DNA of 64,000 nucleotides from Rhodococcus sp. KBS0724 (GTDB lineage: Bacteria; Actinomycetota; Actinomycetes; Mycobacteriales; Mycobacteriaceae): NCBI RefSeq assembly GCF_005938745.2, contig NZ_VCBX02000001.1:2948001-3012000 (forward strand), in the 5' to 3' direction. Made by a program: the position numbers and the translations under genes. The stretch's first letter is position 1, and each line of letters begins with the position of its first letter. The notes beneath the pieces were generated by a model that searched no databases, was not told where the DNA came from, and was given only the letters and a program-made list of their open reading frames with translations. Shown one piece after another: positions 1 through 64,000 of the stretch.

Positions 1-657
1 CCTTGCGTTGACGGTGTGTTCGGCGCCGTGCTTGGTCGCGAGTTCCAATTTGGCGTCGTCGACATCGACGGCCACTACTCGAAGCCCCATCGCGACGGCA
101 TACTGCACCGCAATGTGTCCGAGCCCGCCGATTCCGGAGATCAGGACCCATTGCCCGGGTCGGGTGTCGGTGACTTTCAGACCTTTGTACACCGTGACGC
201 CGGCGCACAGGATGGGTCCCACGGCGGACAGATCGACGCCGGCCGGAATGATCGGCGCGTAACGGGAGTCGACGAGCATGTACTGCCCGAAGGAGCCGTC
301 AACCGAGTAGCCGCCGTTCTTCTGGTTCGGGCACAGGGTTTCCCACCCGGTTTCGCAGTACTCGCATTCACCGCACGCACTCCACAGCCATGCGTTTCCG
401 ACGGTGTCGCCGACGCCGATCCGGGTGACCGACTCGCCAACCGAGATGACCGTCCCGACGCCTTCGTGGCCGGGGACAAACGGTGGGGACGGCTTGACCG
501 GCCAATCGCCATGTGCTGCATGTAAATCGGTGTGACAGACACCTGAGTACTCGACGCGTACCAACGCTTCGAAGGGGCCTGGTTCCGGGACTTCGATGTT
601 GTCGATCGTCAACGGTTCGGTGAACGAATGCACAACCGCGGCTTTCATGGTGCCCAT
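1..657 (-). CDS. Zinc-dependent alcohol dehydrogenase, 3' end outside window
   Basis: The first 219 residues of a medium-chain zinc alcohol dehydrogenase (propanol-preferring/AdhP type) that would oxidise primary alcohols with NAD+. The start [12 protein letters not shown] is followed by the catalytic zinc region GVCHTDLH and PGHEGVG, then the structural zinc cysteines in CGECEYC and TLC, and the Rossmann motif [11 protein letters not shown] near residue 180. The gene leaves the window at base 1, so the C-terminal part is not seen. The ATG at 657 is preferred over the ATG at 648 because a GAGGAG box lies ten bases upstream of it. It diverges from bioY across about 210 bp. Cytoplasmic; the substrate is not shown by the sequence. 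Confidence 0.9.
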
Positions 658-832
658 AACTGCACTACTCCTCGCATTACTCGACTACTTGTTCCACAGG
701 ACTGGACCGTATTCGGCATGTTCCTGCAGTGTTCGTATGTCCGTGTTCATCATGGACCCTTCCGGTCTGAAGTGTGAAGGTTCGAAGCAATCGTGCCTGG
801 CGGGGTTACTGCGGGGGCGGCGGAGCTGCTAT

Positions 833-849
833 CTTGAACGTCGTTCAAG
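833..849. promoter_or_regulatory. BioQ-type operator over the bioY promoter
   Basis: CTTGAACGTCGTTCAAG is a perfect 17-bp dyad around T841. Its core TGAAC-N3-GTTCA has the layout of the binding site described for BioQ, the TetR-type biotin repressor of Corynebacteriales. A plausible promoter overlaps it: TTACTG at 806-811, 18-bp spacer, TATCTT at 830-835. Bound repressor would cover the -10 and start site of the bioY operon. The assignment to BioQ is inference from motif plus the downstream biotin transporter. Confidence 0.75.
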
Positions 850-866
850 TATCTGGAGGAGTGGGC

Positions 867-1451
867 ATGTCAAGTCTCGAGGGCGCCCAGGCGCCGCAGG
901 TCGGCGTTCAGGCAAGGGAAATGGCTCAGATCGCGGTGTTCGCGGCGCTGATCGCTGCGTTGGGTCTGCCCGGTGCGATCACGATCGGTATCAGTGGTGT
1001 GCCCATCACACTGCAGACGCTCGGAGTCATTCTTGCCGGAGCCATCCTCGGTGCGCGGAAAGGTGTTGCGGCAGTTGCCGTCTTCATCGCACTGACGATG
1101 ATCGGGTTGCCGCTGCTGTCAGGTGGACGCACCGGATTGACCGCCCTCGCCGGACCTAGTGCCGGCTATCTGGTCGGGTGGCTTCCCGCGGTCCTGTGCA
1201 TCGGTTGGCTCACCGCCCGGATCCTGCCCAAGTACCCGCTTGTGCTGGGCATTCTGATCAATGCGTTTGGCGGTATCGCCGTCGTGTATCTGTTCGGCAC
1301 GGCGGGACTGGTACTTCGTACGGACATGGGTATCGGCGCCGCGCTGAGCACAAACGTGGCATTTCTTCCCGGCGACGCGTTGAAAGTGGTTGTCGCGAGT
1401 GTTGTCGCCAAGGGTGTACACCGAGCTTATCCAGGACTGATTCGTCGGTGA
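867..1451 (+). CDS. bioY: Biotin ECF transporter substrate-binding subunit BioY
   Basis: A 194-residue integral membrane protein of the BioY family, the biotin-capturing S component of energy-coupling-factor importers. Hydrophobic segments fill the length, and family signatures are visible: the ITLQTLGV segment near residue 47, the LLSGGRTGLTAL loop followed by GPSAGYLVGW, and the C-terminal FLPGDALKVVVA. The start is the ATG at 867, with GGAGGAG about five bases upstream; an in-frame start further upstream would extend through the operator and has no such site. No ECF ATPase or T subunit genes (bioM/bioN) are adjacent, so it must use subunits encoded elsewhere or act alone. It is the first gene of a four-gene unit, overlapping the next by four bases (GTGA). 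Confidence 0.93.
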   Translation: MSSLEGAQAPQVGVQAREMAQIAVFAALIAALGLPGAITIGISGVPITLQTLGVILAGAILGARKGVAAVAVFIALTMIGLPLLSGGRTGLTALAGPSAGYLVGWLPAVLCIGWLTARILPKYPLVLGILINAFGGIAVVYLFGTAGLVLRTDMGIGAALSTNVAFLPGDALKVVVASVVAKGVHRAYPGLIRR

Positions 1452-2554
1452 TCGGACAACTCGGGGGACACGGCGATCAGTGCGCGCTTGATCTCGGGGG
1501 CACAGTTCTCACTTATGCAGAACTTGACGCCGCGATCGAGCGATCACCTCAGGTTGCCGTGTGCGACGCGTCGGCGCTGCCGGTGCTGGAAGCGCTGATC
1601 TGCGTCTATGCCGCCGCGAGGCGCGGAACTGCGGTGATCGTGGAGGATCCAGTGGCGCGGTCCGAGCGCGGCGAGATCGATCCATCGTCGTTTCTGCTCG
1701 TCGCCACGTCTGGTTCCAGTGGACGACCGCGTCCGCTGGCCAGGACAGTGGCGTCGTGGTTCGACAGCTTCCCCGAGTTCACCACCATCACCGGCATCGA
1801 GGCACACGATCGCGTGCTCATCACCGGTCCGCTTCACGCGACGATGCATCTGTTCGGTGCAGTTCACGCACTGTGGCAAGGCGCGTGTGTCACCGACGAC
1901 CCTACGGATGCGACGGTCGTGCACGCGGTTCCAGCCGTTCTACGACGCATCGTGTACGAGGCGCCGCGGTTGCGGACAGCGATAGTAGCCGGGACCATGT
2001 TGGACGACGGGGCCCGGGCTGCGGCGTCGGGGATCGAGATAGTCGAATACTACGGCGCTGCAGAGCTTTCCATTGTCGCTGCCCGGCGGGTACCTGATCC
2101 GATGCGGCTTCTCGACAGCGTCGACGCCGAGATCCGCGACGGACTCTTGTACGTCCGTTCGCCGTATCGTGTGCTGGGTGCGGCGGAGTGGTTCGGAGTC
2201 GGAGACAGAGCGGTCCTCGGAGCGAACCGGGAACTGACGATTCTCGGGCGCGGGGAGTTTGCGATCAACGTCGGCGGAACCACGGTCATGGCCGAGGACG
2301 TCGAGCGAACCCTGGAAACCGTAGACGGTGTCACCGGCGCTGCCGTCATCGGCTCACCGCATTCGGTTCTCGGAGAGACGATTACCGCAGTAATCGAGCA
2401 CGACGACGCCGTAACACTTCATGCAATTCGTGCGCAGGCGCGTGCGTTGTTGGCGAGAGAAGCTATGCCGAGTCGCTGGATCACCGTCGACGAGCTGCCA
2501 CGCACCGGTAGTGGCAAAGTCGCGCGAGGACGCGTGAAAGAGTTGCACTCATGA
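1448..2554 (+). CDS. Short class I adenylate-forming acyl-CoA ligase in bioY operon
   Basis: A 368-residue AMP-binding enzyme, shorter than the usual 480-550 residues; the N-terminal subdomain is trimmed. Visible motifs are the phosphate-binding loop TSGSSGRPR (residues 87-95), the adenine region EYYGAAELS, and the C-terminal LPRTGSGK whose Lys357 would be the adenylation lysine. It should activate a carboxylic acid to its CoA thioester; the acid is unknown. The GTG start at 1448 overlaps the bioY stop, giving translational coupling. The gene order bioY-ligase-thiolase recalls Bacillus subtilis yhfU-yhfT-yhfS, a BirA-controlled set with a suspected role in biotin precursor supply. That link is inference; the enzyme class is clear. 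Confidence 0.82.
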   Translation: MIGQLGGHGDQCALDLGGTVLTYAELDAAIERSPQVAVCDASALPVLEALICVYAAARRGTAVIVEDPVARSERGEIDPSSFLLVATSGSSGRPRPLARTVASWFDSFPEFTTITGIEAHDRVLITGPLHATMHLFGAVHALWQGACVTDDPTDATVVHAVPAVLRRIVYEAPRLRTAIVAGTMLDDGARAAASGIEIVEYYGAAELSIVAARRVPDPMRLLDSVDAEIRDGLLYVRSPYRVLGAAEWFGVGDRAVLGANRELTILGRGEFAINVGGTTVMAEDVERTLETVDGVTGAAVIGSPHSVLGETITAVIEHDDAVTLHAIRAQARALLAREAMPSRWITVDELPRTGSGKVARGRVKELHS

Positions 2555-3678
2555 ATTCAGCTCCTGTTCTGGTGGCCGCGCGGCGAACCCCGATCGGTAA
2601 TGCAGGCCATGGATTTGCCGACCTGACCACGACGGACCTTGCCGCTCCGGTATTGAACGAAGTGCATGCTGTGCTGCGGCGATCCGGTATCGAGGCCGAG
2701 GTGGACGACGTCATCCTCGGAAACTGCATGGGTCCCGGTGGCAATCCCGCTCGTATCGCGGCACTGGCAGCGGGGTTGGGTTTCTCGATCCCGGGCGTCA
2801 CTGTTGACCGGCAATGCGGTTCGGGCCTCGATGCGGTCATGCACGCTGCGTTGCGGGTGCGTAGTGGGAACGACACACTGATCCTGGCCGGTGGCGTCGA
2901 ATCCGCAAGCACCGCGCCGTGGCGCTTCTGGCCACCAGTTCAGGGCGGTGAGCAAACGCGGTACACCCGGGCACCGTTTGCTCCGCAGGGCTTTGCCGAT
3001 CCCGATATGGGTTGTGCCGCAGATGATCTTGCGCGGTTGCGCGGTATCAGTCGTGAGCGGCAGGATGCGTACGCAACCCGTTCGCACACGCTCGCTGCTG
3101 CCACAGATTTCTCCGCCGAAATCGTGCCGATCGGCGGCGTCGACACCGACCAGCGGATTCGCCGCGGCATGACTGAGGCACGATTGGCGAGGCTCCGTCC
3201 AAGTTTTGGGGCTGACGGCACAGCCACGGCCGGAAACTCGTGTGGCGTCTCGGACGGCAGCGCAGTGCTGGCGGTGACGACGGAGTCTCTCGCACAGGGA
3301 ATGCCGGCTCTGCGGATTCTCGGTACCGCTGTAGCGGGGTCCGATCCGGCATTGCCGGGACTTGGCCCCGTCCCTGCCATTTCGGCGCTGTGTGCAAAAA
3401 CCGGAATCAGTGTCTCCGACCTGGGAATTGTCGAGATCACCGAGGCATTTTCCTCCGTTGTCCTTGCTGTTTCGGACGAACTCGGACTCGATGAATCCAT
3501 CATCTGCCCGCAAGGGGGTGCCATCGCGATGGGCCACCCGTGGGGCGCATCGGGAGCCGTCCTCTTGGTGCGCTTGGCAAGTCAGATCCTGGCCGACGAT
3601 GGACCGGAACTGGGACTCGCAGCCTGCGCAATCGGCGGCGGTCAGGGTATCGCGATGCTGGTCGAGCGTGTTTCGTGA
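2551..3678 (+). CDS. Thiolase (acetyl-CoA C-acyltransferase) in bioY operon
   Basis: A 375-residue thiolase-fold enzyme that would cleave a 3-ketoacyl-CoA or condense two acyl-CoAs. The nucleophilic Cys89 sits in DRQCGSG, the histidine His329 in GHPWGASG, and the acid/base Cys359 in CAIGGGQG; a TEAF tetrapeptide at 297-300 replaces the usual NEAF. It is slightly short of the common 390 residues. The ATG at 2551 overlaps the preceding stop (ATGA), so all three genes are coupled. In context it is the counterpart of yhfS in the Bacillus biotin-regulated operon and could shorten or build a dicarboxyl-CoA leading to pimeloyl-CoA. Its substrate is inferred only. Confidence 0.88.
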   Translation: MNSAPVLVAARRTPIGNAGHGFADLTTTDLAAPVLNEVHAVLRRSGIEAEVDDVILGNCMGPGGNPARIAALAAGLGFSIPGVTVDRQCGSGLDAVMHAALRVRSGNDTLILAGGVESASTAPWRFWPPVQGGEQTRYTRAPFAPQGFADPDMGCAADDLARLRGISRERQDAYATRSHTLAAATDFSAEIVPIGGVDTDQRIRRGMTEARLARLRPSFGADGTATAGNSCGVSDGSAVLAVTTESLAQGMPALRILGTAVAGSDPALPGLGPVPAISALCAKTGISVSDLGIVEITEAFSSVVLAVSDELGLDESIICPQGGAIAMGHPWGASGAVLLVRLASQILADDGPELGLAACAIGGGQGIAMLVERVS

Positions 3679-3688
3679 GGGCGCAACG

Positions 3689-5071
3689 ATGAGTGAACTT
3701 CTCGCGGAGCGGATTGCTCACCGAGTTCGCGACAATCCGTCGAGGATTGCGGTTGTCTCCGCGCGCGAGGAGATCAGCTACGCCGACTTCTGGGCGAGGG
3801 TGTCCCGGGTTGCATCGGGACTGTCGTCGATGAACCGAGTGGCGGTACTGCCGACGTCGGATGTCGAATCCTTGGTGGTTGTCGCGGCAGCGATGCGCGC
3901 GGGTACCAGTGTGGTTCTGTTGCACCGACACCTTCTCGAGACTCAGCTCGAGCGGGTGCTCGAACTGACCGTTCCTGGAGCCGTTGTCGCGGAATCGAAG
4001 CAGCACAGGCGGTTACGTCGTCAGGGGTTCTCCGGTGAACTCGTTACCGCGGTCGACCTCGAATGTGACGGGGCGTCGAATCAGGCGTCGGCCGACTCTG
4101 AACTGCTGATCGGTGTCACGTCGGGCACTACCGGTGAGCCCAAGCTCTTCGTCCGAAACCAGTTGTCCTGGGCGCGAACTCTTGATCGGTCGGATGCGGT
4201 ATTCGATGTCGGCGTCGGAGACAGAGTCTCGGTGCCGGGCGTCCTCGACCACACGCACTTTCTGTACGGAGCTCTCCACGCGCTCACTCGCGGTGCCCTC
4301 GTCGATCTCCGCGGCGCGGAAACGGCAGTGAAAGCCGGTGCAACCCATCTGTATTCGGTACCCACGATCGCCTGGGATCTCGTGCGATCAGGTATCGAGC
4401 CAGTCGAGTGTGTCCGTGAGGTGATCTCGTCAGCCGCTCGGTGGCCGCGCTCCGGACGCCGCGCGCTGCAGGCAACGTTGCCACGTGCGTCGTTGGTGCA
4501 CTTCTACGGGGCATCGGAATTGAGTTTCGTGTCTTTTGATCGAGGACTTGGTGACATCGACGAGTTTTCGGCCGGCGAGTTGTTCGACGGAGTTGACGCC
4601 GAGATTCGGGACGGTCTTGTGTATGTGCGGAGCGACATGCTCTTCGACGGCTATCTGACCGAAATGGGAGTGGTAAACGGCCCGCTCGACGGTTGGATGA
4701 CTGTCGGTGACCGAGGACGCGTGGAGGTCAGACGCCTGCAATTGCTCGGCCGGGAGAGCGACATGCTGATCCGTGCGGGCCTCAAAATGGAACCGGCCGC
4801 TGTCGAAGCGGCGTTGACTGCTCTGGCCGGTATTGCAGAGGCCGCGTGTATCGGCGTACCGGATGCACGAATGGGGGAGGCTCCAGCGGTCGCCATCGTT
4901 GTCAACGACGACGCATTGCAGACCGATGCGATCTGGCGGCATCTGCGAACTACCCTTCCCAGCCCGAGCATGCCGGTGCGGATTCTCCGGGTCGATCGGT
5001 TACCGCGCACGCCGCGGGGAAAGCTCGACCGTGCTGCTCTTGCGATTACCCTCTCGGATTCGGAAAGGTAG
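3689..5071 (+). CDS. Second acyl-CoA ligase of the bioY operon
   Basis: A 460-residue class I adenylate-forming enzyme. It carries TSGTTGEPK at residues 144-152, HFYGASELS in the middle, the motif VGDRG before the hinge, and the C-terminal LPRTPRGK with Lys445. It resembles the ligase three genes upstream (both read YGA-SEL or YGA-AEL followed by a GVDAEIRDG-like stretch, and both have R in place of the usual substrate-gate residues), so the pair probably arose by duplication. The start ATG 3689 lies ten bases after the thiolase stop, with a purine-rich GAGGG just before it. Whether the two ligases act on different acids or form a heteromer is unknown. Predicted cytoplasmic. Confidence 0.85.
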   Translation: MSELLAERIAHRVRDNPSRIAVVSAREEISYADFWARVSRVASGLSSMNRVAVLPTSDVESLVVVAAAMRAGTSVVLLHRHLLETQLERVLELTVPGAVVAESKQHRRLRRQGFSGELVTAVDLECDGASNQASADSELLIGVTSGTTGEPKLFVRNQLSWARTLDRSDAVFDVGVGDRVSVPGVLDHTHFLYGALHALTRGALVDLRGAETAVKAGATHLYSVPTIAWDLVRSGIEPVECVREVISSAARWPRSGRRALQATLPRASLVHFYGASELSFVSFDRGLGDIDEFSAGELFDGVDAEIRDGLVYVRSDMLFDGYLTEMGVVNGPLDGWMTVGDRGRVEVRRLQLLGRESDMLIRAGLKMEPAAVEAALTALAGIAEAACIGVPDARMGEAPAVAIVVNDDALQTDAIWRHLRTTLPSPSMPVRILRVDRLPRTPRGKLDRAALAITLSDSER

Positions 5072-5139
5072 ATCACACCGGGCTTCGGCGGTTTCGCGTG
5101 GCTGCGACACGGGATGTAACAGACAATTCAGTAGTGCAC

Positions 5140-6312
5140 ATGAAGCTTCAGGAAGTTGTCGACGAGCTTGCGCAGGTGCTGGAGCGTTCCGTGGTCATCA
5201 ACGATGCGGAATATCGTCCAGTCGCCGCGAGCGCACAGGGAGACGATATCGATCGAATACGCGCGGAGAGTCTGCTACGAAGATCGACGCCGGACGCTGC
5301 CCGTCGCTATCTCGAGGGATTGAGCGTCGACGATCTTCGGTATCCGACTACGGTCGATCTCTCCGGATTCGATGCGCGGGAACGTCTTGCCGTACCAATC
5401 CGTAGCGATGATCGGCTGTACGGAGTGCTGTGGCTCATCACCGGTGGTCTGCCGGCCCTGACGGAGTCCGATCTTGCCGCCGTTGACGTTGCAGTGGACT
5501 CTGCTCTTCCAATGTTGTTCTCGGACAGCGTAAGTCCAGACGATTCGTACGGACGTGAACGCAGCGACGGCTACCTCATGCGTCTACTGTCCGACGATGT
5601 GGCAGTGCGGCGGCAAGCATTCACCGAAGCGCTCGGGCGTCACGCCCTGGTGCGAGGGCCGGATACCGTCATTCGTGCGGTGCTCGTCGACGGCCAGGAA
5701 AACTCGATCGCATTGAACGTTTTCGGGCGATGCCTCGACAGACCGCGGGATTCATCCGTCCGATTTCTCGGGCTGTGCGGTGACTGCCTGATCTTTGTGA
5801 GCCATGCACACGACAGTGCCGTGCTCGAGGAGAAGATCCGCACCGAATCTGCGGATCGGGTGTTCACCATTCGCAGCATCGGATCCGCCGCGCACCAGCA
5901 CGACGACGATGATCTCCGAGTTGTTGCGGATCGGGCCGTGACGGCCGCGAAGACTGCCGCGGTTTTGCCGGAGTTCGGAGCGCGAGCTGACTATTCGGAG
6001 CTCGGCAGTTGGATTCTCCTGCAGGCAGTGGGCGGTGATCGATCATTGCTTTCCTCGTTTTCCCCTGCCGCTTACGAGCTGTGGGAACGCAGCGATGCCG
6101 TACAGCGGCAGACAGTCGAGACTTACCTCGATTGCGGCGGGCACGCCCAAGTTGCGTGCGAACAACTTCATATCCACCGCACCACGTTGTATTACCGACT
6201 CGAGAACATGCCGGAATCGGTGCGTCACGCGCTCGACGACGGTTTAGCGCGCAGTACGTTGCACGTCACTCTCAAGTTGATCCGACTGTGGGAAGCAACA
6301 GGACGCTTGTAG
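5140..6312 (+). CDS. PucR-family transcriptional regulator
   Basis: A regulator of about 390 residues with an N-terminal GAF-like sensor part and a C-terminal PucR helix-turn-helix: the segment CGGHAQVACEQLHIHRTTLYY followed by RLENM near residues 335-362 is the characteristic HTH_30 motif. It lies 68 bp after the second ligase on the same strand and could be cotranscribed with the bioY operon or read from its own promoter. The ATG at 5140 is chosen because the N-terminus then begins MKLQEVVDEL; an in-frame GTG at 5098 is possible, and neither has a strong ribosome binding site. PucR-type proteins usually activate catabolic operons in response to a metabolite; the effector here is unknown. 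Confidence 0.85.
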   Translation: MKLQEVVDELAQVLERSVVINDAEYRPVAASAQGDDIDRIRAESLLRRSTPDAARRYLEGLSVDDLRYPTTVDLSGFDARERLAVPIRSDDRLYGVLWLITGGLPALTESDLAAVDVAVDSALPMLFSDSVSPDDSYGRERSDGYLMRLLSDDVAVRRQAFTEALGRHALVRGPDTVIRAVLVDGQENSIALNVFGRCLDRPRDSSVRFLGLCGDCLIFVSHAHDSAVLEEKIRTESADRVFTIRSIGSAAHQHDDDDLRVVADRAVTAAKTAAVLPEFGARADYSELGSWILLQAVGGDRSLLSSFSPAAYELWERSDAVQRQTVETYLDCGGHAQVACEQLHIHRTTLYYRLENMPESVRHALDDGLARSTLHVTLKLIRLWEATGRL

Positions 6313-6459
6313 ATCGAGTCGTGTTCGACATTTGTAGGAAAAGGTGTCGATCTTTGTCTCTGTTGCCACCGGCGTGGGCATCCGTAGCCTTAGGGAGTCG
6401 GGCAGCCGGCACGTGCACGCTTTCAGATCTCCCTCCACACCAAGAGAAAAGAGCACAGG

Positions 6460-7281
6460 ATGCCGTACATCACCACCTCTGACGGAACCGAGATCTACTA
6501 CACGGAGCAGGGCACCGGTCAACCCGTACTGCTGAGCCACGGGTGGCCACTGAGTTCCGACGCATGGCAAGTCGAGCTCAAGTTGTTGGCGGATGCCGGG
6601 TATCGGGCTATTGCACATGACCGTCGTGGACACGGCCGTTCGTCGAAGACGTACACCGGCAACGACATGGACACGTATGCACGTGACCTCGCTGAACTGG
6701 TCGAAACACTGGACCTGAAAGACCTTGTTGTCGTGGGTCATTCGACGGGCGGCGGTGAAGTTGTCCGGTACGCCGCCCAACACGGAAAAGGCCGGGTGGC
6801 AAAGGTGATCACTGCGGGCGCGGTCCCACCGCTCATGGTCCGAACCGAAGAGAATCCCGAAGGCACTCCCATCGAGGCGTTCGACGGAATCCGCGCTGGT
6901 GTACTCAAGGACAGGTCACAGTTCTACAAGGATCTGAGCGAGGCGTTCTACGGCGCCAATCGTGAGGGCGCGGAGGTCTCGCAGGGTGCGAAGGACGACT
7001 TCTGGCGACAGGGGATGTTGGTGAATCTTGCGGCAGCATACGACTGCGTCAAGGCGTTCTCCGAGACGGATCAGACCGCGGACCTCCAGGCGATCGATGT
7101 TCCGATGCTTATCGCGCACGGCGATGACGACCAGATCGTTCCGATCGCTGCGGCGGCCGAAAAGTCCGTCAAGCTGGTCAAGAACGCCACTCTCAAGGTG
7201 TACCCAGGAGCCCCGCACGGCATCTACGGCGCCTATCAGGATGCCCTGGACCAGGACATTCTCGAATTCATCAAGGGCTAG
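6460..7281 (+). CDS. Alpha/beta hydrolase, non-heme chloroperoxidase type
   Basis: A 273-residue alpha/beta hydrolase closest in pattern to the cofactor-free haloperoxidase/esterase group. The nucleophile elbow is GHSTGG with Ser95, the acid is in GDDDQIVP (Asp224), and the histidine is His253 in GAPHGIY. The oxyanion hole HGWP is at 27-30. No signal peptide is visible. It most likely acts as an esterase or perhydrolase in the cytoplasm; true haloperoxidase activity in this group is usually incidental. Monocistronic: it ends at a strong hairpin terminator nine bases downstream. Confidence 0.88.
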   Translation: MPYITTSDGTEIYYTEQGTGQPVLLSHGWPLSSDAWQVELKLLADAGYRAIAHDRRGHGRSSKTYTGNDMDTYARDLAELVETLDLKDLVVVGHSTGGGEVVRYAAQHGKGRVAKVITAGAVPPLMVRTEENPEGTPIEAFDGIRAGVLKDRSQFYKDLSEAFYGANREGAEVSQGAKDDFWRQGMLVNLAAAYDCVKAFSETDQTADLQAIDVPMLIAHGDDDQIVPIAAAAEKSVKLVKNATLKVYPGAPHGIYGAYQDALDQDILEFIKG

Positions 7282-7289
7282 CGTTCTGC

Positions 7290-7329
7290 AAAGGTGGTCC
7301 CGCTCATTTGGGTGAGCAGGACCACCTTT
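7290..7329 (+). terminator. Rho-independent terminator after hydrolase
   Basis: An 11-bp stem, AAAGGTGGTCC paired with GGACCACCTTT, encloses a second stem GCTCA/TGAGC with a six-base loop; one A-C mismatch separates the two. The 3' arm ends in TTTT. It directly follows the hydrolase stop. Confidence 0.85.
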
Positions 7330-7382
7330 TGCGCTGCCGGACTTGGTGCCGGGGAGCAGTGCCGATGTAGATCACTAGGGTT

Positions 7383-8003
7383 GTGCCGGTGATCATCGCT
7401 GTCGAAGGGCCTAGTGCCGCAGGTAAGACCACGTGGTGTCGAGCCGCCGGCAGGCAATTCGTCGCCGAATACACCCCGACGGGACAAGAACCGGATGGAT
7501 CTGACGCGATTGCGCAGGCCGCGTACTGGGCGAGCGTGAACGCAGGGCGTTGGACGCAGGCGTTAGCGCTCGAGGATGCAACAGGTAATGCGATGTGCGA
7601 CAGCGACCCGCTGAAACTGCACTACAGCTGGTGCCTGGCCGCTGTTGGGGTAGAACCAATCGCGCGGTTCGAGAACGAGTTTGCTGCGGTTCGGCAGATG
7701 TTCGCACAGCGTCGTCTCGGGTTTGCTGATGTGGTGTTGCTATCGATCCCCGATACCCAGCAGTTGGTGAAACAGCGTGACGGCGATCCGACCCGGCGAC
7801 GCCGGAGCTTCGAGTTGCATGCGCGTCTCGCCGCACCGCTCGCCGAATGGTACGCAGCAATAGATCGGCTCGATCCGGGCCGTGTCCTTCATGGTTTCCC
7901 GGCTGAGGTTGACATTGCAGCGCCGGCGCAACCGCGCCCGAATCGTTACGACGTCAACTTGCTCGACAGCTTGCGTGACGAACTTCCCGCACTGGCGCAT
8001 TAG
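7383..8003 (+). CDS. P-loop NTPase, kinase-like, unknown substrate
   Basis: A protein of 204-206 residues that opens with a beta strand and a Walker A loop, VEGPSAAGKTT, as in thymidylate, shikimate and aminoglycoside-type small kinases. A later EDATGNAMCDSDPLKLHY stretch resembles the substrate region of nucleoside/aminoglycoside kinase-like proteins, and a basic RRRR segment may be the lid. The product is annotated here only as a P-loop kinase-like protein; I do not recognise a named family. The start could be the GTG at 7383 or 7389; no clear ribosome binding site decides. It stands alone between the hydrolase terminator and a minus-strand gene. Confidence 0.7.
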   Translation: MPVIIAVEGPSAAGKTTWCRAAGRQFVAEYTPTGQEPDGSDAIAQAAYWASVNAGRWTQALALEDATGNAMCDSDPLKLHYSWCLAAVGVEPIARFENEFAAVRQMFAQRRLGFADVVLLSIPDTQQLVKQRDGDPTRRRRSFELHARLAAPLAEWYAAIDRLDPGRVLHGFPAEVDIAAPAQPRPNRYDVNLLDSLRDELPALAH

Positions 8004-8018
8004 CGAAGTCCGTGTGTG

Positions 8019-8372
8019 TCAATATTCGGCGCTGTACCGATGAGAGGTCAACGACCACGCAACACGATCGGCCGGCACTGTTCCTGGGTCGAAACCGCAT
8101 GAAGTGTGAACAGTGAGAATGGATTCGAACGCGGCCCGCAACCGACCGACTTCGTCCTCGTGGAGAACCCACCACAGCGTTCGTCCGACTGTTTCGCCGT
8201 GGTGTGCCGGTGTGATCGCCTGTGTCCATTCATCTTCGAGTCTGACCAGTGTTGCATGATTGTCGTGGCCTGTTCCGGGGTCCGTGGTTTGTTCGTCGCT
8301 GCCGGCCGAACACAACGCCGCGATCATCTGATCGACAGAATCGCGCAGGCCGAACACGCTTACCGAGATCAC
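8019..8372 (-). CDS. Hypothetical protein
   Basis: About 117 residues with no family I recognise. The codon pattern on this strand looks like real coding sequence and the product contains a coherent amphipathic part (DEWTQAITPAHHGETVGR, then LHEDEVGRLRAAFESIL). The start is uncertain: the open frame begins at a TTG at 8399, but a GGGAGG box lies twelve bases before a GTG at 8372, which is used here. It lies in a short, partly decayed accessory stretch and faces the P-loop gene tail to tail. Confidence 0.45.
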   Translation of the reverse strand: MISVSVFGLRDSVDQMIAALCSAGSDEQTTDPGTGHDNHATLVRLEDEWTQAITPAHHGETVGRTLWWVLHEDEVGRLRAAFESILTVHTSCGFDPGTVPADRVAWSLTSHRYSAEY

Positions 8373-8410
8373 CGCGACGCGAATGCCTCCCGCTTGCAAC
8401 GCTTACCCTG

Positions 8411-8509
8411 CTAGATAGCTTCTTTGGCGTCGAATTCTGCGATGAGGCTGGTCAGGTTTCCGATCGTCCGGCAAACGTACTTGTCGAGGCACAAGTGGTA
8501 GTCCGGATG
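8411..8509 (-). pseudogene. Possible gene remnant (C-terminal tail)
   Basis: On the minus strand a 32-codon reading frame ends at 8411 and is cut off by a TAG directly upstream of 8509. Its product reads like a natural C-terminus (contains CRTIGNLTSLIAEFDAK) but has no start. The family is not recognised. It sits between a hypothetical gene and a deleted Xre-like gene, consistent with decay of a small accessory unit. The remaining bases to 8709 show no gene that I can support. Confidence 0.25.
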
Positions 8510-8709
8510 CTATATGTGGCTTGTGTTCTGGTATCGATGATCGCTCCCGCATACTCCGTCCGGAGACGAAGAGAGTCAGAGTACACCGAACCCGGCGCCA
8601 GCGCCGTAGGTGCCTGAGTACCCGGCAACGCGCTAAACCCAGTGGATTTTCATCGGATGCACACGGTTCAAGGACGTTCCCTGGCGAAACCGTGGGCACT
8701 AGACGAAGA

Positions 8710-8907
8710 GTGGATGGATTGAACAGCAAACTCGACTACCACTGGCACCTGCGTACGGTCATGGCCACCCGCGGCATGTTCTCCACTAGTCAGGGCTACT
8801 ACCTGGTCGTCGAACGACCCGAACGGTTGAGCCTGACCACACTCGCCGCCTTGATAGACATTCTGGGCTGCCGGATGGAGGAACTGATCGAACCGGTTCG
8901 GCACTAA
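8710..8907 (+). pseudogene. Xre-type small regulator with internal deletion
   Basis: A 65-residue product (GTG 8710 or TTG 8719) whose ends match a common actinobacterial Xre-like helix-turn-helix protein: the N-terminal LRTVMATRGMFST and the C-terminal VERPERLSLTTLAALIDILG. In that family, as I know it, about 15-18 residues containing the second and third helices lie between these parts. Here they are missing in frame and replaced by SQGYY. The reading frame is intact, but the DNA-recognition region is gone, so it is probably non-functional. In other genomes such genes often accompany a tyrosine recombinase; none is present here. Confidence 0.5.
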
Positions 8908-9021
8908 CGAGCCCTGATGGGGAACCGGACAGCATCCGGGTACGCCGCAGTGGTGCCGGCCGATCCGCAGTCGATCATCCGTGCCCGGCCGGTGCACGCG
9001 GCGCGGCCGGACCGGACGACA

Positions 9022-9567
9022 ATGATCGCCATGGACGAAGACCTGGAAAATCTGGCCCGCGACGTGGACCGAAAATGCCGACTCACAGGCAGGTTCGAGC
9101 TCCGTTCCGGAATCACCACAACCGAGTACTTCGACAAGTACCTGTTCGAAACCGATCCCGCCCTGCTTCGCCGCATCGTCGATCGCATGATTCCGCTGGT
9201 TCCCGAGAAAACCGAAGTACTCGGTGGCCTGGAAATGGGCGGCATCCCGATAGTGACAATGCTCAGCCAAACAACCGGCCTCCCTGCGGTCTTCGTCCGA
9301 AAAGAACCGAAACACTACGGAACAAACAAGTTGGCAGAGGGCATAGACGTCGACGGGAAGAACATCACCCTGATCGAGGATGTCATCACCACTGGCGGCG
9401 CTGTTCGAAACGCAACCCTCGCGCTTCGAGCACTGTCAGCAGATGTTTCGGTGGTGCTGTGCGCAATCGACAGATCAGGTTCCGATGGCGCTGCCCTCGC
9501 GGATATCGACGTCGGTATCCGATCCGTTTTCACCAAAGAATTCCTGGACTCGATACTCGCCGGCTGA
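9022..9567 (+). CDS. Orotate phosphoribosyltransferase-like protein
   Basis: A type I phosphoribosyltransferase of about 181 residues. The PRPP loop is seen as ITLIEDVITTGGA near residues 117-129, and the flexible-loop segment FVRKEPKHYGTNKLAEG and the GGLEMGGIP stretch are typical of PyrE-type enzymes, which attach ribose phosphate to orotate. A standalone protein so placed, away from pyr genes, may be a second PyrE-like enzyme rather than the housekeeping copy. The start at ATG 9022 or ATG 9031 is not decided by the weak upstream sites. Confidence 0.78.
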   Translation: MIAMDEDLENLARDVDRKCRLTGRFELRSGITTTEYFDKYLFETDPALLRRIVDRMIPLVPEKTEVLGGLEMGGIPIVTMLSQTTGLPAVFVRKEPKHYGTNKLAEGIDVDGKNITLIEDVITTGGAVRNATLALRALSADVSVVLCAIDRSGSDGAALADIDVGIRSVFTKEFLDSILAG

Positions 9568-9680
9568 CTCTCGCGAAAGCATCATCCACAACGCTCACGA
9601 GGAGAAGAACCGGGGACGATTGCCATGGTCGCGGAGGATTCCCTGTGTGCCTGCACCTGGTCGCGGGTGTGCATCTCGTG

Positions 9681-10613
9681 TCAGAGTTCGGGGACGATGT
9701 CGCCGATGACCTGAACAATCGCATGTTTCGCCCAGGCCGTGATCTGCTCGTTCATATCTCGGTAGTACGGCAACGCCACCAACGCGATCGACAGAGCCCA
9801 TGCCCGGCCCCGCTTCCATGTGTCCTCGTCCACGTCGGCGTGCGCCCGGAACACGCGCCGTGTGTTCGGTGTCAGCAGCGTCCATGCGACAAGGCAGTCG
9901 ATCGCAGGATCACCCAGGGATAGTCCGCCCCAATCGATCACGGCCGAGAGACGGCCGCCACGTACCAGGATGTTTCCCGGATGCAGATCCGAGTGCATCC
10001 ACACCGGCGGGCCTGCGTAGTCGATGACATCTCGCGTCTTCTCCCACACTGCCTCCGTCAACGCTGCGTCCACCAGTCCGTCGCACGCAGCAATGCTCGC
10101 TCTAGTCGCTCTAGTCGCTCTAGTCGCGCAGTCTCGTCGCGCAATCGACTCGGCCCGGTAGGAATGTAGCGGCCCCACCGGGCGCAATCCGAAGGTGTCG
10201 ATTCGACGTAGGCTGCACACGAAGTCGGCGAGTTGGATTGCGAGATGGTCATCAGCTATACCGGGCAACGGATTTCGCCCCGCAAACCACGGATACACCG
10301 ACCACCGCCACGGGTATCCGAAGGCCGCCTCACCCACACCCACCGGAAGTGGCACGGGGACAGGTAATTGCGGCGCGAGCCGCGGCACCAACGCTTGCTC
10401 CTTCGTGATTCCCTGCGCCGCAACCGGAGTGCGGGGCATCCGGATCACCAGTGACCTACCAAGCCGGATCATGACATTGTCAGTACCGATCGACTCGACC
10501 AGATGCAGCGGCAGATCGGCCCATTGCGGCATCTGACCCGCGAGCAGACGCGGGATCAGAGCGAGGTCGATGTCCGGTTCGTCTTTGTGAAGCTTGCGGA
10601 TGTGCATGGCCAC
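9681..10613 (-). CDS. Aminoglycoside phosphotransferase-family kinase (first of two)
   Basis: A 310-residue APH/choline-kinase-fold protein. The catalytic loop is WMHSDLHPGNILV (Asp as base, Asn for metal) and the DFG-equivalent is IDWGG; the N-terminal lobe has VIRMPRTP with the ATP lysine replaced by an Arg-rich strand. Family members phosphorylate hydroxyls of small molecules, including but not limited to antibiotics, and the substrate is unknown. An Arg-Ala-Thr repeat near residues 162-171 is encoded by three 9-bp DNA repeats. It converges with the phosphoribosyltransferase gene across 113 bp with no clear terminator. Confidence 0.85.
   Translation of the reverse strand: MAMHIRKLHKDEPDIDLALIPRLLAGQMPQWADLPLHLVESIGTDNVMIRLGRSLVIRMPRTPVAAQGITKEQALVPRLAPQLPVPVPLPVGVGEAAFGYPWRWSVYPWFAGRNPLPGIADDHLAIQLADFVCSLRRIDTFGLRPVGPLHSYRAESIARRDCATRATRATRASIAACDGLVDAALTEAVWEKTRDVIDYAGPPVWMHSDLHPGNILVRGGRLSAVIDWGGLSLGDPAIDCLVAWTLLTPNTRRVFRAHADVDEDTWKRGRAWALSIALVALPYYRDMNEQITAWAKHAIVQVIGDIVPEL
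10101..10127. repeat. Three 9-bp tandem repeats inside kinase gene
   Basis: TCTAGTCGC occurs three times in a row with no mismatch, inside the APH-like gene. The unit length is a multiple of three, so gain or loss of copies keeps the frame and only changes the number of Ala-Thr-Arg units. Confidence 0.9.
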
Positions 10614-10744
10614 AAGGAAACCACTCCGAAAGGTCCAGCGTCGAAACCTTTTCCTCGAGTATCGGTATGCGGGTGCTGAAGCCGCCCGTTCCCACGAATC
10701 GGTTCCACGGAAATCGCGGATCTACTGCTCGATTGTGCGGGGCA

Positions 10745-11539
10745 TCAACGAATAGCGGCGATGATTGCCTCGGAGTTCTCACGAATGTAGATCTGATCTC
10801 GGGTGTAGATGTCGATGTGCTCAGCAGCTGTGCGGGTCGCGGTGCCTGGCTCCGCTGCCTCGATACGGGCGAGAATGGCTCGCTTCATCGCCCCCAAACG
10901 GTCGATCAAAATCTCGGGCAGCAGAGATGCGCGGGGGTCCGGGTAAAGTTCGAAAATTCTTTTCAGACGGTCGAATTGGTCGATATCAGCAGACCAGCCA
11001 CCGTCGGAGAAGTTATCCGGGCTACACAACGGCGCGAATCGGTACGCGAAATAGGCAAGATCATCGATGCGACGGCCTGGGCCGGCTTCGTCGAAGTCGA
11101 TTATCCCGATCGCACGCGTGCCACTGAATACGAAATTGTATGGCGCAGCGTCCCAGTGGCACACCGCTTCAGCCCTGAGGCCCTCTGGGAGGTGGTCAGC
11201 GTGTCCTTCAGGTAGCCGTAGTCCAACGGTGGCATCGTGGAGTTGACGAAGGATCGTCACTGCCGTTTCCATCGCCTCGCGACTGCGGACCTCCGGCGGT
11301 ATCGGGTAGTTCCCGGCCGTTCCTTCCAGGTAGGAGAGCTTTTCGCGTCCTTGGTCATCGATTCCCAGGAAGCGGGGGCTGTACTCGAACCCCGCCTGTT
11401 GCAGGTGGTCGAGCAAGGTGTGGACGGCGCGAGAGTGGGTGCCGGTCATCCTTCGGACCGAACTGCCCACCCGATGCACTACCGTGCGATTTCCGCCCAC
11501 GAGGACGACCTCCTCGGAGGAATCTTCTTCAGCACTCAC
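10745..11539 (-). CDS. APH-family phosphotransferase (second of two)
   Basis: A kinase-fold phosphotransferase of 264 residues from the GTG at 11539 (274 if the ATG at 11569 is used). The GTG is preferred because GGGGAG lies six bases upstream. The catalytic loop is CHWDAAPYNFVF and the metal-binding motif IIDFDEAG. It shares only the fold motifs with its neighbour at 9681, so it is not a recent duplicate. The DFDEAGPG-type loop is typical of APH-like proteins in actinobacteria with no proven substrate. Same strand as the neighbour with 131 bp between them. Confidence 0.83.
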   Translation of the reverse strand: MSAEEDSSEEVVLVGGNRTVVHRVGSSVRRMTGTHSRAVHTLLDHLQQAGFEYSPRFLGIDDQGREKLSYLEGTAGNYPIPPEVRSREAMETAVTILRQLHDATVGLRLPEGHADHLPEGLRAEAVCHWDAAPYNFVFSGTRAIGIIDFDEAGPGRRIDDLAYFAYRFAPLCSPDNFSDGGWSADIDQFDRLKRIFELYPDPRASLLPEILIDRLGAMKRAILARIEAAEPGTATRTAAEHIDIYTRDQIYIRENSEAIIAAIR

Positions 11540-11614
11540 AATGGTCTCCCCGTATAGCCGAGCATGCACTCTCGTGTCAGCGGAGTTGACGCTCGAATTC
11601 GTTACGTTTGACTA

Positions 11615-12310
11615 TCACGCATTACCTGCACGGCCGGCGTATCCGTCAAGCAGCGTCGTAGTGCGAGAAGCGAGTTCAGCTGTTGACCCAATCCATCCCA
11701 GGATCCGAATCGATGCGTCGGCAATGACGTCGGGAGATGTGGGGATTCCGGTTCCTTCGGTTTCAGCGTCTGACCTGGTGTTGATCACGGTCTCGACGAG
11801 ACGGAACGGTAGCTGCGCAGTGCGGAGATCGACGTCGCGGTCGGGATTGATCTGGACCAGCGCGTCTCGAGCGAATTCTGTGTACAGATTCATGAGTGTG
11901 CCGCGCTGGGCTCGGAACGGCTCGAATCGTTCGGTCCGCAGCTCCGGCAGCAGGTAGAGGGCACCAAGATTCCATCGGGACGCCGCGAGTTGCTGCGCGT
12001 CGAACCAGGCCAGGGCGTACATACGCACCGCGGCGGGTTCCGGACTCTCGCGCATTTCCTGAGCAAAAGCCAGGGGCGAGGTGACTGTCCCGACTAGAAG
12101 AGCCGTCAGTAGGTCGTCTTTGTTGGCGAAGTGGTGGTAGAGCGATGCCTGCCGGATCCCTACCGCATCGGCGATCATCCGAGTGGACGTGCTGGTGAAG
12201 CCGCCGGTGGTGAACAACTCGGCTGCCGCATCGAGAATTTCGTCGCGTGCCGTTGCGCCGGGACGCTTGCGTGTCGACAGCCGTGGGCGGCCGGCTCCGG
12301 TGGTGGTCAT
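11615..12310 (-). CDS. TetR-family regulator
   Basis: A 231-residue TetR protein. The N-terminal DNA-binding domain is clear: ARDEILDAAAELFTTGGF, then TSTRMIADAVGIRQASLYHHF with the YHHF end of the recognition helix, then NKDDLLTALL. The C-terminal ligand domain is not assigned. It is the last gene of an operon with the Fic protein and the CBS/nucleotidyltransferase, overlapping the Fic stop by four bases, so it may control the operon. Ligand unknown. Confidence 0.88.
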   Translation of the reverse strand: MTTTGAGRPRLSTRKRPGATARDEILDAAAELFTTGGFTSTSTRMIADAVGIRQASLYHHFANKDDLLTALLVGTVTSPLAFAQEMRESPEPAAVRMYALAWFDAQQLAASRWNLGALYLLPELRTERFEPFRAQRGTLMNLYTEFARDALVQINPDRDVDLRTAQLPFRLVETVINTRSDAETEGTGIPTSPDVIADASIRILGWIGSTAELASRTTTLLDGYAGRAGNA

Positions 12311-13125
12311 GACTCCATCCTTCCATCACTGCGGTCCACGAGCGCGCGCCGCAACAGGGGAATCAGCGGGCGCGGCGACGGAGCGCCGGTCCGGCGGAAG
12401 GGGGACGAATCACGAGACGCAGCAACCCATTCCGCAGCATCGATGCTCGACAGGTCGAGCAGGAATCCGGTCGAGCTGGTGAGTTGGTGGAGTAATAGGC
12501 TGCCGGTGCGGCCGTTTCCCTCGCGAAACGGATGCGCGTGGTTGTAGGTGACGTAGACAGTCGCCAGCGCGTAGGCCAGCCCGCCACGGTCGGCTCGGTG
12601 CCAATCGGTCGCCGCAACTGCGATTTCGACTTCACGCAAGTATCGGCTGATCGAACCGACCGGTGCGAAGCCGTCGCCGTTCTTGGTGATGTCGACGATG
12701 CGTTGCTGCCCCGCCCAGCCGAACACGTCACCGAACACCTGCCCGTGTAACCCGAAGATGTACTCGGCATCCACCTGCCTCGGCGTCGGCGCGGGTTGCA
12801 GATGGGCTTGGAGCAGGCGAGCTGCGGTCGCGGCATACTCGACGTCCCGCAGCTGAGTATGGTCCTGGAATCCGAAGTTGTTGCGCAGCACGGTGGTCCC
12901 GGTGACCAGGTACGGACGCGGTAAGGCGAGCCGTCGCCGGCGCGGGACTGCGCGCGCGGATGCGGCGCTGCGGTGACGTTCGATGTAGTCCTCGCAGGTG
13001 AGGGTGCCGACGGCCAGTGCGTCCAAATCGGTGAGGTCGTCGCCGCTGGGCTGCCATCCTTCGAGTCGCTCGGCCGCCACGGTCTGACGAACCGCGTGCC
13101 GCTGCGCGTCGGTCAGTTCGGTCAT
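12307..13125 (-). CDS. Fic-domain protein with N-terminal VbhA-like inhibitor
   Basis: A 272-residue Fic protein, predicted to transfer AMP (or a related nucleotide moiety) to a target. The Fic motif HPFREGNGRTGS spans residues 198-209; it keeps the catalytic His198, Glu202, Asn204 and Arg206, but the closing Arg of the consensus HxFx(D/E)GNGRxxR is Ser209. Residues 1-55 look like the VbhA antitoxin: AERLEG at 18-23 matches the inhibitory SxxxEG helix with the Ser replaced by Ala18 while Glu22 is kept, and a conserved acidic/hydrophobic tail follows. So toxin and inhibitor are one chain. The ATG at 13125 overlaps the upstream gene by four bases, and the 3' end overlaps TetR. Confidence 0.85.
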   Translation of the reverse strand: MTELTDAQRHAVRQTVAAERLEGWQPSGDDLTDLDALAVGTLTCEDYIERHRSAASARAVPRRRRLALPRPYLVTGTTVLRNNFGFQDHTQLRDVEYAATAARLLQAHLQPAPTPRQVDAEYIFGLHGQVFGDVFGWAGQQRIVDITKNGDGFAPVGSISRYLREVEIAVAATDWHRADRGGLAYALATVYVTYNHAHPFREGNGRTGSLLLHQLTSSTGFLLDLSSIDAAEWVAASRDSSPFRRTGAPSPRPLIPLLRRALVDRSDGRMES

Positions 13126-14516
13126 GCCGGTGGCCCCGTGTATGCAAGTTTTCGCTGCAGGCCTGCGATCTCACGGACGGCGCTCGCGAGCAGACTCCGG
13201 TACAGGGGGGTCAGCGAGTCCAGTGGCAGGACGTCGGTCGGGGCTTCGCCTCGTTCGATCTGCTCGCACTGGTGCCGCAACCGGATCTGTGCGAGCACGT
13301 CGAACGACTCGGCAAGCATCGTCGCGTCGTCGTCGGGGAGAATTCCCGAGGTCGCTGCCGCTCGCAGTCGCACTGTGGTCGACGGGTCCGCGCAGCCTGC
13401 CGCGAGCCCGGCCCACCGCGCGATATTCACGATCGGCATCACACCTTGTGCCTTGATGTCGACGGAATCCGTGCGGCGAGTAAGACGCTCGCGCAGTGAA
13501 TGCATCCGCGCCTTACCTTCGACGGCTTCCTTGAGCAGCAGCCGTAGTGCGTCGGGATGGAGTCGCTCGGAAACAACGGGGGACATGGCAAGGTGGTCGT
13601 CGCCGAGCGTGACGCGACTGTCCGCGAGCAGTGACACCATCACGACACCCTGATCGGCGTAAGGATCGGCGAGCCAGCCGTCCAGCCCGCGCAGCCAGTC
13701 GGATTCGGAACGCGCGAACCGCGGGCTGGACGCAACCGCTCCATTGGCATCAGAGGGGAGTCCGCAGCGCTGCAGTAGTTCGTGTACCCGACTTCCATAG
13801 GCGGCTTCGCGGGCTTGCCGTTCGGGACTGTGGTCGTCCGGCCAGATCAGCGCGCTGTCGACGTCGGAGCTGGGCATGGCCTCGCGGCGAGCGACGCTGC
13901 CGAGGGAGAGCCAGGTCGAACCGGGATGGCCGTCGGCGATGAGGCTAGCGGCCCGGGTGACGGCGGCGTCCATGAGTACCGACGCGATGGCGCTGACATC
14001 GATCGCCGCTACGCGTGCTCGCCACAGCCCCACCACAAGTTCCGGGATCCGTGCTGTCGCGGCCACCAGTTCGTCGGCGTCGGTTGCCTGAGAAATAGTG
14101 CTGCGCACCAGGAATCCACTCCGCGTTGCAGTGGCGAACAGGTCGGCGTCCTCGACCACACCGAGAACGTCGCCGCGTGAGGACAGTACCGGCAGGTGCC
14201 TCACGCCGCGTTCGAGCATGTCGAGCAGCACGTCGGCGCCGAGTCGGTCAGCGCTTGCCGTATGCACTGGAGTGGTCATCACTTCGGACACTGGGGTAGT
14301 GGTGCCGAGTCCGGCCGCAACAATCCGCCTGCGTAGGTCTCCGTCGGTGAAGATGCCCAGCGTGCCGCTGCCAAGGGGAATGAGTACGTAACGACGGCCG
14401 GCAGCGGTCATGGCGCGGGCAGCATCGGCGGCGGTTGTCTCCGGTTCGCAGGTAAGTGCGGGCCCACGCAACAACTCGCCCACCGGGAGCATCGATGGAT
14501 CGCGGACGACGTTCAT
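13122..14516 (-). CDS. CBS-pair nucleotidyltransferase (DUF294), paralogue 1
   Basis: A 464-residue protein with two CBS domains (about residues 12-140) fused to a DUF294-type nucleotidyltransferase. The fold signature is GSVARREAMPSSDVDS, i.e. GS followed by the DxD metal motif (Asp-Val-Asp), with the helical C-terminal DUF294_C part after residue 290. CBS pairs bind adenosine nucleotides, so it may sense energy state and modify a protein or RNA; no target is shown. It is first in an operon with the Fic protein and TetR. A close paralogue lies at 58859-60292. About 200 bp separate it from the divergent permease gene. Confidence 0.86.
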   Translation of the reverse strand: MNVVRDPSMLPVGELLRGPALTCEPETTAADAARAMTAAGRRYVLIPLGSGTLGIFTDGDLRRRIVAAGLGTTTPVSEVMTTPVHTASADRLGADVLLDMLERGVRHLPVLSSRGDVLGVVEDADLFATATRSGFLVRSTISQATDADELVAATARIPELVVGLWRARVAAIDVSAIASVLMDAAVTRAASLIADGHPGSTWLSLGSVARREAMPSSDVDSALIWPDDHSPERQAREAAYGSRVHELLQRCGLPSDANGAVASSPRFARSESDWLRGLDGWLADPYADQGVVMVSLLADSRVTLGDDHLAMSPVVSERLHPDALRLLLKEAVEGKARMHSLRERLTRRTDSVDIKAQGVMPIVNIARWAGLAAGCADPSTTVRLRAAATSGILPDDDATMLAESFDVLAQIRLRHQCEQIERGEAPTDVLPLDSLTPLYRSLLASAVREIAGLQRKLAYTGPPA

Positions 14517-14716
14517 GGCCCTTATCTAATGCTGTGCCGCCCCGCGGAGCATCACCGACTACCCATGTGAGGGTTCGGAAACGTTTCGTTAACCGATGTC
14601 ATCGACTCGCAACGCAATCGCTACACAGCGAAACATGAGAGACACCGGCCGGGAACGGGAGCGCAGAAAACTATCAACTGACAGGAATACCGCCCCCAGG
14701 CCTCCCAGGAGAATCA

Positions 14717-16240
14717 ATGACGATCGCGGCACCTAAGCCCAGCGACGACAACGACCTCGCCGAGTTCGGCTACGAGCAGCAACTGCACCGCTCGCTCGGC
14801 AAGTTCGCCTCGTTCGCGGCAGGCTTCTCGTTCGTCTCCATCCTGACCACGATCTTCCAGTTGTTCGGGCTCGGCTTCAGCTTCGCGGGACCGGCGTTCT
14901 TCTGGACGTGGCCGTGCGTGTTCCTCGGCCAGTTCATGGTGGCGCTGAGCTTTGCCGAACTTGCTGCGCGCTACCCGATCTCGGGTGCCATCTACCAGTG
15001 GTCACGGCGGATGGGCGGCGAGATCATCGGGTGGTTCGCCGGTTGGTTCATGATCATCGCGCAGATAGTCACCGCCTCCGCGGCGGCGATCGCCCTGCAG
15101 GTGGTGTTGCCAAACGTGTGGAGCGGATTCCAGATCGTCGGCGAGGACAGTTCCCTGACGTCGTCGAGTGGCGCGACCAACGCTGTACTGCTCGGCTCGG
15201 TGTTGCTGGTGCTCACGACAACGATCAACTGCGTTGGCGTGAACTGGATGTCGCGGATCAACAATATCGGTGTGACCTGCGAGATCATCGGCGTCATCGC
15301 GGTAATCGGGATGTTCTTCACCCACGCCCAACGTGGTCCGCAGGTGGTCTTCGATACCGGCGCCGCGGGCAGCGAGCCAGGCTACATCTGGGCCTGGATC
15401 GTCTCGGGATTGATGGCGGCATACGTCATGGTCGGCTTCGGCTCGGCGGGCGAGCTGGCCGAGGAGACCCGCAATCCGCGCCGCGTCGCGCCGCGCACCA
15501 TTCGACTGGCACTGTCGGTGTCCGCTCTCGGCGGTGGCCTCATGATCGTCGGCGCGCTGATGGCAGCGCCGAGCCTCACCGACGGCCGGCTCGCAAGCGA
15601 AGGCCTGCCGTACGTACTCGGCGCAATCCTGAGCTCCCCGTGGGGCACTCTCCTGCTGATCGACGTCGCTATCGCGGTCTTCGTGTGCACCCTCGCGATT
15701 CAGACTGCCGCATCCCGGCTGATGTTCTCCATGGCCCGCGACGGCCGCTTGCCGGCATCGAAGACCCTCTCGAAGGTCAACGCCCGCACCGGAACTCCGA
15801 TCGCGCCGTCTGTCCTGATCGGTATCGCCTGCATCCTGGTGCTCGCGGTGAACGTCGGAAACTCGGCAATCTTCACCACGCTGTCGAGCGTGTGCATCGT
15901 GCTGATCTATCTGGCGTACCTGATGGTTACCGTTCCGCTGCTGCGCCGCCGGTTGCAGGGCTGGCCGCACGGAGATGTCCAGTACGACTCCGAGGGCCGA
16001 AAGCTGTTCTCACTGGGGGCCTTCGGCATTCCGGTCAACATCGCGGCGGTGCTGTACGGAGCCGCAATGGTGATCAACCTGTCCTGGCCACGCGCCGAAA
16101 TCTTCAACCCTTCCGGTGACATGCCGATTCTGCAATGGGCTGCCCCGATCACCGTCGTTGCCGTCGTCCTGGTGGGCGCTCTCTGCTACCCGCGCGGCAA
16201 GACCGTTCCGAACCCCGTCACGATTGGAGCTACGAAGTGA
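14717..16240 (+). CDS. APC-family permease of the guanidine/urea operon
   Basis: A 507-residue amino-acid/polyamine/organocation permease with about twelve membrane segments. The N-terminus (EFGYEQQLHRSLGKFASFAAGFSF) is typical of GABA/choline-like APC carriers. It heads an operon with two DUF1989 proteins, a urea-carboxylase-like CT protein and allophanate hydrolase, so it probably imports the nitrogen compound (guanidine, urea or a related molecule). GGAG lies eight bases before the ATG. It overlaps the next gene by four bases. The 200-bp leader (14517-14716) contains no gene; a riboswitch there was considered but is not clear. Confidence 0.88.
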   Translation: MTIAAPKPSDDNDLAEFGYEQQLHRSLGKFASFAAGFSFVSILTTIFQLFGLGFSFAGPAFFWTWPCVFLGQFMVALSFAELAARYPISGAIYQWSRRMGGEIIGWFAGWFMIIAQIVTASAAAIALQVVLPNVWSGFQIVGEDSSLTSSSGATNAVLLGSVLLVLTTTINCVGVNWMSRINNIGVTCEIIGVIAVIGMFFTHAQRGPQVVFDTGAAGSEPGYIWAWIVSGLMAAYVMVGFGSAGELAEETRNPRRVAPRTIRLALSVSALGGGLMIVGALMAAPSLTDGRLASEGLPYVLGAILSSPWGTLLLIDVAIAVFVCTLAIQTAASRLMFSMARDGRLPASKTLSKVNARTGTPIAPSVLIGIACILVLAVNVGNSAIFTTLSSVCIVLIYLAYLMVTVPLLRRRLQGWPHGDVQYDSEGRKLFSLGAFGIPVNIAAVLYGAAMVINLSWPRAEIFNPSGDMPILQWAAPITVVAVVLVGALCYPRGKTVPNPVTIGATK

Positions 16241-17142
16241 CCACGACCGACACTGCCATAGACATCACAGCAGCCACCGACATCACAGCAGCCACTGACA
16301 CCACAGCCGCCGCCCGCGAGCACGCCCGCTCGCAGGCCGGCGCGATCACCGACTCGATGCCAGTCCTTCCCGCCTCCGAATGGCCCACGCCTCCGGTCGG
16401 CATCACCGCGGACCGGCTGACCTGGGCGGAGACGGTGCCCGGCGGCCGATACACCTCGAAGGTGCTGGCCCGCGGCACGCGGATCCGACTGCGCGACATC
16501 GCCGGCAGTGCCTGCGCGAATGTGCTGCTGTACCGGGCGGACGCTCCCCACGAGCGGCTCAACATTGCCGACACCGTCAAGGTGCCGTGGCAGGCGTACC
16601 TGCGGGTGGGCCATCCACTGCTCTCCGATCAGGGACGGATACTGGCGACTGTTGTCGCCGACACCTCCGGTCACCACGACGCGTTTTGCGGAACTACGTC
16701 ATTGGCCACGAACACAGCCAAGTACGGAGAGGGATCCGTACATTCGGGAGCACCCGCCGGGCGGGAGTTGTTGACTCTGGCCGCGGCCAAGCACGGCCTG
16801 ACCGCCCGCGACCTGCCGCCGGTGCTGACACTGTTCCACGGCGTACGAGTCGAGCCGAACGGCGCACTGACCAGCACCGGAAACGCAGGCGCCGGAACGG
16901 AGTTGGAGCTACTGATCCATCTGCCGGTCATCGTGCTGATTGCAAATACCGCCCACCCGCTGGACCCGGACACCACGTTCGGCACCACGTCCCTCGAAGT
17001 AGTGGCGTGGGAAGCGCCCGAGGACCTCGACGCTCTGCCCGGCAACGACCCTGAGTACCTCCGTGCAGTCCTCAACACCGAGGACGCCTGGAACGCCGCC
17101 AAGCCAGCACATGAAGCACATTTCGGAAGGGACGCCAAATGA
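16237..17142 (+). CDS. DUF1989 urea-amidolyase-associated protein (CgdB/UAAP1-like)
   Basis: A 301-residue DUF1989 protein. GRYTSKVLARGTRIRLRDI, then ANVLLYRADAPHERLN, GHHDAFCGTTS, and the strand DLPPVLTLFHGVR are family features. Work in Pseudomonas identified such paired proteins as carboxyguanidine deiminase subunits (CgdA/CgdB), acting between a guanidine carboxylase and allophanate hydrolase; which subunit this is cannot be told. The GTG at 16237 overlaps the permease stop. The N-terminus carries a three-copy DITAAT-like repeat of 18 bp. The next gene overlaps by four bases. Confidence 0.84.
   Translation: MTTTDTAIDITAATDITAATDTTAAAREHARSQAGAITDSMPVLPASEWPTPPVGITADRLTWAETVPGGRYTSKVLARGTRIRLRDIAGSACANVLLYRADAPHERLNIADTVKVPWQAYLRVGHPLLSDQGRILATVVADTSGHHDAFCGTTSLATNTAKYGEGSVHSGAPAGRELLTLAAAKHGLTARDLPPVLTLFHGVRVEPNGALTSTGNAGAGTELELLIHLPVIVLIANTAHPLDPDTTFGTTSLEVVAWEAPEDLDALPGNDPEYLRAVLNTEDAWNAAKPAHEAHFGRDAK
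16261..16314. repeat. Three 18-bp tandem repeats at start of DUF1989 gene
   Basis: Two near-identical 18-bp units (differing at the last base) and one decayed unit encode DITAAT, DITAAT and DTTAAA. They extend a flexible N-terminus of the DUF1989 protein. Confidence 0.85.
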
Positions 17143-17792
17143 CCACCGCTGTAGAGACTCCCGCTCTCGTCCCCGGAGCCGTGATCCTCGATGAGACTGT
17201 CGGCGCCCGCGGACCCTGGTCTGCGATCGTCCGAGCCGGCGACGTCCTGACCATCGTCGACCTGTACGGCAACCAGGCCGTCGACTCCCTCTTCTATGCA
17301 GCCGACGATCACGGCGTTCGGTACTCGGCTGCCGCAACCGTTGCAGCGCAGCGCAATCTGTTTCTCACCACGGGATCGGTGCTTCGTGCCGACGATGGAA
17401 CTGCACTGATGACGCTTGTCGGTGACGAGGTCGGCAACCACGACACCGTCGGAGGCGCGTGCTCGCAGGAGTCGAACACCTTGCGCTACGGCCACCACAC
17501 CAAGCATCAGCACGCGTGTGTCGAGAACTTTCTGATCGAGGGCGCCAAGTGGGGACTGGGCAAACGTGACTTGGTCTCCAACATCAACTTCTTCATGAAC
17601 GTTCCGGTCGACGCGGATGGAACACTCGGCATCGTCGACGGACTCTCCGCACCGGGTAAGAGACTGGCTTTGCGCGCGGAGATCGACACACTGGTGCTCG
17701 TGTCGAACTGCCCCCAGATCAACAACCCCTGCAACGGCTTCGACCCCACAGCGGTGCGGATGATCGTGACCCGGCCGGAGGGACAGCGATGA
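17139..17792 (+). CDS. DUF1989 urea-amidolyase-associated protein (CgdA/UAAP2-like)
   Basis: A 217-residue DUF1989 protein paired with the preceding one. The hallmark is a metal-site-like block: [20 protein letters not shown] with conserved His, Cys and Glu, followed by HTKHQHAC and the [10 protein letters not shown] strand. Family members form a heteromer with the other DUF1989 protein; in guanidine pathways the pair removes ammonia from carboxyguanidine to give allophanate. The ATG at 17139 overlaps the upstream stop and the 3' end overlaps the carboxyltransferase gene. Confidence 0.87.
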
Positions 17793-19801
17793 CCGAGATC
17801 ACCGTTCAGCGTCCCGGCATGCTGAGCACCGTTCAGGACTGGCCGGGCCGCGTCGGTTACTGGCAGATCGGTGTACCCCCGTCAGGCCCGATGGACGACC
17901 TGTCCTTCCGACTTGGCAACGAGGCACTCGGCAACGAACCGGGAGCAGCTGGACTCGAGTGCACGATGGCCGGCCCCGCGCTGCGATTCGCCGAGGCCAC
18001 CGTTGTCTGCGTCACCGGCGCACCGGCCACCGTCCGAGTGAACGGACTGCAGGTCCGGGCCTGGGCGCCGGTCCACGTTCCGGCCGGCGGCGTCCTCGAC
18101 GTCGGGGCGACAACCGGTCCGGGACTGCGGATTTACGTGCTGGTACGCGGAGGAATCGACGTGCCCGACTACCTGGGCAGCGGTGCCACCTTCACACTCG
18201 GCAAGTTCGGCGGTCACGAAGGCCGGACGCTACGCGAGGGCGACGTATTGAGCTGCGGGGCAGGTCTGTGCAACCCCGATGCCGCCCAACCGGTTCCGAT
18301 GGAACACGTCCCGGTGATCGGTGGCCGCTGGGAGATCGCCGTTACCGAGGGGCCACACGGCGCACCGGAGTTCTTCACCCGCAACGACATCGACACGTTG
18401 TACGCCACCGACTACGAAGTGCACTTCAACTCGGACCGCACCGGCGTCCGCCTGATCGGGCCGCAGCCGGACTGGGCGCGCAACGACGGCGGCGAAGCGG
18501 GTCTGCACCCCTCCAACATTCACGACAATGCCTATTCGGTTGGCGCGCTGGACTTCACCGGTGACACCCCGATTCTGCTCGGGCCCGACGGACCGAGCCT
18601 GGGTGGATTTGTCTGCCCGGTTACCGTCGTATCCGCAGAAAGGTGGAAGCTCGGGCAGTTGAGCCCCGGCGATACCGTGCGATTCGTACCGATCCGCGCC
18701 GATCGCGCCGCGTCGAAACGTCAACTGGGCCTGAGCCGCCGCGCGAGCCTGCCGGCCGTATTCAGCGGCGGCGGAGACGGGGACGACGGAGTGATCGCCC
18801 GCCGCGACGGCAAGACCGCAGTGACGTATCGCCGCTCCGGTGACGACAATGTTCTTGTCGAATACGGGGACATGACTCTCGACCTCGCACTTCGGGCGCG
18901 GGCGCACGCACTGCACCAGCGACTCGAGGCGGAGAAGCCGGCGGGGCTACTCGATCTCACTCCCGGCATCCGGTCGCTGCAGGTGCGCGTCGACCCTGAC
19001 GTACTGCCGGTGTCGAAGTTGATGGGCTTGCTCGCCGAGGCCGAGGATCAGATCCCGGATTCGTCCGAACTTGTGGTGCCCAGCCGATCGGTCCGGATGC
19101 CTCTGTCCTGGGACGACCCGTCCACTCGCGAGGCAATCAAGCGGTACATGCACGGTGTTCGCGCCGACGCGCCGTGGTGCCCGTGGAACATCGAATTCAT
19201 TCGGCGGATGAACGGGCTGGACTCGGTTGCCGACGTCTTCGACACGGTATTCGATGCCGAGTACCTCGTGCTCGGGCTTGGCGACGTCTATCTCGGCGCT
19301 CCGGTGGCCACCCCACTGGATCCGCGTCACCGTCTGGTCACTACCAAGTACAACCCCGCGCGCACCTGGACGCCGGAGAATGCCGTCGGGATCGGCGGTG
19401 CCTACCTGTGCATCTACGGCATGGAAGGGCCAGGCGGCTACCAGTTCGTCGGCCGCACAACCCAGGTGTGGAACCACCGGTATCCGGAGAAGTCCGGGCC
19501 GTTCGAGGACGGCACACCCTGGTTGCTGCGCTTCTTCGACCGGATCTCGTGGTACCCCGTCGAACCGGACGAACTGCTTGAACTGCGCGCCGAGACGGCT
19601 GCGGGTGGGCCCGGCGGCGTGCACATCACGGATGGCAGTTTCTCTCTCGCCGAACACGAGCAATTCCTCACCGCCAATGCGGATTCCATTGCGGCATTCC
19701 GCGCCACCCAAGCCGTAGCGTTCGGCGCCGAGCGGGACGCGTGGTCTGCTGCCGGTGAATTTGCCCGCACCACAACAACAGTCAAGGAGGTGGCCGCGTG
19801 A
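17789..19801 (+). CDS. Urea/guanidine carboxylase carboxyltransferase domain only
   Basis: A 670-residue protein that corresponds to the CT part of urea (or guanidine) carboxylase. The first half is an AHS2/KipA-like unit ([19 protein letters not shown]), the second an AHS1/KipI-like unit with the UC-type stretch [17 protein letters not shown] and the later [13 protein letters not shown] full urea carboxylase has an N-terminal biotin carboxylase of about 450 residues and a C-terminal biotin carrier; both are absent here. No EAMKM-type biotinylation site exists in the chain. The upstream DUF1989 gene overlaps the ATG and the downstream gene overlaps its stop, so neither end has been lost by frameshift. 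The missing modules must come from another locus, or the protein has a different reaction. Confidence 0.85.
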
Positions 19802-21486
19802 GCGCACGGATTACAGCTACGGCGCGGGTCGCGGCAGCGTATCGGGCGATTGAAACCGCTGACAGGCCGGAGATCTGGATACACCTACGCCCCGAAGCCG
19901 ACGTGATGGCCGAGGCCGCACTCGTTGACGCGTCCACTGCTGACCTACCGCTGCGAGGTGTGGTTCTCGCGGTAAAGGACAACGTCGACGTGGCCGGCGT
20001 GCCGACCACTGCTGGGTGTCCCGAGTTCGGGTACACACCCGCAGTCGACGCGGCGGCGGTTGCGGCGCTACGGGCGGCGGGCGCGGTCGTGCTGGGCAAG
20101 ACGAACCTCGACCAGTTCGCGACCGGGTTGGTCGGCACTCGCAGCCCGCACGGCGCGGTGCGGGATTCGCGTCGGCCCGAGTACATCTCGGGTGGCTCGA
20201 GTTCGGGGTCAGCGGTTGCCGTCGCTCTCGGGCTGGTCGACATCGCAATCGGCACCGACACCGCAGGGTCCGGCCGTGTTCCGGCTGGTCTGCAGGGCAT
20301 CGTCGGCGTCAAGCCGACGGTCGGAGTCGTCTCGACCGAGGGAGTGGTTCCAGCATGTAGTTCTTACGACTGCGTGACCATCTTTGCTGCGGATCTGGCC
20401 GGCGCCGAGTCCGCGATGGCCGTGATGGCATCAGGCGCACCGGACCGCCAGTGGCCGAGCGACGTCCGGTTGGCAGCGCCGCCGCGGCCACGAGTGGCAG
20501 TTCCAGCTTTGTTGCCCGGACTGGACGAGCAGTGGGCGGCGGCGTTCGGCGCAGCTGTCGAACGGTTGCGTTCCGCGGGTGCCGAGGTAGTCGAGATTGA
20601 CCTGACGCTGTTCCTCGATGCCGCAAAGCTTCTGTACGACGGTGCGCTCGTCGCCGAAAGATATGCGGCGGTAGGTGAATTCGTCGACGACCATCCGGAT
20701 GCTGTGGACCCAACGGTACGTTCGATCGTTGCGCCCGCCGGAGCCATTCCGGCGCATCGACTACTGGCGGATCGGGAGTTGTTGGCGCAGTTGCGGAACC
20801 GGGCGATGACGGAGCTCGACGGATGTGATGCCCTGATGGTGCCGACGGCGCCGGAACATCCGACGATCGCCGAGGTCGCTGCTGATCCGATCGGTGTGAA
20901 CTCCCGGATGGGGACGTACACCAACTTCTGCAATCTCTTCGACCTTTCAGCCATCGCCGTTCCTGCCGGTACTGCCGGCGATGCGCAGTTCGGGGTGACG
21001 GTGCTGGCGCGTGCGTTCGAGGACGGCGTCGCCGCCGACATCGCGGCAATGGTGACCGGTGACGAAGCAACAGGATGGACGTCGGAACCGGCGGACACGG
21101 TCGAACTGTCGGTCTTCGGCGCTCACCTGCGCGGTCAGCCGCTCGAGCATCAGCTGACTGGGCTCGGCGCCCGGTGGCTCGGCCCGGTAGTAACCGCTCC
21201 GCGTTACCGGTTGAGTGCGCTGGACACAACGCCGCCCAAACCGGGATTGGTCCGGGTGGCAGATGGCGGCGTGGCGATCGTGGGGGAGCGCTGGCAACTC
21301 ACTCCCGCTGCTCTCGGCACGTTCCTCGCTGCGCTACCGACGCCGATGATGCTCGGTTCGGTCGAATTCGACGACGGCAGTTGGGGAACCGGATTCGGTT
21401 GCGACCAGGAGGCAGCGTCCACCGGCAAGGACATCAGCGAGTACGGCGGCTGGAAGGCTGCGCTGGACGCCGGGGCGGTGGGCTGA
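19798..21486 (+). CDS. atzF: Allophanate hydrolase
   Basis: A 562-residue allophanate hydrolase (allophanate to 2 NH3 and 2 CO2). The amidase-signature core has the catalytic Lys in [12 protein letters not shown], the cis-Ser in [12 protein letters not shown] and the nucleophilic Ser in [11 protein letters not shown]. The C-terminal AH_C domain is complete and ends with [13 protein letters not shown]. It is the last gene of the operon and should finish the pathway begun by the carboxyltransferase and DUF1989 proteins. The GTG at 19798 overlaps the upstream stop by four bases. The symbol atzF is used for the enzyme class, not to imply triazine breakdown. Confidence 0.92.
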
Positions 21487-21513
21487 CTTTCGAGTACTGG
21501 TCCCGGATTTCGC

Positions 21514-21942
21514 TCAGCTTTGGTCGTGATCGAACGTCACGCCGCGGCCGGTGATTTCGGTTGCCGTGATTTCGACAACGTTGTATTTGGGCGTCGGAAT
21601 CCAGGACCGCAATCCCAATTCGTCGATCTTGGCGGTTTCGGTGAACGACGTAATCACCCGCGCGGTTCCGCGCACTACAACACTCCATCCTTGTTCTGGG
21701 CCAACGTGATCGGCTTCGAACAGAACGCGGTCGTCGATGGTCAGTTCGACGAGTTTGGTGCCCTCGGCGGTGCGAAAGTAGATGTGGTTGTCGTCGACCA
21801 CATAGTTGACCGGGAAAATGTCCACGCGGCCGGAAGCTCCGACAACAATCCGGCCCAATGAGGCTTGGCTCAGCAGTTTCCAGCTGTCTTCAGCTGCAAG
21901 GACAACGACGGGTGAATTCGAGGAGAGATCGTTGGCGGTCAT
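21514..21942 (-). CDS. PPOX/flavin-binding pyridoxamine oxidase-like protein
   Basis: A 142-residue split-barrel protein of the pyridoxamine 5'-phosphate oxidase-like group. Pattern features are LLSQASLGRIVV, PVNYVVDDNHIYFRTAEGTKL and the C-terminal WSVVVRGTARVI. Such small proteins bind FMN or F420 and reduce varied substrates; the cofactor here is not decided. It converges with the allophanate hydrolase gene, 27 bp apart. Confidence 0.8.
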   Translation of the reverse strand: MTANDLSSNSPVVVLAAEDSWKLLSQASLGRIVVGASGRVDIFPVNYVVDDNHIYFRTAEGTKLVELTIDDRVLFEADHVGPEQGWSVVVRGTARVITSFTETAKIDELGLRSWIPTPKYNVVEITATEITGRGVTFDHDQS

Positions 21943-21999
21943 GTCTCATTTTCTCATGTGAGAGGGGGCAAATCGTGCGAGTTGGACGAAGATCACTAG

Positions 22000-23298
22000 T
22001 CAGCGAGTCGGTGTCGGCGAAGCGGGTACCGCAGCGGGATCACCGCCGGGTACGGCACTCGCGCCGTAGAAGGTGGGAATGATGCCCTTGGCCAGTACCA
22101 ACGCCGACCCCTCGCCCGTTGGTACCGTCGCCAGGTTTGTCGCGATCACCATGGTGAGGTCGGTGCTCGGATCGTGTGCCATGAATGTCATGTATCCGGG
22201 AATTTGGCCGTCGTGGCCGATCAGTGCAGGTCCGAAGCGGGCGATGCCGAGACCGTAGCCGGCAGCGGAGGGATTGCTCGGGTCGGTTGGTTGGATGCTG
22301 TCGAGGCGAATCTTCTGCATGTCGTCGTTCAGCAGCCCGCCGCCGACAAGGGCTTTGACGTAGGTGGCCAGCTCTCCGACGGTCGAGATTGCGCCGCCCG
22401 CTGTCCAGGTCCAGGACGGGTTGGCGTCGGTCTCGTTGTTCGGCTTCAAGGTGCCGGCCAGCGCTGCGCTCAGTTCGGGTTCGGGGAGTGCAAAGGTGTC
22501 GATCGTGGAGACATTGGTGCCGAAGGAGTATCCCTGCGGATGGGGGTCGGGGATCGAGGAATCGTCTGCTGCCGGCAACGACGTGTGTGTCAGACCCAGG
22601 GGCTCGTAGATGCGCTCCTGGAACGCTTGTGCTGCAGACATATCGGTGAGTTTTTCGATGAGCAGGCCGAGTAGCACGATGTTGGTATTGCTGTACTCGA
22701 ACTTCTCGCCGGGAGCAAAATCGACGGGGTGGGAGAATGCGATAGCCAGCAATTCCTCCGGTGTCCACGCCTTCTGCGGGTCATTGTCGAGCGTCGCGTT
22801 GAATTGTGGGTCGAAAGAGTAGCTGTACAACCCGCTGTGCATGTCCGACAGCTGCGCAATGGTGATCGTGTCGCCGTTCGGCACCCCGTCGATGTACTTG
22901 CCGATGGGATCGTCCAGGCTGAGTTTTCCTTCCTGCACCAACTGAAGAATGACCGTCGACGTCATTGTCTTGGTGTTGCTTCCGACGCGGAAGTAGTCGT
23001 CCAGCGACATCGGTTTGTCCTCGCCGATGACCTGGGTGCCGAATGTCGCGGTCCAGTCGCCTTGTGTCGGCGACGAGATCAGCACTACCGCTCCGGGAAT
23101 GACGTTGTCTTTCATCAGTTTCTCGATGGCCGGCCGCAAGGTTGCCGCGTACGCCGGTTCGGCGTCATTGTTTGTCGAGGTGATCTGGCTCTGCGAAACG
23201 TCGGAGGAATCCGTCACCTCTGACGAGGTTCCGCACCCTGACAGGACGACGAGGCTGACCGTCAACGCAACGGCTGCCGTTGTGGTGTGAGGACGCAT
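22000..23298 (-). CDS. Serine beta-lactamase/DD-peptidase-like lipoprotein
   Basis: A 432-residue exported lipoprotein. The signal peptide ends in VVLSGC (Cys22 is the lipidated residue) after a hydrophobic run. The beta-lactamase fold motifs are SNTK (Ser107-Lys110), YSN (Tyr202-Asn204) and IGHDGQIPGY for the third motif. This pattern belongs to class C-like/esterase-type D-alanyl-D-alanine carboxypeptidases; many act as cell-wall hydrolases or esterases rather than antibiotic-resistance enzymes. It stands alone upstream of tesB. Confidence 0.87.
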   Translation of the reverse strand: MRPHTTTAAVALTVSLVVLSGCGTSSEVTDSSDVSQSQITSTNNDAEPAYAATLRPAIEKLMKDNVIPGAVVLISSPTQGDWTATFGTQVIGEDKPMSLDDYFRVGSNTKTMTSTVILQLVQEGKLSLDDPIGKYIDGVPNGDTITIAQLSDMHSGLYSYSFDPQFNATLDNDPQKAWTPEELLAIAFSHPVDFAPGEKFEYSNTNIVLLGLLIEKLTDMSAAQAFQERIYEPLGLTHTSLPAADDSSIPDPHPQGYSFGTNVSTIDTFALPEPELSAALAGTLKPNNETDANPSWTWTAGGAISTVGELATYVKALVGGGLLNDDMQKIRLDSIQPTDPSNPSAAGYGLGIARFGPALIGHDGQIPGYMTFMAHDPSTDLTMVIATNLATVPTGEGSALVLAKGIIPTFYGASAVPGGDPAAVPASPTPTR

Positions 23299-23473
23299 GG
23301 ATTCTCCCGGTCTGCGATCGTGAATTCACCTGCACTTCGAATCGTAAAGAACTGGCGTGTCCGTTTTAGGTGTTTCGCGTGTCTGGGCTGGTTGAATTCG
23401 CTGAATGTATCCACGATCAGGCATTGTGTGACTGTCGGTGAGGATGCGGCGGACGCCGAGAACGGGAGTAGCG

Positions 23474-24295
23474 ATGGCGACGATCGAAGAGATTCTGGAA
23501 CTGGAACGCCTCGAACGGGACATTTTCCGAGGGATAATCGCGGAGACCACGCTGCCCCGAACATTCGGTGGACAGGTGGCAGGTCAGGCGCTTGTCTCGG
23601 CCGTGCGTACCGTCGATCCGGAATTCTCGGTTCATTCGCTGCACGGATACTTCCTTCGGCCGGGAAACCCCAAGGAGCCCACCGTCTTCCTGGTCGACCG
23701 CGTGCGCGACGGCCGGTCCTTTGCTACGCGACGGGTGACGGGAATTCAGGACGGGCAGGCGATCTTCACGATGTCGGCGTCGTTCCATGTTCAAGACGAG
23801 GGCATCGAGCACCAAGACGAGATGCCGCCGGTGCCCGATCCGGAGACGCTCGAGCTGGCCACCGACTCCGACGACGGTGAGACCGCGTGGCTGGCGCGTG
23901 AGTGGGCGGATTGGGATCTGCGACTCGTCCCACACGCCGATATCAGTAAGCGTCCCGGTGCCGCGGCTCAGCAGCAAGTGTGGTTCCGCTCGCGGGAGGC
24001 GCTGCCGGACGACCCGGTCTTCCACGTCTGCACTCTTGCGTACATGAGCGACATGACCTTGCTCGGATCGTCTCGCCGCCCACACATGGACGTACCGATG
24101 CAGGCCGCGTCGCTCGATCACGCAATGTGGTTCCTGCGCCCGTTCCGGGCGGACGAGTGGTTGTTGTACGACCAGACGTCGCCGTCGGCCGGTTTCGGTC
24201 GCGCGCTGACACAGGGACGGATCTTCGACCGGAGCGGAAACATGGTTGCCGCGGTCGTCCAGGAAGGCCTGACGCGTCACCTGCGTACTCAGTGA
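23474..24295 (+). CDS. tesB: Acyl-CoA thioesterase II, copy 1
   Basis: A 273-residue TesB-type thioesterase (double hot-dog), which hydrolyses acyl-CoA to free acid and CoA. The repeats [28 protein letters not shown] and, in the second half, [18 protein letters not shown] and [12 protein letters not shown] are typical. It starts with [14 protein letters not shown] at ATG 23474; upstream in-frame starts exist but lack such sequence. A close paralogue lies at 24990 (same motifs, about two-thirds identical by eye). Its 3' end overlaps a minus-strand gene by seven bases. Confidence 0.88.
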   Translation: MATIEEILELERLERDIFRGIIAETTLPRTFGGQVAGQALVSAVRTVDPEFSVHSLHGYFLRPGNPKEPTVFLVDRVRDGRSFATRRVTGIQDGQAIFTMSASFHVQDEGIEHQDEMPPVPDPETLELATDSDDGETAWLAREWADWDLRLVPHADISKRPGAAAQQQVWFRSREALPDDPVFHVCTLAYMSDMTLLGSSRRPHMDVPMQAASLDHAMWFLRPFRADEWLLYDQTSPSAGFGRALTQGRIFDRSGNMVAAVVQEGLTRHLRTQ

Positions 24296-24900
24296 GTGCG
24301 CACAGCGGGCCGAGCCGGGTGGTCGTAACGCACGTCCAGGTCGATCCGGTCGGTTACACCGCACTGATGTTCGAGTAGTGCATCGACGGTCCACAGGTCG
24401 GTTGGCGGTGTGTGCCGCCGTAGTGCCGCCTCGGACATGTGCAACCGGACGGTGACGTCGAAGTCGAGACCGCGCCCCAGCAGCATCGGTCCGGCGACGA
24501 CGATCACCGTCCGATCGTGAACGGGCCGACGGGAGGATCGTGCCGACCGGTCGGCTACTTCGTCCCACAGCTGGGGGAGCCACGTGCGACGCGTTCGCGC
24601 GCCCGTGACAACTTCACGGTCCAGAGCGTCGTAGTCGAACCACATCGTTCGATAGCTCAGCGGATCTTCGTGCCCGAACTCGAGTCGCAACGACGCCGGT
24701 CGCACGTAGTCGTGAAGAGAGACAACAGCACTCGGGCGTTGTCGTGACTCTGCGGCAACCCCGATCAGCTGCGCGAGTTCGACCGGTCTGGCGCAATCAG
24801 CGCCGTCCAGCGCCACGACCGCAACCGTCGGGTGTGATTCGCACAGTGATACAACCTGTTCGGCCAGGGCCTGCGGGGTGGAGGGAATGAAGACGTTCAC
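24289..24900 (-). CDS. Uridine-kinase-like protein without a Walker A lysine
   Basis: A 203-residue protein of an actinobacterial family usually labelled uridine kinase. The expected P-loop position reads ALDGADCARPVEL and lacks GK(S/T), so ATP binding by the usual route is not supported. The later blocks (YVRPASLRLEFGHEDPLSY and GPMLLGRGLDFDVTVRLHMSE) are the same as in that family. It is inverted between two tesB copies; its 3' end overlaps the first by seven bases. Function unknown. Confidence 0.68.
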   Translation of the reverse strand: MNVFIPSTPQALAEQVVSLCESHPTVAVVALDGADCARPVELAQLIGVAAESRQRPSAVVSLHDYVRPASLRLEFGHEDPLSYRTMWFDYDALDREVVTGARTRRTWLPQLWDEVADRSARSSRRPVHDRTVIVVAGPMLLGRGLDFDVTVRLHMSEAALRRHTPPTDLWTVDALLEHQCGVTDRIDLDVRYDHPARPAVRTH

Positions 24901-24989
24901 GCCACCATGGTGCCGTGCGGCGGCGGCGAACCGATAATGTGAACCCGTTGCCCGCCGGCGCTGTCGGCTTTTACTCTGCCGGAGGACTC

Positions 24990-25844
24990 ATGATTGGTAT
25001 CGAGGAGATCCTCGAGCTCGAAACGTTGGAGAAGGACATCTTCAGGGGGGCCGTTCACCCCACTGTTATGCAGCGCACCTTCGGTGGACAGGTGGCCGGC
25101 CAGTCTCTGGTCTCCGCCGTCAGCACCGTAGACGAGCGATTCCACGTGCATTCGTTGCACGGATATTTTTTGCGGCCGGGTAATCCCAAGATTCCGACGG
25201 TGTATCTCGTCGACCGGATCCGCGACGGGCGCTCGTTCTGCACACGCCGGGTGAACGCCGTCCAGGACGGGAAGACGATCTTCTCGATGTCGGCGTCGTT
25301 CCACGTCGAGGATCAAGGCATCGAGCATCAGGACCGGATGCCGAAAGTCCCGATGCCGGAGGAACTGCCGGACCCGTTGACCAATCCGGATTTCGCCGGA
25401 ACGCCGCTACACGAGGAGTGGCGGAACTGGGATCTGCGAATCGTGCCCGCAGACGTTGCCACATCGGCGCCGGATATGCCTGCGCAGCAGCGGGTTTGGA
25501 TCCGTTATCGCAACACCTTGCCGGATCGCCCACTTCTGCATATCTGTACGTTGGCCTATCTGAGTGACATGACGCTGCTCAACACATCCAACGTGCCGCA
25601 CAAGGACGTGAAGACGCAGAATGCCTCACTCGATCATGCGATGTGGTTCCTGCGTCCGTTCCGGGCCGACGAATGGTTGATGTACGACCAGACATCGCCG
25701 TCGGCAGGGTTCGGGCGAGCCCTGACGCAGGGGCGCATTTACGATCGAAGCGGCAATATGGTGGCAGCAGTAGTTCAAGAAGGCTTGGCGCGGATCGAAC
25801 GCGAGCCGGTGGACCGTGAAGACAAGACAGGAACGCACGCATGA
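24990..25844 (+). CDS. tesB: Acyl-CoA thioesterase II, copy 2
   Basis: A 284-residue TesB-family thioesterase, paralogue of the gene at 23474. It keeps [29 protein letters not shown] and [18 protein letters not shown], and begins [20 protein letters not shown] ends four bases before the ATG at 24990. The 3' end overlaps pdxT by four bases (ATGA), so the two are coupled. In Mycobacterium tuberculosis the same pair stands between pdxS and pdxT, so this copy is likely the conserved one and the copy at 23474 the additional one. Confidence 0.9.
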
Positions 25845-26446
25845 CTCGTCCGTTGATCGGGGTACTCGCACTCCAGGGTGATGTTCGGGAACATCTTGCC
25901 GCATTGACGGATTCCGGGGCGGATGCCGTGGGTGTGCGTCGTCCGGAGGAACTCGACAAGGTCGACGGCATAGTGATCCCTGGCGGCGAATCGACGACGA
26001 TGAGCCGGCTTCTTCAGGTTTTCGAGTTGCTCGACCCACTGCGTGAACGGCTTCGCGGTGGACTGCCTGCCTACGGTTCGTGTGCGGGCATGATCTTGCT
26101 CGCCAGCGAGGTGCTCGACACCCGGCCTGACGCCGAGCACCTCGATGCAATCGATATGACCGTACGCCGCAACGCCTTCGGTCGGCAGGTCGATTCCTTC
26201 GAATCGGACCTCGACTTCGAGGGCATTGTCGGAGACCCCGTCCGGGCAGTCTTCATTCGCGCGCCGTGGGTGGAACGGGTCGGCCCGGGTGTCGAGGTTC
26301 TTGCCCAGGTACCGGCGGCAGCAGGAGAGGCTGCCGGCCGGATCGTCGCTGTTCGGCAAGGTTCGGTGATTGCGACGTCGTTCCATCCGGAGGTAACCGG
26401 AGACCGTCGCGTGCACGAGCTCTTCGTCGACCTGGTGCGAGGCTAG
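25841..26446 (+). CDS. pdxT: Pyridoxal 5'-phosphate synthase glutaminase subunit PdxT
   Basis: A 201-residue class I glutamine amidotransferase that supplies ammonia to PdxS in vitamin B6 synthesis. The GGESTTM loop (49-55), the nucleophile Cys81 in GSCAGM, and the His182/Glu184 pair in SFHPEVTGD are present. pdxS, normally two genes upstream in relatives, is not found in this window. The stop converges on the DUF1648 gene with a four-base overlap. Cytoplasmic, as PdxS-PdxT dodecamer. Confidence 0.95.
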
Positions 26447-27378
26447 ATCTCGCGGGCATCAGTCCGCTGAACGAGTGAATTAAGGAGTCGGACACCATCT
26501 TCCGGGTGATCGACGGTCACGGCGAAAACGCGCCCGGTCTCGAGAGTCAATACGATTGCCTCGCCGGAGCGCAGCGTGACCGCCGTGCCCCGCGGAGTGA
26601 TGCGATAGCCGTATCCACCCCACTCCAGCGGGCGGATGGTGTCGACCGATGCGGACTTCACCCGGGTGATGGCAATCTTCTTCCACCGGACGCCCCACGA
26701 ACTGATGCTCAGCCCGGAATTGTCCACTCGGACCGTGACGGATGCGAAGGCCGCTGTCATGACGGTGGCGGCGAGCAGGATCGCAGCTACCCACCAGTCG
26801 GAGTACGCGGCGGTGCCGACCGTGAGTGCGGTCAGGCCGGCGGAGAGAATCCAGGGCCAGAGGCTGTTGACTCGGCCGATCCACGCTGCGCGTTCGGTGG
26901 CGGTCAGCGGCGAATCCAAGGTCGGGGTGGGGAGCGGTGGTTGCGCAGTCGCCCCGTCGCGTGCGGTGAGTGCCCACGCGCCGATTCCCGTCATCGCCGC
27001 GGCAATGGGAAGGGCGATCCACCAGCCGATCCGGGCGTTCTCGGGAGTGCCCGCATCGAGGGTGAGGGCAACACTGAGGATCCAGATCGTTGCGGACGTC
27101 GCGGCTGCGGTGGCTGTGACGGACAGAAGTAGGGGAGCGGAGTCGCTCGCGCGAATCGCGGTGGCAGCGGCCACCATGGAGGCGATCAACGACACGGCCA
27201 GCGTAATGGCGAAGAATGTTGTGGTTGTAGCGAATCCGTCCGGGGTCGATCCGGACCAGTGACTGGCGACGGTGGGCGGAAGCTGATCGCCCCACACCAG
27301 GCGCGCCACGATCAGCGCGGCCGTGGGGACGAAGGTCAACGAGGCTGCGGTCCAGAGTCGGACCTTGCTGGTCGTCAT
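26443..27378 (-). CDS. DUF1648-type membrane protein
   Basis: A 311-residue membrane protein with about six hydrophobic stretches. The N-terminus ([18 protein letters not shown]) is the DUF1648 signature, and the C-terminal part has a PH-like strand-rich end with ITRVKSASV. It is translated with the GntR regulator upstream, by a four-base overlap. Pairs of YtrA-like GntR regulators with such membrane proteins are seen in other Actinobacteria and Firmicutes, with envelope-related roles proposed but not established here. Confidence 0.78.
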
Positions 27379-27731
27379 TGTGTGCTGGTCTCCTTGATGA
27401 GGTCGAGCATGTGGGCTGTGTCGAGACCCAGATTGCGGGCCTGGCGGACGAACTCTCGCGCTGATTCGTGGAGAGCTGTTGCACCGGAATCGAATTCGGC
27501 GCGGATGACGGCACCGCGGCCGCGTCGTAGATCGATGAGGCCCTCGTCGCGCAGCGTTGCGTATGCGCGTAGGACGGTGTGCAGATTGACGTCGACCGAC
27601 TCGGCGAGGGCACGGGCAGACGGCAGTCGATCGCCTGGACCGATTTCGCCGCGGATGACGGCCCCGCGCACTCCGGCCGCAATCTGATCGGCGAGAGGCG
27701 TCGCTGAGGCGTGATCAATCCGAATCAACAT
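27375..27731 (-). CDS. GntR regulator, YtrA subfamily
   Basis: A 118-residue GntR-type repressor with the winged helix motif GDRLPSARALAESVDVNLHTVLRAYATLRDEG and the short C-terminus typical of the YtrA subfamily. The ATG at 27731 is the first base pairs of a perfect dyad, and a TAGAAT box ends six bases before it, so the transcript is probably leaderless. It is likely to bind the dyad and repress its own operon with the DUF1648 protein. Divergent from yebC over 146 bp. Confidence 0.88.
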   Translation of the reverse strand: MLIRIDHASATPLADQIAAGVRGAVIRGEIGPGDRLPSARALAESVDVNLHTVLRAYATLRDEGLIDLRRGRGAVIRAEFDSGATALHESAREFVRQARNLGLDTAHMLDLIKETSTQ

Positions 27732-27751
27732 GTTTGCATTCTATGCAAACA
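27731..27751. promoter_or_regulatory. GntR autoregulatory operator and leaderless promoter
   Basis: TGTTTGCAT-N3-ATGCAAACA is a perfect 9+3+9 dyad. On the minus strand the -10 hexamer TAGAAT (27738-27743) lies in the centre, and six bases later comes the ATG (27731). The operator thus covers both the -10 element and the start codon. Confidence 0.83.
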
Positions 27752-27877
27752 ATCTCGTGTTTGGCGAATTAGTGTGCGGGGGATGCAGCACGTGGCGACG
27801 TGGGACGGGTAACATCGTCAGAGCTGAAAGAAGCGCATTCGGCGTGCGCAACACAGCAGGAAAGGGGCTTGAATCGC

Positions 27878-28633
27878 ATGAGCGGCCACTCAAAATGGGC
27901 CACCACCAAGCACAAGAAGGCTGTGATCGACGCACGTCGTGGCAAATCCTTCGCGAAGCTGATCAAGAACATCGAGGTGGCGGCACGAACCGGCGGTGGC
28001 GATCCCACGGGCAACCCCACGTTGTTCGATGCCATTCAGAAGGCAAAGAAAACGTCTGTCCCCAACGACAACATCGAGCGTGCGCGTAAGCGCGGCGCCG
28101 GTGAAGAAGCTGGCGGCGCGGACTGGCAGACCATCATGTACGAGGGCTACGGGCCCAACGGTGTTGCCGTGCTGATCGAGTGCCTGACCGATAACCGCAA
28201 CCGTGCAGCTGGTGAAGTTCGTACCGCGATGACGCGAAACGGCGGCAACCTTGCCGATCCGGGTTCGGTCTCCTATCTGTTCGCTCGCAAGGGCGTCGTG
28301 ACGCTCGAGAAGAACGGGCAGTCCGAGGACGACGTGTTGATGGCAGTTCTCGATGCCGGCGCAGAAGAGGTCACCGATCTCGGTGAGACCTTCGAAATCG
28401 TGTGTGAGCCACAGGATCTTGTCGCGGTTCGCAGCGCCCTGCAGGAAGCGGGAATCGACTACGACTCCGCTGAAGCCGACTTCCGTGCATCGGTAGAGGT
28501 TCCGCTGGACGTCGACGGCGCTCGCAAGATCTTCAAGCTCGTCGACGCCCTCGAGGATTCCGACGACGTGCAGAATGTCTACACGAACATCGATCTGTCC
28601 GACGAGGTGCTTGCAGCACTCGACGCCGACTAG
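27878..28633 (+). CDS. yebC: YebC/PmpR-family protein
   Basis: A 251-residue YebC/TACO1-family protein, starting [15 protein letters not shown] as in nearly all members. It contains the [19 protein letters not shown] block and a second [13 protein letters not shown] block. In bacteria these proteins act as translation factors relieving stalls and as transcription regulators. The start at 27878 is chosen over upstream in-frame codons because this N-terminus is invariant and AAGGGG lies about nine bases upstream. The position between pdxT and ruvC matches the order in Mycobacterium. Confidence 0.94.
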
Positions 28634-28651
28634 TTCAGGCGCAGTCGTACT

Positions 28652-28688
28652 CAACCCGGCCGTGACGGTAATCGTCGCGGCCGGGTTG
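28652..28688 (+). terminator. Hairpin terminator after yebC
   Basis: Eleven-base arms CAACCCGGCCG and CGGCCGGGTTG pair perfectly around a 15-base loop that can extend the stem by TGAC/GTCG. No strong T-run follows, as usual in high-GC actinobacteria. Confidence 0.75.
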
Positions 28689-28764
28689 CGTGTTGATGTC
28701 GGCAGTTCGCCCGTGCACCGCTAAGCTATCGAACAGCTGTTCGGTGTGGAGAGGTGTGACAAAA

Positions 28765-29337
28765 GTGCGCGTGCTCGGAGTGGACCCAGGCCTGACCCGG
28801 TGTGGGTTGGGCGTGGTCGATGGGAGCAACGGCAGAGTTGTGCGTCCGATTGCCGTGGACGTGGTGCGTACGCCTCCTGACATGGACCTCGGACCTCGCC
28901 TGCTCCGAATTTCGGATGCGGCTGACCTGTGGATCGAGCAGTACAAACCTGACGTCGTTGCTATCGAGCGGGTGTTCGCGCAACACAACGTCAGTACGGC
29001 GATGGGGACTGCGCAAGCTGGTGGCGTTGTTGCGGTTGCAGCGACGCGGCGCGGTATTCCGGTGTTCTTTCACACGCCCAGCGAGGTGAAAGCCGCTGTC
29101 ACCGGGAGTGGAACCGCAGACAAGGCGCAGGTCACGGCCATGGTTACGCGAATCCTCAACCTGAAAACCGCCCCGAAACCTGCCGATGCTGCAGACGCCC
29201 TGGCGCTCGCGATCTGTCACTGTTGGCGGGCGCCCATGATCGAACGAATGGCCCGCGCCGAGACAATGGCAGCGGAACAGATGCGCAAGTATCAGGCAAA
29301 ATTGGCCGAGACCACGAAGAAGGCAGGTTCACGATGA
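28765..29337 (+). CDS. ruvC: Holliday junction resolvase RuvC
   Basis: A 190-residue RuvC resolvase that cuts Holliday junctions after RuvAB branch migration. [13 protein letters not shown] at the N-terminus holds the first catalytic Asp, IERVF the Glu, and [14 protein letters not shown] the C-terminal pair. The GTG at 28765 gives MRVLGVDPG as in relatives; a GTG three codons upstream at 28756 would add only MTK. It overlaps ruvA (ATGA at 29334), and starts a three-gene operon. Confidence 0.95.
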
Positions 29338-29930
29338 TCGCGTCGGTTCGCGGCGAGGTACTCGACATAGCTCTCGACCATGCGGTTATCGAGGCGTCGG
29401 GAGTCGGTTACCGCGTCAACGCAACACCGGTGACGCTGGGCGCGCTGCACCGGGGGAGTGAGGCGCGGCTTTTCACGACGATGATCGTGCGTGAGGATTC
29501 GATGACGCTCTACGGTTTCTCCGACCTCGAGTCCAAGGATCTGTTCAGCCTGCTCCAGACGGTGTCGGGCGTCGGCCCCCGCCTGGCGATGGCCACGCTG
29601 GCGGTGCTCGAACCGGAGGCGCTGCGACGCGCCCTGTCCGAAGGCAATCTCACCGCGTTGACGAGGGTTCCTGGCATCGGAAAACGTGGCGCCGAACGCA
29701 TGGTTGTGGAACTGCGTGACAAAGTCGACGCCGTACCTGCGACCGCTGGGGTGTCGGGGGCCGTCGCAGCCAATGCGATCCGTGATCAGATCGTCGAAGC
29801 CCTGGAAGGGCTCGGGTTCCCCCTCAAGCAGGCCGAACAAGCGACGGATTCCGTGCTCGCGGAAACACCCGACGCAACCACGTCCGTCGCACTTCGATCC
29901 GCTCTCTCGCTGCTCGGTAAAACTCGATGA
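29334..29930 (+). CDS. ruvA: Holliday junction DNA helicase subunit RuvA
   Basis: A 198-residue RuvA protein that binds four-way junctions as a tetramer and loads RuvB. The N-terminal OB part ([12 protein letters not shown]), two helix-hairpin-helix motifs ([20 protein letters not shown]) and the C-terminal RuvB-binding domain ([16 protein letters not shown]) are in order. Overlaps ruvC and ruvB by four bases each. Confidence 0.96.
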
Positions 29931-31024
29931 ATTTCGACCCGATCGACGACTTCGAGGACGAATCGCAGGTCAGCGCCGAATTGGTGGCGGGGGACGGCGA
30001 GGTCGAGGCAAGTCTTCGTCCCAAGAGCCTGGACGATTTCATCGGCCAACCGCGCGTGCGCGAACAATTGCAGCTGGTACTCACCGGGGCAAAGATGCGC
30101 GGTGGCACACCCGACCACATCCTGATGTCCGGCCCGCCCGGGCTCGGCAAGACGTCGATGGCGATGATCATCGCCGGTGAGTTGGGTTCTTCACTTCGGC
30201 TGACGTCAGGTCCGGCCCTCGAGCGCGCCGGTGATCTTGCGGCGATGTTGAGCAATCTGGTGGAGGGCGACGTTCTCTTCATCGACGAGATTCATCGGAT
30301 CGCCCGTCCCGCCGAGGAAATGCTGTACCTCGCGATGGAGGACTTCCGTGTCGACGTAGTGGTCGGCAAGGGACCAGGTGCTACATCGATTCCGCTGGAA
30401 GTTGCCCCGTTCACTCTCGTAGGCGCAACCACTCGATCCGGCGCTCTGACCGGTCCGCTGCGAGATCGTTTCGGTTTCACCGCGCACATGGATTTCTACG
30501 AACCCGATGAGCTGCAACAGATCTTGATGCGCTCTGCAGGCATTCTCGGCGTGAATCTCGAAGTCGATGCCGGTGCCGAAATCGCTCGACGTTCGCGTGG
30601 GACGCCGCGTATCGCCAACCGGTTGCTGCGGCGAGTGCGAGATTTTGCCGAAGTACGTGCAGACGGGATCGTGACGATGGAGGTCGCGCAGGCCGCACTT
30701 GCCGTCTACGACGTCGACCAACTCGGATTGGATCGTCTCGACAGATCTGTCTTGAGCGCACTCGTGCGTTCGTTCGGCGGCGGCCCGGTAGGAGTGTCCA
30801 CCTTGGCGGTTGCGGTCGGTGAGGAACCGTCGACGGTCGAAGAGGTGTGCGAGCCGTTTCTCGTTCGCGCCGGCATGATCGCCAGGACCCCACGCGGTCG
30901 GGTTGCAACGGCTGCGGCCTGGAAGCAACTCGGCATGACGCCGCCACCGGACGCGGCTGCTGGCGGTATCGAGGTCCGGGCGAGGGAACCACAAGCATCG
31001 TTGTTCGACCCGGACGCGGAGTGA
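29927..31024 (+). CDS. ruvB: Holliday junction DNA helicase subunit RuvB
   Basis: A 365-residue AAA+ motor of the RuvAB branch migration complex. Walker [10 protein letters not shown] at 69-77, Walker B DEIHR with Asp120-Glu121, sensor and winged-helix parts including [17 protein letters not shown]. The start overlaps ruvA by four bases (ATGA). It ends the ruv operon; yajC follows after 138 bp. Confidence 0.97.
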
Positions 31025-31162
31025 ATTCTCGTTGTCAGCGCCTCCCGTTAGTGGCGAACTGTCGGGATTCCTAAGGAACTAGTGGCACACTGGTGTCTTG
31101 CGTAGGTCCATCCGGGGCCCGCGTGGCGAAAAACATGCTACAAAACCGAGGTTGATCAACAC

Positions 31163-31510
31163 ATGTCGAGTTTGCTTTTCCCCCTCCTGATCCTCGCACT
31201 GCTGGTGCCGATGTTCCTGGGCATGCGTAAGCAGAAGAAGGCCATGGCCGCAACTGCCGAGATGCAGGATTCGTTGCAGGTGGGCGACCGTGTGCAGACC
31301 ACGGCCGGCCTGTACGCGACCATCGCGTCGATGGACGACGACACCGTGGAGCTGGAGATCGCACCCGGCGTCATCACCACGTGGTCACGTCTGGTTATCC
31401 GCGAGCGTGTCGGCGACGTCGTCGAGGATTACAGTGACGACGATGACGTGTCTTCCGAGTTCGAAGAGTCGGCGACTGACACCGAGATCCGACTCACCAA
31501 GGATTCCTGA
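31163..31510 (+). CDS. yajC: Preprotein translocase accessory protein YajC
   Basis: A 115-residue single-pass membrane protein with a hydrophobic N-terminus (LLFPLLILALLVPMFLG) followed by MRKQKKAM and the conserved GDRVQTTAGLYATI strand. The C-terminus is very acidic. It joins SecDF in the export complex. Order yajC-secD-secF is the conserved operon. Confidence 0.9.
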   Translation: MSSLLFPLLILALLVPMFLGMRKQKKAMAATAEMQDSLQVGDRVQTTAGLYATIASMDDDTVELEIAPGVITTWSRLVIRERVGDVVEDYSDDDDVSSEFEESATDTEIRLTKDS

Positions 31511-31638
31511 ACGCAATCACGTCGTGACCCTGCTCTAGAGTTATCGTGTAGTTAACGCATCGCCGCACGTTCGAACGGCGCAACTCGAGCGGTCGTGGAC
31601 CGCTCACGTCCGGCACCTAATGAGGAGACTTAAAGATC

Positions 31639-33372
31639 GTGGCACCTTCCACCGGAACGGTGCATCCAGCCCGCTACCTGGCCCTGTTCGGGGTCCTGGT
31701 CGTGGCGCTGTATGCGCTGGTGTTCTTTACTGGCGATAAATCGGCCACACCGAAGCTCGGTATCGACTTGCAGGGTGGAACGCGTGTCACGCTGACTGCG
31801 CGCACGCCGGACGGCAGCGCGCCCAGCCAGGACAGTCTGAAGCAGGCTCAGGAAATCATCGAGACCCGTGTCAACGGGCTCGGCGTGTCCGGATCCGAGG
31901 TCGTCATCGACGGTGACAACCTCGTCATCACGGTGCCAGGCGACGACAGCGCACAGGCGCGGTCGTTGGGTCAGACGGCTCGCCTGTACATCCGTCCGGT
32001 GACCGGATCGATCGACGTTGCCACACGCGACGCCAACCGCACGACGCTCACTCCCAGCGCCGAAACGCCGGCGGCGGAAGCGCCCGCAACGGAGGCTCCG
32101 GCCACCGAAGCTCCGGCCACGGAAACGCAGACTCCGCAGAACCGTCCTTTCCTGGCGCAGGAACCGACAACGAGCGCACCGGTTACATCTGAAGCAACGC
32201 CGAGTGCGGAGCCTGCGACACCGGCCGCTCCGGCTGACTCCGCAGATGCAAGTGACGCCGCCGCAGCCGAGATCGCCGCTGCGCGAGCGCTGCGTCAGAG
32301 CACCGATCCCACGGTTCAAGAGCAGGCCGTCGCCAATCTCGATTGCTCCGTGGCCGATCCGCTGCGTGGCAACGACGACCCGACCCTTCCGCTCGTCGCG
32401 TGCTCCCAGGATGGTGCGTACATCTACCTTCTCGGTCCCTCGATCATCGACGGCCAGGAAATCTCCGACGCGTCGTCGGTGTTCAACTCCCAGCAGTCAC
32501 GCCACGAGATCAGCCTGTCGTTCAAGACCACGGGCAGCAACACCTGGGCACAGTTCACCTCGGCGAACATCGGCAAGCAGGCAGCCTTTGTCCTCGACTC
32601 GAAGGTTGTCAGCGCGCCCACGATTCAGGGCGCAACGCCGGCCGGTAGCGCCACCTCGATCACCGGCAGCTTCACCGCGGAAAGCGCGAAGGAACTGGCG
32701 AACACACTGAAGTACGGTTCGCTGCCGCTCTCGTTCGCGGCTTCGGAAGCCGAGACAGTGTCGGCGACGCTCGGATTGGCATCTCTGGAAGCAGCGTTGA
32801 TCGCGGGCGCAGTCGGCCTCGTCCTCGTGCTCGTGTACTGCCTCGTCTACTACCGAATGCTGGGCGTGCTGACCGCGCTGTCCCTCGTTCTCTCGGGTGT
32901 CATGGTGTACGCCATCATGGTGCTGCTGGGCAGGTATATCGGATTCACCCTCGACCTTGCGGGTATGGCGGGTCTGATCATCGGTATCGGTATGACAGCC
33001 GACTCGTTTGTCGTGTTCTTCGAACGCATCAAGGACGAGATGCGTGAGGGCCGCAGTTTCCGTTCCGCAGTTCCTCGCGGCTGGGCACGGGCCCGCCGCA
33101 CCATCCTCTCGGGTAACGCGGTGAGCTTCATCGCGGCTGCTGTTCTGTACGCGCTGGCGGTGGGTCAGGTGCGCGGATTTGCGTTCACTCTCGGCCTGAC
33201 CACCATCCTCGACGTCGTCGTGGTCTTCCTCGTGACGTGGCCTCTGGTTCATCTGGCTTCCCGTTCGGCGTTCTGGTCCAAGCCCAGCGTCAACGGATTG
33301 GGAGCAGTCCAAGAGGTTGCCCGCGAACGTAAGGTTGCCGCCGCTGCGTCGGCTAAGGAGACACGAGCATGA
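31639..33372 (+). CDS. secD: Protein export membrane protein SecD
   Basis: A 577-residue SecD, with SecF part of the proton-driven helper of the Sec translocon. The N-terminal membrane segment is followed by [12 protein letters not shown], and the C-terminal RND-type transmembrane part has [25 protein letters not shown]. Between the periplasmic subdomains, residues about 141-214 form a low-complexity insert rich in Ala, Pro, Thr and Glu (several EAPAT units). Actinobacterial SecD often have such inserts. GTG start at 31639; GGAG about eleven bases before it. The 3' end overlaps secF by four bases. Confidence 0.94.
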
Positions 33373-34589
33373 GTGAGTCCAACAACAACTCTGCCGGAGA
33401 TTCCGCGGCGGACCTGGAAGCACGTTCCGTAACAGCCGATTCCGGTGTCGACCAGGCTTCGATGCCCAAGCACGGTCTGCTGTCGCGTCTGTACACCGGC
33501 ACCGGCGCATTCGAGGTTGTCGGCAAGCGTCGGTTCTACTACGGCCTGACCGGCGCGCTGGTAGCGATCGCACTGCTGGCGATGTTGATCCGCGGTTTCA
33601 CGTTCGGTATCGATTTCGAGGGTGGATCGCGCATCCAGTTCCCGGCCGGAGACGGCGTCGAGACATCGCAGGTCGAAACTGTGTACTCCGAAGCTCTCGG
33701 TTTCGAACCGGAGAGCGTGCAGACTGTGGGCTCGGGTTCGAGTGCCACGGTGCAGATTCGGTCGGAAACACTTGATGCGCAGCAGGTCAACACGCTGCAG
33801 ACGGCTCTGTTCGACGAGTTCCAGCCCAAGGACAAGGACGGTAATCCGTCCATCGGTGCGATCAGCTTTGCCGACGTCAGCGAGACCTGGGGTGGCCAGA
33901 TCACCAAGAAGGCCTTGATCGCGCTGATCGTCTTCCTTGTCATCGTGAGTGTCTATATCGCGGTTCGGTTCGAGAGAGACATGGCGGTAGCCGCGATCAT
34001 CGCGCTGTTCTTCGACATCATCGTCACTGCGGGTATCTACGCACTCGTCGGTTTCGAGGTCACACCCGCGACGGTGATCGGTCTTCTCACGATTCTCGGT
34101 TTCTCTCTGTACGACACCGTCGTCGTGTTCGACAAGGTGGAGGAGAACACGAGAGGCATCCTGCATCTGACGCGTCGTACGTACGGTGAACAGGCAAACC
34201 TCGCCGTCAACCAGACGCTCATGCGTTCGATCAATACCACGGTCATCAGCGTGCTGCCCGTTATCGCCCTGATGGTGGTTGCGGTGTGGATGCTCGGTGT
34301 CGGCACGCTCAAGGACCTCGCACTCGTCCAGTTGGTGGGCATCATCGTCGGCGCGTACTCGTCGATCTTCTTCGCGACCCCGCTCCTCGTGTCGATGAAG
34401 GAACGGTGGGGACCTGTGGCCGTTCACACCCGTAAGGTTCTCGCTCGCCGGGCTACGCTTGCGGAAAAGGGTCTCGGCGCCAAGGACGCAGAATCTGTCG
34501 GAGCCGGAGCATCGGCAACACAACGTGCCGCAGTTGCTCCCGCGCCTGGCGCTCGGCCGACCGGAAAGCGAAAAAAGAAGGCTCACTGA
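33369..34589 (+). CDS. secF: Protein export membrane protein SecF
   Basis: A 406-residue SecF. The conserved [12 protein letters not shown] motif and the TM motif [17 protein letters not shown] followed by [14 protein letters not shown] are present. The C-terminus is positively charged and ends in RKKKAH. It overlaps secD by four bases and ends three bases before the lipoprotein gene, so all belong to one transcript. Confidence 0.95.
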
Positions 34590-34591
34590 TC

Positions 34592-36325
34592 ATGCTCCAA
34601 GCGAGGCGAGCAGTAGTTCGCTCACTGTCGTTTGTTGCTGCCACCGCGGTGGTCACAGGTTCGTTGGCGGCCTGCTCGGAGAACACCACCGAGCAGGCTC
34701 CGTCCATCGGCTATGCAATCGACAACACGATCACCACGTACAACGGAAACACAGCCGCCGGAGCCGTCTCGGGAACGATGGCAGCGCTCAGTCGGGTATT
34801 ACCGGGCTTCACATTCACCGGCCCGATCGGTGCTCCCGTATCGGATACCGACATCGGTACCGCGGCGCAAATGCCGGGCGAGGCATTGACGGTGGCGTAC
34901 ACGCTCAATCCATCCTCCGTGTACTCCGACGGTGTGCCGCTGACCTGTGATGATCTGGTTCTCACGTGGGCCGCGTCCAGTGGCCGATTCACGAAAACTG
35001 TCGACGGCGACGAGGTGCCGATGTTCGACGTGGCGAACACGTTGGGGTATGCCGATATCGACCGGGTCGAGTGTCAGCCTGGTGCAAAAGATGCGACCGT
35101 CGTGTTCAAGCCTGGACGCGCGTTCACTGAGTGGCGGTCGCTGTTCGGGGCGACTGCGCTGATGCCGTCGCACATCGCCATGCAACGCGCCGGTGTACCC
35201 GACCTGGTGTCGGCCGTGAACTCGGATGACACCGAGGCGCTGACGAAGATCGCCGATTTCTGGAATACCGGGTGGAACATGACGCCCGGCCAGTTGGACA
35301 AGGCGGTGATGCCGTCCTCTGGCCCGTACCGGGTCGAGGACTACACCGAAGACGGTGGGCTGGTGCTTGTCGCCAACGAGCGGTGGTGGGGAAATGCTCC
35401 CGCCACCGACCGCATCGTGGTCTGGCCCCGCGGTGTGGATCTCACCAAGGATGCTGTCGATCAATCGATCGAAGTGATCGACGTGGGTTCCGGTTCAGCG
35501 GGTGATCTCAGTGCGCTGTCCGGTTTCACCAGCGAGCAGATTCCGTCGAGGTCCATCGAGCAGTTCATCTTGTCGACGTCGGGGGTTCTCGGCGACGATG
35601 CAGCCCGGCGGGCGTTCGGGCACTGTGTGCCTCGATCGACGTTGTTCGAGCAGTACGGAAGCACACCTGATGCACCGGCAGTCGGTGTCGGGTCCGGAAC
35701 CGTGGATTCGCGTCTGGTAGTTCCGGATTCGCTGGTGTACAGCGATGCTGCGGCGACCGACGGTGATCGATACGGCGCGGCGGATGTCGCAGCCACCAAG
35801 GTCTCGTTGTCCGAAGCCGGATTGGACGAGCTGACCGTCCGCGTCGGATACCTCGCGCCCGACCCGGTGCGGTCCCAGATCGTGGCCGACGTGAAGGCGG
35901 CGTGCGAACCGGCCGGAGTCACGATCGAGGACGTCAGCTCCCCGGATTTCACACCGGACGCACTGCGCACGGGCGGCGTCGACGCGGTCTTGGCCGGTAC
36001 TGCCGGTCAGGCGGGTGCGGCAGGCATGGCAGATATGATCGACGCGCGCGGAGCGCTGCGGTCCGGTAACTCCACGAACTTCGGTGACTACGGAAATGTG
36101 CGGGTCGATCAGATCATCGACCAGTTGGACACCGATCCTGGTATAGCTGCGCAATTGGGACTGTCGGTGGAGGCGGAGAATATCCTGTGGACTCAGGTGC
36201 CTACTATTCCTCTGTTCAATCAGGTGCGAACTGTTGCCGTCGCTCAGGGAATGAGTGCTGTGGTGGCCAATCCGACTCGATCGGCCAGCGGCTGGAACAT
36301 GGACAGATGGGTATTACGTAGATGA
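34592..36325 (+). CDS. Family 5 ABC solute-binding lipoprotein
   Basis: A 577-residue extracytoplasmic solute-binding protein of the oligopeptide/nickel type (SBP_bac_5). The signal peptide ends in SLAAC with Cys28 as lipid anchor. It matches the position of Rv2585c in Mycobacterium, a lipoprotein between secF and apt. No permease or ATPase genes for it are adjacent, so its transporter is elsewhere or it has another function. Its stop overlaps the apt start. Confidence 0.86.
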   Translation: MLQARRAVVRSLSFVAATAVVTGSLAACSENTTEQAPSIGYAIDNTITTYNGNTAAGAVSGTMAALSRVLPGFTFTGPIGAPVSDTDIGTAAQMPGEALTVAYTLNPSSVYSDGVPLTCDDLVLTWAASSGRFTKTVDGDEVPMFDVANTLGYADIDRVECQPGAKDATVVFKPGRAFTEWRSLFGATALMPSHIAMQRAGVPDLVSAVNSDDTEALTKIADFWNTGWNMTPGQLDKAVMPSSGPYRVEDYTEDGGLVLVANERWWGNAPATDRIVVWPRGVDLTKDAVDQSIEVIDVGSGSAGDLSALSGFTSEQIPSRSIEQFILSTSGVLGDDAARRAFGHCVPRSTLFEQYGSTPDAPAVGVGSGTVDSRLVVPDSLVYSDAAATDGDRYGAADVAATKVSLSEAGLDELTVRVGYLAPDPVRSQIVADVKAACEPAGVTIEDVSSPDFTPDALRTGGVDAVLAGTAGQAGAAGMADMIDARGALRSGNSTNFGDYGNVRVDQIIDQLDTDPGIAAQLGLSVEAENILWTQVPTIPLFNQVRTVAVAQGMSAVVANPTRSASGWNMDRWVLRR

Positions 36326-36912
36326 CGATTTCGAACGAAATCAGTGTGGGTGGGACAGAGATGACGTCTGACGAACTGACAGCGGTGCATCTGGCTGCGT
36401 CGGATGCTGTTGTCCGGTTGACGCGGTGGGCCGACAATTTTCCGGGACCGGGTGTGCGTTTTGCAGACCTGACACCGGTGTTCGCCGACGCCGAAGGATT
36501 CAGTGCTGTTCTCGACGGGTTGATTGCGTGTGCACCCGACGTGGACACGATTGCAGCCGTCGACGCGCGTGGTTTCCTGCTCGGAGCCGGTGCTGCGGCT
36601 CGAATGGGTGCCGGTGTGGTTGCGGTGCGCAAAGTGGGCAAACTGCCGCCACCCGTTCTCTCGCGTTCGTACAGCCTCGAGTACGGTTCGTCGACGCTCG
36701 AGATTCCGGCAAACGGGTTCGATCTCACCGGACGGAATGTTTTGGTCATCGACGACGTTCTGGCTACCGGAGGGACATTGGAAGCAGCAGTGCAGTTGGT
36801 GGAATTGGCCGGCGCCAACGTCGTCGCGGTTGCGGTGGTGCTCGAGATCGAGGAACTTCGGGGCCGAGATCGGTTCGTTAAGTACCCACTGACATCCCTG
36901 GTCAAGGTCTGA
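36322..36912 (+). CDS. apt: Adenine phosphoribosyltransferase
   Basis: A 196-residue phosphoribosyltransferase that salvages adenine to AMP. FPGPGVRFADLTPVFAD and LVIDDVLATGGTLEAAV are the signature; KLPPPVLSRSYSLEYG is the purine-type flexible loop. ATG 36322 overlaps the upstream stop (ATGA); an internal ATG at 36361 would give a shorter and more usual N-terminus, and the true start may be there. Confidence 0.9.
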   Translation: MTISNEISVGGTEMTSDELTAVHLAASDAVVRLTRWADNFPGPGVRFADLTPVFADAEGFSAVLDGLIACAPDVDTIAAVDARGFLLGAGAAARMGAGVVAVRKVGKLPPPVLSRSYSLEYGSSTLEIPANGFDLTGRNVLVIDDVLATGGTLEAAVQLVELAGANVVAVAVVLEIEELRGRDRFVKYPLTSLVKV

Positions 36913-36927
36913 GTATTAAAGTTGGCA

Positions 36928-36952
36928 CCTGGGGGTCTGGTAGACCTCCAGG
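36928..36952 (+). promoter_or_regulatory. Strong hairpin between apt and relA
   Basis: CCTGGGGGTCT pairs with AGACCTCCAGG through one G-U pair with a 3-base loop. No T-run follows. It is 57 bases before relA and may be a terminator of the sec-apt operon or an attenuator in the relA leader. Confidence 0.5.
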
Positions 36953-37009
36953 GCAATTTCCCGTTGCAGGGCGGTTGCCTCAACCAACTCGGTGGTAGGA
37001 GGTGGCGAC

Positions 37010-39424
37010 ATGACGTCGAATCTTGATCGATCACAGAACTCGGGTGCAGTGTCGCAGGAGTCGGGTACCAACCCGACTTCGGATACGACACCATCGAAGT
37101 CCGGTGTTCCGGACGACAGTTCTGCTTCGTCGCAAACAGCAGGCAATCGGATCGGTCAGAGTGCAGCCGTACCGGCGTCGGCGTCTCGCCGCGTTCGTGC
37201 TCGCCTCGCTCGGCGAATCACGGGGCAGCGCAATGCCACCATCCGCCCGGTTCTCGAACCGCTGGTCAGCTTGCATCGTGAGTTGTACCCGAAGGCCGAT
37301 CTGGCGCTCCTCCAGCGCGCTTACGACGTCGCGGAGGAACGGCACGCCAGTCAGCGTCGTAAGTCCGGCGATCCCTACATCACACACCCGTTGGCTGTTG
37401 CGAGCATCCTCGCCGAGTTGGGAATGGACACCACCACGTTGGTGGCCGCATTGCTACACGACACGGTGGAGGACACCGGGTACTCCCTCGAAGAGTTGAC
37501 GCGCGATTTCGGTGACGAAGTTGCGCACCTGGTCGACGGTGTCACCAAACTCGACAAGGTTGTTCTGGGGACGGCCGCCGAGGGCGAGACCATCCGGAAG
37601 ATGATCATCGCGATGGCGCGTGATCCCCGCGTGCTGGTCATCAAGGTCGCCGACCGCCTGCACAACATGCGGACCATGCGCTTCCTGCCGCCGGAGAAGC
37701 AGGCCCGCAAGGCGCGAGAAACTCTCGAAGTTATTGCGCCCCTTGCTCATCGACTGGGTATGGCGACGGTCAAGTGGGAACTCGAAGACTTGTCGTTCGC
37801 GATCCTGCACCCCAAGAAGTACGACGAGATCGTACGTCTGGTTGCTGATCGCGCGCCGTCGCGAGACACCTACCTGGCGAAGGTGCGGGCCGAGATCAAC
37901 TCGACGCTGTCGGCCTCGCGGATCAATGCGGTGGTCGAAGGACGGCCCAAGCATTATTGGTCGATTTATCAGAAGATGATCGTCAAGGGCCGCGACTTCG
38001 ACGACATCCATGACCTTGTCGGCGTCCGCATTCTGTGTGACGAGGTCCGTGACTGTTACGCGGCCGTCGGTGTTGTGCATTCGCTGTGGCAGCCGATGGC
38101 GGGGCGGTTCAAGGACTACATCGCGCAGCCGCGGTACGGCGTCTATCAGTCGCTGCACACTACGGTCGTCGGTCCGGAGGGCAAACCTCTCGAGGTCCAG
38201 ATCCGTACACAGGACATGCACCGGACCGCCGAGTTCGGTATCGCCGCGCACTGGCGGTACAAGGAGACCAAGGGTAAGCACGCGGGCGACATCGCCGAAG
38301 TCGACGACATGGCGTGGATGCGTCAGCTACTCGACTGGCAGCGTGAGGCGGCCGACCCGGGGGAGTTCCTCGAGTCGCTGCGCTACGACCTCGCGGTCAA
38401 GGAGATCTTCGTCTTCACCCCCAAGGGCGACGTGGTGACTCTGCCTGCCGGCTCGACTCCGGTCGACTTTGCGTACGCCGTGCACACCGAAGTGGGTCAC
38501 CGCTGTATCGGTGCCCGTGTCAACGGACGTCTGGTCGCCCTCGAGCGCAAGCTCGACAACGGAGAGGTGGTGGAAGTCTTCACGTCGAAGGCAGCCACCG
38601 CCGGCCCCAGCCGCGACTGGCAGTCGTTTGTCGTCTCCCCGCGAGCCAAAGCGAAGATTCGTCAGTGGTTCGCGAAGGAACGACGCGAGGAAGCTCTCGA
38701 ATCCGGTAAGGATCAAATCGCGAAGGAAGTACGACGCGTCGGACTTCCGTTGCAGCGCTTGATGAATGCCGAGTCGATGAGCACAATCGCGCACGAGCTT
38801 CGGTACCCGGACGTCTCGGCTCTGTACACCGCGGTAGGTGAGAGCCAGGTCAGTGCGCACCACGTCGTACAGCGTCTGGTGGCTCATCTCGGTGGCGTCG
38901 GCGCAGTCGAAGAGGAACTCGCCGAGCGGTCGACACCGTCGAACATGCCGGTGCGGACTCGTAGCACTGGCGACTCCGGGATCTTGGTTCCCGGTGCTCC
39001 GGGCACGGTGGCAAAGCTGGCCAAGTGCTGCACACCGGTGCCGGGCGATTCCATTTTGGGATTCGTGACGCGCGGCGGTGCGGTCAGTGTGCACCGCACC
39101 GATTGCACCAACGCCAATTCGCTGCACGACCAGTCCGAGCGGATCATCGATGTCGAATGGGCACCGTCCGCGTCGTCGGTGTTCCTGGTCGCCATTCAGA
39201 TCGAGGCGCTCGATCGTCACCGCCTGCTCTCCGATGTGACCAAGGCGTTGGCGGACGAGAAGGTCAACATCTTGTCTGCGTCGGTGAACACGTCCGGTGA
39301 TCGAGTTGCCATCAGCAAGTTCACCTTCGAGATGGGCGACCCGAAGCATCTCGGCCATGTTCTCAACGTGGTCCGCAATGTGGAAGGCGTGTACGACGTG
39401 TATCGAGTGACGTCGGCGTCGTAG
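37010..39424 (+). CDS. relA: Bifunctional (p)ppGpp synthetase/hydrolase
   Basis: An 804-residue RelA/SpoT homologue that makes and degrades the stringent-response alarmone. The HD hydrolase core is [13 protein letters not shown]; the synthetase has [15 protein letters not shown] and [15 protein letters not shown] domain ([25 protein letters not shown]) and the C-terminal ACT domain follow. AGGAGG lies about eight bases before the ATG at 37010, so that start is used rather than the GTG at 36992. Regulation by tRNA charge state is expected for the family. Ends at a perfect bidirectional terminator. Confidence 0.97.
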
Positions 39425-39435
39425 TTCTTTGGCTA

Positions 39436-39474
39436 CATCAGGCACCGCGCGGATTCTCCGCGCGGTGCCTGATG
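39436..39474. terminator. Bidirectional terminator between relA and a minus gene
   Basis: A 17-bp perfect stem (arms 39436-39452 and 39458-39474) around ATTCT. It lies between convergent genes and can serve both. Confidence 0.9.
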
Positions 39475-39476
39475 CG

Positions 39477-40052
39477 TTAGACGTTCGGGGACGTTGCTGT
39501 CGCTGCGACGATTCCGGCGCGCCAGCCGGGTGCTCTACCACCGCGCGGTGGCTCTATCCCGGAAAGGTCGACGCCGCATCGGGTCAAGACCCAGGCGACA
39601 ACGGAATTCGAGTTCCACATGTCACCTACGCCGAGAGCATCCCGTCCCCAGATGTAGGGAGGCACTGATCGAATCTCGTCGAGAATCTGCTCGGCAACTG
39701 CCGAATCGGTCGATAGAGACAGCGGACTTTCGACGGCTTCGTCGATATCGTCGACCTTTCCGTTCCGCCAACAGTGCACTTCGTATCGGAAGTACTTCGA
39801 TCTTCCGGCCCAGTGCGCGCCGACCGGGCCTTCGGCGACAACACCACGATCGGGTTCGTGGTGCTGCCATACCGGAGTCATCTCGATCGTATAGACGTTG
39901 GGCGGCACTGTGATTCGCAGCGCGCAATGGTAGAGCGGCCCCGGTGTTCGATGAGTGAACCAGGCGCTCAGCCGTTCGTAGACAATGCCGTTGAAGCGCA
40001 CCAGATGTCCGCCGGCGCCAAGCGGAAGCCAGTAGAGATCGACGGCGGTCAC
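39477..40052 (-). CDS. Actinobacterial hypothetical protein, papain-like features
   Basis: About 191 residues from the GTG at 40052 (MTAVDLYWLPLGAGGHLVRFNG). The order of YHCALRI, the RYEVHCWRNG strand and GDMWNSNSVVAWVL resembles papain-like NlpC/P60 folds, but the position of the usual nucleophile reads WNSNS with no Cys, so catalysis is not supported. The large upstream frame (to 40337) runs through the next gene and is not used. Same orientation as the flavodoxin-like gene, 16 bp apart. Function unknown. Confidence 0.65.
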   Translation of the reverse strand: MTAVDLYWLPLGAGGHLVRFNGIVYERLSAWFTHRTPGPLYHCALRITVPPNVYTIEMTPVWQHHEPDRGVVAEGPVGAHWAGRSKYFRYEVHCWRNGKVDDIDEAVESPLSLSTDSAVAEQILDEIRSVPPYIWGRDALGVGDMWNSNSVVAWVLTRCGVDLSGIEPPRGGRAPGWRAGIVAATATSPNV

Positions 40053-40068
40053 GTGAGTGCTTCGACCT

Positions 40069-40572
40069 TCACCGATCCGAGCGGGCGGCGAGGGTCGTGC
40101 AGATGCTCTCGGCCCAGGCGGCGATATCGTCCGGCGACCGGAAATCGCCTTCCGTTGCTTTTGCCGCGCTGGTCGCAATGCGCTCGGCGAACGAGAGCAC
40201 CGACCGATCGAGTTTGCCGCCGAACATGTGGTGCTCAACTGCCCACGGGGTGTTGATCCACTTGAGGTTGTCCGCGTTGTCACCAGGGGTGATGGGGCCA
40301 CTCGAGAACAACCACACCGGACGCTTCTGCAGGGCATCGAGATCGCGATCCACTAGACGGGTGGCATCCTTGAGCCATTTCCCCAGGTAGATTGCGCTGC
40401 CGAGAACGACGGCGTCATAACCTTCGACGGTTATGACGTCGTGGGCTTTCTTGACCTCGACCTGAGGTTCGATACCGCGTGCCCGCAAACCCGACGTGAT
40501 CGCGCGACCCAACTGCTCACCGATCTCCGCGGTAGATCCGTGCTTACTGGCAGTCGCAATCAAGATTCTCAT
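40069..40572 (-). CDS. Flavodoxin-domain protein
   Basis: A 167-residue flavodoxin-like protein. The FMN phosphate loop is TASKHGSTAEIGEQ, and GYDAVVLGSAIYLGKWLKDA is the second FMN loop, as in protoporphyrinogen oxidase HemG-like and related flavodoxins. ATG at 40572 (MRILIATASKHG). Transcribed away from the cyclophilins on the other side of a hairpin terminator. Confidence 0.86.
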   Translation of the reverse strand: MRILIATASKHGSTAEIGEQLGRAITSGLRARGIEPQVEVKKAHDVITVEGYDAVVLGSAIYLGKWLKDATRLVDRDLDALQKRPVWLFSSGPITPGDNADNLKWINTPWAVEHHMFGGKLDRSVLSFAERIATSAAKATEGDFRSPDDIAAWAESICTTLAARSDR

Positions 40573-40609
40573 GCAGTGATGATCCCTGTTTGTCGGCAAT
40601 ACGAAACAG

Positions 40610-40648
40610 AAAAGGGCGATACGAGACGAATCTCGCACCGCCCTTTTT
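40610..40648. terminator. Hairpin terminator, cyclophilin/flavodoxin boundary
   Basis: AAAAGGGCG pairs with CGCCCTTTT around an inner stem CGAGA/TCTCG with loop CGAA. It terminates the cyclophilin operon on the minus strand and has T-runs on both sides. Confidence 0.8.
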
Positions 40649-40659
40649 GAGGCGTCAGA

Positions 40660-41460
40660 TCACGCGACTACTGCTGTTTCGATGGAGATCGGGGTGTTCG
40701 GAGCACCGCCACCGGTAGCTCCCATGCCGCCGTCGTCACCGTCGGCGGCGATCTTCTCGATGGTTGCCAGACCGGCGTCGTCGATGGTCCCGAAAACGGT
40801 GTAGTCGGGCGGGAGAAGTGAGTCGTCGTAGACGAGGAAGAACTGGCTACCGTTGCTGTCCGGCTGTGACGAATGAGCCATCGCCAGGGTGCCGCGCGGG
40901 TAGACGACGGGCAGCGACAGCGCCGGATCGTTCTCGGCATACACGGTGGTCGGGTACTCGTTGGCAAAGGCGAATCCCGGTCCGCCGGTGCCCTGGCCCG
41001 AAGGGTCTCCACACTGCAGGATCTGCAGGCCCGGGCTGGTGACGAGTCGATGGCACGGGGTGTCGTCGAAGTACTTCTGCTCGACGAGGCTGACCATGCT
41101 GTTGACGGTGCACGGAGCCGCAGTGCGGTTGAGTTCCATGCCGATCGGGCCGGCAGTGGTGGTCAGCTGAACGGTCACGGTGCCTTCGGCGGGGACGCCG
41201 GTGGAAGTAGGCGTGTCAACCGTCTTTGCTGCGCCCGCTGCGGGGGCGTACGTGCAGTCGACCGTGGCACCGGCGGGCGCCGGAACGGCAGGCAACTGCT
41301 CGAACTGCGACATGTCCAGGGGCGCCGCCTTCGTGGTGGACTTCGCGCTCGACTGAGTGCTCGACGAGGCCGAACCGGACTCGGAGTCGTTACTGGAACA
41401 TCCGGCGAGGACGAGGGCGGCGGCACCAACGGCCGCGATCAGAATGGACGTTCGCTTCAT
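40660..41460 (-). CDS. Cyclophilin peptidyl-prolyl isomerase, lipoprotein
   Basis: A 266-residue exported cyclophilin. The lipobox VLAGC (Cys20) is followed by a Ser/Thr-rich linker. The domain contains CHRLVTSPGLQILQCGDPSGQG and NGSQFFLVYDDS. It catalyses proline cis-trans isomerisation outside the membrane. The upstream gene ends at its start codon (TGATG, sharing one base), so both are coupled. Related to the partner but with a lipid anchor instead of a membrane helix. Confidence 0.9.
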   Translation of the reverse strand: MKRTSILIAAVGAAALVLAGCSSNDSESGSASSSTQSSAKSTTKAAPLDMSQFEQLPAVPAPAGATVDCTYAPAAGAAKTVDTPTSTGVPAEGTVTVQLTTTAGPIGMELNRTAAPCTVNSMVSLVEQKYFDDTPCHRLVTSPGLQILQCGDPSGQGTGGPGFAFANEYPTTVYAENDPALSLPVVYPRGTLAMAHSSQPDSNGSQFFLVYDDSLLPPDYTVFGTIDDAGLATIEKIAADGDDGGMGATGGGAPNTPISIETAVVA

Positions 41461-42329
41461 CAGTCGATCCTTACAGTCTTGATATCGGTGGTGAGGTTCG
41501 GCTTGCCGTCGCCCTCGGGAGTGCTACCACCCGCCGCGATCTTGTCGAGCGTCGCGAGCCCCGTCTCGTCGATCGTGCCGAATACGGTGTAGTTGGGCGG
41601 AAGCTGCGAATCGCCGTAGACGAGGAAGAACTGGCTGCCGTTCGTGCCGACGCCGGCATTGGCCATCGCGACCATTCCGCGGGTGTACTTCACTGGCAAC
41701 TGAGCGGCGGGATCTGCGGCGTCGAACGCTGTGGTCGGATACTCGTTCTCGAACTGGTAGCCGGGTCCACCGGATCCGGTGCCGGTCGGGTCACCACACT
41801 GCAAGACTTCGAGCGAAGGACTCGTCGTCAGGCGATGGCAGGTGGTGGCGTCGAAGTAGTTCTGACCCGCGAGGCTGACGAAGCTGTTGACCGTGCACGG
41901 AGACTTCGTTCCGTCGAGGATGAGGCCGATGTTGCCCTGCGACGTCTCCATACTGATGCTCGGCGTCGCGTCCGGGGCGGTGGTGGGAATGCCGTCGGTG
42001 TTCGGCAGGTTGTTCGGTTTCGCCGCAGTGCCCGCGGGCGTGTACGAGCAGGAGACTGTGTCCGCCAGCGGCGTGAGCAATCCGGCAGGCATGGCAGCGG
42101 CAGTCTGTTCCGACGTCGGTGTGGCGTCCTCGGCGGTGTTCTCGGTGCTGCTGTCGTCACCTCGGGTCAGGAGGACGATCCCCGCGACGACGGCGATAGC
42201 CACGACGACTCCGGCGGCCGTGTAGACGATTGTCATTTGCTTGCGCTTGCGCGCCCGCTCTGCGCGGCGTTCGAGCTGACGCTCGAGCTTGCGTTTTGCC
42301 GCCTGGCGGCGCTGCTCGTTACTCGGCAC
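41460..42329 (-). CDS. Cyclophilin peptidyl-prolyl isomerase, membrane-anchored
   Basis: A 289-residue protein: a positively charged cytoplasmic N-terminus, one membrane segment (IVYTAAGVVVAIAVVAGIVLL), a linker, and an extracytoplasmic cyclophilin domain with CHRLTTSPSLEVLQCGDPTG and NGSQFFLVYGDS. Equivalent in position to ppiB near relA in Mycobacterium. It is first in a two-gene operon with the lipoprotein cyclophilin and diverges from the glyoxalase gene. Confidence 0.9.
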   Translation of the reverse strand: MPSNEQRRQAAKRKLERQLERRAERARKRKQMTIVYTAAGVVVAIAVVAGIVLLTRGDDSSTENTAEDATPTSEQTAAAMPAGLLTPLADTVSCSYTPAGTAAKPNNLPNTDGIPTTAPDATPSISMETSQGNIGLILDGTKSPCTVNSFVSLAGQNYFDATTCHRLTTSPSLEVLQCGDPTGTGSGGPGYQFENEYPTTAFDAADPAAQLPVKYTRGMVAMANAGVGTNGSQFFLVYGDSQLPPNYTVFGTIDETGLATLDKIAAGGSTPEGDGKPNLTTDIKTVRID

Positions 42330-42495
42330 TGCTGGAGTCCTCCATATTCACGGGTGGATCTGCGTCTGGTCGGTATAAGTTCAGTTGTCGGAAAGTCTCC
42401 CACTGCAACCTGAGAACTTACTGGCGGGGCAGCAGCTTTAGGCTGTACGTGACACCGTGTTGCCTGATTCGCCCTTCGAAGAGGAGTTACCTCAA

Positions 42496-43176
42496 GTGCT
42501 CGTGACTGGTTTTCCGGCCGGGATGTTCCAGACCAACTGCTACATACTCGCTCAGGACGATGCCTGCGAGTGCGTGGTGATCGATCCGGGTCAGGATGCC
42601 GCTGAGCCGCTGTTCGAGTTTCTCGACTCCAAGGACATGTCGGTGACGGCTGTGCTGCTGACGCACGGGCATCTCGATCACATGTGGTCTGCGCGCGAGG
42701 TCTGCGAGCGGTACTCGGCGCCCGCTTACATCCACCCGGATGATCGCTACATGCTCACCGACCCCGCTCGCGGAATCGGGCCGACGATGAAGGACTTCAT
42801 CAAGGACATGTCCTTCGTCGAACCGGACGAGGTCATCGAATTGTCCGACGGGGACTCTTTCGAACTCGCCGGAATGTCCTTTGCGGTCGATCACACGCCG
42901 GGCCATACGCAGGGATCTGTTGTCTTCCGCACTCGAGCGGGCACAGCAGAAGGTCCCGTAGACCTGGCCTTCACCGGCGACACATTGTTCCAGGGCTCGA
43001 TCGGGCGAAGTGACCTCCCCGGAGGCAACCACGAGCAGTTGCTCGATTCGGTCGCGAGGAAACTTTTGATCCTCGACGACGCGACAGTCATCCTCCCCGG
43101 ACACGGCGACAACAGTTCCATCGGCGCCGAAAGAAGCTCCAATCCGTTTCTCGTTGGACTCAGCGGACAGAAATAA
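42496..43176 (+). CDS. Metallo-beta-lactamase-fold hydrolase, glyoxalase II type
   Basis: A 226-residue MBL-fold protein. The metal motif THGHLDH and later HTPGHTQG, FTGDTLF and LPGHGDNSSI are present. Family members hydrolyse thioesters such as S-lactoylglutathione analogues; the native thiol here could be mycothiol. Start GTG at 42496 has GAGGAG nine bases upstream. It is 17 bp before hisS, as in Mycobacterium (Rv2581c). Confidence 0.88.
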   Translation: MLVTGFPAGMFQTNCYILAQDDACECVVIDPGQDAAEPLFEFLDSKDMSVTAVLLTHGHLDHMWSAREVCERYSAPAYIHPDDRYMLTDPARGIGPTMKDFIKDMSFVEPDEVIELSDGDSFELAGMSFAVDHTPGHTQGSVVFRTRAGTAEGPVDLAFTGDTLFQGSIGRSDLPGGNHEQLLDSVARKLLILDDATVILPGHGDNSSIGAERSSNPFLVGLSGQK

Positions 43177-43192
43177 GGAAAAGTAACCACTC

Positions 43193-44464
43193 GTGAGTAA
43201 AGCCAGCACCTTCTCTGCACCCAAGGGCATCCCGGATTACGTTCCGCCGCAATCCGCTGAATTTGTTGCCGTCCGTGACGGTTTGACGCGCGCCGCACGT
43301 CTGGCCGGATACGGCCACATCGAATTGCCGATCTTCGAGGACACCGCTCTGTTCGCCCGCGGCGTGGGCGAGTCGACCGACGTCGTCAGCAAAGAGATGT
43401 ACACGTTCGCCGATCGCGGCGATCGTTCCGTGACCCTCCGTCCCGAGGGTACTGCCGGAGTCATGCGGGCCGTGATCGAGCACAACCTCGACCGTGGGAC
43501 GCTTCCCGTCAAGGTCAGTTACGCCGGTCCGTTCTTCCGCTACGAGCGTCCGCAGGCAGGCCGCTACCGTCAGTTGCAGCAGGTGGGAGTCGAGGCCATC
43601 GGCATCGACGATCCGGCGCTCGACGCCGAGGTCATCGCGATTGCCGACGCGGGGTTCCGCTCGTTGGGCCTCGACGGTTTCCGTCTCGAGATCACCTCGC
43701 TCGGCGACGACACCTGCCGTCCGCAGTACCGTGAACTGCTGCAGAAGTTCCTCTTCGCGCTCCCTCTCGACGACGAAACCCGTCGCCGCGCCGAGATCAA
43801 CCCGCTGCGCGTCCTCGACGACAAGCGTGCCGACGTCCGGGCTATGACAGCTGACGCGCCGCTCATGCTCGATCACCTGTCTGACAGCTGCAAGGCGCAC
43901 TTCGACGAGGTCCTGAGCCACCTCGACGCGTTGGGTGTTCCGTACGTCGTCAATCCGCGCATGGTTCGTGGCCTCGACTACTACACCAAGACGACATTCG
44001 AGTTCGTTCACGACGGTCTGGGCGCGCAGTCCGGTATCGGCGGCGGTGGTCGCTACGACGGCCTGATGGAGCAGTTGGGCGGACAACCGTTGTCCGGCAT
44101 CGGTTTTGGTATCGGTGTCGATCGCACGGTGTTGGCGCTCGAAGCCGAGGGTAAATCGGTCGCTCCGCCGGCCCGCGTCGACGTGTTCGGTGTGCCGATG
44201 GGATCCGAGGCCAAGGCCAAGCTGGTGGCGATCGCGCATCAGTTGCGGGGCAACGGTATTCGCGTCGATCTGGCGTACGGAAACCGTGGGATCAAGGGCT
44301 CGATGAAGGCTGCCGACAAGTCCGGCGCAGCTTTCGCACTTGTCCTGGGTGAGCGTGAACTCGAAGAAGGTGCTGTTGTCCTCAAGCACCTCGCGACGGG
44401 TGAGCAGGAGTCGGTTTCGCTCGACGAGATCGTCGGCAGGCTCGGGACTCTCGTTGTCTCGTGA
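43193..44464 (+). CDS. hisS: Histidyl-tRNA synthetase
   Basis: A 423-residue class II synthetase. It begins [19 protein letters not shown], has motif 2 ([19 protein letters not shown]), [12 protein letters not shown] and GGGGRYDGL as HisRS features. GTG start at 43193 with AAGGAAAAG upstream. The 3' end overlaps a small membrane gene. Confidence 0.96.
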
Positions 44465-45083
44465 CGTAGAACCGGTTTCGCTCGATCTTGTCCCGATCGC
44501 GCTGATTGCGCCGAGGCTCAAGCGGATCGCCGTCGTGGTGGTTGTGGTCGGTGTTGTCGTCGGCTTGATTGTCAACGTGTTTGCTTCGACGACGGTGGCG
44601 CTGCTGGTCGGCTTCATCATCGCCGTGCCGACGTCGCTTGCGATCTTGATGACTCTGCGCCGTCACATCACGTTGTACGGCAAAAGGATTCGCGCGCAGG
44701 CCGGGTTCCGAACCGGTGAGGTCGATGCGGCTGAGGTGGTTACTGCCGAGCTCATGGTGCGCACGGGGCGGATCAGCGAAGTCAGCATGAAGTTGACCGA
44801 CGCGCGATCCAGCGTTCGAATTCCTCTTGCTCTTTACACCGCCGGTGGCGGGCGCGAGCTGGAAATCCTTGCGCTCCGCAAGCTTGCCGACGCTTTGGCG
44901 TCGAGTGAGCTGGTGCCGGCAGCAGCCTTGTCGTCGGTACTGATCGAGCAACTGCGCGCGGAAGCGCGTGGTGCCGGTTTGGCGGAGCGGCCACTGTACC
45001 GGGCTGTGGAGCTGGTGAGCGCAACGGGAAGAGTGCCGAGAACCACACTCACGGACCACGAAGTGGCGGGTTTGCTGGACTAG
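44454..45083 (+). CDS. Hypothetical membrane protein
   Basis: About 209 residues with two hydrophobic segments near residues 20-60 ([16 protein letters not shown] and a second) and a PH-like soluble C-terminal half. There is no ATG or GTG at a sensible position in this frame; a TTG at 44454, inside the hisS end, is the best available start, and a GTG at 44340 is the alternative. The function is unknown. Position between hisS and mdh. Confidence 0.6.
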
Positions 45084-45136
45084 CGTGGAAGTCGTTCGCA
45101 GAAGTGAAAGCAGAACGGCAAGTGGAGGAGTCGGCA

Positions 45137-46126
45137 ATGAGTGTTTCGCCAGTAACCGTCACGGTGACCGGAGCGTCGGGTCAGATCGCCTACGGACTAC
45201 TTTTCCGTATCGCTGCAGGTGACATGCTTGGGCCCGATGTTCCCGTTCGCTTGCGACTCCTCGAAATTCCTTCTGCGGTGTCCTCTGCTGAGGGCGTGGC
45301 GATGGAGCTCGAAGACGGCGCTTTCCCATTGCTGAGCTCCATCGACATTACCGACAACCCCGACGTTGCGTTCTCCGGCGCACACGTCGGGATGTTGGTG
45401 GGTGCTCGTCCGCGTAGTAAGGGTATGGAACGCGCCGATCTGCTCAGCGCCAACGGCGCGATCTTCACGGCACACGGCAAGGCGATCAATAACAACGCGG
45501 CCTCTGACGTGAAGGTGCTCGTGGTGGGCAACCCCGCCAATACCAATGCGCTGATTGCGATGAACAACGCTCCCGATGTTCCGAACGTGCGGTTCACCTC
45601 GTTGACCAGGCTCGATCACAACCGCGCTATCGCTCAGGTGGTCAAGAAGACCGGTGCGGCGGCGGCGTCCATTCGTAAGGTGTCGATCTGGGGTAACCAC
45701 TCCGCCAGCCAGTACCCGGATCTGTCTCACGCGACGGTCGAGGGCAAGCCGGCGCTCGACGCGATCGGGGATCGGGAATGGGTGGAGAACGATTTCATCC
45801 CGAGGGTGCAGGTACGGGGTACCGCGATTATCGCAGCCCGGGGATCGTCGTCGGCTGCCAGCGCGGCAAGTGCATCGATCGATCACGTCCGCGACTGGGT
45901 CGGTGGAACAGCAAAAGGGGACTGGGTGTCGATGGCGGTTCCGTCGGATGGTTCGTACGGAGTTCCCGAGGGCCTGATCTCGTCGTTCCCCGTCACATGC
46001 GCCGGCGGCGAGTACAGCATTGTTCAGGGGCTGTCGATCGACGAATTCTCGCGTGCTCGCATCGATATTTCGGTGAACGAACTCGGACAAGAACGAAACG
46101 CGGTTCGCGAACTCGGTTTCGTCTGA
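45137..46126 (+). CDS. mdh: Malate dehydrogenase
   Basis: A 329-residue NAD-dependent malate dehydrogenase of the group found in Actinobacteria and cytosolic MDHs. [21 protein letters not shown] binds NAD; the catalytic His is in [13 protein letters not shown], substrate arginines in [22 protein letters not shown] six bases before the ATG decides the start. A hairpin follows 19 bp after the stop. Confidence 0.95.
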
Positions 46127-46501
46127 ACCGGATTCGCGCTCAATCCAACGGCACTATCGCCGTTGTGGACGCAAGTTGCGGGTCGAAAACTCCAGCGGTG
46201 TTCCGGGGTTCATCTTCGATGGTGTGACGGACTGAGATTTTGCCGGTCACAAGGATGCTCCCCGAAAAGGGGAGCGTCAACAGCGTTCGATATCTCGGAT
46301 CTGGGCAGTTCTTGTTGAACCGTCGCGTTGCACTTGATCGTCGCCGCGTCGCGCGTTGATTGTGCAGTCGCGCGCTTGATCAGTGCTGCGACTGCTCATT
46401 TGTGCTGCGGGAACGAGCTGAATTGTGTGGCGAGTACTTCGACCAAAATACGTGACCCGACGAACATGTTCGTTACGAACATGTTCGTGTAGGGTTTCGG
46501 T
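46127..46501. other. 375-bp non-coding gap with hairpins and repeats
   Basis: No gene is supported here. It holds two hairpins: CAACGGC/GCCGTTG at 46146-46165, just after mdh (likely its terminator), and GCTCCCC/GGGGAGC at 46257-46275. From about 46315 to 46400 there are imperfect repeats around TTGAT and CGCGC. The 3' end carries the tandem operator described separately. Confidence 0.7.
46460..46488. promoter_or_regulatory. Tandem 14-bp TetR operators
   Basis: ACGAACATGTTCGT, a perfect palindrome, occurs at 46460-46473 and again at 46475-46488, one base apart. A TAGGGT -10-like hexamer follows at 46490-46495 and the ATG comes six bases later, suggesting a leaderless transcript. The sites are placed to repress the TetR gene and its monooxygenase partner. 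Confidence 0.85.
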
Positions 46502-47203
46502 ATGTCAACTCCCAACCGCAGCCGCCGTGAGCGACCGGCAAAACCTGCACTTTCTCGAGAAGGGATCATTGCCGCAACAATCGAGATCGTGCGCGCTGAG
46601 GGCCTCGAGAAGGCGACCATGCGTCGTGTTGCGCAGGCGCTCGAAACTGGTCCTTCCGCGCTGTATGTCTATGTCGCGAATACTGCCGAACTGCATGGCG
46701 GCGTCCTCGATGAGCTCATTCGATCAGTTGATATTGCATCGGAAGGAGACTGGCAAGATCGTCTGGTGGCGCTTCTGCGCGACTACGCAGACGTTCTGTT
46801 TGCATTTCCAGGTCTGGCGAGATCGGCGCTTGTGCTTCGGCCGTCTGGCCCGAATTTGCTCCGGATATTCGATCGGGTGCTCGGGCTTTTGATCGATGGC
46901 GGGGTTGATCCCGCGCGTGCGGCATGGGGTGCGGATCTACTTCTGCAGAATGCCACCGCGGCTGCCGCCGAGCACAGCACTCCCAGTTCGAGTGATATCG
47001 ATGCGTCAGTCGATGACGAGGCTGCATGGGAAGGTCTTGTGCTGGCGGTTCGCACCGCCGATGCCAAGAAGCTTCCCAGTATCGCAGCGCACGCCGACGC
47101 GATTCTCGGCGGTACACCCACCGAGCGTATGACGTGGTCGATACGAGCGCTCATTGCCGGCATTGCGGCCACTCCGACATCGTTCCACCATGAATTGACC
47201 TGA
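46502..47203 (+). CDS. TetR-family regulator next to TetX-like gene
   Basis: A 233-residue TetR/TetR_C-type regulator. The N-terminal HTH comprises SREGIIAATIEIVRAEGLEKATMRR, then VAQALETGPSALYVYVANTAEL. It is probably autoregulated through the tandem palindrome upstream. Together with the FAD monooxygenase it forms a small regulated unit, 25 bp apart. Confidence 0.9.
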   Translation: MSTPNRSRRERPAKPALSREGIIAATIEIVRAEGLEKATMRRVAQALETGPSALYVYVANTAELHGGVLDELIRSVDIASEGDWQDRLVALLRDYADVLFAFPGLARSALVLRPSGPNLLRIFDRVLGLLIDGGVDPARAAWGADLLLQNATAAAAEHSTPSSSDIDASVDDEAAWEGLVLAVRTADAKKLPSIAAHADAILGGTPTERMTWSIRALIAGIAATPTSFHHELT

Positions 47204-47228
47204 CTGACACTACTTTTCGAGGAGCATC

Positions 47229-48395
47229 ATGACTACTCACCATCCCATTGCGATTATCGGTGGGGGACTCGGTGGCCTCATCGCCGCCCGCGTCCTCCAC
47301 GTTCACGGCATCACATCGGCCGTGTTCGAACTTGAATCCGGCCGCAACACCCGAGTCCAAGGTGGCATGCTCGATATTCATGACCACAACGGCCAGAAGG
47401 CCATACACGCCGCCGATTTGTGGGAACCATTCACTGCGTTGATTCATCCTGGTGGCGAAGCAATGCGCATACTTGACCACACCGGAACCATCCTTCGCGA
47501 AGAGGCTGATGGAGGCGCTCTCTCGCGACCCGAGGTAGACCGCGGCCAACTCCGCGACATGCTCATAGATTCTCTGCCCGACGAAGCTATCCATTGGAGA
47601 CACAAAGTCACCCGAATCCGCCAAGTCGAGGGTATTGCCGGCCGCCACGAGGTCTCTTTTGCAGATGGTGAGAGCATCACCACCGATCTCCTCATCGGCG
47701 CAGACGGCGCCTGGTCGAAGGTCCGGTCGCTCGTCTCCGACGCCCGGCCGACGTACAGTGGGATCTCCTTCATCGAAGCGGACTTACTCGACGCCGATCA
47801 ACGTCACCCGTCCGCTGCTGCGATTATGGGCGGCGGCATGCTTTTTGCATTCCGCGGAAACATCGGAATCCTGGGCCACCGCGAAAGTGATGGGAGTCTG
47901 CACAGCTACCTCGGTGTCCGTGCCGACGAGAACTGGGTCGACTCGATCGATTTCACTGATGTCCCCGCCGCAACGAGTGCGATTCTCCACTTGCTCGACG
48001 GATGGGACAACTCCCTTCGCGACTTGATTGCTCGTGCCGACACCGGCTTGACTCCGCGCCGAATCGTAGCCCTCCCGACCGGGCATTCCTGGGAGCGTGT
48101 CCCTGGCGTCACGCTCCTCGGCGACGCCGCACACGTGATGTCCCCATTTGCCGGTGAAGGCGCGAATCTTGCGATGTACGACGGTGCTTTGCTCGCACTA
48201 GCCGTCAGTGAGAACTCCGGTGACATCGAATCTGCACTCGCTGTCTACGAAGCAGACCTATTTCCGCGAGCGGCCAAGGCTGCTGCCGAATCTGCCGAGA
48301 GCCTCGAAATTCTCTTCAGTGAGAATTCACCGCAAGGGCTTGTTGACATGTTTGCAGGCTTCGACGAGGAAGAGGTTGCGGGCGCAACGACGTGA
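47229..48395 (+). CDS. FAD-dependent monooxygenase, TetX-like
   Basis: A 388-residue group A flavoprotein hydroxylase. The N-terminal FAD motif is IIGGGLGGL (9-17); the DG/GD region reads LIGADGAWSKVR and GDAAHVMSPFAGEGANLAM, the latter as in TetX and related tetracycline-inactivating enzymes. The family also includes non-resistance aromatic hydroxylases, so the substrate is open. GAGGAG lies before the ATG. Co-directional with TetR. Confidence 0.86.
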   Translation: MTTHHPIAIIGGGLGGLIAARVLHVHGITSAVFELESGRNTRVQGGMLDIHDHNGQKAIHAADLWEPFTALIHPGGEAMRILDHTGTILREEADGGALSRPEVDRGQLRDMLIDSLPDEAIHWRHKVTRIRQVEGIAGRHEVSFADGESITTDLLIGADGAWSKVRSLVSDARPTYSGISFIEADLLDADQRHPSAAAIMGGGMLFAFRGNIGILGHRESDGSLHSYLGVRADENWVDSIDFTDVPAATSAILHLLDGWDNSLRDLIARADTGLTPRRIVALPTGHSWERVPGVTLLGDAAHVMSPFAGEGANLAMYDGALLALAVSENSGDIESALAVYEADLFPRAAKAAAESAESLEILFSENSPQGLVDMFAGFDEEEVAGATT

Positions 48396-48542
48396 CAGAG
48401 TCGTGACCGCGCTCTTGCGGTTCCGACTTAGCTGGAAACGCACCACCGAAGATCTTCGAGCTGAACATCGAACAGCATCGAATATTGCTGTGTATCAATG
48501 GCTCTCGAGTGGCGATTTGTTGAAACCTGCCCGAAATATCCC

Positions 48543-48570
48543 TTGATTCGAATGGGTGTTCGAGTATAAT
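48543..48570 (+). promoter_or_regulatory. Promoter of HNH/DUF222 gene
   Basis: TTGATT (48543-48548), 16-bp spacer, TATAAT (48565-48570). The latter is a perfect -10 and 24 bases before the ATG. Confidence 0.7.
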
Positions 48571-48594
48571 TAGGTCACGGGTGGGGAGGCCTTG

Positions 48595-49938
48595 ATGACC
48601 ATGGTTAGCGATTCAATTGCGGTGGGGGATGTTGTAGCCGGTTCGGCTGTGGGTGTGCGTGGCAGGTTGTGGCGGTTACGTCCGGCCGAGGTTCGTGATG
48701 TTGCCGTGTCGGTGTCGGCGGAAATTCTTCGGTTGGAAGCGATCCGGGTTGCCGCTGTCGACGAGCTAGCACTCAATCCCGACGAACAAGTGCTCTGCTA
48801 CCGCGGTGTGGGCCGGTGGTTGGCGGCCAATACGATGCTGCAGAACTCGGCCGGCAACAAGATCGCTGCCCTCGGTGCCGCACTACGGTTGTTCCCCGAT
48901 ATTGCTGCGCAATTCGAGGCGGGTGACCTCTCGCTCGATCATGCGGCGCTGATCGCCGCGTTCTGCGAGTCCCCACCAAAAGGGATGCCGGACATCGCGT
49001 TAATGCCAAGCCTGAAAACCCTTCTCGCCGCCGCATCCGGAGTAGAGGCTACGACTGTCAAGGTGCGGTATGCGATTGCTGTTTTGGAGCGGATCTTCGA
49101 ATCCGATGAGCCTCCGCCCGGTGAGGATAATGATCTGAATGCGCTACGCATTGCTCCGACATTGAACGGTCGGGTCGTGATCAAGGGCGATTTCGACGCG
49201 TTGACCGGCGAGATGCTGTTGTCGGCGCTGTCGGGGTTGTCGATGCCGAAACCGGCTGCGGACGGGACCCCGGATCAGCGGTCGGCAGCCAAACGCACCG
49301 CCGACGCGTTCACGGAACTCATCCGCCGCTATCTCGACAACGCTGTCACCGGCGTGGATGGTGGTCAGCGTCCACATGTGAATGTGCATATCACTGCGAA
49401 AGACCTTGCCGAGCATCGGGAATGCGCCGCCACACGAGCAGACAACGATGACGCAGCAGATGAAGATCGCGATTTCGAGGATCTCGATGTCGGCTACATG
49501 CCCTGGATGGGGCCGCTCAGTGTCAGTAAAACCCGGATGCTCGCGTGCGACTGCATGCTCTCCACCGTCCTGATGGACGGTAACGGCGCACCCCTCGACG
49601 CGACACCGCTCAAACGTCTCGTCACAGCCGAGCAACGCATAGCACTGATTGCCCGGGACAAAGGTTGTGCCTTCCCCAACTGTGACGCCGTTCCGGCCTG
49701 GTGCGACGCGCACCATATAAAACCGTGGTCGACGGGCGGACTGACGGTGATGGACAATTTGACGCTGCTCTGTCGCAGCCACCACACGTTGATGCACAGC
49801 ACCAGTGGGTTCCGCGGAATCTGGGAAATCAAGATGGGTTCCGATCACAAACCCTGGTTCATCCCACCGTCGGCGATCGACCCGAAACAACGACGTCGTC
49901 GCTCCACCACCCGGCAAGGCCCGGTGCACCGAGACTGA
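48595..49938 (+). CDS. HNH endonuclease-domain DUF222 (13E12-type) protein
   Basis: A 447-residue protein: a long DUF222 helical region, then an HNH motif with CAFPNCDAVPAWCDAHHIKPW and LLCRSHHTLMH. These 13E12-family proteins occur in many copies in Mycobacterium and Rhodococcus genomes and are associated with mobile or repetitive loci, though the biochemical role is unknown. The ATG at 48595 is preferred over the TTG at 48592, with GGGGAGG upstream. Ends at a hairpin terminator. Confidence 0.88.
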   Translation: MTMVSDSIAVGDVVAGSAVGVRGRLWRLRPAEVRDVAVSVSAEILRLEAIRVAAVDELALNPDEQVLCYRGVGRWLAANTMLQNSAGNKIAALGAALRLFPDIAAQFEAGDLSLDHAALIAAFCESPPKGMPDIALMPSLKTLLAAASGVEATTVKVRYAIAVLERIFESDEPPPGEDNDLNALRIAPTLNGRVVIKGDFDALTGEMLLSALSGLSMPKPAADGTPDQRSAAKRTADAFTELIRRYLDNAVTGVDGGQRPHVNVHITAKDLAEHRECAATRADNDDAADEDRDFEDLDVGYMPWMGPLSVSKTRMLACDCMLSTVLMDGNGAPLDATPLKRLVTAEQRIALIARDKGCAFPNCDAVPAWCDAHHIKPWSTGGLTVMDNLTLLCRSHHTLMHSTSGFRGIWEIKMGSDHKPWFIPPSAIDPKQRRRRSTTRQGPVHRD

Positions 49939-49971
49939 AACCGGCTGCGCCGGAACTACATACCGCGTAAA

Positions 49972-50002
49972 GCTTCGCATCACCAGCCAGACGATGCGAA
50001 GC
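49972..50002. terminator. Bidirectional terminator
   Basis: GCTTCGCATC and GATGCGAAGC form a perfect ten-base stem with an eleven-base loop. A small CCGGC/GCCGG hairpin is just upstream (49941-49953). It separates the convergent HNH and permease genes. Confidence 0.8.
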
Positions 50003-50024
50003 CCACACGCATGTGGTCGTTCAA

Positions 50025-51488
50025 TTAGAACTCGAAAGCATCCGGGAGGCCAGGCTCATTGTCCAGAGTTTCTGGTCTGAATTTGAGCAGGTAGCAGAAG
50101 TAGATCGCTCCTGCCGCAATCAGGCCGGCTACCACTAGAACCGGGGTCAAGGTTCCTGACGCAATCAGCACGAACAAGCTCAGCAGTATCCATACGAGCG
50201 CGGCAATCGCGATCGGCAATTCGAATCGCCCAAGGTCGAACGCGCCCGGCTTGTGATCGAGTCGCCTACGTACAGCCAGATAGAGCACGATCGTCATCCC
50301 GTAGAGCAAGAACGGAATGATCGTTGATGCCAGAATCAGTTCGAGTAATGCGGCACCCGGTAGCGCGACCATCAAGACGGTTCCGACAACAAGGATCAGT
50401 ATCGTCGCAGGGATGGGTGTCTTGGTACGAGGGTTGACTCGCCGCATCAGTCGGTGTGCGGGGAAGCGTGCATCGCGCGACATCGCAAAAATGATTCGCG
50501 ATACGCCAGTCATCACTACCAGTCCAGCAGCGAAGAACGCGAATGATATGGCTACCAACAATATTCGCTCCACCACGGGACCGAGTTGATCTCGCATGAT
50601 TGCTGCAACCGGTGAGGCGCTTTCGGTGATCCGGGGGATGTCGTCGATTGCGACGGTCAATGCGATCAGGAACAGCATTCCCAGAATCCCGGCTGCCACT
50701 ACCGATCCGACGATTGCGCGGGGAACACTCCGAAACGGGTCTCTGGCCTCTTCGGCCATATTTGCTGCGGCGTCGAAACCCTGAAGCGTGGCGAACCCCA
50801 GAATCATCGCAGCCATCACACCACCACCGACAGAAAAATAGTCGGGAGCGTTGTCGGTGACACCGCGCGACGTGAGGTTGTCGGTTGTGCCGTTTCCCGT
50901 CAATGCCACGGCGATGATCAGCGCAAGGCCGAGCACTACAACGATTGCCAATTCGACGCCTACGGCGGTTGAGTTGACCAGTGCGACAATCCGTGTCGAG
51001 GCGATGGCGAGGGCCGCCTGAATCAGAAGAATGACTACGGTGATTATTCGTGCTGTGTTCTCGCTCGGTTCCATGTTGAGCAGCGGCATGAGGCATTGAC
51101 TGGCAAGTGCGTTGTCGATTGCGCTCACTCCAATCGCCAGTGCCCAGACTGCCAGCCACCCGAATACCCAGCCCACTTTGGGGTTCGCCAGACGCGACGC
51201 CCATTGCTAAGACGACCCGCTGAGCGGAATACGGGCTGCGAATTGCGCGTATACCAACGCAACCAGAACCTGTCCGAATACAGCCACCACCCACAGCCAG
51301 ATCCCGACAGGCCCGGCGTTGGCAAGGACCGAGTCATAGGTTCCGAAGATGCCGATCACCACGGAGATGAACGCGAACGAGATCGCGAACATCTGGAAAG
51401 AGTTCAGAGTCCGCTTCAGTTCGGGTTCGTAGCCGGCGCGCCGCGAGACATTGTCTGCGGTTGGATCATCTGCCAGTGGCTTTGTCAC
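50025..51488 (-). pseudogene. APC amino-acid permease interrupted by one stop codon
   Basis: An amino-acid permease of about 487 codons (from the GTG at 51488; the frame is open from 51545) with an in-frame TAG at 51205-51207. The N-terminal part ends IPLSGSS and the downstream part continues QWASRLANPKVGWVFGW in the same frame. In intact relatives a Tyr usually stands here (GSSYQWASRLANP), so a single base change of a TAC or TAT codon explains the stop. No other frameshift is visible. The downstream part has another possible start at 51176, but the first two helices would be missing. It is a recent pseudogene, a read-through gene or a sequencing error. Confidence 0.85.
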
Positions 51489-51697
51489 CGTGGTGACCTC
51501 GTATCTCTGAAGAGAATGCCCCGAAGACGGTCTTCGCGACTTCACGCTAACTCAGTTGGCGGGCGGGAATCGTCGCGTTCCCAGGAAATACCACAGATAA
51601 ACGTGATCTGAGTCGGAGGTTTTATCCCGCGAGATTTCAGTGGCGGCGCAAAGATGTTGCGGGGCTTTGTCTTCTCGACGTGTTCGTATCCCTACCG

Positions 51698-52711
51698 TCA
51701 GCGTTGTCGTTGTTTGCGTTCTTGCGTGGTCATGATCGCCGCTGCGGTGGCGGCGATCGTTCGATCGTGGTCGTGGGCCAGTCGAGTGAGAGCCTCGTGT
51801 GCCTCTGGGCCGGGAATTTCCGCAAGTGCCTGCGTGATTCGCAATCGGGTAGGAGGGTCGTTGGAGTTGTCGAGTGTGGCCTGCATGCGATCGAGGATGG
51901 TGCCGAGTGCATGGGAGACTTCCGTGAGTACTCCCAGAACTTCGGCAGCCTCGACGTCGTGCTGGCCGGTGAAGACCATTTCGAGGAGATCGGGGATCGC
52001 ATCGATGCTGCCCCGAGCGCCTAGAGCGAGGGCCGCACGTGAGCGGACAACGGCGTCGGAATCCTCGAGTGCTCGTCTCAGATGTGTTGTTGCCTCCGCT
52101 GTGCGCACAGCTGCAATTGCGGCAACGGCGCGTCGGCGGACGTCGACCCCCGCAGATTCGAGGCCGACGGCCAGAGTCGTGAGTCCTTGACCCGCGGCGC
52201 GGGACAGCGACCACTGCAGTGCCCCGGCGACGTTGAGGTCATCTTCCGACAGCGCTGCCTCGGCCAATGCATCGATGGGCAACGACGCATTGCCGTCCTG
52301 CTTCAGGATCGCTTGTTGACGGCGGGCCGCAAACTCTGACTCGAGCGCGCGCAACAGGGTGACCATGCGTAACACGTCCTCCCATTCTGATGGTGCGGTG
52401 GCGTCGACGCGTTCGAGTTTCGTGAGCAGTTCCTGCTCGGCGGCGATGCGCCGGCGCGTGTGCGTGATGAGATCTCCCACCAGATCGGCCGGAGCAAAAT
52501 CGGGTTCGTCCAGGGCGCGTCTGGTTTCGTCCAACGACAGCCCGAGAGTCCTCAGGCTCTCAACATGGAAGAGCCGTCGGATGTCATCGGCTGAGTACTC
52601 GCGGTAGCCGCCGGAGGTGCGGCCAGTGGGCTTCACCAGTCCCAAAGTGTCGTAGTGACGCAACATTCGCGTGCTGACTCCGGACTGCCGCGAGACTTCG
52701 CCGATCAACAT
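51698..52711 (-). CDS. MerR-family regulator with HEAT-repeat sensor domain
   Basis: A 337-residue protein. An N-terminal MerR winged helix (GEVSRQSGVSTRMLRHYDTLGLVKP, YREYSADDIRRL) is followed by a coiled coil and then by armadillo/HEAT-type helical repeats (RRRAVAAIAAVRTAEATTHLRRAL, VVRSRAALALGARGSIDAIPDLLEM). Usual MerR proteins have a small ligand or metal domain instead. It stands 15 bp downstream of a separate HEAT-repeat protein, same operon. ATG at 52711 with AGGAGAAG before it. Likely regulator of this operon. Confidence 0.85.
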   Translation of the reverse strand: MLIGEVSRQSGVSTRMLRHYDTLGLVKPTGRTSGGYREYSADDIRRLFHVESLRTLGLSLDETRRALDEPDFAPADLVGDLITHTRRRIAAEQELLTKLERVDATAPSEWEDVLRMVTLLRALESEFAARRQQAILKQDGNASLPIDALAEAALSEDDLNVAGALQWSLSRAAGQGLTTLAVGLESAGVDVRRRAVAAIAAVRTAEATTHLRRALEDSDAVVRSRAALALGARGSIDAIPDLLEMVFTGQHDVEAAEVLGVLTEVSHALGTILDRMQATLDNSNDPPTRLRITQALAEIPGPEAHEALTRLAHDHDRTIAATAAAIMTTQERKQRQR

Positions 52712-52726
52712 CTCTTCTCCTGTTCT

Positions 52727-53383
52727 TTAGATTTGCGGACCGACGATCGAGACTCGCTGAGCCAACTCCGACGAGAGAGTGAAGCCGCTGTCGGGGTCGA
52801 GATAAAGCTGTCTGGTGGCGATTGCGTGGGCGTGAATCTTCGGATCGGGACTTGCCGCTGCAGCGTCGAGGACCGGTACGACGGATTCACCGAGACTCAC
52901 CAGCGCCCGACTGAGGCTGAGGTGAATGTCTCTGTCACCGCGTCCGAGTTCAGCAACCAGATCGGCAGCAAGCGCGGCCTCGTTGCCTGACGGTACGAGG
53001 GCGACCGCTGCCCGCCACGCGCTCCGCGCAACCTCGTCGTGGTCGTCGTGCAGTAGAAGCGTCACTGCGGGCCAGGCCTGTCGATCCCCGATCTTGGACA
53101 GCGTGTGCAGCGCCTGACTGCGGGCCTGCGCGTTGTCGGATTGGAGCTCGTCGATCAGCCTCGGTACCGTGACTTCAGCTGGCAAACGACACAAAGCCCA
53201 GGTCAGCATGTCGCGGACGAAAAAATCCGGTTCAGCGGCACACCGAGCGACAAGAACATCCGTCAAAGCGGGATCGCGCAGCGTACCTACCGTGAGGGCA
53301 GCCCGAAGCCGGCCCGACGAGTCGGTCGTGGACAGCGCGTCGACGAGATGAGTATTCGACTCACCGTTGTTGGTTGTATTCAC
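52727..53383 (-). CDS. HEAT-repeat protein, partner of MerR regulator
   Basis: A 218-residue protein of about five HEAT-like helical repeats (for example LQSDNAQARSQALHTLSKIG and DDHDEVARSAWRAAVALVP), with no catalytic motif and no signal peptide. Its GTG at 53383 is preferred over GTG 53392 because AAGGAGG is then eight bases upstream. It is probably a scaffold or protein-binding unit that may sense a partner for the MerR-HEAT regulator encoded next. Confidence 0.78.
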   Translation of the reverse strand: MNTTNNGESNTHLVDALSTTDSSGRLRAALTVGTLRDPALTDVLVARCAAEPDFFVRDMLTWALCRLPAEVTVPRLIDELQSDNAQARSQALHTLSKIGDRQAWPAVTLLLHDDHDEVARSAWRAAVALVPSGNEAALAADLVAELGRGDRDIHLSLSRALVSLGESVVPVLDAAAASPDPKIHAHAIATRQLYLDPDSGFTLSSELAQRVSIVGPQI

Positions 53384-53406
53384 GACAACCACCTCCTTCG
53401 TCGACC

Positions 53407-53454
53407 ATTTGAATCCTTGTCACTGTGTCAAGGTCAAGCGTGTCAAGGTCAAGC
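53407..53454 (-). promoter_or_regulatory. MerR-type promoter with 19-bp spacer and direct repeat
   Basis: On the minus strand, TTGACC (53432-53437) and TCAAAT (53407-53412) are separated by exactly 19 bp (53413-53431), the spacing known for MerR-activated promoters. The dyad CCTTGACACAGTGACAAGG (53415-53433), which has one mismatched pair, lies across the spacer. Two perfect 15-bp direct repeats at 53425-53439 and 53440-53454 overlap its upstream part. Confidence 0.8.
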
Positions 53455-53510
53455 CTGGTTGTCAGGAGTGGTCCACGCGCCGCTGCGGTGTGGAAAGCTA
53501 CCAACCGCGC

Positions 53511-53933
53511 CTACGGAACGTACAAGGTCGCGATGCCCGGGGTGATCGCTCCGGCCACAAATGTGACGGCGATTGCGAGTTGCCCCGTGCCGGTCCGTAG
53601 GGTCGCCTCGGCAGGGAATCCGTTGAGTCCGTCCGAAAGCCGGGCGAAACCGGATGCTCCGGTCGACAGGTTCAGCCAGCGCACTTCTGACGAAAGCAGG
53701 CAACCCCACCTGCCATCTTTGCCGCCGGTGATTGTCACTTCCCCTGGTTGTTCGCCTACGACGGCCACACAGCGGACTGGAGGAGCGTCGAAGCTACCGT
53801 TCGGGTTACCGTACGGCGCTGGGTTGATCTGGAACGGAACCGTCACCGCTGCGGAGGCTGCGGCTACCGACACCAGAGCCGAAGCGGCCACGACGGACGT
53901 GCAGACGGCCAGTCGGCGAACGAGATTCAACAC
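53511..53933 (-). CDS. Secreted hypothetical protein
   Basis: A 140-residue protein with a classical signal peptide (LAVCTSVVAASALVSVAAASA) and then a hydrophilic region with two Cys (RCVAVVG and GCLLSSE). No domain recognised. GTG start at 53933, GGAGG five bases before it. Confidence 0.72.
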   Translation of the reverse strand: MLNLVRRLAVCTSVVAASALVSVAAASAAVTVPFQINPAPYGNPNGSFDAPPVRCVAVVGEQPGEVTITGGKDGRWGCLLSSEVRWLNLSTGASGFARLSDGLNGFPAEATLRTGTGQLAIAVTFVAGAITPGIATLYVP

Positions 53934-54085
53934 GGTGACCTCCGGTGGGCGGGCAACTAGGCGTGGCGCTCATCCTACGCCGGGACCGTCTCGAAATATG
54001 CAGTGTCCGCACATGTTCCCGTGCTGCCGAGGAAGCAATTACCCGTATTTTCCTCAGGAACAGCCACACCCCGAGTTTGGGATTC

Positions 54086-54826
54086 TTAGCGCAGGATGCG
54101 GCGCAGTTGTCTGGCCTGCGCTGCGAGTTCACCTGTTGCAGTGAATAACTCTGTTTCGTCGACGCAGAGCGTCTCTGTTGACCACACTGTGCGATGACGC
54201 AGGCGATGCCACGGCGAATCTGTGTCCGTTGTCGGAGCGAAATGCGCACTGAACTCGACCGTCGGGATAGCGACGGGCATCGTGAAGGTGGCAAAAAGGC
54301 CAGGTGGCAAGGCATCGAGCAAGACTGCGGAGCGTTCTACCGTGGTGAAATCGAGATCGGCGTGCAAGCGAATCCAGACGTCGAACTCGGGGGATTCGCC
54401 GCCCGCAAAAGGGCGTGCGGCGTTAATCGGACGAATGTCGAGATGCTGTGAGAACGGGACGAAGTCGACCGGAATTTCGAGTTGCGGCAGAGTCGACGGG
54501 TCGTCCAGCGCCGGCGCGACAGACGATGTCGACAGGACGGTGGGACCGTTGTCGCGGACAAGTCGAACAAGGGCAGTGGCGGAGCTATCAAGTGTGACAT
54601 GGCAACTGACGGTGCGTCCGCCATGCGCGTCGTCGACGGTCAGGTTGGCTGGGCCGGGCGGAATCGGCCGATCGAGATGTGCACTGACCGCAGCCGGGAC
54701 GGCGCCGGTTGCGTCGGCTGCTGCCCGCATCATGCTCGCGACGACGAGCCCCCCGTGAATTCCGTCGAAGCTTCTCCAACTCGCCTCGAAGGCTGCGGTG
54801 TGGGGTTTTGCGGCGGTAGCGGTCAT
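54086..54826 (-). CDS. TesB-like acyl-CoA thioesterase family protein
   Basis: A 246-residue double hot-dog (4HBT_3/TesB-like) protein. Features: FDGIHGGLVVASMMRAAADA, SAHLDRPIPPGP, and GLFATFTMPVAIPTVEFSAHF, similar to thioesterases with a phenylacetyl or acyl-CoA substrate. Starts MTATAAKP at 54826 with GGAG six bases upstream; longer starts at 54838 and 54883 lack a site. Unlike the tesB copies at 23-26 kb, the active-site pattern is weakly conserved. Confidence 0.78.
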   Translation of the reverse strand: MTATAAKPHTAAFEASWRSFDGIHGGLVVASMMRAAADATGAVPAAVSAHLDRPIPPGPANLTVDDAHGGRTVSCHVTLDSSATALVRLVRDNGPTVLSTSSVAPALDDPSTLPQLEIPVDFVPFSQHLDIRPINAARPFAGGESPEFDVWIRLHADLDFTTVERSAVLLDALPPGLFATFTMPVAIPTVEFSAHFAPTTDTDSPWHRLRHRTVWSTETLCVDETELFTATGELAAQARQLRRILR

Positions 54827-55043
54827 CAACGTCTCCATGGCTCGACCAGAAAGCTGACTTGCAATATGTATAGCCAGAACCATACGAGCTGGCTTCGCAT
54901 TTCACAAGTCAGGTAGCGGGTCGGTCGATGGGAGATCGCATGGTTGAGATTCCATGAGGCCTTGACCATTCTCGGTTCCGGCGATCTTGCACCCGAGATG
55001 GCCGAACGCGTCGGCCAGTTCGACAGTAAGCGTCAGTGCGCGC

Positions 55044-55178
55044 CTAGATCACTGCTCCGCCGCTAAGTACGCTGACCAGCCCGATTGCGATGAAAGCCAC
55101 GACGTAGAGCGGACCCCTGATCGGATCTCCGGCACTTGCTCCCTCATGAAGCCAATTGAGAACGTCGATGGAACCCAT
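55044..55178 (-). CDS. Small 44-residue membrane protein
   Basis: An ORF shorter than usual cut-offs. Start ATG at 55178 with CAGGAGG about nine bases upstream. The product has a hydrophilic N-terminus (MGSIDVLNWLHEGASAGDP) and one membrane segment (YVVAFIAIGLVSVL) before a short end. Codon use is like that of the neighbours. Function unknown. Confidence 0.65.
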   Translation of the reverse strand: MGSIDVLNWLHEGASAGDPIRGPLYVVAFIAIGLVSVLSGGAVI

Positions 55179-55282
55179 GTGTGTACCCTCCTGATCCAGT
55201 CCGGACAATCGTTCACGGGTTCAATCGCGCCTGTGCTCATCAGTGTTACTCAAAACGGACAAGATTGACGTGACTCAGTTGC

Positions 55283-56629
55283 TCAGAGTTCGGTGAAAAA
55301 TGCCTGATCGGGATCTTCGGATCCGATCACCGGGGGAGTGACCATGGGGAGTTCCCCGATGACAGCGTTGTTGTCCGATACGTCGATCAGGTAACCGGGT
55401 GTCGTCCTCGAACCGTCCTGTTGTCCCCGAGGGCCACCCATCGCTCCGGCTCCGCCACCCATCATGGCGTTTCCTGGGCCGGTGCTCGTCACAGCGCCAC
55501 CGCCGGTTCCCGACTGAGACAAGGCGGCGGAGGATTGGCCGGCCGACGAAAGGGGTTGTCGCGCCGCAATTCCCGAAGGCCCGACGATGCCACCGCCGCC
55601 TGAGGCGGCTCCGAATGTTCCGCTGCCCGCGCGTGCGGTGGCTACGGACCCGATTGCACCACCAGGGTTTCCGAGTTGGAGCGACGCACCTGCACCGGAA
55701 GCGGCGAACGGACTTCCAGCGCCCCAGAGTTTGTCGACGCCGGAGTTCAACGCCGCTGCGGCCTGAGCTGCGCTTGTTTGCGCCGGTCCGGATTGTGTGA
55801 CGCCGGCCGGTGATCCACCGACGGCTGACTGTAATTGTGTGTCCCCGCCACCGGTCGCGCCGTCAATGAGCTGTGATGATTGTCGGGCGAGCGGTGCGGC
55901 AGTGAGTGCGTCGCTGATCGGTGGCGCCGGAACCGGGATCGACCCGGCGAGGGAGTTCATCGTGGCAGTGTGCGCAAGCATTTCCGACCGGGTCGCAGTG
56001 ACGGCTGCGATCGCGGCCTGCATATGTTCTGCCGCGGACGCTAGGAGCATGGCCTGCCCGGGCGGGGTCCACGCTATCGGCGCTGCAGCCACCACAGCCG
56101 AGGCGAATGACTGTGCGATGGTCGCCAATTGAGCATTGCCGCGTTGCACTGATTCTGCCGCTGCAGCAGTGGTGTCGGCGATTGCATTTCCGCGCCCACT
56201 GAGTTCGGATCCGCTTCGTTGAGCTTCCTCGTTGATCTGTGTGGCGGCCTCGTTGCCTGCACCGTTCCATGTCTGGCTCACTGAGGACAGTCCTCGAGTG
56301 GACAATCCGGCGGCCTTGTCGATCAGCGCACTGGCCTGGCTGAGGACGTTGACAGGATCAACGCCGCGGAAGACTCCGGAACCGAGACTCTGGGCCAGTT
56401 GGATCAGCGGTGTGAACAGCTGCTCCACGCCGGGCAGGGACGGTAGTGAAATTCCTTGCATGATCAGCTCGGTGGCGTCCGGAGGGAGTTCAGATGCTGG
56501 TGGCGCCGTGAGGAAGTCAGGAATCGTCGAGTTCTCGACGGGCTCGGGGAGTTCCAGCCCGAGAATGGGTGCGAGCGCACTGCCCTGGACAAATTCGAGG
56601 ACCGTCGTGGGGTCCTCCGGGGTGCTCAT
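55283..56629 (-). CDS. PPE/WXG-like ESX-associated protein
   Basis: A 448-residue protein with helical N-terminal half containing TWNGAG (a WXG-like turn) and a long C-terminal half rich in Gly, Ala, Ser and Gln, as in PPE-type proteins or other type VII secretion substrates. It ends VIGSEDPDQAFFTEL. Its start overlaps the EspC-like gene by four bases. No ESX structural genes are nearby, so if secreted it would use a system at another locus. Confidence 0.65.
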   Translation of the reverse strand: MSTPEDPTTVLEFVQGSALAPILGLELPEPVENSTIPDFLTAPPASELPPDATELIMQGISLPSLPGVEQLFTPLIQLAQSLGSGVFRGVDPVNVLSQASALIDKAAGLSTRGLSSVSQTWNGAGNEAATQINEEAQRSGSELSGRGNAIADTTAAAAESVQRGNAQLATIAQSFASAVVAAAPIAWTPPGQAMLLASAAEHMQAAIAAVTATRSEMLAHTATMNSLAGSIPVPAPPISDALTAAPLARQSSQLIDGATGGGDTQLQSAVGGSPAGVTQSGPAQTSAAQAAAALNSGVDKLWGAGSPFAASGAGASLQLGNPGGAIGSVATARAGSGTFGAASGGGGIVGPSGIAARQPLSSAGQSSAALSQSGTGGGAVTSTGPGNAMMGGGAGAMGGPRGQQDGSRTTPGYLIDVSDNNAVIGELPMVTPPVIGSEDPDQAFFTEL

Positions 56630-56955
56630 GCGAGGTCCCCGTCACTGGCAGCGGCGCGTCGGAGGTCTGCGGCGCCGGTTTGGTCGGTGCCGTCGTACGC
56701 GGCGGCAGCCGCACCTGCCGTCGCAGAAGTTCCGGCATAGTAGGCGGCAAGTGCCGCAACGTCTTTGGTGTGTGTTGCCTGTGCACGTGCGAAGGCTTCG
56801 AGGAACTCGAGTCCGACGGGTCCCACTGCCGGCGCGACGGCCGCGAGATTGGCGTTCAGATCCACTACTGCGGCGTGGGCAACGTGACCGGCAGCTTCTG
56901 CTGCAGTAGCACCGTACGTGCGGATGTCGTCGGTGACGACAGAAAGCTCGCTCAT
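56626..56955 (-). CDS. EspC-like ESX-secretion associated protein
   Basis: A 109-residue helical-hairpin protein of the DUF2580/EspC type (MSELSVVTDDIRTYGATAAEAA, then AARLEF-like segment). It has YDGTD near the C-terminus, an instance of the YxxxD/E type VII secretion signal. Upstream of the ATG (56955) there is GGGGG five bases away; a second ATG sits just before. Co-transcribed with the PPE-like protein, probably as a secreted heterodimer pair. Confidence 0.74.
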   Translation of the reverse strand: MSELSVVTDDIRTYGATAAEAAGHVAHAAVVDLNANLAAVAPAVGPVGLEFLEAFARAQATHTKDVAALAAYYAGTSATAGAAAAAYDGTDQTGAADLRRAAASDGDLA

Positions 56956-57055
56956 CATTACCCCCGTAGTTGGTAAGCGTCTGCTCAGGACTCTAACGGA
57001 ACGAATTGGTCGAGTGCATGTTCGTGCGCGCCGATACCTTTGAGAGACTGAACCC

Positions 57056-57850
57056 ATGAAAACTGCTTCGGACGTAATTGCCCGACTCGCGTCCGATCCC
57101 GCCCGTTCCGCATTGGTGATGGATTTCGACGGTGTGCTTGCTCCCATCGTCGACGATCCGGCGACGAGCGCTCTGCTGCCGGGCGCAGCCGGGGTACTCG
57201 ACGTGTTGTCACGTCATCTCGGAATGGTGGGTTTACTTTCCGGTCGTCCCGTCTCTTTTCTTCGTGAGCGGGTGCCAGGAGAGAGTGTTGTCCTCATGGG
57301 CTCGTACGGAGTGGAGACCTGGGTTGACGGCGGGATCCGAGTATTACCGTCGGTCGCGCAGTGGAAGCCGGCGGTTGCGGAGGCAGAAGCCGAACTGCGA
57401 CGCGTATTTGCGGCGGCAGATTCGCCGGGGATTCATGTCGAGGGGAAGGGGCTTGCCGTCGCTGTGCATTGGCGGCAGGCAACCGATCGGGTCGCCGCTC
57501 GGAGAATGGTCGAACAGGTAGTGACCGACATCGCGGCGAGAACTGGACTGCGGCGCGAGCCGGGCAAGCTCGTCGAGGAGTTGCGCACTCCTGTGGACGA
57601 GGACAAGGGGACAGGCTTGCGGCGTGCGATCCGGGCCGCCGGCGTCGACGCGGTGGCGTACGCGGGCGACGACCGGGGCGACTTGCCGGCATTTGCGGCT
57701 GTGTTGGCGCTCGGCGGTGACGCATTGGTAGTAGGTGGCATCGATATCGCACCTGAAGTTGCCGCAGTGGACGGTGTTGCGTTCAGTGATCCGGAAGAGT
57801 TTTTGGTGTGGATGAAGGAACTGGCGACGGTTCTCGATGCACAGATTTGA
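57056..57850 (+). CDS. otsB: Trehalose-phosphatase
   Basis: A 264-residue HAD-superfamily phosphatase that removes phosphate from trehalose 6-phosphate. Motif I DFDGVLAPI has Asp23 and Asp25; LLSGRP, GSYGVETW and the C-terminal AVAYAGDDRGDLPAFAA follow. It is monocistronic; no otsA nearby. Confidence 0.92.
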   Translation: MKTASDVIARLASDPARSALVMDFDGVLAPIVDDPATSALLPGAAGVLDVLSRHLGMVGLLSGRPVSFLRERVPGESVVLMGSYGVETWVDGGIRVLPSVAQWKPAVAEAEAELRRVFAAADSPGIHVEGKGLAVAVHWRQATDRVAARRMVEQVVTDIAARTGLRREPGKLVEELRTPVDEDKGTGLRRAIRAAGVDAVAYAGDDRGDLPAFAAVLALGGDALVVGGIDIAPEVAAVDGVAFSDPEEFLVWMKELATVLDAQI

Positions 57851-58044
57851 TAACGAGGCCGAGATTTCGGTGCGGCGAGTCACAAAAATCGCGTGATGGT
57901 CGTCACATAACGGTGGGATAACGATCGGTATGGTTGAAGCTCGAATCAAACCATCCACCTGCAGTTATCTTCCCATTTCGGACCAATTAATGATACGGGC
58001 GTACCGAAAAATTGCCCCGTGACCTTTCCGTGACCATCGCCTAG

Positions 58045-58215
58045 CGTCGTTGGCAGTCCGAAACAGCCGGACAAACACCGGCCCGCAACTGCGTGCTTCT
58101 GCCCCGCGGGTCCGGTACTCCCCAAACCTTCGCGGGGCAGGAGTGAAACAGGCGAGTCGTTCGATACGGCACACATGTGCCAGGTCCGACGTCGTCCGCG
58201 GTAGCGGAGAGGATT
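58045..58215 (+). ncRNA. Structured rpf leader, candidate ydaO/c-di-AMP riboswitch
   Basis: The 371-bp gap before rpf contains no gene but several stems: GTCCG/CGGAC (58056-58072), a ten-base stem CTGCCCCGCG/CGCGGGGCAG (58099-58140) and GGCAC/GTGCC (58168-58181). A GGAGTGAAACAGG stretch follows the second stem, and the end resembles the conserved region of ydaO RNAs. In Actinobacteria c-di-AMP riboswitches are known upstream of rpf genes. The assignment is by position and partial motif only. Confidence 0.5.
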
Positions 58216-58221
58216 TACCTG

Positions 58222-58773
58222 ATGACCAGCATTACTTTCAAGCGCGCCCTCGGCGCAGTTGCAACGGCCGGCGCAGTAGTAGCCATCCCGCTCGCGATGA
58301 GCACTGGCACCGCCTCCGCTGCAGGCCACGACTGGTCCGGAGTCGCGAACTGCGAGTCCTCCGGAAACTGGGCAGCCAACACCGGAAACGGCTTCTACGG
58401 CGGCCTGCAGTTCACGCAGAGCACGTGGGAGGCATACGGCGGATCGGGCAACGCTGCCAACGCAAGCCAGTCCGAGCAGGTCCGTGTCGCCGAGAACGTT
58501 CTCGAAGGCCAGGGTGTCGGCGCATGGCCCGTCTGCGGCCAGTACCTGACCGGCGGCACCACTGCTGCCACCTACCAGGAAGCGTCGGCACCGATCACGG
58601 CTGAGACCACCGTCGAATCCGCTCCTGTTGCCACCACCGGCGGCAACTACGTGGTCAAGGCAGGCGACACCCTGTCCAAGATCGCTGCAGCTCATGGCAT
58701 CTCGCTCGATGCGCTCGCAGGCCAGGTTGCGAACATCAACCTGATCTTCCCCGGACAGAGCCTGTCCGTCTAA
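58222..58773 (+). CDS. rpf: Resuscitation-promoting factor with LysM
   Basis: A 183-residue secreted lysozyme-like enzyme. The signal peptide (about residues 1-33) ends near ASA. The Rpf domain has ANCESSGNW with the catalytic Glu45 and GFYGGLQFTQSTWEAYGG, with a Cys pair (44 and 110 or so). A LysM domain YVVKAGDTLSKIA forms the C-terminus for peptidoglycan binding. It cleaves the cell wall and supports growth resumption from dormancy. GGAGAGG precedes the ATG at 58222. Confidence 0.95.
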   Translation: MTSITFKRALGAVATAGAVVAIPLAMSTGTASAAGHDWSGVANCESSGNWAANTGNGFYGGLQFTQSTWEAYGGSGNAANASQSEQVRVAENVLEGQGVGAWPVCGQYLTGGTTAATYQEASAPITAETTVESAPVATTGGNYVVKAGDTLSKIAAAHGISLDALAGQVANINLIFPGQSLSV

Positions 58774-58798
58774 ATCATCGTTGTGGTTGAACACTTCT

Positions 58799-58834
58799 GA
58801 ATGTGTCCGGAGCTATCACGCTCCGGGCACATTC
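58799..58834. terminator. Bidirectional terminator after rpf
   Basis: A 15-base stem (58799-58813 with 58820-58834) with one G-U pair and loop TATCAC, between rpf and the convergent CBS gene. Confidence 0.85.
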
Positions 58835-58858
58835 GGCGTTTGTGCAGCAGACGGGTAC

Positions 58859-60292
58859 CTACGGTTCGATATCCGGTAGCGGCGACGCCGACGCGTCGTA
58901 CTCGAGTCGGCGCTGAACCCCGGCTACTTCTCTCACCGCGTTACCGAGCAGGCTGCGCGAGAGGGGAGTGAGGTCGGCAACCACGATCTCGTCCGTGGGC
59001 GCAATGCCCATGGCAAACTGATCCGTCTGGTGGCGCACTCGGATTTGCTGGAGGACCTCGAAGGACTCGATAAGCACTCGTGCGTCGTCGCTCGGGAGGA
59101 AGCCGGTGTCCGCGGCAACCTTCAGGCGTTCGACGGTGGTGCTCGTACGTGCGCCGACGGATGTGCCGGCCCAGCGCGCGATATTCACGATCGGTTGCAC
59201 AGCTGTCGATTTGAGGTTGACGGTCCCGGTACGACGCGTCACCACATCGCGCAGCGAATGCAGTTTGGCCTTCTCGCCCACGGCTTCTCGAAGCAGTAAC
59301 CGCATGACGGCGGGGTTGAGGCGAAGCTGATCCAAGGCTTCGGGTCTCGGATCGAGGGCGGGATCTCCGGCGACAACGCGGGCATCTGCCAGCATCGACA
59401 ACATGACGAGGGCTTGGTCCTGGTAGGGATTGGACACCCACTTGCGTAAGGCGTTGCGCCACTGCGGAAGTGTGCGCGCGAACCTGGCCTGAGTTGCGAC
59501 CGCGTTCTGCGCGTCGCGAGGGAATCCGCACCGGTCGAGAATCTCGTGGATGCGCTGCGCCGCATCCGCACCTTCGCGGTGGGATTCTCCGCCCCACACC
59601 AAGGCGCTGTCGATATCCGACGATGGCAGTGCCTCGCGCCGGGCTGCGCTGCCGAGGGACAGCCAGGCAAAGTCCGGGCGTTCGTCGCCGCCGACCACCA
59701 GTTCGATCGCGCGCCGCACCGTCACGTCGATCAAGACCGACAGTGTGCCGCTGATGTCGATGGGCGAGACCCGGGCGTCGACCAGGCCGGTGACCAACTC
59801 GGGTACAGCGCGGGCGGTGGCGATGAGGTCGACGTCGGTCCTGGCAGTGGCGAGGGCAGCGCGCAGTTCGAAGCCTTGATTTGTTGCCGACGTCAGAAGG
59901 TCGCTCAGTTCGAGCACGCCGAGCAGTTCTCCGGACGCCGTGACAACGGGAAGATGCCGCAATCCGTGTTCGAGCATATCCGTGACCGCGTCGGCTCCGA
60001 GTCGATCCGGATCCACCGTTACGGCAGACGGCGTCATCACCGTCGAGACGGGGAGAGCGCTGTCGATTCCTCCGACAACAACTCGGCTACGGAGATCGCC
60101 CTCGGTGAAGATTCCGTAAGTGCTTGCATCTGTGGGAATTACGACGGCTCGACGCCCGGCTTCTGTCATCAGTGCGGCAGCAGTGCGTATGGAGGATTCG
60201 CCGGAGCACACAATTGCCGGACCCCGCAACAGATCTCGTACCGCACGCATGGCTGGGTTCGGTACTGAGATTCGCGCGGTATAGCCCGTCAT
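58859..60292 (-). CDS. CBS-pair nucleotidyltransferase (DUF294), paralogue 2
   Basis: A 477-residue CBS+DUF294 protein with the same layout as the one at 13122-14516. The nucleotidyltransferase signature is GSAARREALPSSDIDS, with the DxD pair in the same place. The N-terminal half holds two CBS domains (RAVRDLLRGPAIVC onward). Unlike the paralogue, it is not followed by Fic or TetR. Confidence 0.86.
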   Translation of the reverse strand: MTGYTARISVPNPAMRAVRDLLRGPAIVCSGESSIRTAAALMTEAGRRAVVIPTDASTYGIFTEGDLRSRVVVGGIDSALPVSTVMTPSAVTVDPDRLGADAVTDMLEHGLRHLPVVTASGELLGVLELSDLLTSATNQGFELRAALATARTDVDLIATARAVPELVTGLVDARVSPIDISGTLSVLIDVTVRRAIELVVGGDERPDFAWLSLGSAARREALPSSDIDSALVWGGESHREGADAAQRIHEILDRCGFPRDAQNAVATQARFARTLPQWRNALRKWVSNPYQDQALVMLSMLADARVVAGDPALDPRPEALDQLRLNPAVMRLLLREAVGEKAKLHSLRDVVTRRTGTVNLKSTAVQPIVNIARWAGTSVGARTSTTVERLKVAADTGFLPSDDARVLIESFEVLQQIRVRHQTDQFAMGIAPTDEIVVADLTPLSRSLLGNAVREVAGVQRRLEYDASASPLPDIEP

Positions 60293-60384
60293 GTCTTTAT
60301 TGTCGCAGGCGTACCCGTTGACTGATCGGCGACGTCGAAACTTGTGATCACAGTGTTCGGATTCGGCCGAGGCGCAAAATAACT

Positions 60385-60418
60385 CTTGCCCGGACCCGGC
60401 ATTGCGGATCCGGGCAAG
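60385..60418 (-). terminator. Terminator of ridA
   Basis: CTTGCCCGGA and TCCGGGCAAG, ten-base arms with a 14-base loop. On the minus strand it follows the ridA stop and is followed by ATTTTG. Confidence 0.7.
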
Positions 60419-60425
60419 AACGTGA

Positions 60426-60457
60426 TCAGAACTGCGTCAGCTCAGAACTGCGTCAGC
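60426..60457. repeat. 16-bp tandem duplication over the ridA stop codon
   Basis: TCAGAACTGCGTCAGC occurs twice in a row. It covers the last codons and stop of ridA and probably arose by recent slippage. Confidence 0.9.
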
Positions 60458-60802
60458 TTCGATCTCGATGAGCAAAGCGGGGTCGATCAACGAGCTGACC
60501 TCGAGGATTGTCGTAGCCGGACGGATGTCGCCGAATACTTCACCGTGTGCGAGTGCAGCCTGCTCCCACTGCGACATGTCGCGCAGGTACATGCGGGTGC
60601 GGATGACATCACCGAGCGAAGCGCCGGCTTCTTCCAGTGCAGCCTTGATGGTGGCGAGTGCCGCACGGGTCTGATCGTTGAGGGTTTCTCCGGGGGCGGT
60701 GGTGCCGGAGACGGCAACCTGGTTGCCGATGCGGACGGCGCGGGAGTAGCCGATCTTCGGTTCCCATTCGGAACCGGACGAGATGTTGATTCTGTTGGAC
60801 AT
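60437..60802 (-). CDS. RidA/YjgF-family protein
   Basis: A 121-residue RidA-like enamine/imine deaminase. SRAVRIGNQVAVSGTTAP, then GASLGDVIRTRMYLRD (with the substrate Arg) and PATTILEVSSLIDPALLIEIEADAV are family features. It may clear reactive enamine intermediates. The C-terminus is affected by the tandem duplication, ending in AVLS instead of AVL. Confidence 0.88.
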   Translation of the reverse strand: MSNRINISSGSEWEPKIGYSRAVRIGNQVAVSGTTAPGETLNDQTRAALATIKAALEEAGASLGDVIRTRMYLRDMSQWEQAALAHGEVFGDIRPATTILEVSSLIDPALLIEIEADAVLS

Positions 60803-60901
60803 GGCGTTGATTCTGCCAACAACTCATCGACCGTAGTGAAGCACGGGTCGCTTCCACGGTTCATCTTGACATAGCATAGAACAAGTGTTCGACTTGGGGC
60901 T

Positions 60902-61924
60902 ATGAGGTGGTCGGGTCAGGCATTGGATGCAGACGACGGAGCGTTGCCCGGGCTCGAGCGAGCCGGGTTGGTCCGCTCGGTGCAGACGCCGGAGTTCGAG
61001 GGCATCACGTTCCACGAGGTGCTGTGTAAGAGCGCACTCAACAAGATGCCCGAAGCGTCGACGCTGCCGTTCAACTTCACGGTCAACGCTTTTCGGGGCT
61101 GTTCGCATGCATGCCGTTACTGCTTCGCTCGGCCAAGTCATGAGTACCTCGACCTTGACGCGGGCCGCGATTTTGATTCGCAAGTTGTCGTCAAGACCAA
61201 CATTGCTGCTGTCCTACGCAAGGAACTTGCTCGAAAGTCCTGGAAGCGTGAACCTGTTGCGCTGGGTACCAACACCGATCCGTATCAACGGGCCGAGGGC
61301 CGATACCGATTGATGCCCGGCATCATTCGAGCGCTGACAGAATCCGGTACACCATTTTCGATCCTGACCAAAGGGACTTTGCTGCGGCGCGATCTGCCGC
61401 TGCTCAAAATGGCAGCGACCCAGGTCGATGTCGGTATCGGAGTGTCGCTGGCCATTAACGATCCCGTCTTGCAGAAGCAGATCGAGCCGGGCACACCCTC
61501 ACCACGAGCTCGACTGGAGATGATCCGGGCAATCACCGACGCCGGATTCTCGTGCAACGTGATGGTCGCGCCGGTCATCCCCTTTCTCACAGATTCGAGC
61601 CAGCACCTCGACGGACTGTTCGCTGCGCTGGCCGAGGCCGGGGCCACCGGGGTGACAGTCTTCCCGATGCACCTTCGTGGCAGTACACGCGGGTGGTTCC
61701 TGAACTGGCTGGCTGAAGAGCACCCGGCACTGATTCGCAGATATCGCGAGCTGTACGGGCGAGGTGCGTACGTCACGCCGGAGTACAAGAGTTGGCTCAA
61801 GAAACGCGTCGAGCCGCTGGTTGAGCGTCATGGATTGGCGGGGCCGTCGCAGCATCGTGAGCTCGAGAGCCCACCTGTCGAGCGCGAACTTGTCGGTGCC
61901 GGAGCAGCATTGACACTTTTCTGA
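60902..61924 (+). CDS. Radical SAM protein, Rv2578c type
   Basis: A 340-residue radical SAM enzyme (SplB-like group). The FeS motif is CSHACRYC (CxxxCxxC) inside FNFTVNAFRGCSHACRYCFARP. GTNTDPYQRAEGRYRLMPGI is another group signature. Mycobacterium has the same protein near hisS/relA; the function is unknown. Starts at ATG 60902. Confidence 0.87.
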   Translation: MRWSGQALDADDGALPGLERAGLVRSVQTPEFEGITFHEVLCKSALNKMPEASTLPFNFTVNAFRGCSHACRYCFARPSHEYLDLDAGRDFDSQVVVKTNIAAVLRKELARKSWKREPVALGTNTDPYQRAEGRYRLMPGIIRALTESGTPFSILTKGTLLRRDLPLLKMAATQVDVGIGVSLAINDPVLQKQIEPGTPSPRARLEMIRAITDAGFSCNVMVAPVIPFLTDSSQHLDGLFAALAEAGATGVTVFPMHLRGSTRGWFLNWLAEEHPALIRRYRELYGRGAYVTPEYKSWLKKRVEPLVERHGLAGPSQHRELESPPVERELVGAGAALTLF

Positions 61925-61948
61925 GAGCGCTGCTTGGTACGGTCGGGC

Positions 61949-62566
61949 ATGAATACTCCAGTGGTGATCGACCGGTTCCGCTTTCGGTGGTTTGTGCCGC
62001 CGACGCTGGGAGACACCATCCGCTGGGGGCTGTCATGGAACTCCGACAGTCCACGAAGGTGGGCTGTGCTGGAACCGGACTGGACGTGCACGGCAGACGT
62101 GCGAAGAAGTTCGGCACCGACGACACGAAGGTTGACCGCCGACCCGGATGTCGATGTGACGCAACAACCTTCGATCGGCCGTGTCGGTAACCTGCAGTTC
62201 ATGTTCAACGCCGACCTGCCGGTTCCGACGCAGATCGAGGTGTCAGGGGCTCTGCATCTTCTGGCGGGCACCGCGCGCGAGAATTCGAATGCGCGGCAGG
62301 CCTGGCGGGATTTCGACGCCGACGCCCTCACAACAGGAGTTGTTCGTGGGCTTCGGCTCGTGTCCATCGCTTCGGATATGCAGTTCGATCCGCGTCAACC
62401 GCACGGACCGAACTGGGGGTGGACGTCGATGCAGTTCGTTTCCGGGACCGCTCAGTTCTACGAGTTGGCACACCCGCCACAGGGGTTGCGTTCCTACCGG
62501 TTGACCGATCGGGAGAACGGGCCGTACCGGGAGGATTTCCTGGTGGTCGACCTCGAGACGGATTAG
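61949..62566 (+). CDS. Hypothetical protein
   Basis: A 205-residue protein with Trp-rich strands (FRFRWFVPPTLGD, NWGWTSMQF). No recognised domain. The start is ATG 61949, 25 bp after the radical SAM stop, so it may be co-transcribed. The open frame also has a TTG at 61934. Confidence 0.6.
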   Translation: MNTPVVIDRFRFRWFVPPTLGDTIRWGLSWNSDSPRRWAVLEPDWTCTADVRRSSAPTTRRLTADPDVDVTQQPSIGRVGNLQFMFNADLPVPTQIEVSGALHLLAGTARENSNARQAWRDFDADALTTGVVRGLRLVSIASDMQFDPRQPHGPNWGWTSMQFVSGTAQFYELAHPPQGLRSYRLTDRENGPYREDFLVVDLETD

Positions 62567-62655
62567 ATCACGCTGCCCGTAAATACGTTGCGTGAGGTAA
62601 CGATCGTGCGTAGCGTCGGTTCGGCTTGATTCACCTGTCGAAATGGAGTTCCATC

Positions 62656-63144
62656 GTGCGCCCGCTCACCGAACGCGAAATCCGCGCGTCGTTCGTTAAT
62701 TGTTCGAAAGGCGACGCCAAACGGTTGCCGGTGCCGCGGGATCTCGAGAAGCGCCCATGGGAAGACCTGGACTTCTTCGGTTGGAACGATCCGACCATGC
62801 CCGGTCGGGGATATCTGGTGATACCTCAGGGCGACGAAGTGGTAGGCATCGCTCTCCGGTATCAAACCGGCAAATCGGGTCGCGCTCAAATGTGCACCAT
62901 CTGCCTCACGACGCACGGCAGCGGGGGAGTATCACTGCTGTCCGCCGCCAAGATCGGTGAGGCCGGCCGACGCGGCGACACAATCGGCACCTATATGTGC
63001 ACTGACCTGGCCTGTCCGCTGTACGCGCGCAACAAGCGTCGACCGTCGGCGGGCAATCGTTACCAGGAGAATCTGACCGAGCAGGAGAAGGCTGATCGCG
63101 TTGTTGCAAACATCTCTGCGTTTGTGGCCATGTTGCGGTCGTAG
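62656..63144 (+). CDS. FBP-domain zinc protein (EF-G-binding type)
   Basis: A 162-residue protein of the FusB/FBP-like family, whose best-known members bind elongation factor G. Four cysteines form the C-terminal zinc site (MCTIC and CTDLAC). N-terminal LTEREIRASFVNCSKGDAKRLPVP is the FBP N-terminal helical part. GTG start at 62656 with GGAG seven bases upstream. In FusB proteins this fold rescues ribosomes from fusidic acid; whether this one does is open. Confidence 0.83.
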   Translation: MRPLTEREIRASFVNCSKGDAKRLPVPRDLEKRPWEDLDFFGWNDPTMPGRGYLVIPQGDEVVGIALRYQTGKSGRAQMCTICLTTHGSGGVSLLSAAKIGEAGRRGDTIGTYMCTDLACPLYARNKRRPSAGNRYQENLTEQEKADRVVANISAFVAMLRS

Positions 63145-63199
63145 GTAGCTTCGCCCCGATATCGGCGAGAACGTGCGCGGACATGGCACGATCGAACCT

Positions 63200-63643
<444 letters not shown>

Positions 63644-63653
63644 CGTGACATTC

Positions 63654-64000
63654 ATGGACATCACCATTGCATCGAGTTTCCTTCCGCAGGACGACCCCGA
63701 GGCCGCCCTGTCCTTCTACCGCGACACGCTCGGCTTCGAGGTCCGCCTCGACGTCGGCTACGACGGGATGCGCTGGATAACCGTCGGGCCGCCCGACCAG
63801 CCCAACACGTCGATCGTGTTGCATCCTCCGGCCGTCGATCCGGGCATCACCGACGAGGAGCGTCGCACCATCGTCGAAATGATGGCCAAGGGCACCTATG
63901 CCGGTATTCTGTTGGCCACCAAGGATCTCGACGGTACCTTCGAGCGGCTGCAGGCCGGCGACATCGACGTCGTCCAGGAGCCGACCGAGCAGCCGTACGG
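63654..64000 (+). CDS. VOC/glyoxalase-superfamily protein, 3' end outside window
   Basis: The first 115 residues of a vicinal-oxygen-chelate protein (MDITIASSFLPQDDPEAALSFYRDTLGFEVRLD). The βαβββ start and the LGFEVR strand are typical; the metal or substrate cannot be named. The gene continues past base 64000. Confidence 0.85.
   Translation, partial: MDITIASSFLPQDDPEAALSFYRDTLGFEVRLDVGYDGMRWITVGPPDQPNTSIVLHPPAVDPGITDEERRTIVEMMAKGTYAGILLATKDLDGTFERLQAGDIDVVQEPTEQPY

Follow-up and report, generated by a model that had tools for sequence, protein, structure and literature searches.

A standalone carboxyltransferase, probably of the guanidine type, in an operon of Rhodococcus sp. KBS0724

The operon and its divergent neighbours

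The window (the whole 64-kb stretch of Rhodococcus DNA that was analysed) carries a five-gene coupled operon in the order permease, UAAP1, UAAP2, carboxyltransferase (CT) and AtzF, with a divergent gene group upstream. The CT is encoded without the biotin carboxylase (BC) and biotin carrier (BCCP) domains. The features are:

11615..12310, minus strand: TetR-family regulator; homologue in 104 of the 118 standalone-CT loci fetched
12307..13125, minus strand: Fic-domain protein, encoded in the divergent group; 27 of the 118 standalone-CT loci have a homologue
13122..14516, minus strand: CBS plus DUF294 nucleotidyltransferase-like protein, transcribed away from the permease; 26 of the 118 standalone-CT loci have a homologue
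14671..14684, no strand assigned: palindrome CTATC-AACT-GACAG, upstream of the permease
14717..16240, plus strand: APC-type permease, TIGR03428 ("permease, urea carboxylase system"), 909 bits against a cut-off of 740
16237..17142, plus strand: UAAP1, DUF1989 protein (TIGR03425, curated cut-off passed), one subunit of a presumed carboxyguanidine deiminase
17139..17792, plus strand: UAAP2, DUF1989 protein (TIGR03424, curated cut-off passed), second subunit of the presumed deiminase
17789..19801, plus strand: standalone CT, 670 aa, CT_A_B and CT_C_D, no BC or BCCP
19798..21486, plus strand: allophanate hydrolase AtzF (TIGR02713, curated cut-off passed), with a C-terminal AH_C domain

The start codon of the CT (ATG) overlaps the stop of UAAP2 (ATGA), and that of AtzF (GTG) overlaps the stop of the CT (GTGA). 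UAAP1 more likely starts at the GTG at 16237, which overlaps the permease stop; the start in the list of open reading frames, 16135, is too early. The pathway genes for carboxyguanidine deimination (two DUF1989 subunits and an allophanate hydrolase) are all in the operon, and an earlier note on this DNA had correctly recognized them and the permease: each is in place and matches its profile.

The TetR-family regulator is one that we take to be AmtR-like from its neighbourhood; no NCBIfam AmtR model matched it. The palindrome is probably the operator of this TetR-type regulator; the consensus CTRTC-N4-GACAG was found in 15/15 aligned upstream regions (the window and 14 hand-picked loci of the Rhodococcus/Prescottella group). 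A C. glutamicum-type AmtR box, searched by consensus, gave 3 matches against 3.85 expected. No guanidine riboswitch was found between positions 10000 and 26000 of the window, where the search returned a single sub-threshold CRISPR-repeat match.

Domains and distribution of the reduced form

The CT contains two domains, PF02626 (residues 27-301) and PF02682 (346-564), and nothing else. Against the urea carboxylase model TIGR02712 it scores 980.2 bits, aligning to profile positions 448-1118 of 1201 and missing the curated cut-off of 1303.85 bits. Profile searches found neither a biotin carboxylase domain nor a BCCP domain with its biotinyl-lysine motif in the CT, and across the whole genome PF02785 matched 8 places and PF00364 11, none of them inside the window. 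The earlier note's description of a 670-residue protein with the CT halves alone, and with no biotin parts in the gene or the window, is borne out.

Many Rhodococcus, Nocardia and mycobacteria have the reduced form. The same architecture occurs at 118 other loci, none of which has a BC match above 100 bits or a BCCP motif in the CT reading frame; the biotinyl-lysine motif is present at 0/118 standalone loci versus 42/42 full-length ones. In the tree the standalone rows (94 left at a 97% identity limit) form one side of a single branch, 94/94, with an SH-aLRT of 100, nested among full-length guanidine-type enzymes; one diverged standalone outlier, L310, has no assigned place. Since the form recurs at so many loci and in one clade, it is not a local truncation, and with clean overlaps at both ends of the CT the earlier note's exclusion of a simple frameshift or truncation holds; an assembly error, frameshift or pseudogene confined to one genome has a negligible probability.

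Several features of the sampling bear on these counts. Eighty urea-carboxylase-like places were fetched, one of them (L116) partial; three full-length-looking places (G039:C5, G058:C12 and G089:C15, at 58-59%) and broken pieces in G032, G043 and G096:C13 were left out. The numbered genomes and the named loci overlap in strains, so row counts are not counts of independent species, and the family of each named locus was assigned from its genus name. Three "Rhodococcus sp." rows carry a mistaken Cyanobacteriota label in the trees, which comes from the naming step. The AtzF gene is present at just 68/118 standalone loci when counted at the locus itself, a point against the pathway proposed below. 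Micrococcaceae have the same operon, but with a full-length enzyme. In one further genome (G100) BCCP, BC, CT_C_D and CT_A_B are encoded in that order as separate genes, which shows that a CT of this fold and its biotin parts can come from different genes.

The standalone CTs have kept most of what is conserved. Over 201 conserved CT columns, per-sequence retention is 91.0% in standalone rows and 92.2% in guanidine-type full-length ones; 162/201 columns are kept at a level of at least 95% in the standalone set (165/201 on average when it is thinned to 28 rows) versus 179/201 in the full-length rows. By this column count the standalone CTs are somewhat less strict than the full-length enzymes. 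An AF2 model of the CT, built on a 22-row alignment, was poor (mean pLDDT 65, with residues 216-218 and 519-611 below 50).

Substrate and source of the carboxyl group

Asp rather than Asn at K. lactis position 1330 serves as the criterion that separates guanidine from urea carboxylases, and Asp1584 also belongs to the guanidine criterion, according to one report (PMC11410670). The corresponding residues of the CT are Asp255 (1330), Asp499 (1584) and Lys520 (1605). Asp at 1330 is found in 119/119 standalone rows of a first set and 123/124 of a wider one, the exception being L310, with Met; Asp1584 and Lys1605 are found in 124/124. Another report describes a Lys1605-to-Ala mutant that was used as a form without urea carboxylase activity (PMC5770610). 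The 42 full-length rows divide at position 1330 into 28 with Asp and 14 with Asn, and both DUF1989 genes accompany 26/28 of the Asp loci and 0/14 of the Asn loci (49/51 and 0/22 in a wider full-length set). With the guanidine signature in all standalone rows except one, we infer that the substrate is probably guanidine. The word "urea" in the earlier note's title is poorly supported given this residue pattern and the two urease alpha genes in the genome.

The earlier note had also allowed for another reaction. In one such reading the CT would no longer carboxylate guanidine or urea and would do something else in the pathway, for example remove or transfer a carboxyl group or assist the deiminase. 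The loss of two of three domains and the residues specific to standalone forms fit such a change. The catalytic residues of guanidine and urea carboxylases and the pathway genes have, however, been kept, and if guanidine were not carboxylated, it would yield no substrate for the deiminase and AtzF (the pathway being that given in PMC12186494). We regard a different reaction as quite improbable, and the signature, the DUF1989 partners and AtzF all make it less likely as far as substrate is concerned; as a statement about the source of activated CO2 it may hold.

Lacking its biotin-carrying parts, the CT probably either takes them from a fatty-acid synthesis enzyme or has an as yet undescribed way of working. 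The genome has seven biotin carboxylase genes over the cut-off, and in the BC tree all are of the acyl-CoA or pyruvate type. A second urea or guanidine carboxylase was sought in the genome and none was found, including the complete urea carboxylase elsewhere that the earlier note had set against itself. Nor was a BC domain found that had moved to another gene: 0/31 BC rows of the acyl-CoA and pyruvate types (7 from this genome and 24 from others, part of a longer list) fell in the urea/guanidine BC clade of a 60-row tree (12 of 72 rows, all urea/guanidine type, were left out). Beside the standalone CTs there were only two nearby BC frames, neither dedicated: one (L224) is a fragment of a long-chain carboxylase, matched by eye to that protein's start, and the other (L313) is a pyruvate carboxylase.

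The explanation that we favour, and to which we give an even chance, is that the protein is the CT subunit of a guanidine carboxylase that receives carboxybiotin from an alpha subunit shared with acyl-CoA carboxylases, with AccA3 as the first candidate. BC and BCCP would have disappeared, by a single loss in the simplest case, from the family of Rhodococcus, Nocardia and mycobacteria, and their function would now be supplied in trans. AccA3 (most likely, with AccA2 second) would use ATP and bicarbonate to carboxylate the biotin that it carries, the CT would move the carboxyl group from biotin to guanidine, the two DUF1989 proteins would deiminate carboxyguanidine to allophanate, and AtzF would hydrolyse allophanate to ammonia and CO2. 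We infer both the delivery in trans and the identity of the donor. The earlier note's suggestion of an AccA3-type donor stands in part: AccA3 is the best candidate and is present in 53/54 standalone-CT genomes, whereas in one operon-bearing assembly (G007) it was not found by protein search or by BC or BCCP profile. In the search for an AccA3 of Segniliparus rotundus, one protein of a Segniliparus MAG, at 93%, was among the best 120 matches. The CTs of AccD and of urea carboxylase have unrelated folds; to serve both, AccA3 would need to take on a new type of partner.

A variant of the shared-subunit explanation, whose probability overlaps with it and which we consider rather unlikely, is that the donor is AccA2 or that alpha subunits differ by species. 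An AccA2-type gene (near 4708145 of G000:C1 in the Rhodococcus genome) is present in 18/18 genomes examined out of the 54, including G007, where it and a pyruvate carboxylase were all that was found. An AccD-like gene adjoins AccA2 in 17/17 AccA2 loci fetched, so AccA2 has a partner of its own. Both AccA3 and AccA2 were counted within standalone-CT genomes and are general genes, and their presence is weak evidence.

A possible though unlikely alternative is that the CT is independent of biotin, activates bicarbonate with ATP itself by means of Asp216 and His563, and carboxylates guanidine directly. PxpB and PxpC, in the ATP-dependent 5-oxoprolinase, act without biotin. Asp216 is found in 124/124 standalone rows versus 1/73 full-length rows, and His563 in 122/124 versus 0/73, a departure from nearly all full-length enzymes that may reflect altered chemistry; at position 216 the five PxpC-like proteins of the genome have 3 Asp and 2 Asn. 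The want of a dedicated BC-BCCP gene beside the standalone CTs and the one assembly without a detected AccA3 are also consistent with it. Against it, the CT keeps 100/117 columns conserved specifically in urea and guanidine carboxylases, including Asp499 and Lys520, where Phe or Arg stands in those PxpB rows of the same genome that could be aligned. The fuller form of this idea, in which the CT gained Asp216 and His563 after the loss of BC and BCCP and makes carboxyguanidine from guanidine, bicarbonate and ATP, alone or with the DUF1989 pair, seems to us rather unlikely.

Implications and comparison with known systems

If AccA3 is the donor, lipid synthesis and nitrogen scavenging draw on the same subunit, and a single biotin protein works with carboxyltransferases of two unrelated folds. 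If there is no donor, a biotin enzyme has turned biotin-free, and a biotin-independent carboxylase has been derived from a biotin-dependent one. Whichever holds, operons of the same layout may act on guanidine; those of M. smegmatis, which we liken to this one by layout, are nitrogen-regulated and listed as "urea amidolyase". Database names such as "urea carboxylase" and "5-oxoprolinase/urea amidolyase family" conceal the absent biotin half.

The closest relative is the full-length guanidine carboxylase (BC-CT-BCCP) of Arthrobacter and Pseudarthrobacter operons, whose CT is 57-75% identical to that of the window. It has the Asp1330/Asp1584 signature in common with the standalone CT, and its operons include the same partners (permease, UAAP1, UAAP2, AtzF and an AmtR-like regulator). 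The standalone CT differs in having no BC or BCCP and in having Asp216 and His563 where the full-length enzymes have mostly Ala and mostly Arg or Gly, respectively. The CT of K. lactis urea carboxylase (3va7/5i8i) is similar in sequence (E 8e-166), with Lys1605 and Asp1584 in common; compared with urea carboxylases (TIGR02712), the window's CT lacks BC and BCCP, has Asp instead of Asn at 1330 and scores under the cut-off.

The proposed sharing of one BC-BCCP subunit among several CT subunits would follow the logic of M. tuberculosis AccA3, which feeds AccD4, AccD5 and AccD6 (PMC5407890). The AccD CTs are unlike the window's CT in fold and act on acyl-CoA substrates, and in the literature looked at we found no description of an alpha subunit shared with a CT of the urea carboxylase type. 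PxpB and PxpC of 5-oxoprolinase are homologous to CT_C_D and CT_A_B and likewise have no BC or BCCP, but they are two separate proteins, unlike the fused CT. The genome's own PxpC-like copies are 30-35% identical to the window's CT and its PxpB-like copies 22-25%; the CT misses the models of PxpC (NF045499, 114.4 versus 500 bits) and PxpB (TIGR00370, 30.8 versus 145.55 bits). In a further difference from 5-oxoprolinase, the five genes of the operon include no PxpA-like gene.

Operon architecture and regulation

The window occupies G000:C1:2948001-3012000 of the 7.25 Mb genome (G000), and its relevant features are these:

11615-12310, minus strand: AmtR-like gene
14717-21486, plus strand: operon of permease, UAAP1, UAAP2, carboxyltransferase (CT) and allophanate hydrolase (AtzF)
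17789-19801, plus strand: the CT gene, 670 aa

The earlier note had listed the permease, both DUF1989 proteins and allophanate hydrolase as present, and all four pass curated NCBIfam cut-offs (TIGR03428; TIGR03425 for UAAP1 and TIGR03424 for UAAP2; TIGR02713). For CT, the sole curated NCBIfam cut-off passed is that of a generic domain model, TIGR00724 (267 vs 230 bits). The note's view that the 670-residue carboxylase consists of the CT halves only was borne out: its Pfam content is PF02626 and PF02682 only, and it covers positions 448-1118 of 1201 in TIGR02712 (urea carboxylase), the stretch between the biotin carboxylase (BC) and biotin-carrier (BCCP) domains. Adjacent operon genes are joined by four-base overlaps (GTGA or ATGA), including those the note had read at both CT ends. 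The closest named relative of CT is from Rhodococcus globerulus (98%), and its closest solved structures by sequence are K. lactis urea carboxylase and urea amidolyase, 3va7 (E 8e-166) and 5i8i (2e-165). Inside the CT gene, a sub-threshold Rfam match to CRISPR-DR20 (18009-18084, plus strand; E 0.094) is most likely chance. Two similar neighbouring frames (23438-24295 and 24915-25844, plus strand) resemble, by eye, acyl-CoA thioesterase II paralogues.

Divergent from the operon, overlapping frames at 11615-14516 (minus strand) encode a DUF294/CBS protein, a Fic-domain protein and the AmtR-like regulator; DUF294 and Fic homologues occur at 26/118 and 27/118 standalone-CT loci. A palindrome, CTRTC-N4-GACAG, lies 33-46 bases upstream of the permease start and was present in 15/15 upstream regions (the window and 14 loci picked from the 118). 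M. smegmatis msmeg_2184-2189 is listed as a permease, a "urea amidolyase" and allophanate hydrolase (PMC4222082). GlnR mediates its induction under nitrogen starvation (PMC4222082; PMC3662644), PMC4617892 describes induction likewise, and signals of msmeg_2184, 2187 and 2189 rose upon amtR deletion (PMC4222082). A table in PMC4222082 places amtR together with such genes in several Actinobacteria, with the M. smegmatis amtR elsewhere; AmtR was not released by urea or amino acids, and guanidine is not named in that part of the paper.

Distribution and origin of the standalone form

In a family sample of 101 genomes, 80 urea-carboxylase-like places were fetched, 53/80 standalone (CT without BC or BCCP) and 27/80 full-length (BC-CT-BCCP). 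Among named loci the division was 65/80 and 15/80: the standalone ones belong to Rhodococcus, Rhodococcoides, Prescottella, Nocardia, Mycolicibacterium, Mycobacterium and Skermania, and all 15 full-length ones to Micrococcaceae. The standalone CT is accompanied by UAAP1 and UAAP2 at 116/118 loci, an AmtR-like gene at 104/118, the permease at 100/118 and AtzF at 68/118, part of these loci ending at contig ends. In Micrococcaceae, the full-length enzyme sits amid permease, UAAP1, UAAP2, AtzF and AmtR-like gene in 13/15 loci (the exceptions are L248, whose truncated locus shows no AmtR-like gene, and L230, just 3.7 kb). A class-wide draw of 394 genomes (E <= 1e-150) added five family members (L311-L314 standalone, L298 full-length) and matched 31 genomes outside the family, all 31 loci being fetched. 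At 30 of these, including L309, which is cut by a contig end, a BC domain lies in the CT frame; the sole one without is L310. Within the sample, therefore, the standalone form scarcely occurs outside a single family. We regard as sound the finding of a guanidine carboxylase reduced to its CT that is real, conserved and lineage-specific. No description of the fused standalone CT appeared in titles and abstract openings of the open-access literature searched, and since most subscription papers fell outside that scope, priority is not claimed.

In a 136-row tree, a single branch (SH-aLRT 100) set the 94 standalone CT rows apart, nested inside full-length guanidine-type enzymes, and the family clade persisted with extra outside-family rows (57 thinned rows, SH-aLRT 99). 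Full-length guanidine-type enzymes persist in several family genera, and two (L107 and L111) come from genomes assigned to the same genus as the window. The L310 genome (G180; contamination estimate 5%) belongs to a different family, and in quick trees L310 had a very long branch outside the family standalone clade. Two losses of BC/BCCP are possible; however, a tree grouping L310 with other standalone rows scored slightly better and was not rejected (p-AU 0.575), so a single loss is enough. L310 itself (G180:C100, 958-7685) is a diverged standalone-CT operon of permease, two DUF1989 proteins, CT and AtzF.

Substrate type and conserved residues

In K. lactis numbering, Asp at 1330 marks guanidine vs urea carboxylase and Asp at 1584 is required, according to PMC11410670. 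Both were Asp in 119/119 standalone rows; in full-length rows (n=42), residue 1330 was Asp in 28 and Asn in 14. Both DUF1989 genes accompanied 26/28 Asp-type full-length loci (L093 and L230 miss) vs 0/14 Asn-type, or 49/51 vs 0/22 with later loci. Because of these residues and the DUF1989 context, CT is of guanidine type, its activity being predicted from sequence. L310 has Met at 1330, and its substrate may differ.

Of 201 reference columns, invariant across the 14 urea-type rows plus K. lactis, mean retention was 91.0% in standalone and 92.2% in guanidine-type full-length rows. Standalone rows were a little looser, with 162/201 columns kept at >=95% vs 179/201 in 28 full-length rows (on average 165/201, range 158-171, with the standalone set thinned to 28). 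Near-invariant columns were kept at >=95% in 163/185 cases: 49/52 of those shared with PxpB/C, 100/117 of the urea/guanidine-carboxylase-specific ones and 14/16 without cover. Lys1605, whose change to Ala gave an enzyme without urea carboxylase activity (PMC5770610), is Lys in 124/124 standalone rows. CT resembles functional carboxyltransferases that use carboxybiotin.

A separating-column rule (97% vs 5%, family standalone CTs against full-length enzymes) picked 2/670 columns, Asp216 and His563 (CT numbering). Asp216 occurred in 124/124 standalone vs 1/73 full-length rows (L132; the others have 57 Ala, 14 Asn and 1 Gly), and His563 in 122/124 (two Arg) vs 0/73; L310 has both. By the same rule, urea-type and guanidine-type enzymes differ by three columns, one of them the specificity residue itself used to define both classes. 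The pair may mark where a foreign carrier docks, reflect altered chemistry or merely stem from shared ancestry; the AF2 model of CT was too poor to show its geometry.

Possible carboxybiotin donors

The earlier note named a complete urea carboxylase gene elsewhere that serves the pathway as a refutation; none was found by PF02682 genome search or BC tree. PF02682 matched five places, the window copy alone being of urea-carboxylase type; the rest lie in short frames, and the three compared are PxpB-like. PF02785 matched eight places, one weak and under cut-off. The seven others are AccA3 (605 aa), two pyruvate carboxylases, a 1832-aa long-chain carboxylase, a BC-BCCP-CT fusion (1073 aa) and two BC-BCCP proteins (697 and 777 aa) adjoining acyl-CoA-type genes, the larger of which we take from gene order to be AccA2. 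The genome search the note proposed thus yielded AccA3 and other acyl-CoA-type BC-BCCP genes and none of urea/guanidine type: 0/7 BC genes joined the urea/guanidine BC clade. Urea has another route, since the genome carries two urease alpha genes. A short free biotin/lipoyl-domain frame without BC (113 codons; G000:C1:4300597-4300791, minus strand), possibly something like mycobacterial TB7.3, had no similar frame among PF00364 places of two other genomes, G007 and its sister G037 (Segniliparus).

The note had offered either a shared AccA3-type BC-BCCP subunit or another reaction. For the former, AccA3 is present in 53/54 standalone-CT genomes (E <= 1e-200); against it, AccA3 was not found in G007 (3,157,527 bp, a mycolate-type genus) by protein search, PF02785 or PF00364, possibly through an assembly gap or masked stretch, or else through real loss. 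G007 retains an AccA2-type BC-BCCP and pyruvate carboxylase, and AccA2-type genes occurred in 18/18 standalone-CT genomes examined. Most likely, carboxybiotin would be delivered to CT in trans by AccA3 or another alpha subunit; a biotin-independent CT reaction is an alternative. Subunit sharing is described in PMC5407890, where AccA3 feeds M. tuberculosis AccD4, AccD5 and AccD6, and in PMC13118682, where one alpha subunit is common to ACC and PCC in S. coelicolor. Section 8 of PMC3199775 mentions separate genes for the two CT halves in bacteria and archaea and no fused standalone CT of the present kind. Adjoining CT_A_B and CT_C_D matches occur at G030:C18 and G070:C14 as in genome G100, with BC and BCCP in G100 only. 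That genome offers a related precedent: separate genes encode BCCP (82 aa) and BC (450 aa), followed by one each for CT_C_D and CT_A_B, a four-part cluster (L142, G100:C3 around 467869) for a urea-carboxylase-like enzyme.
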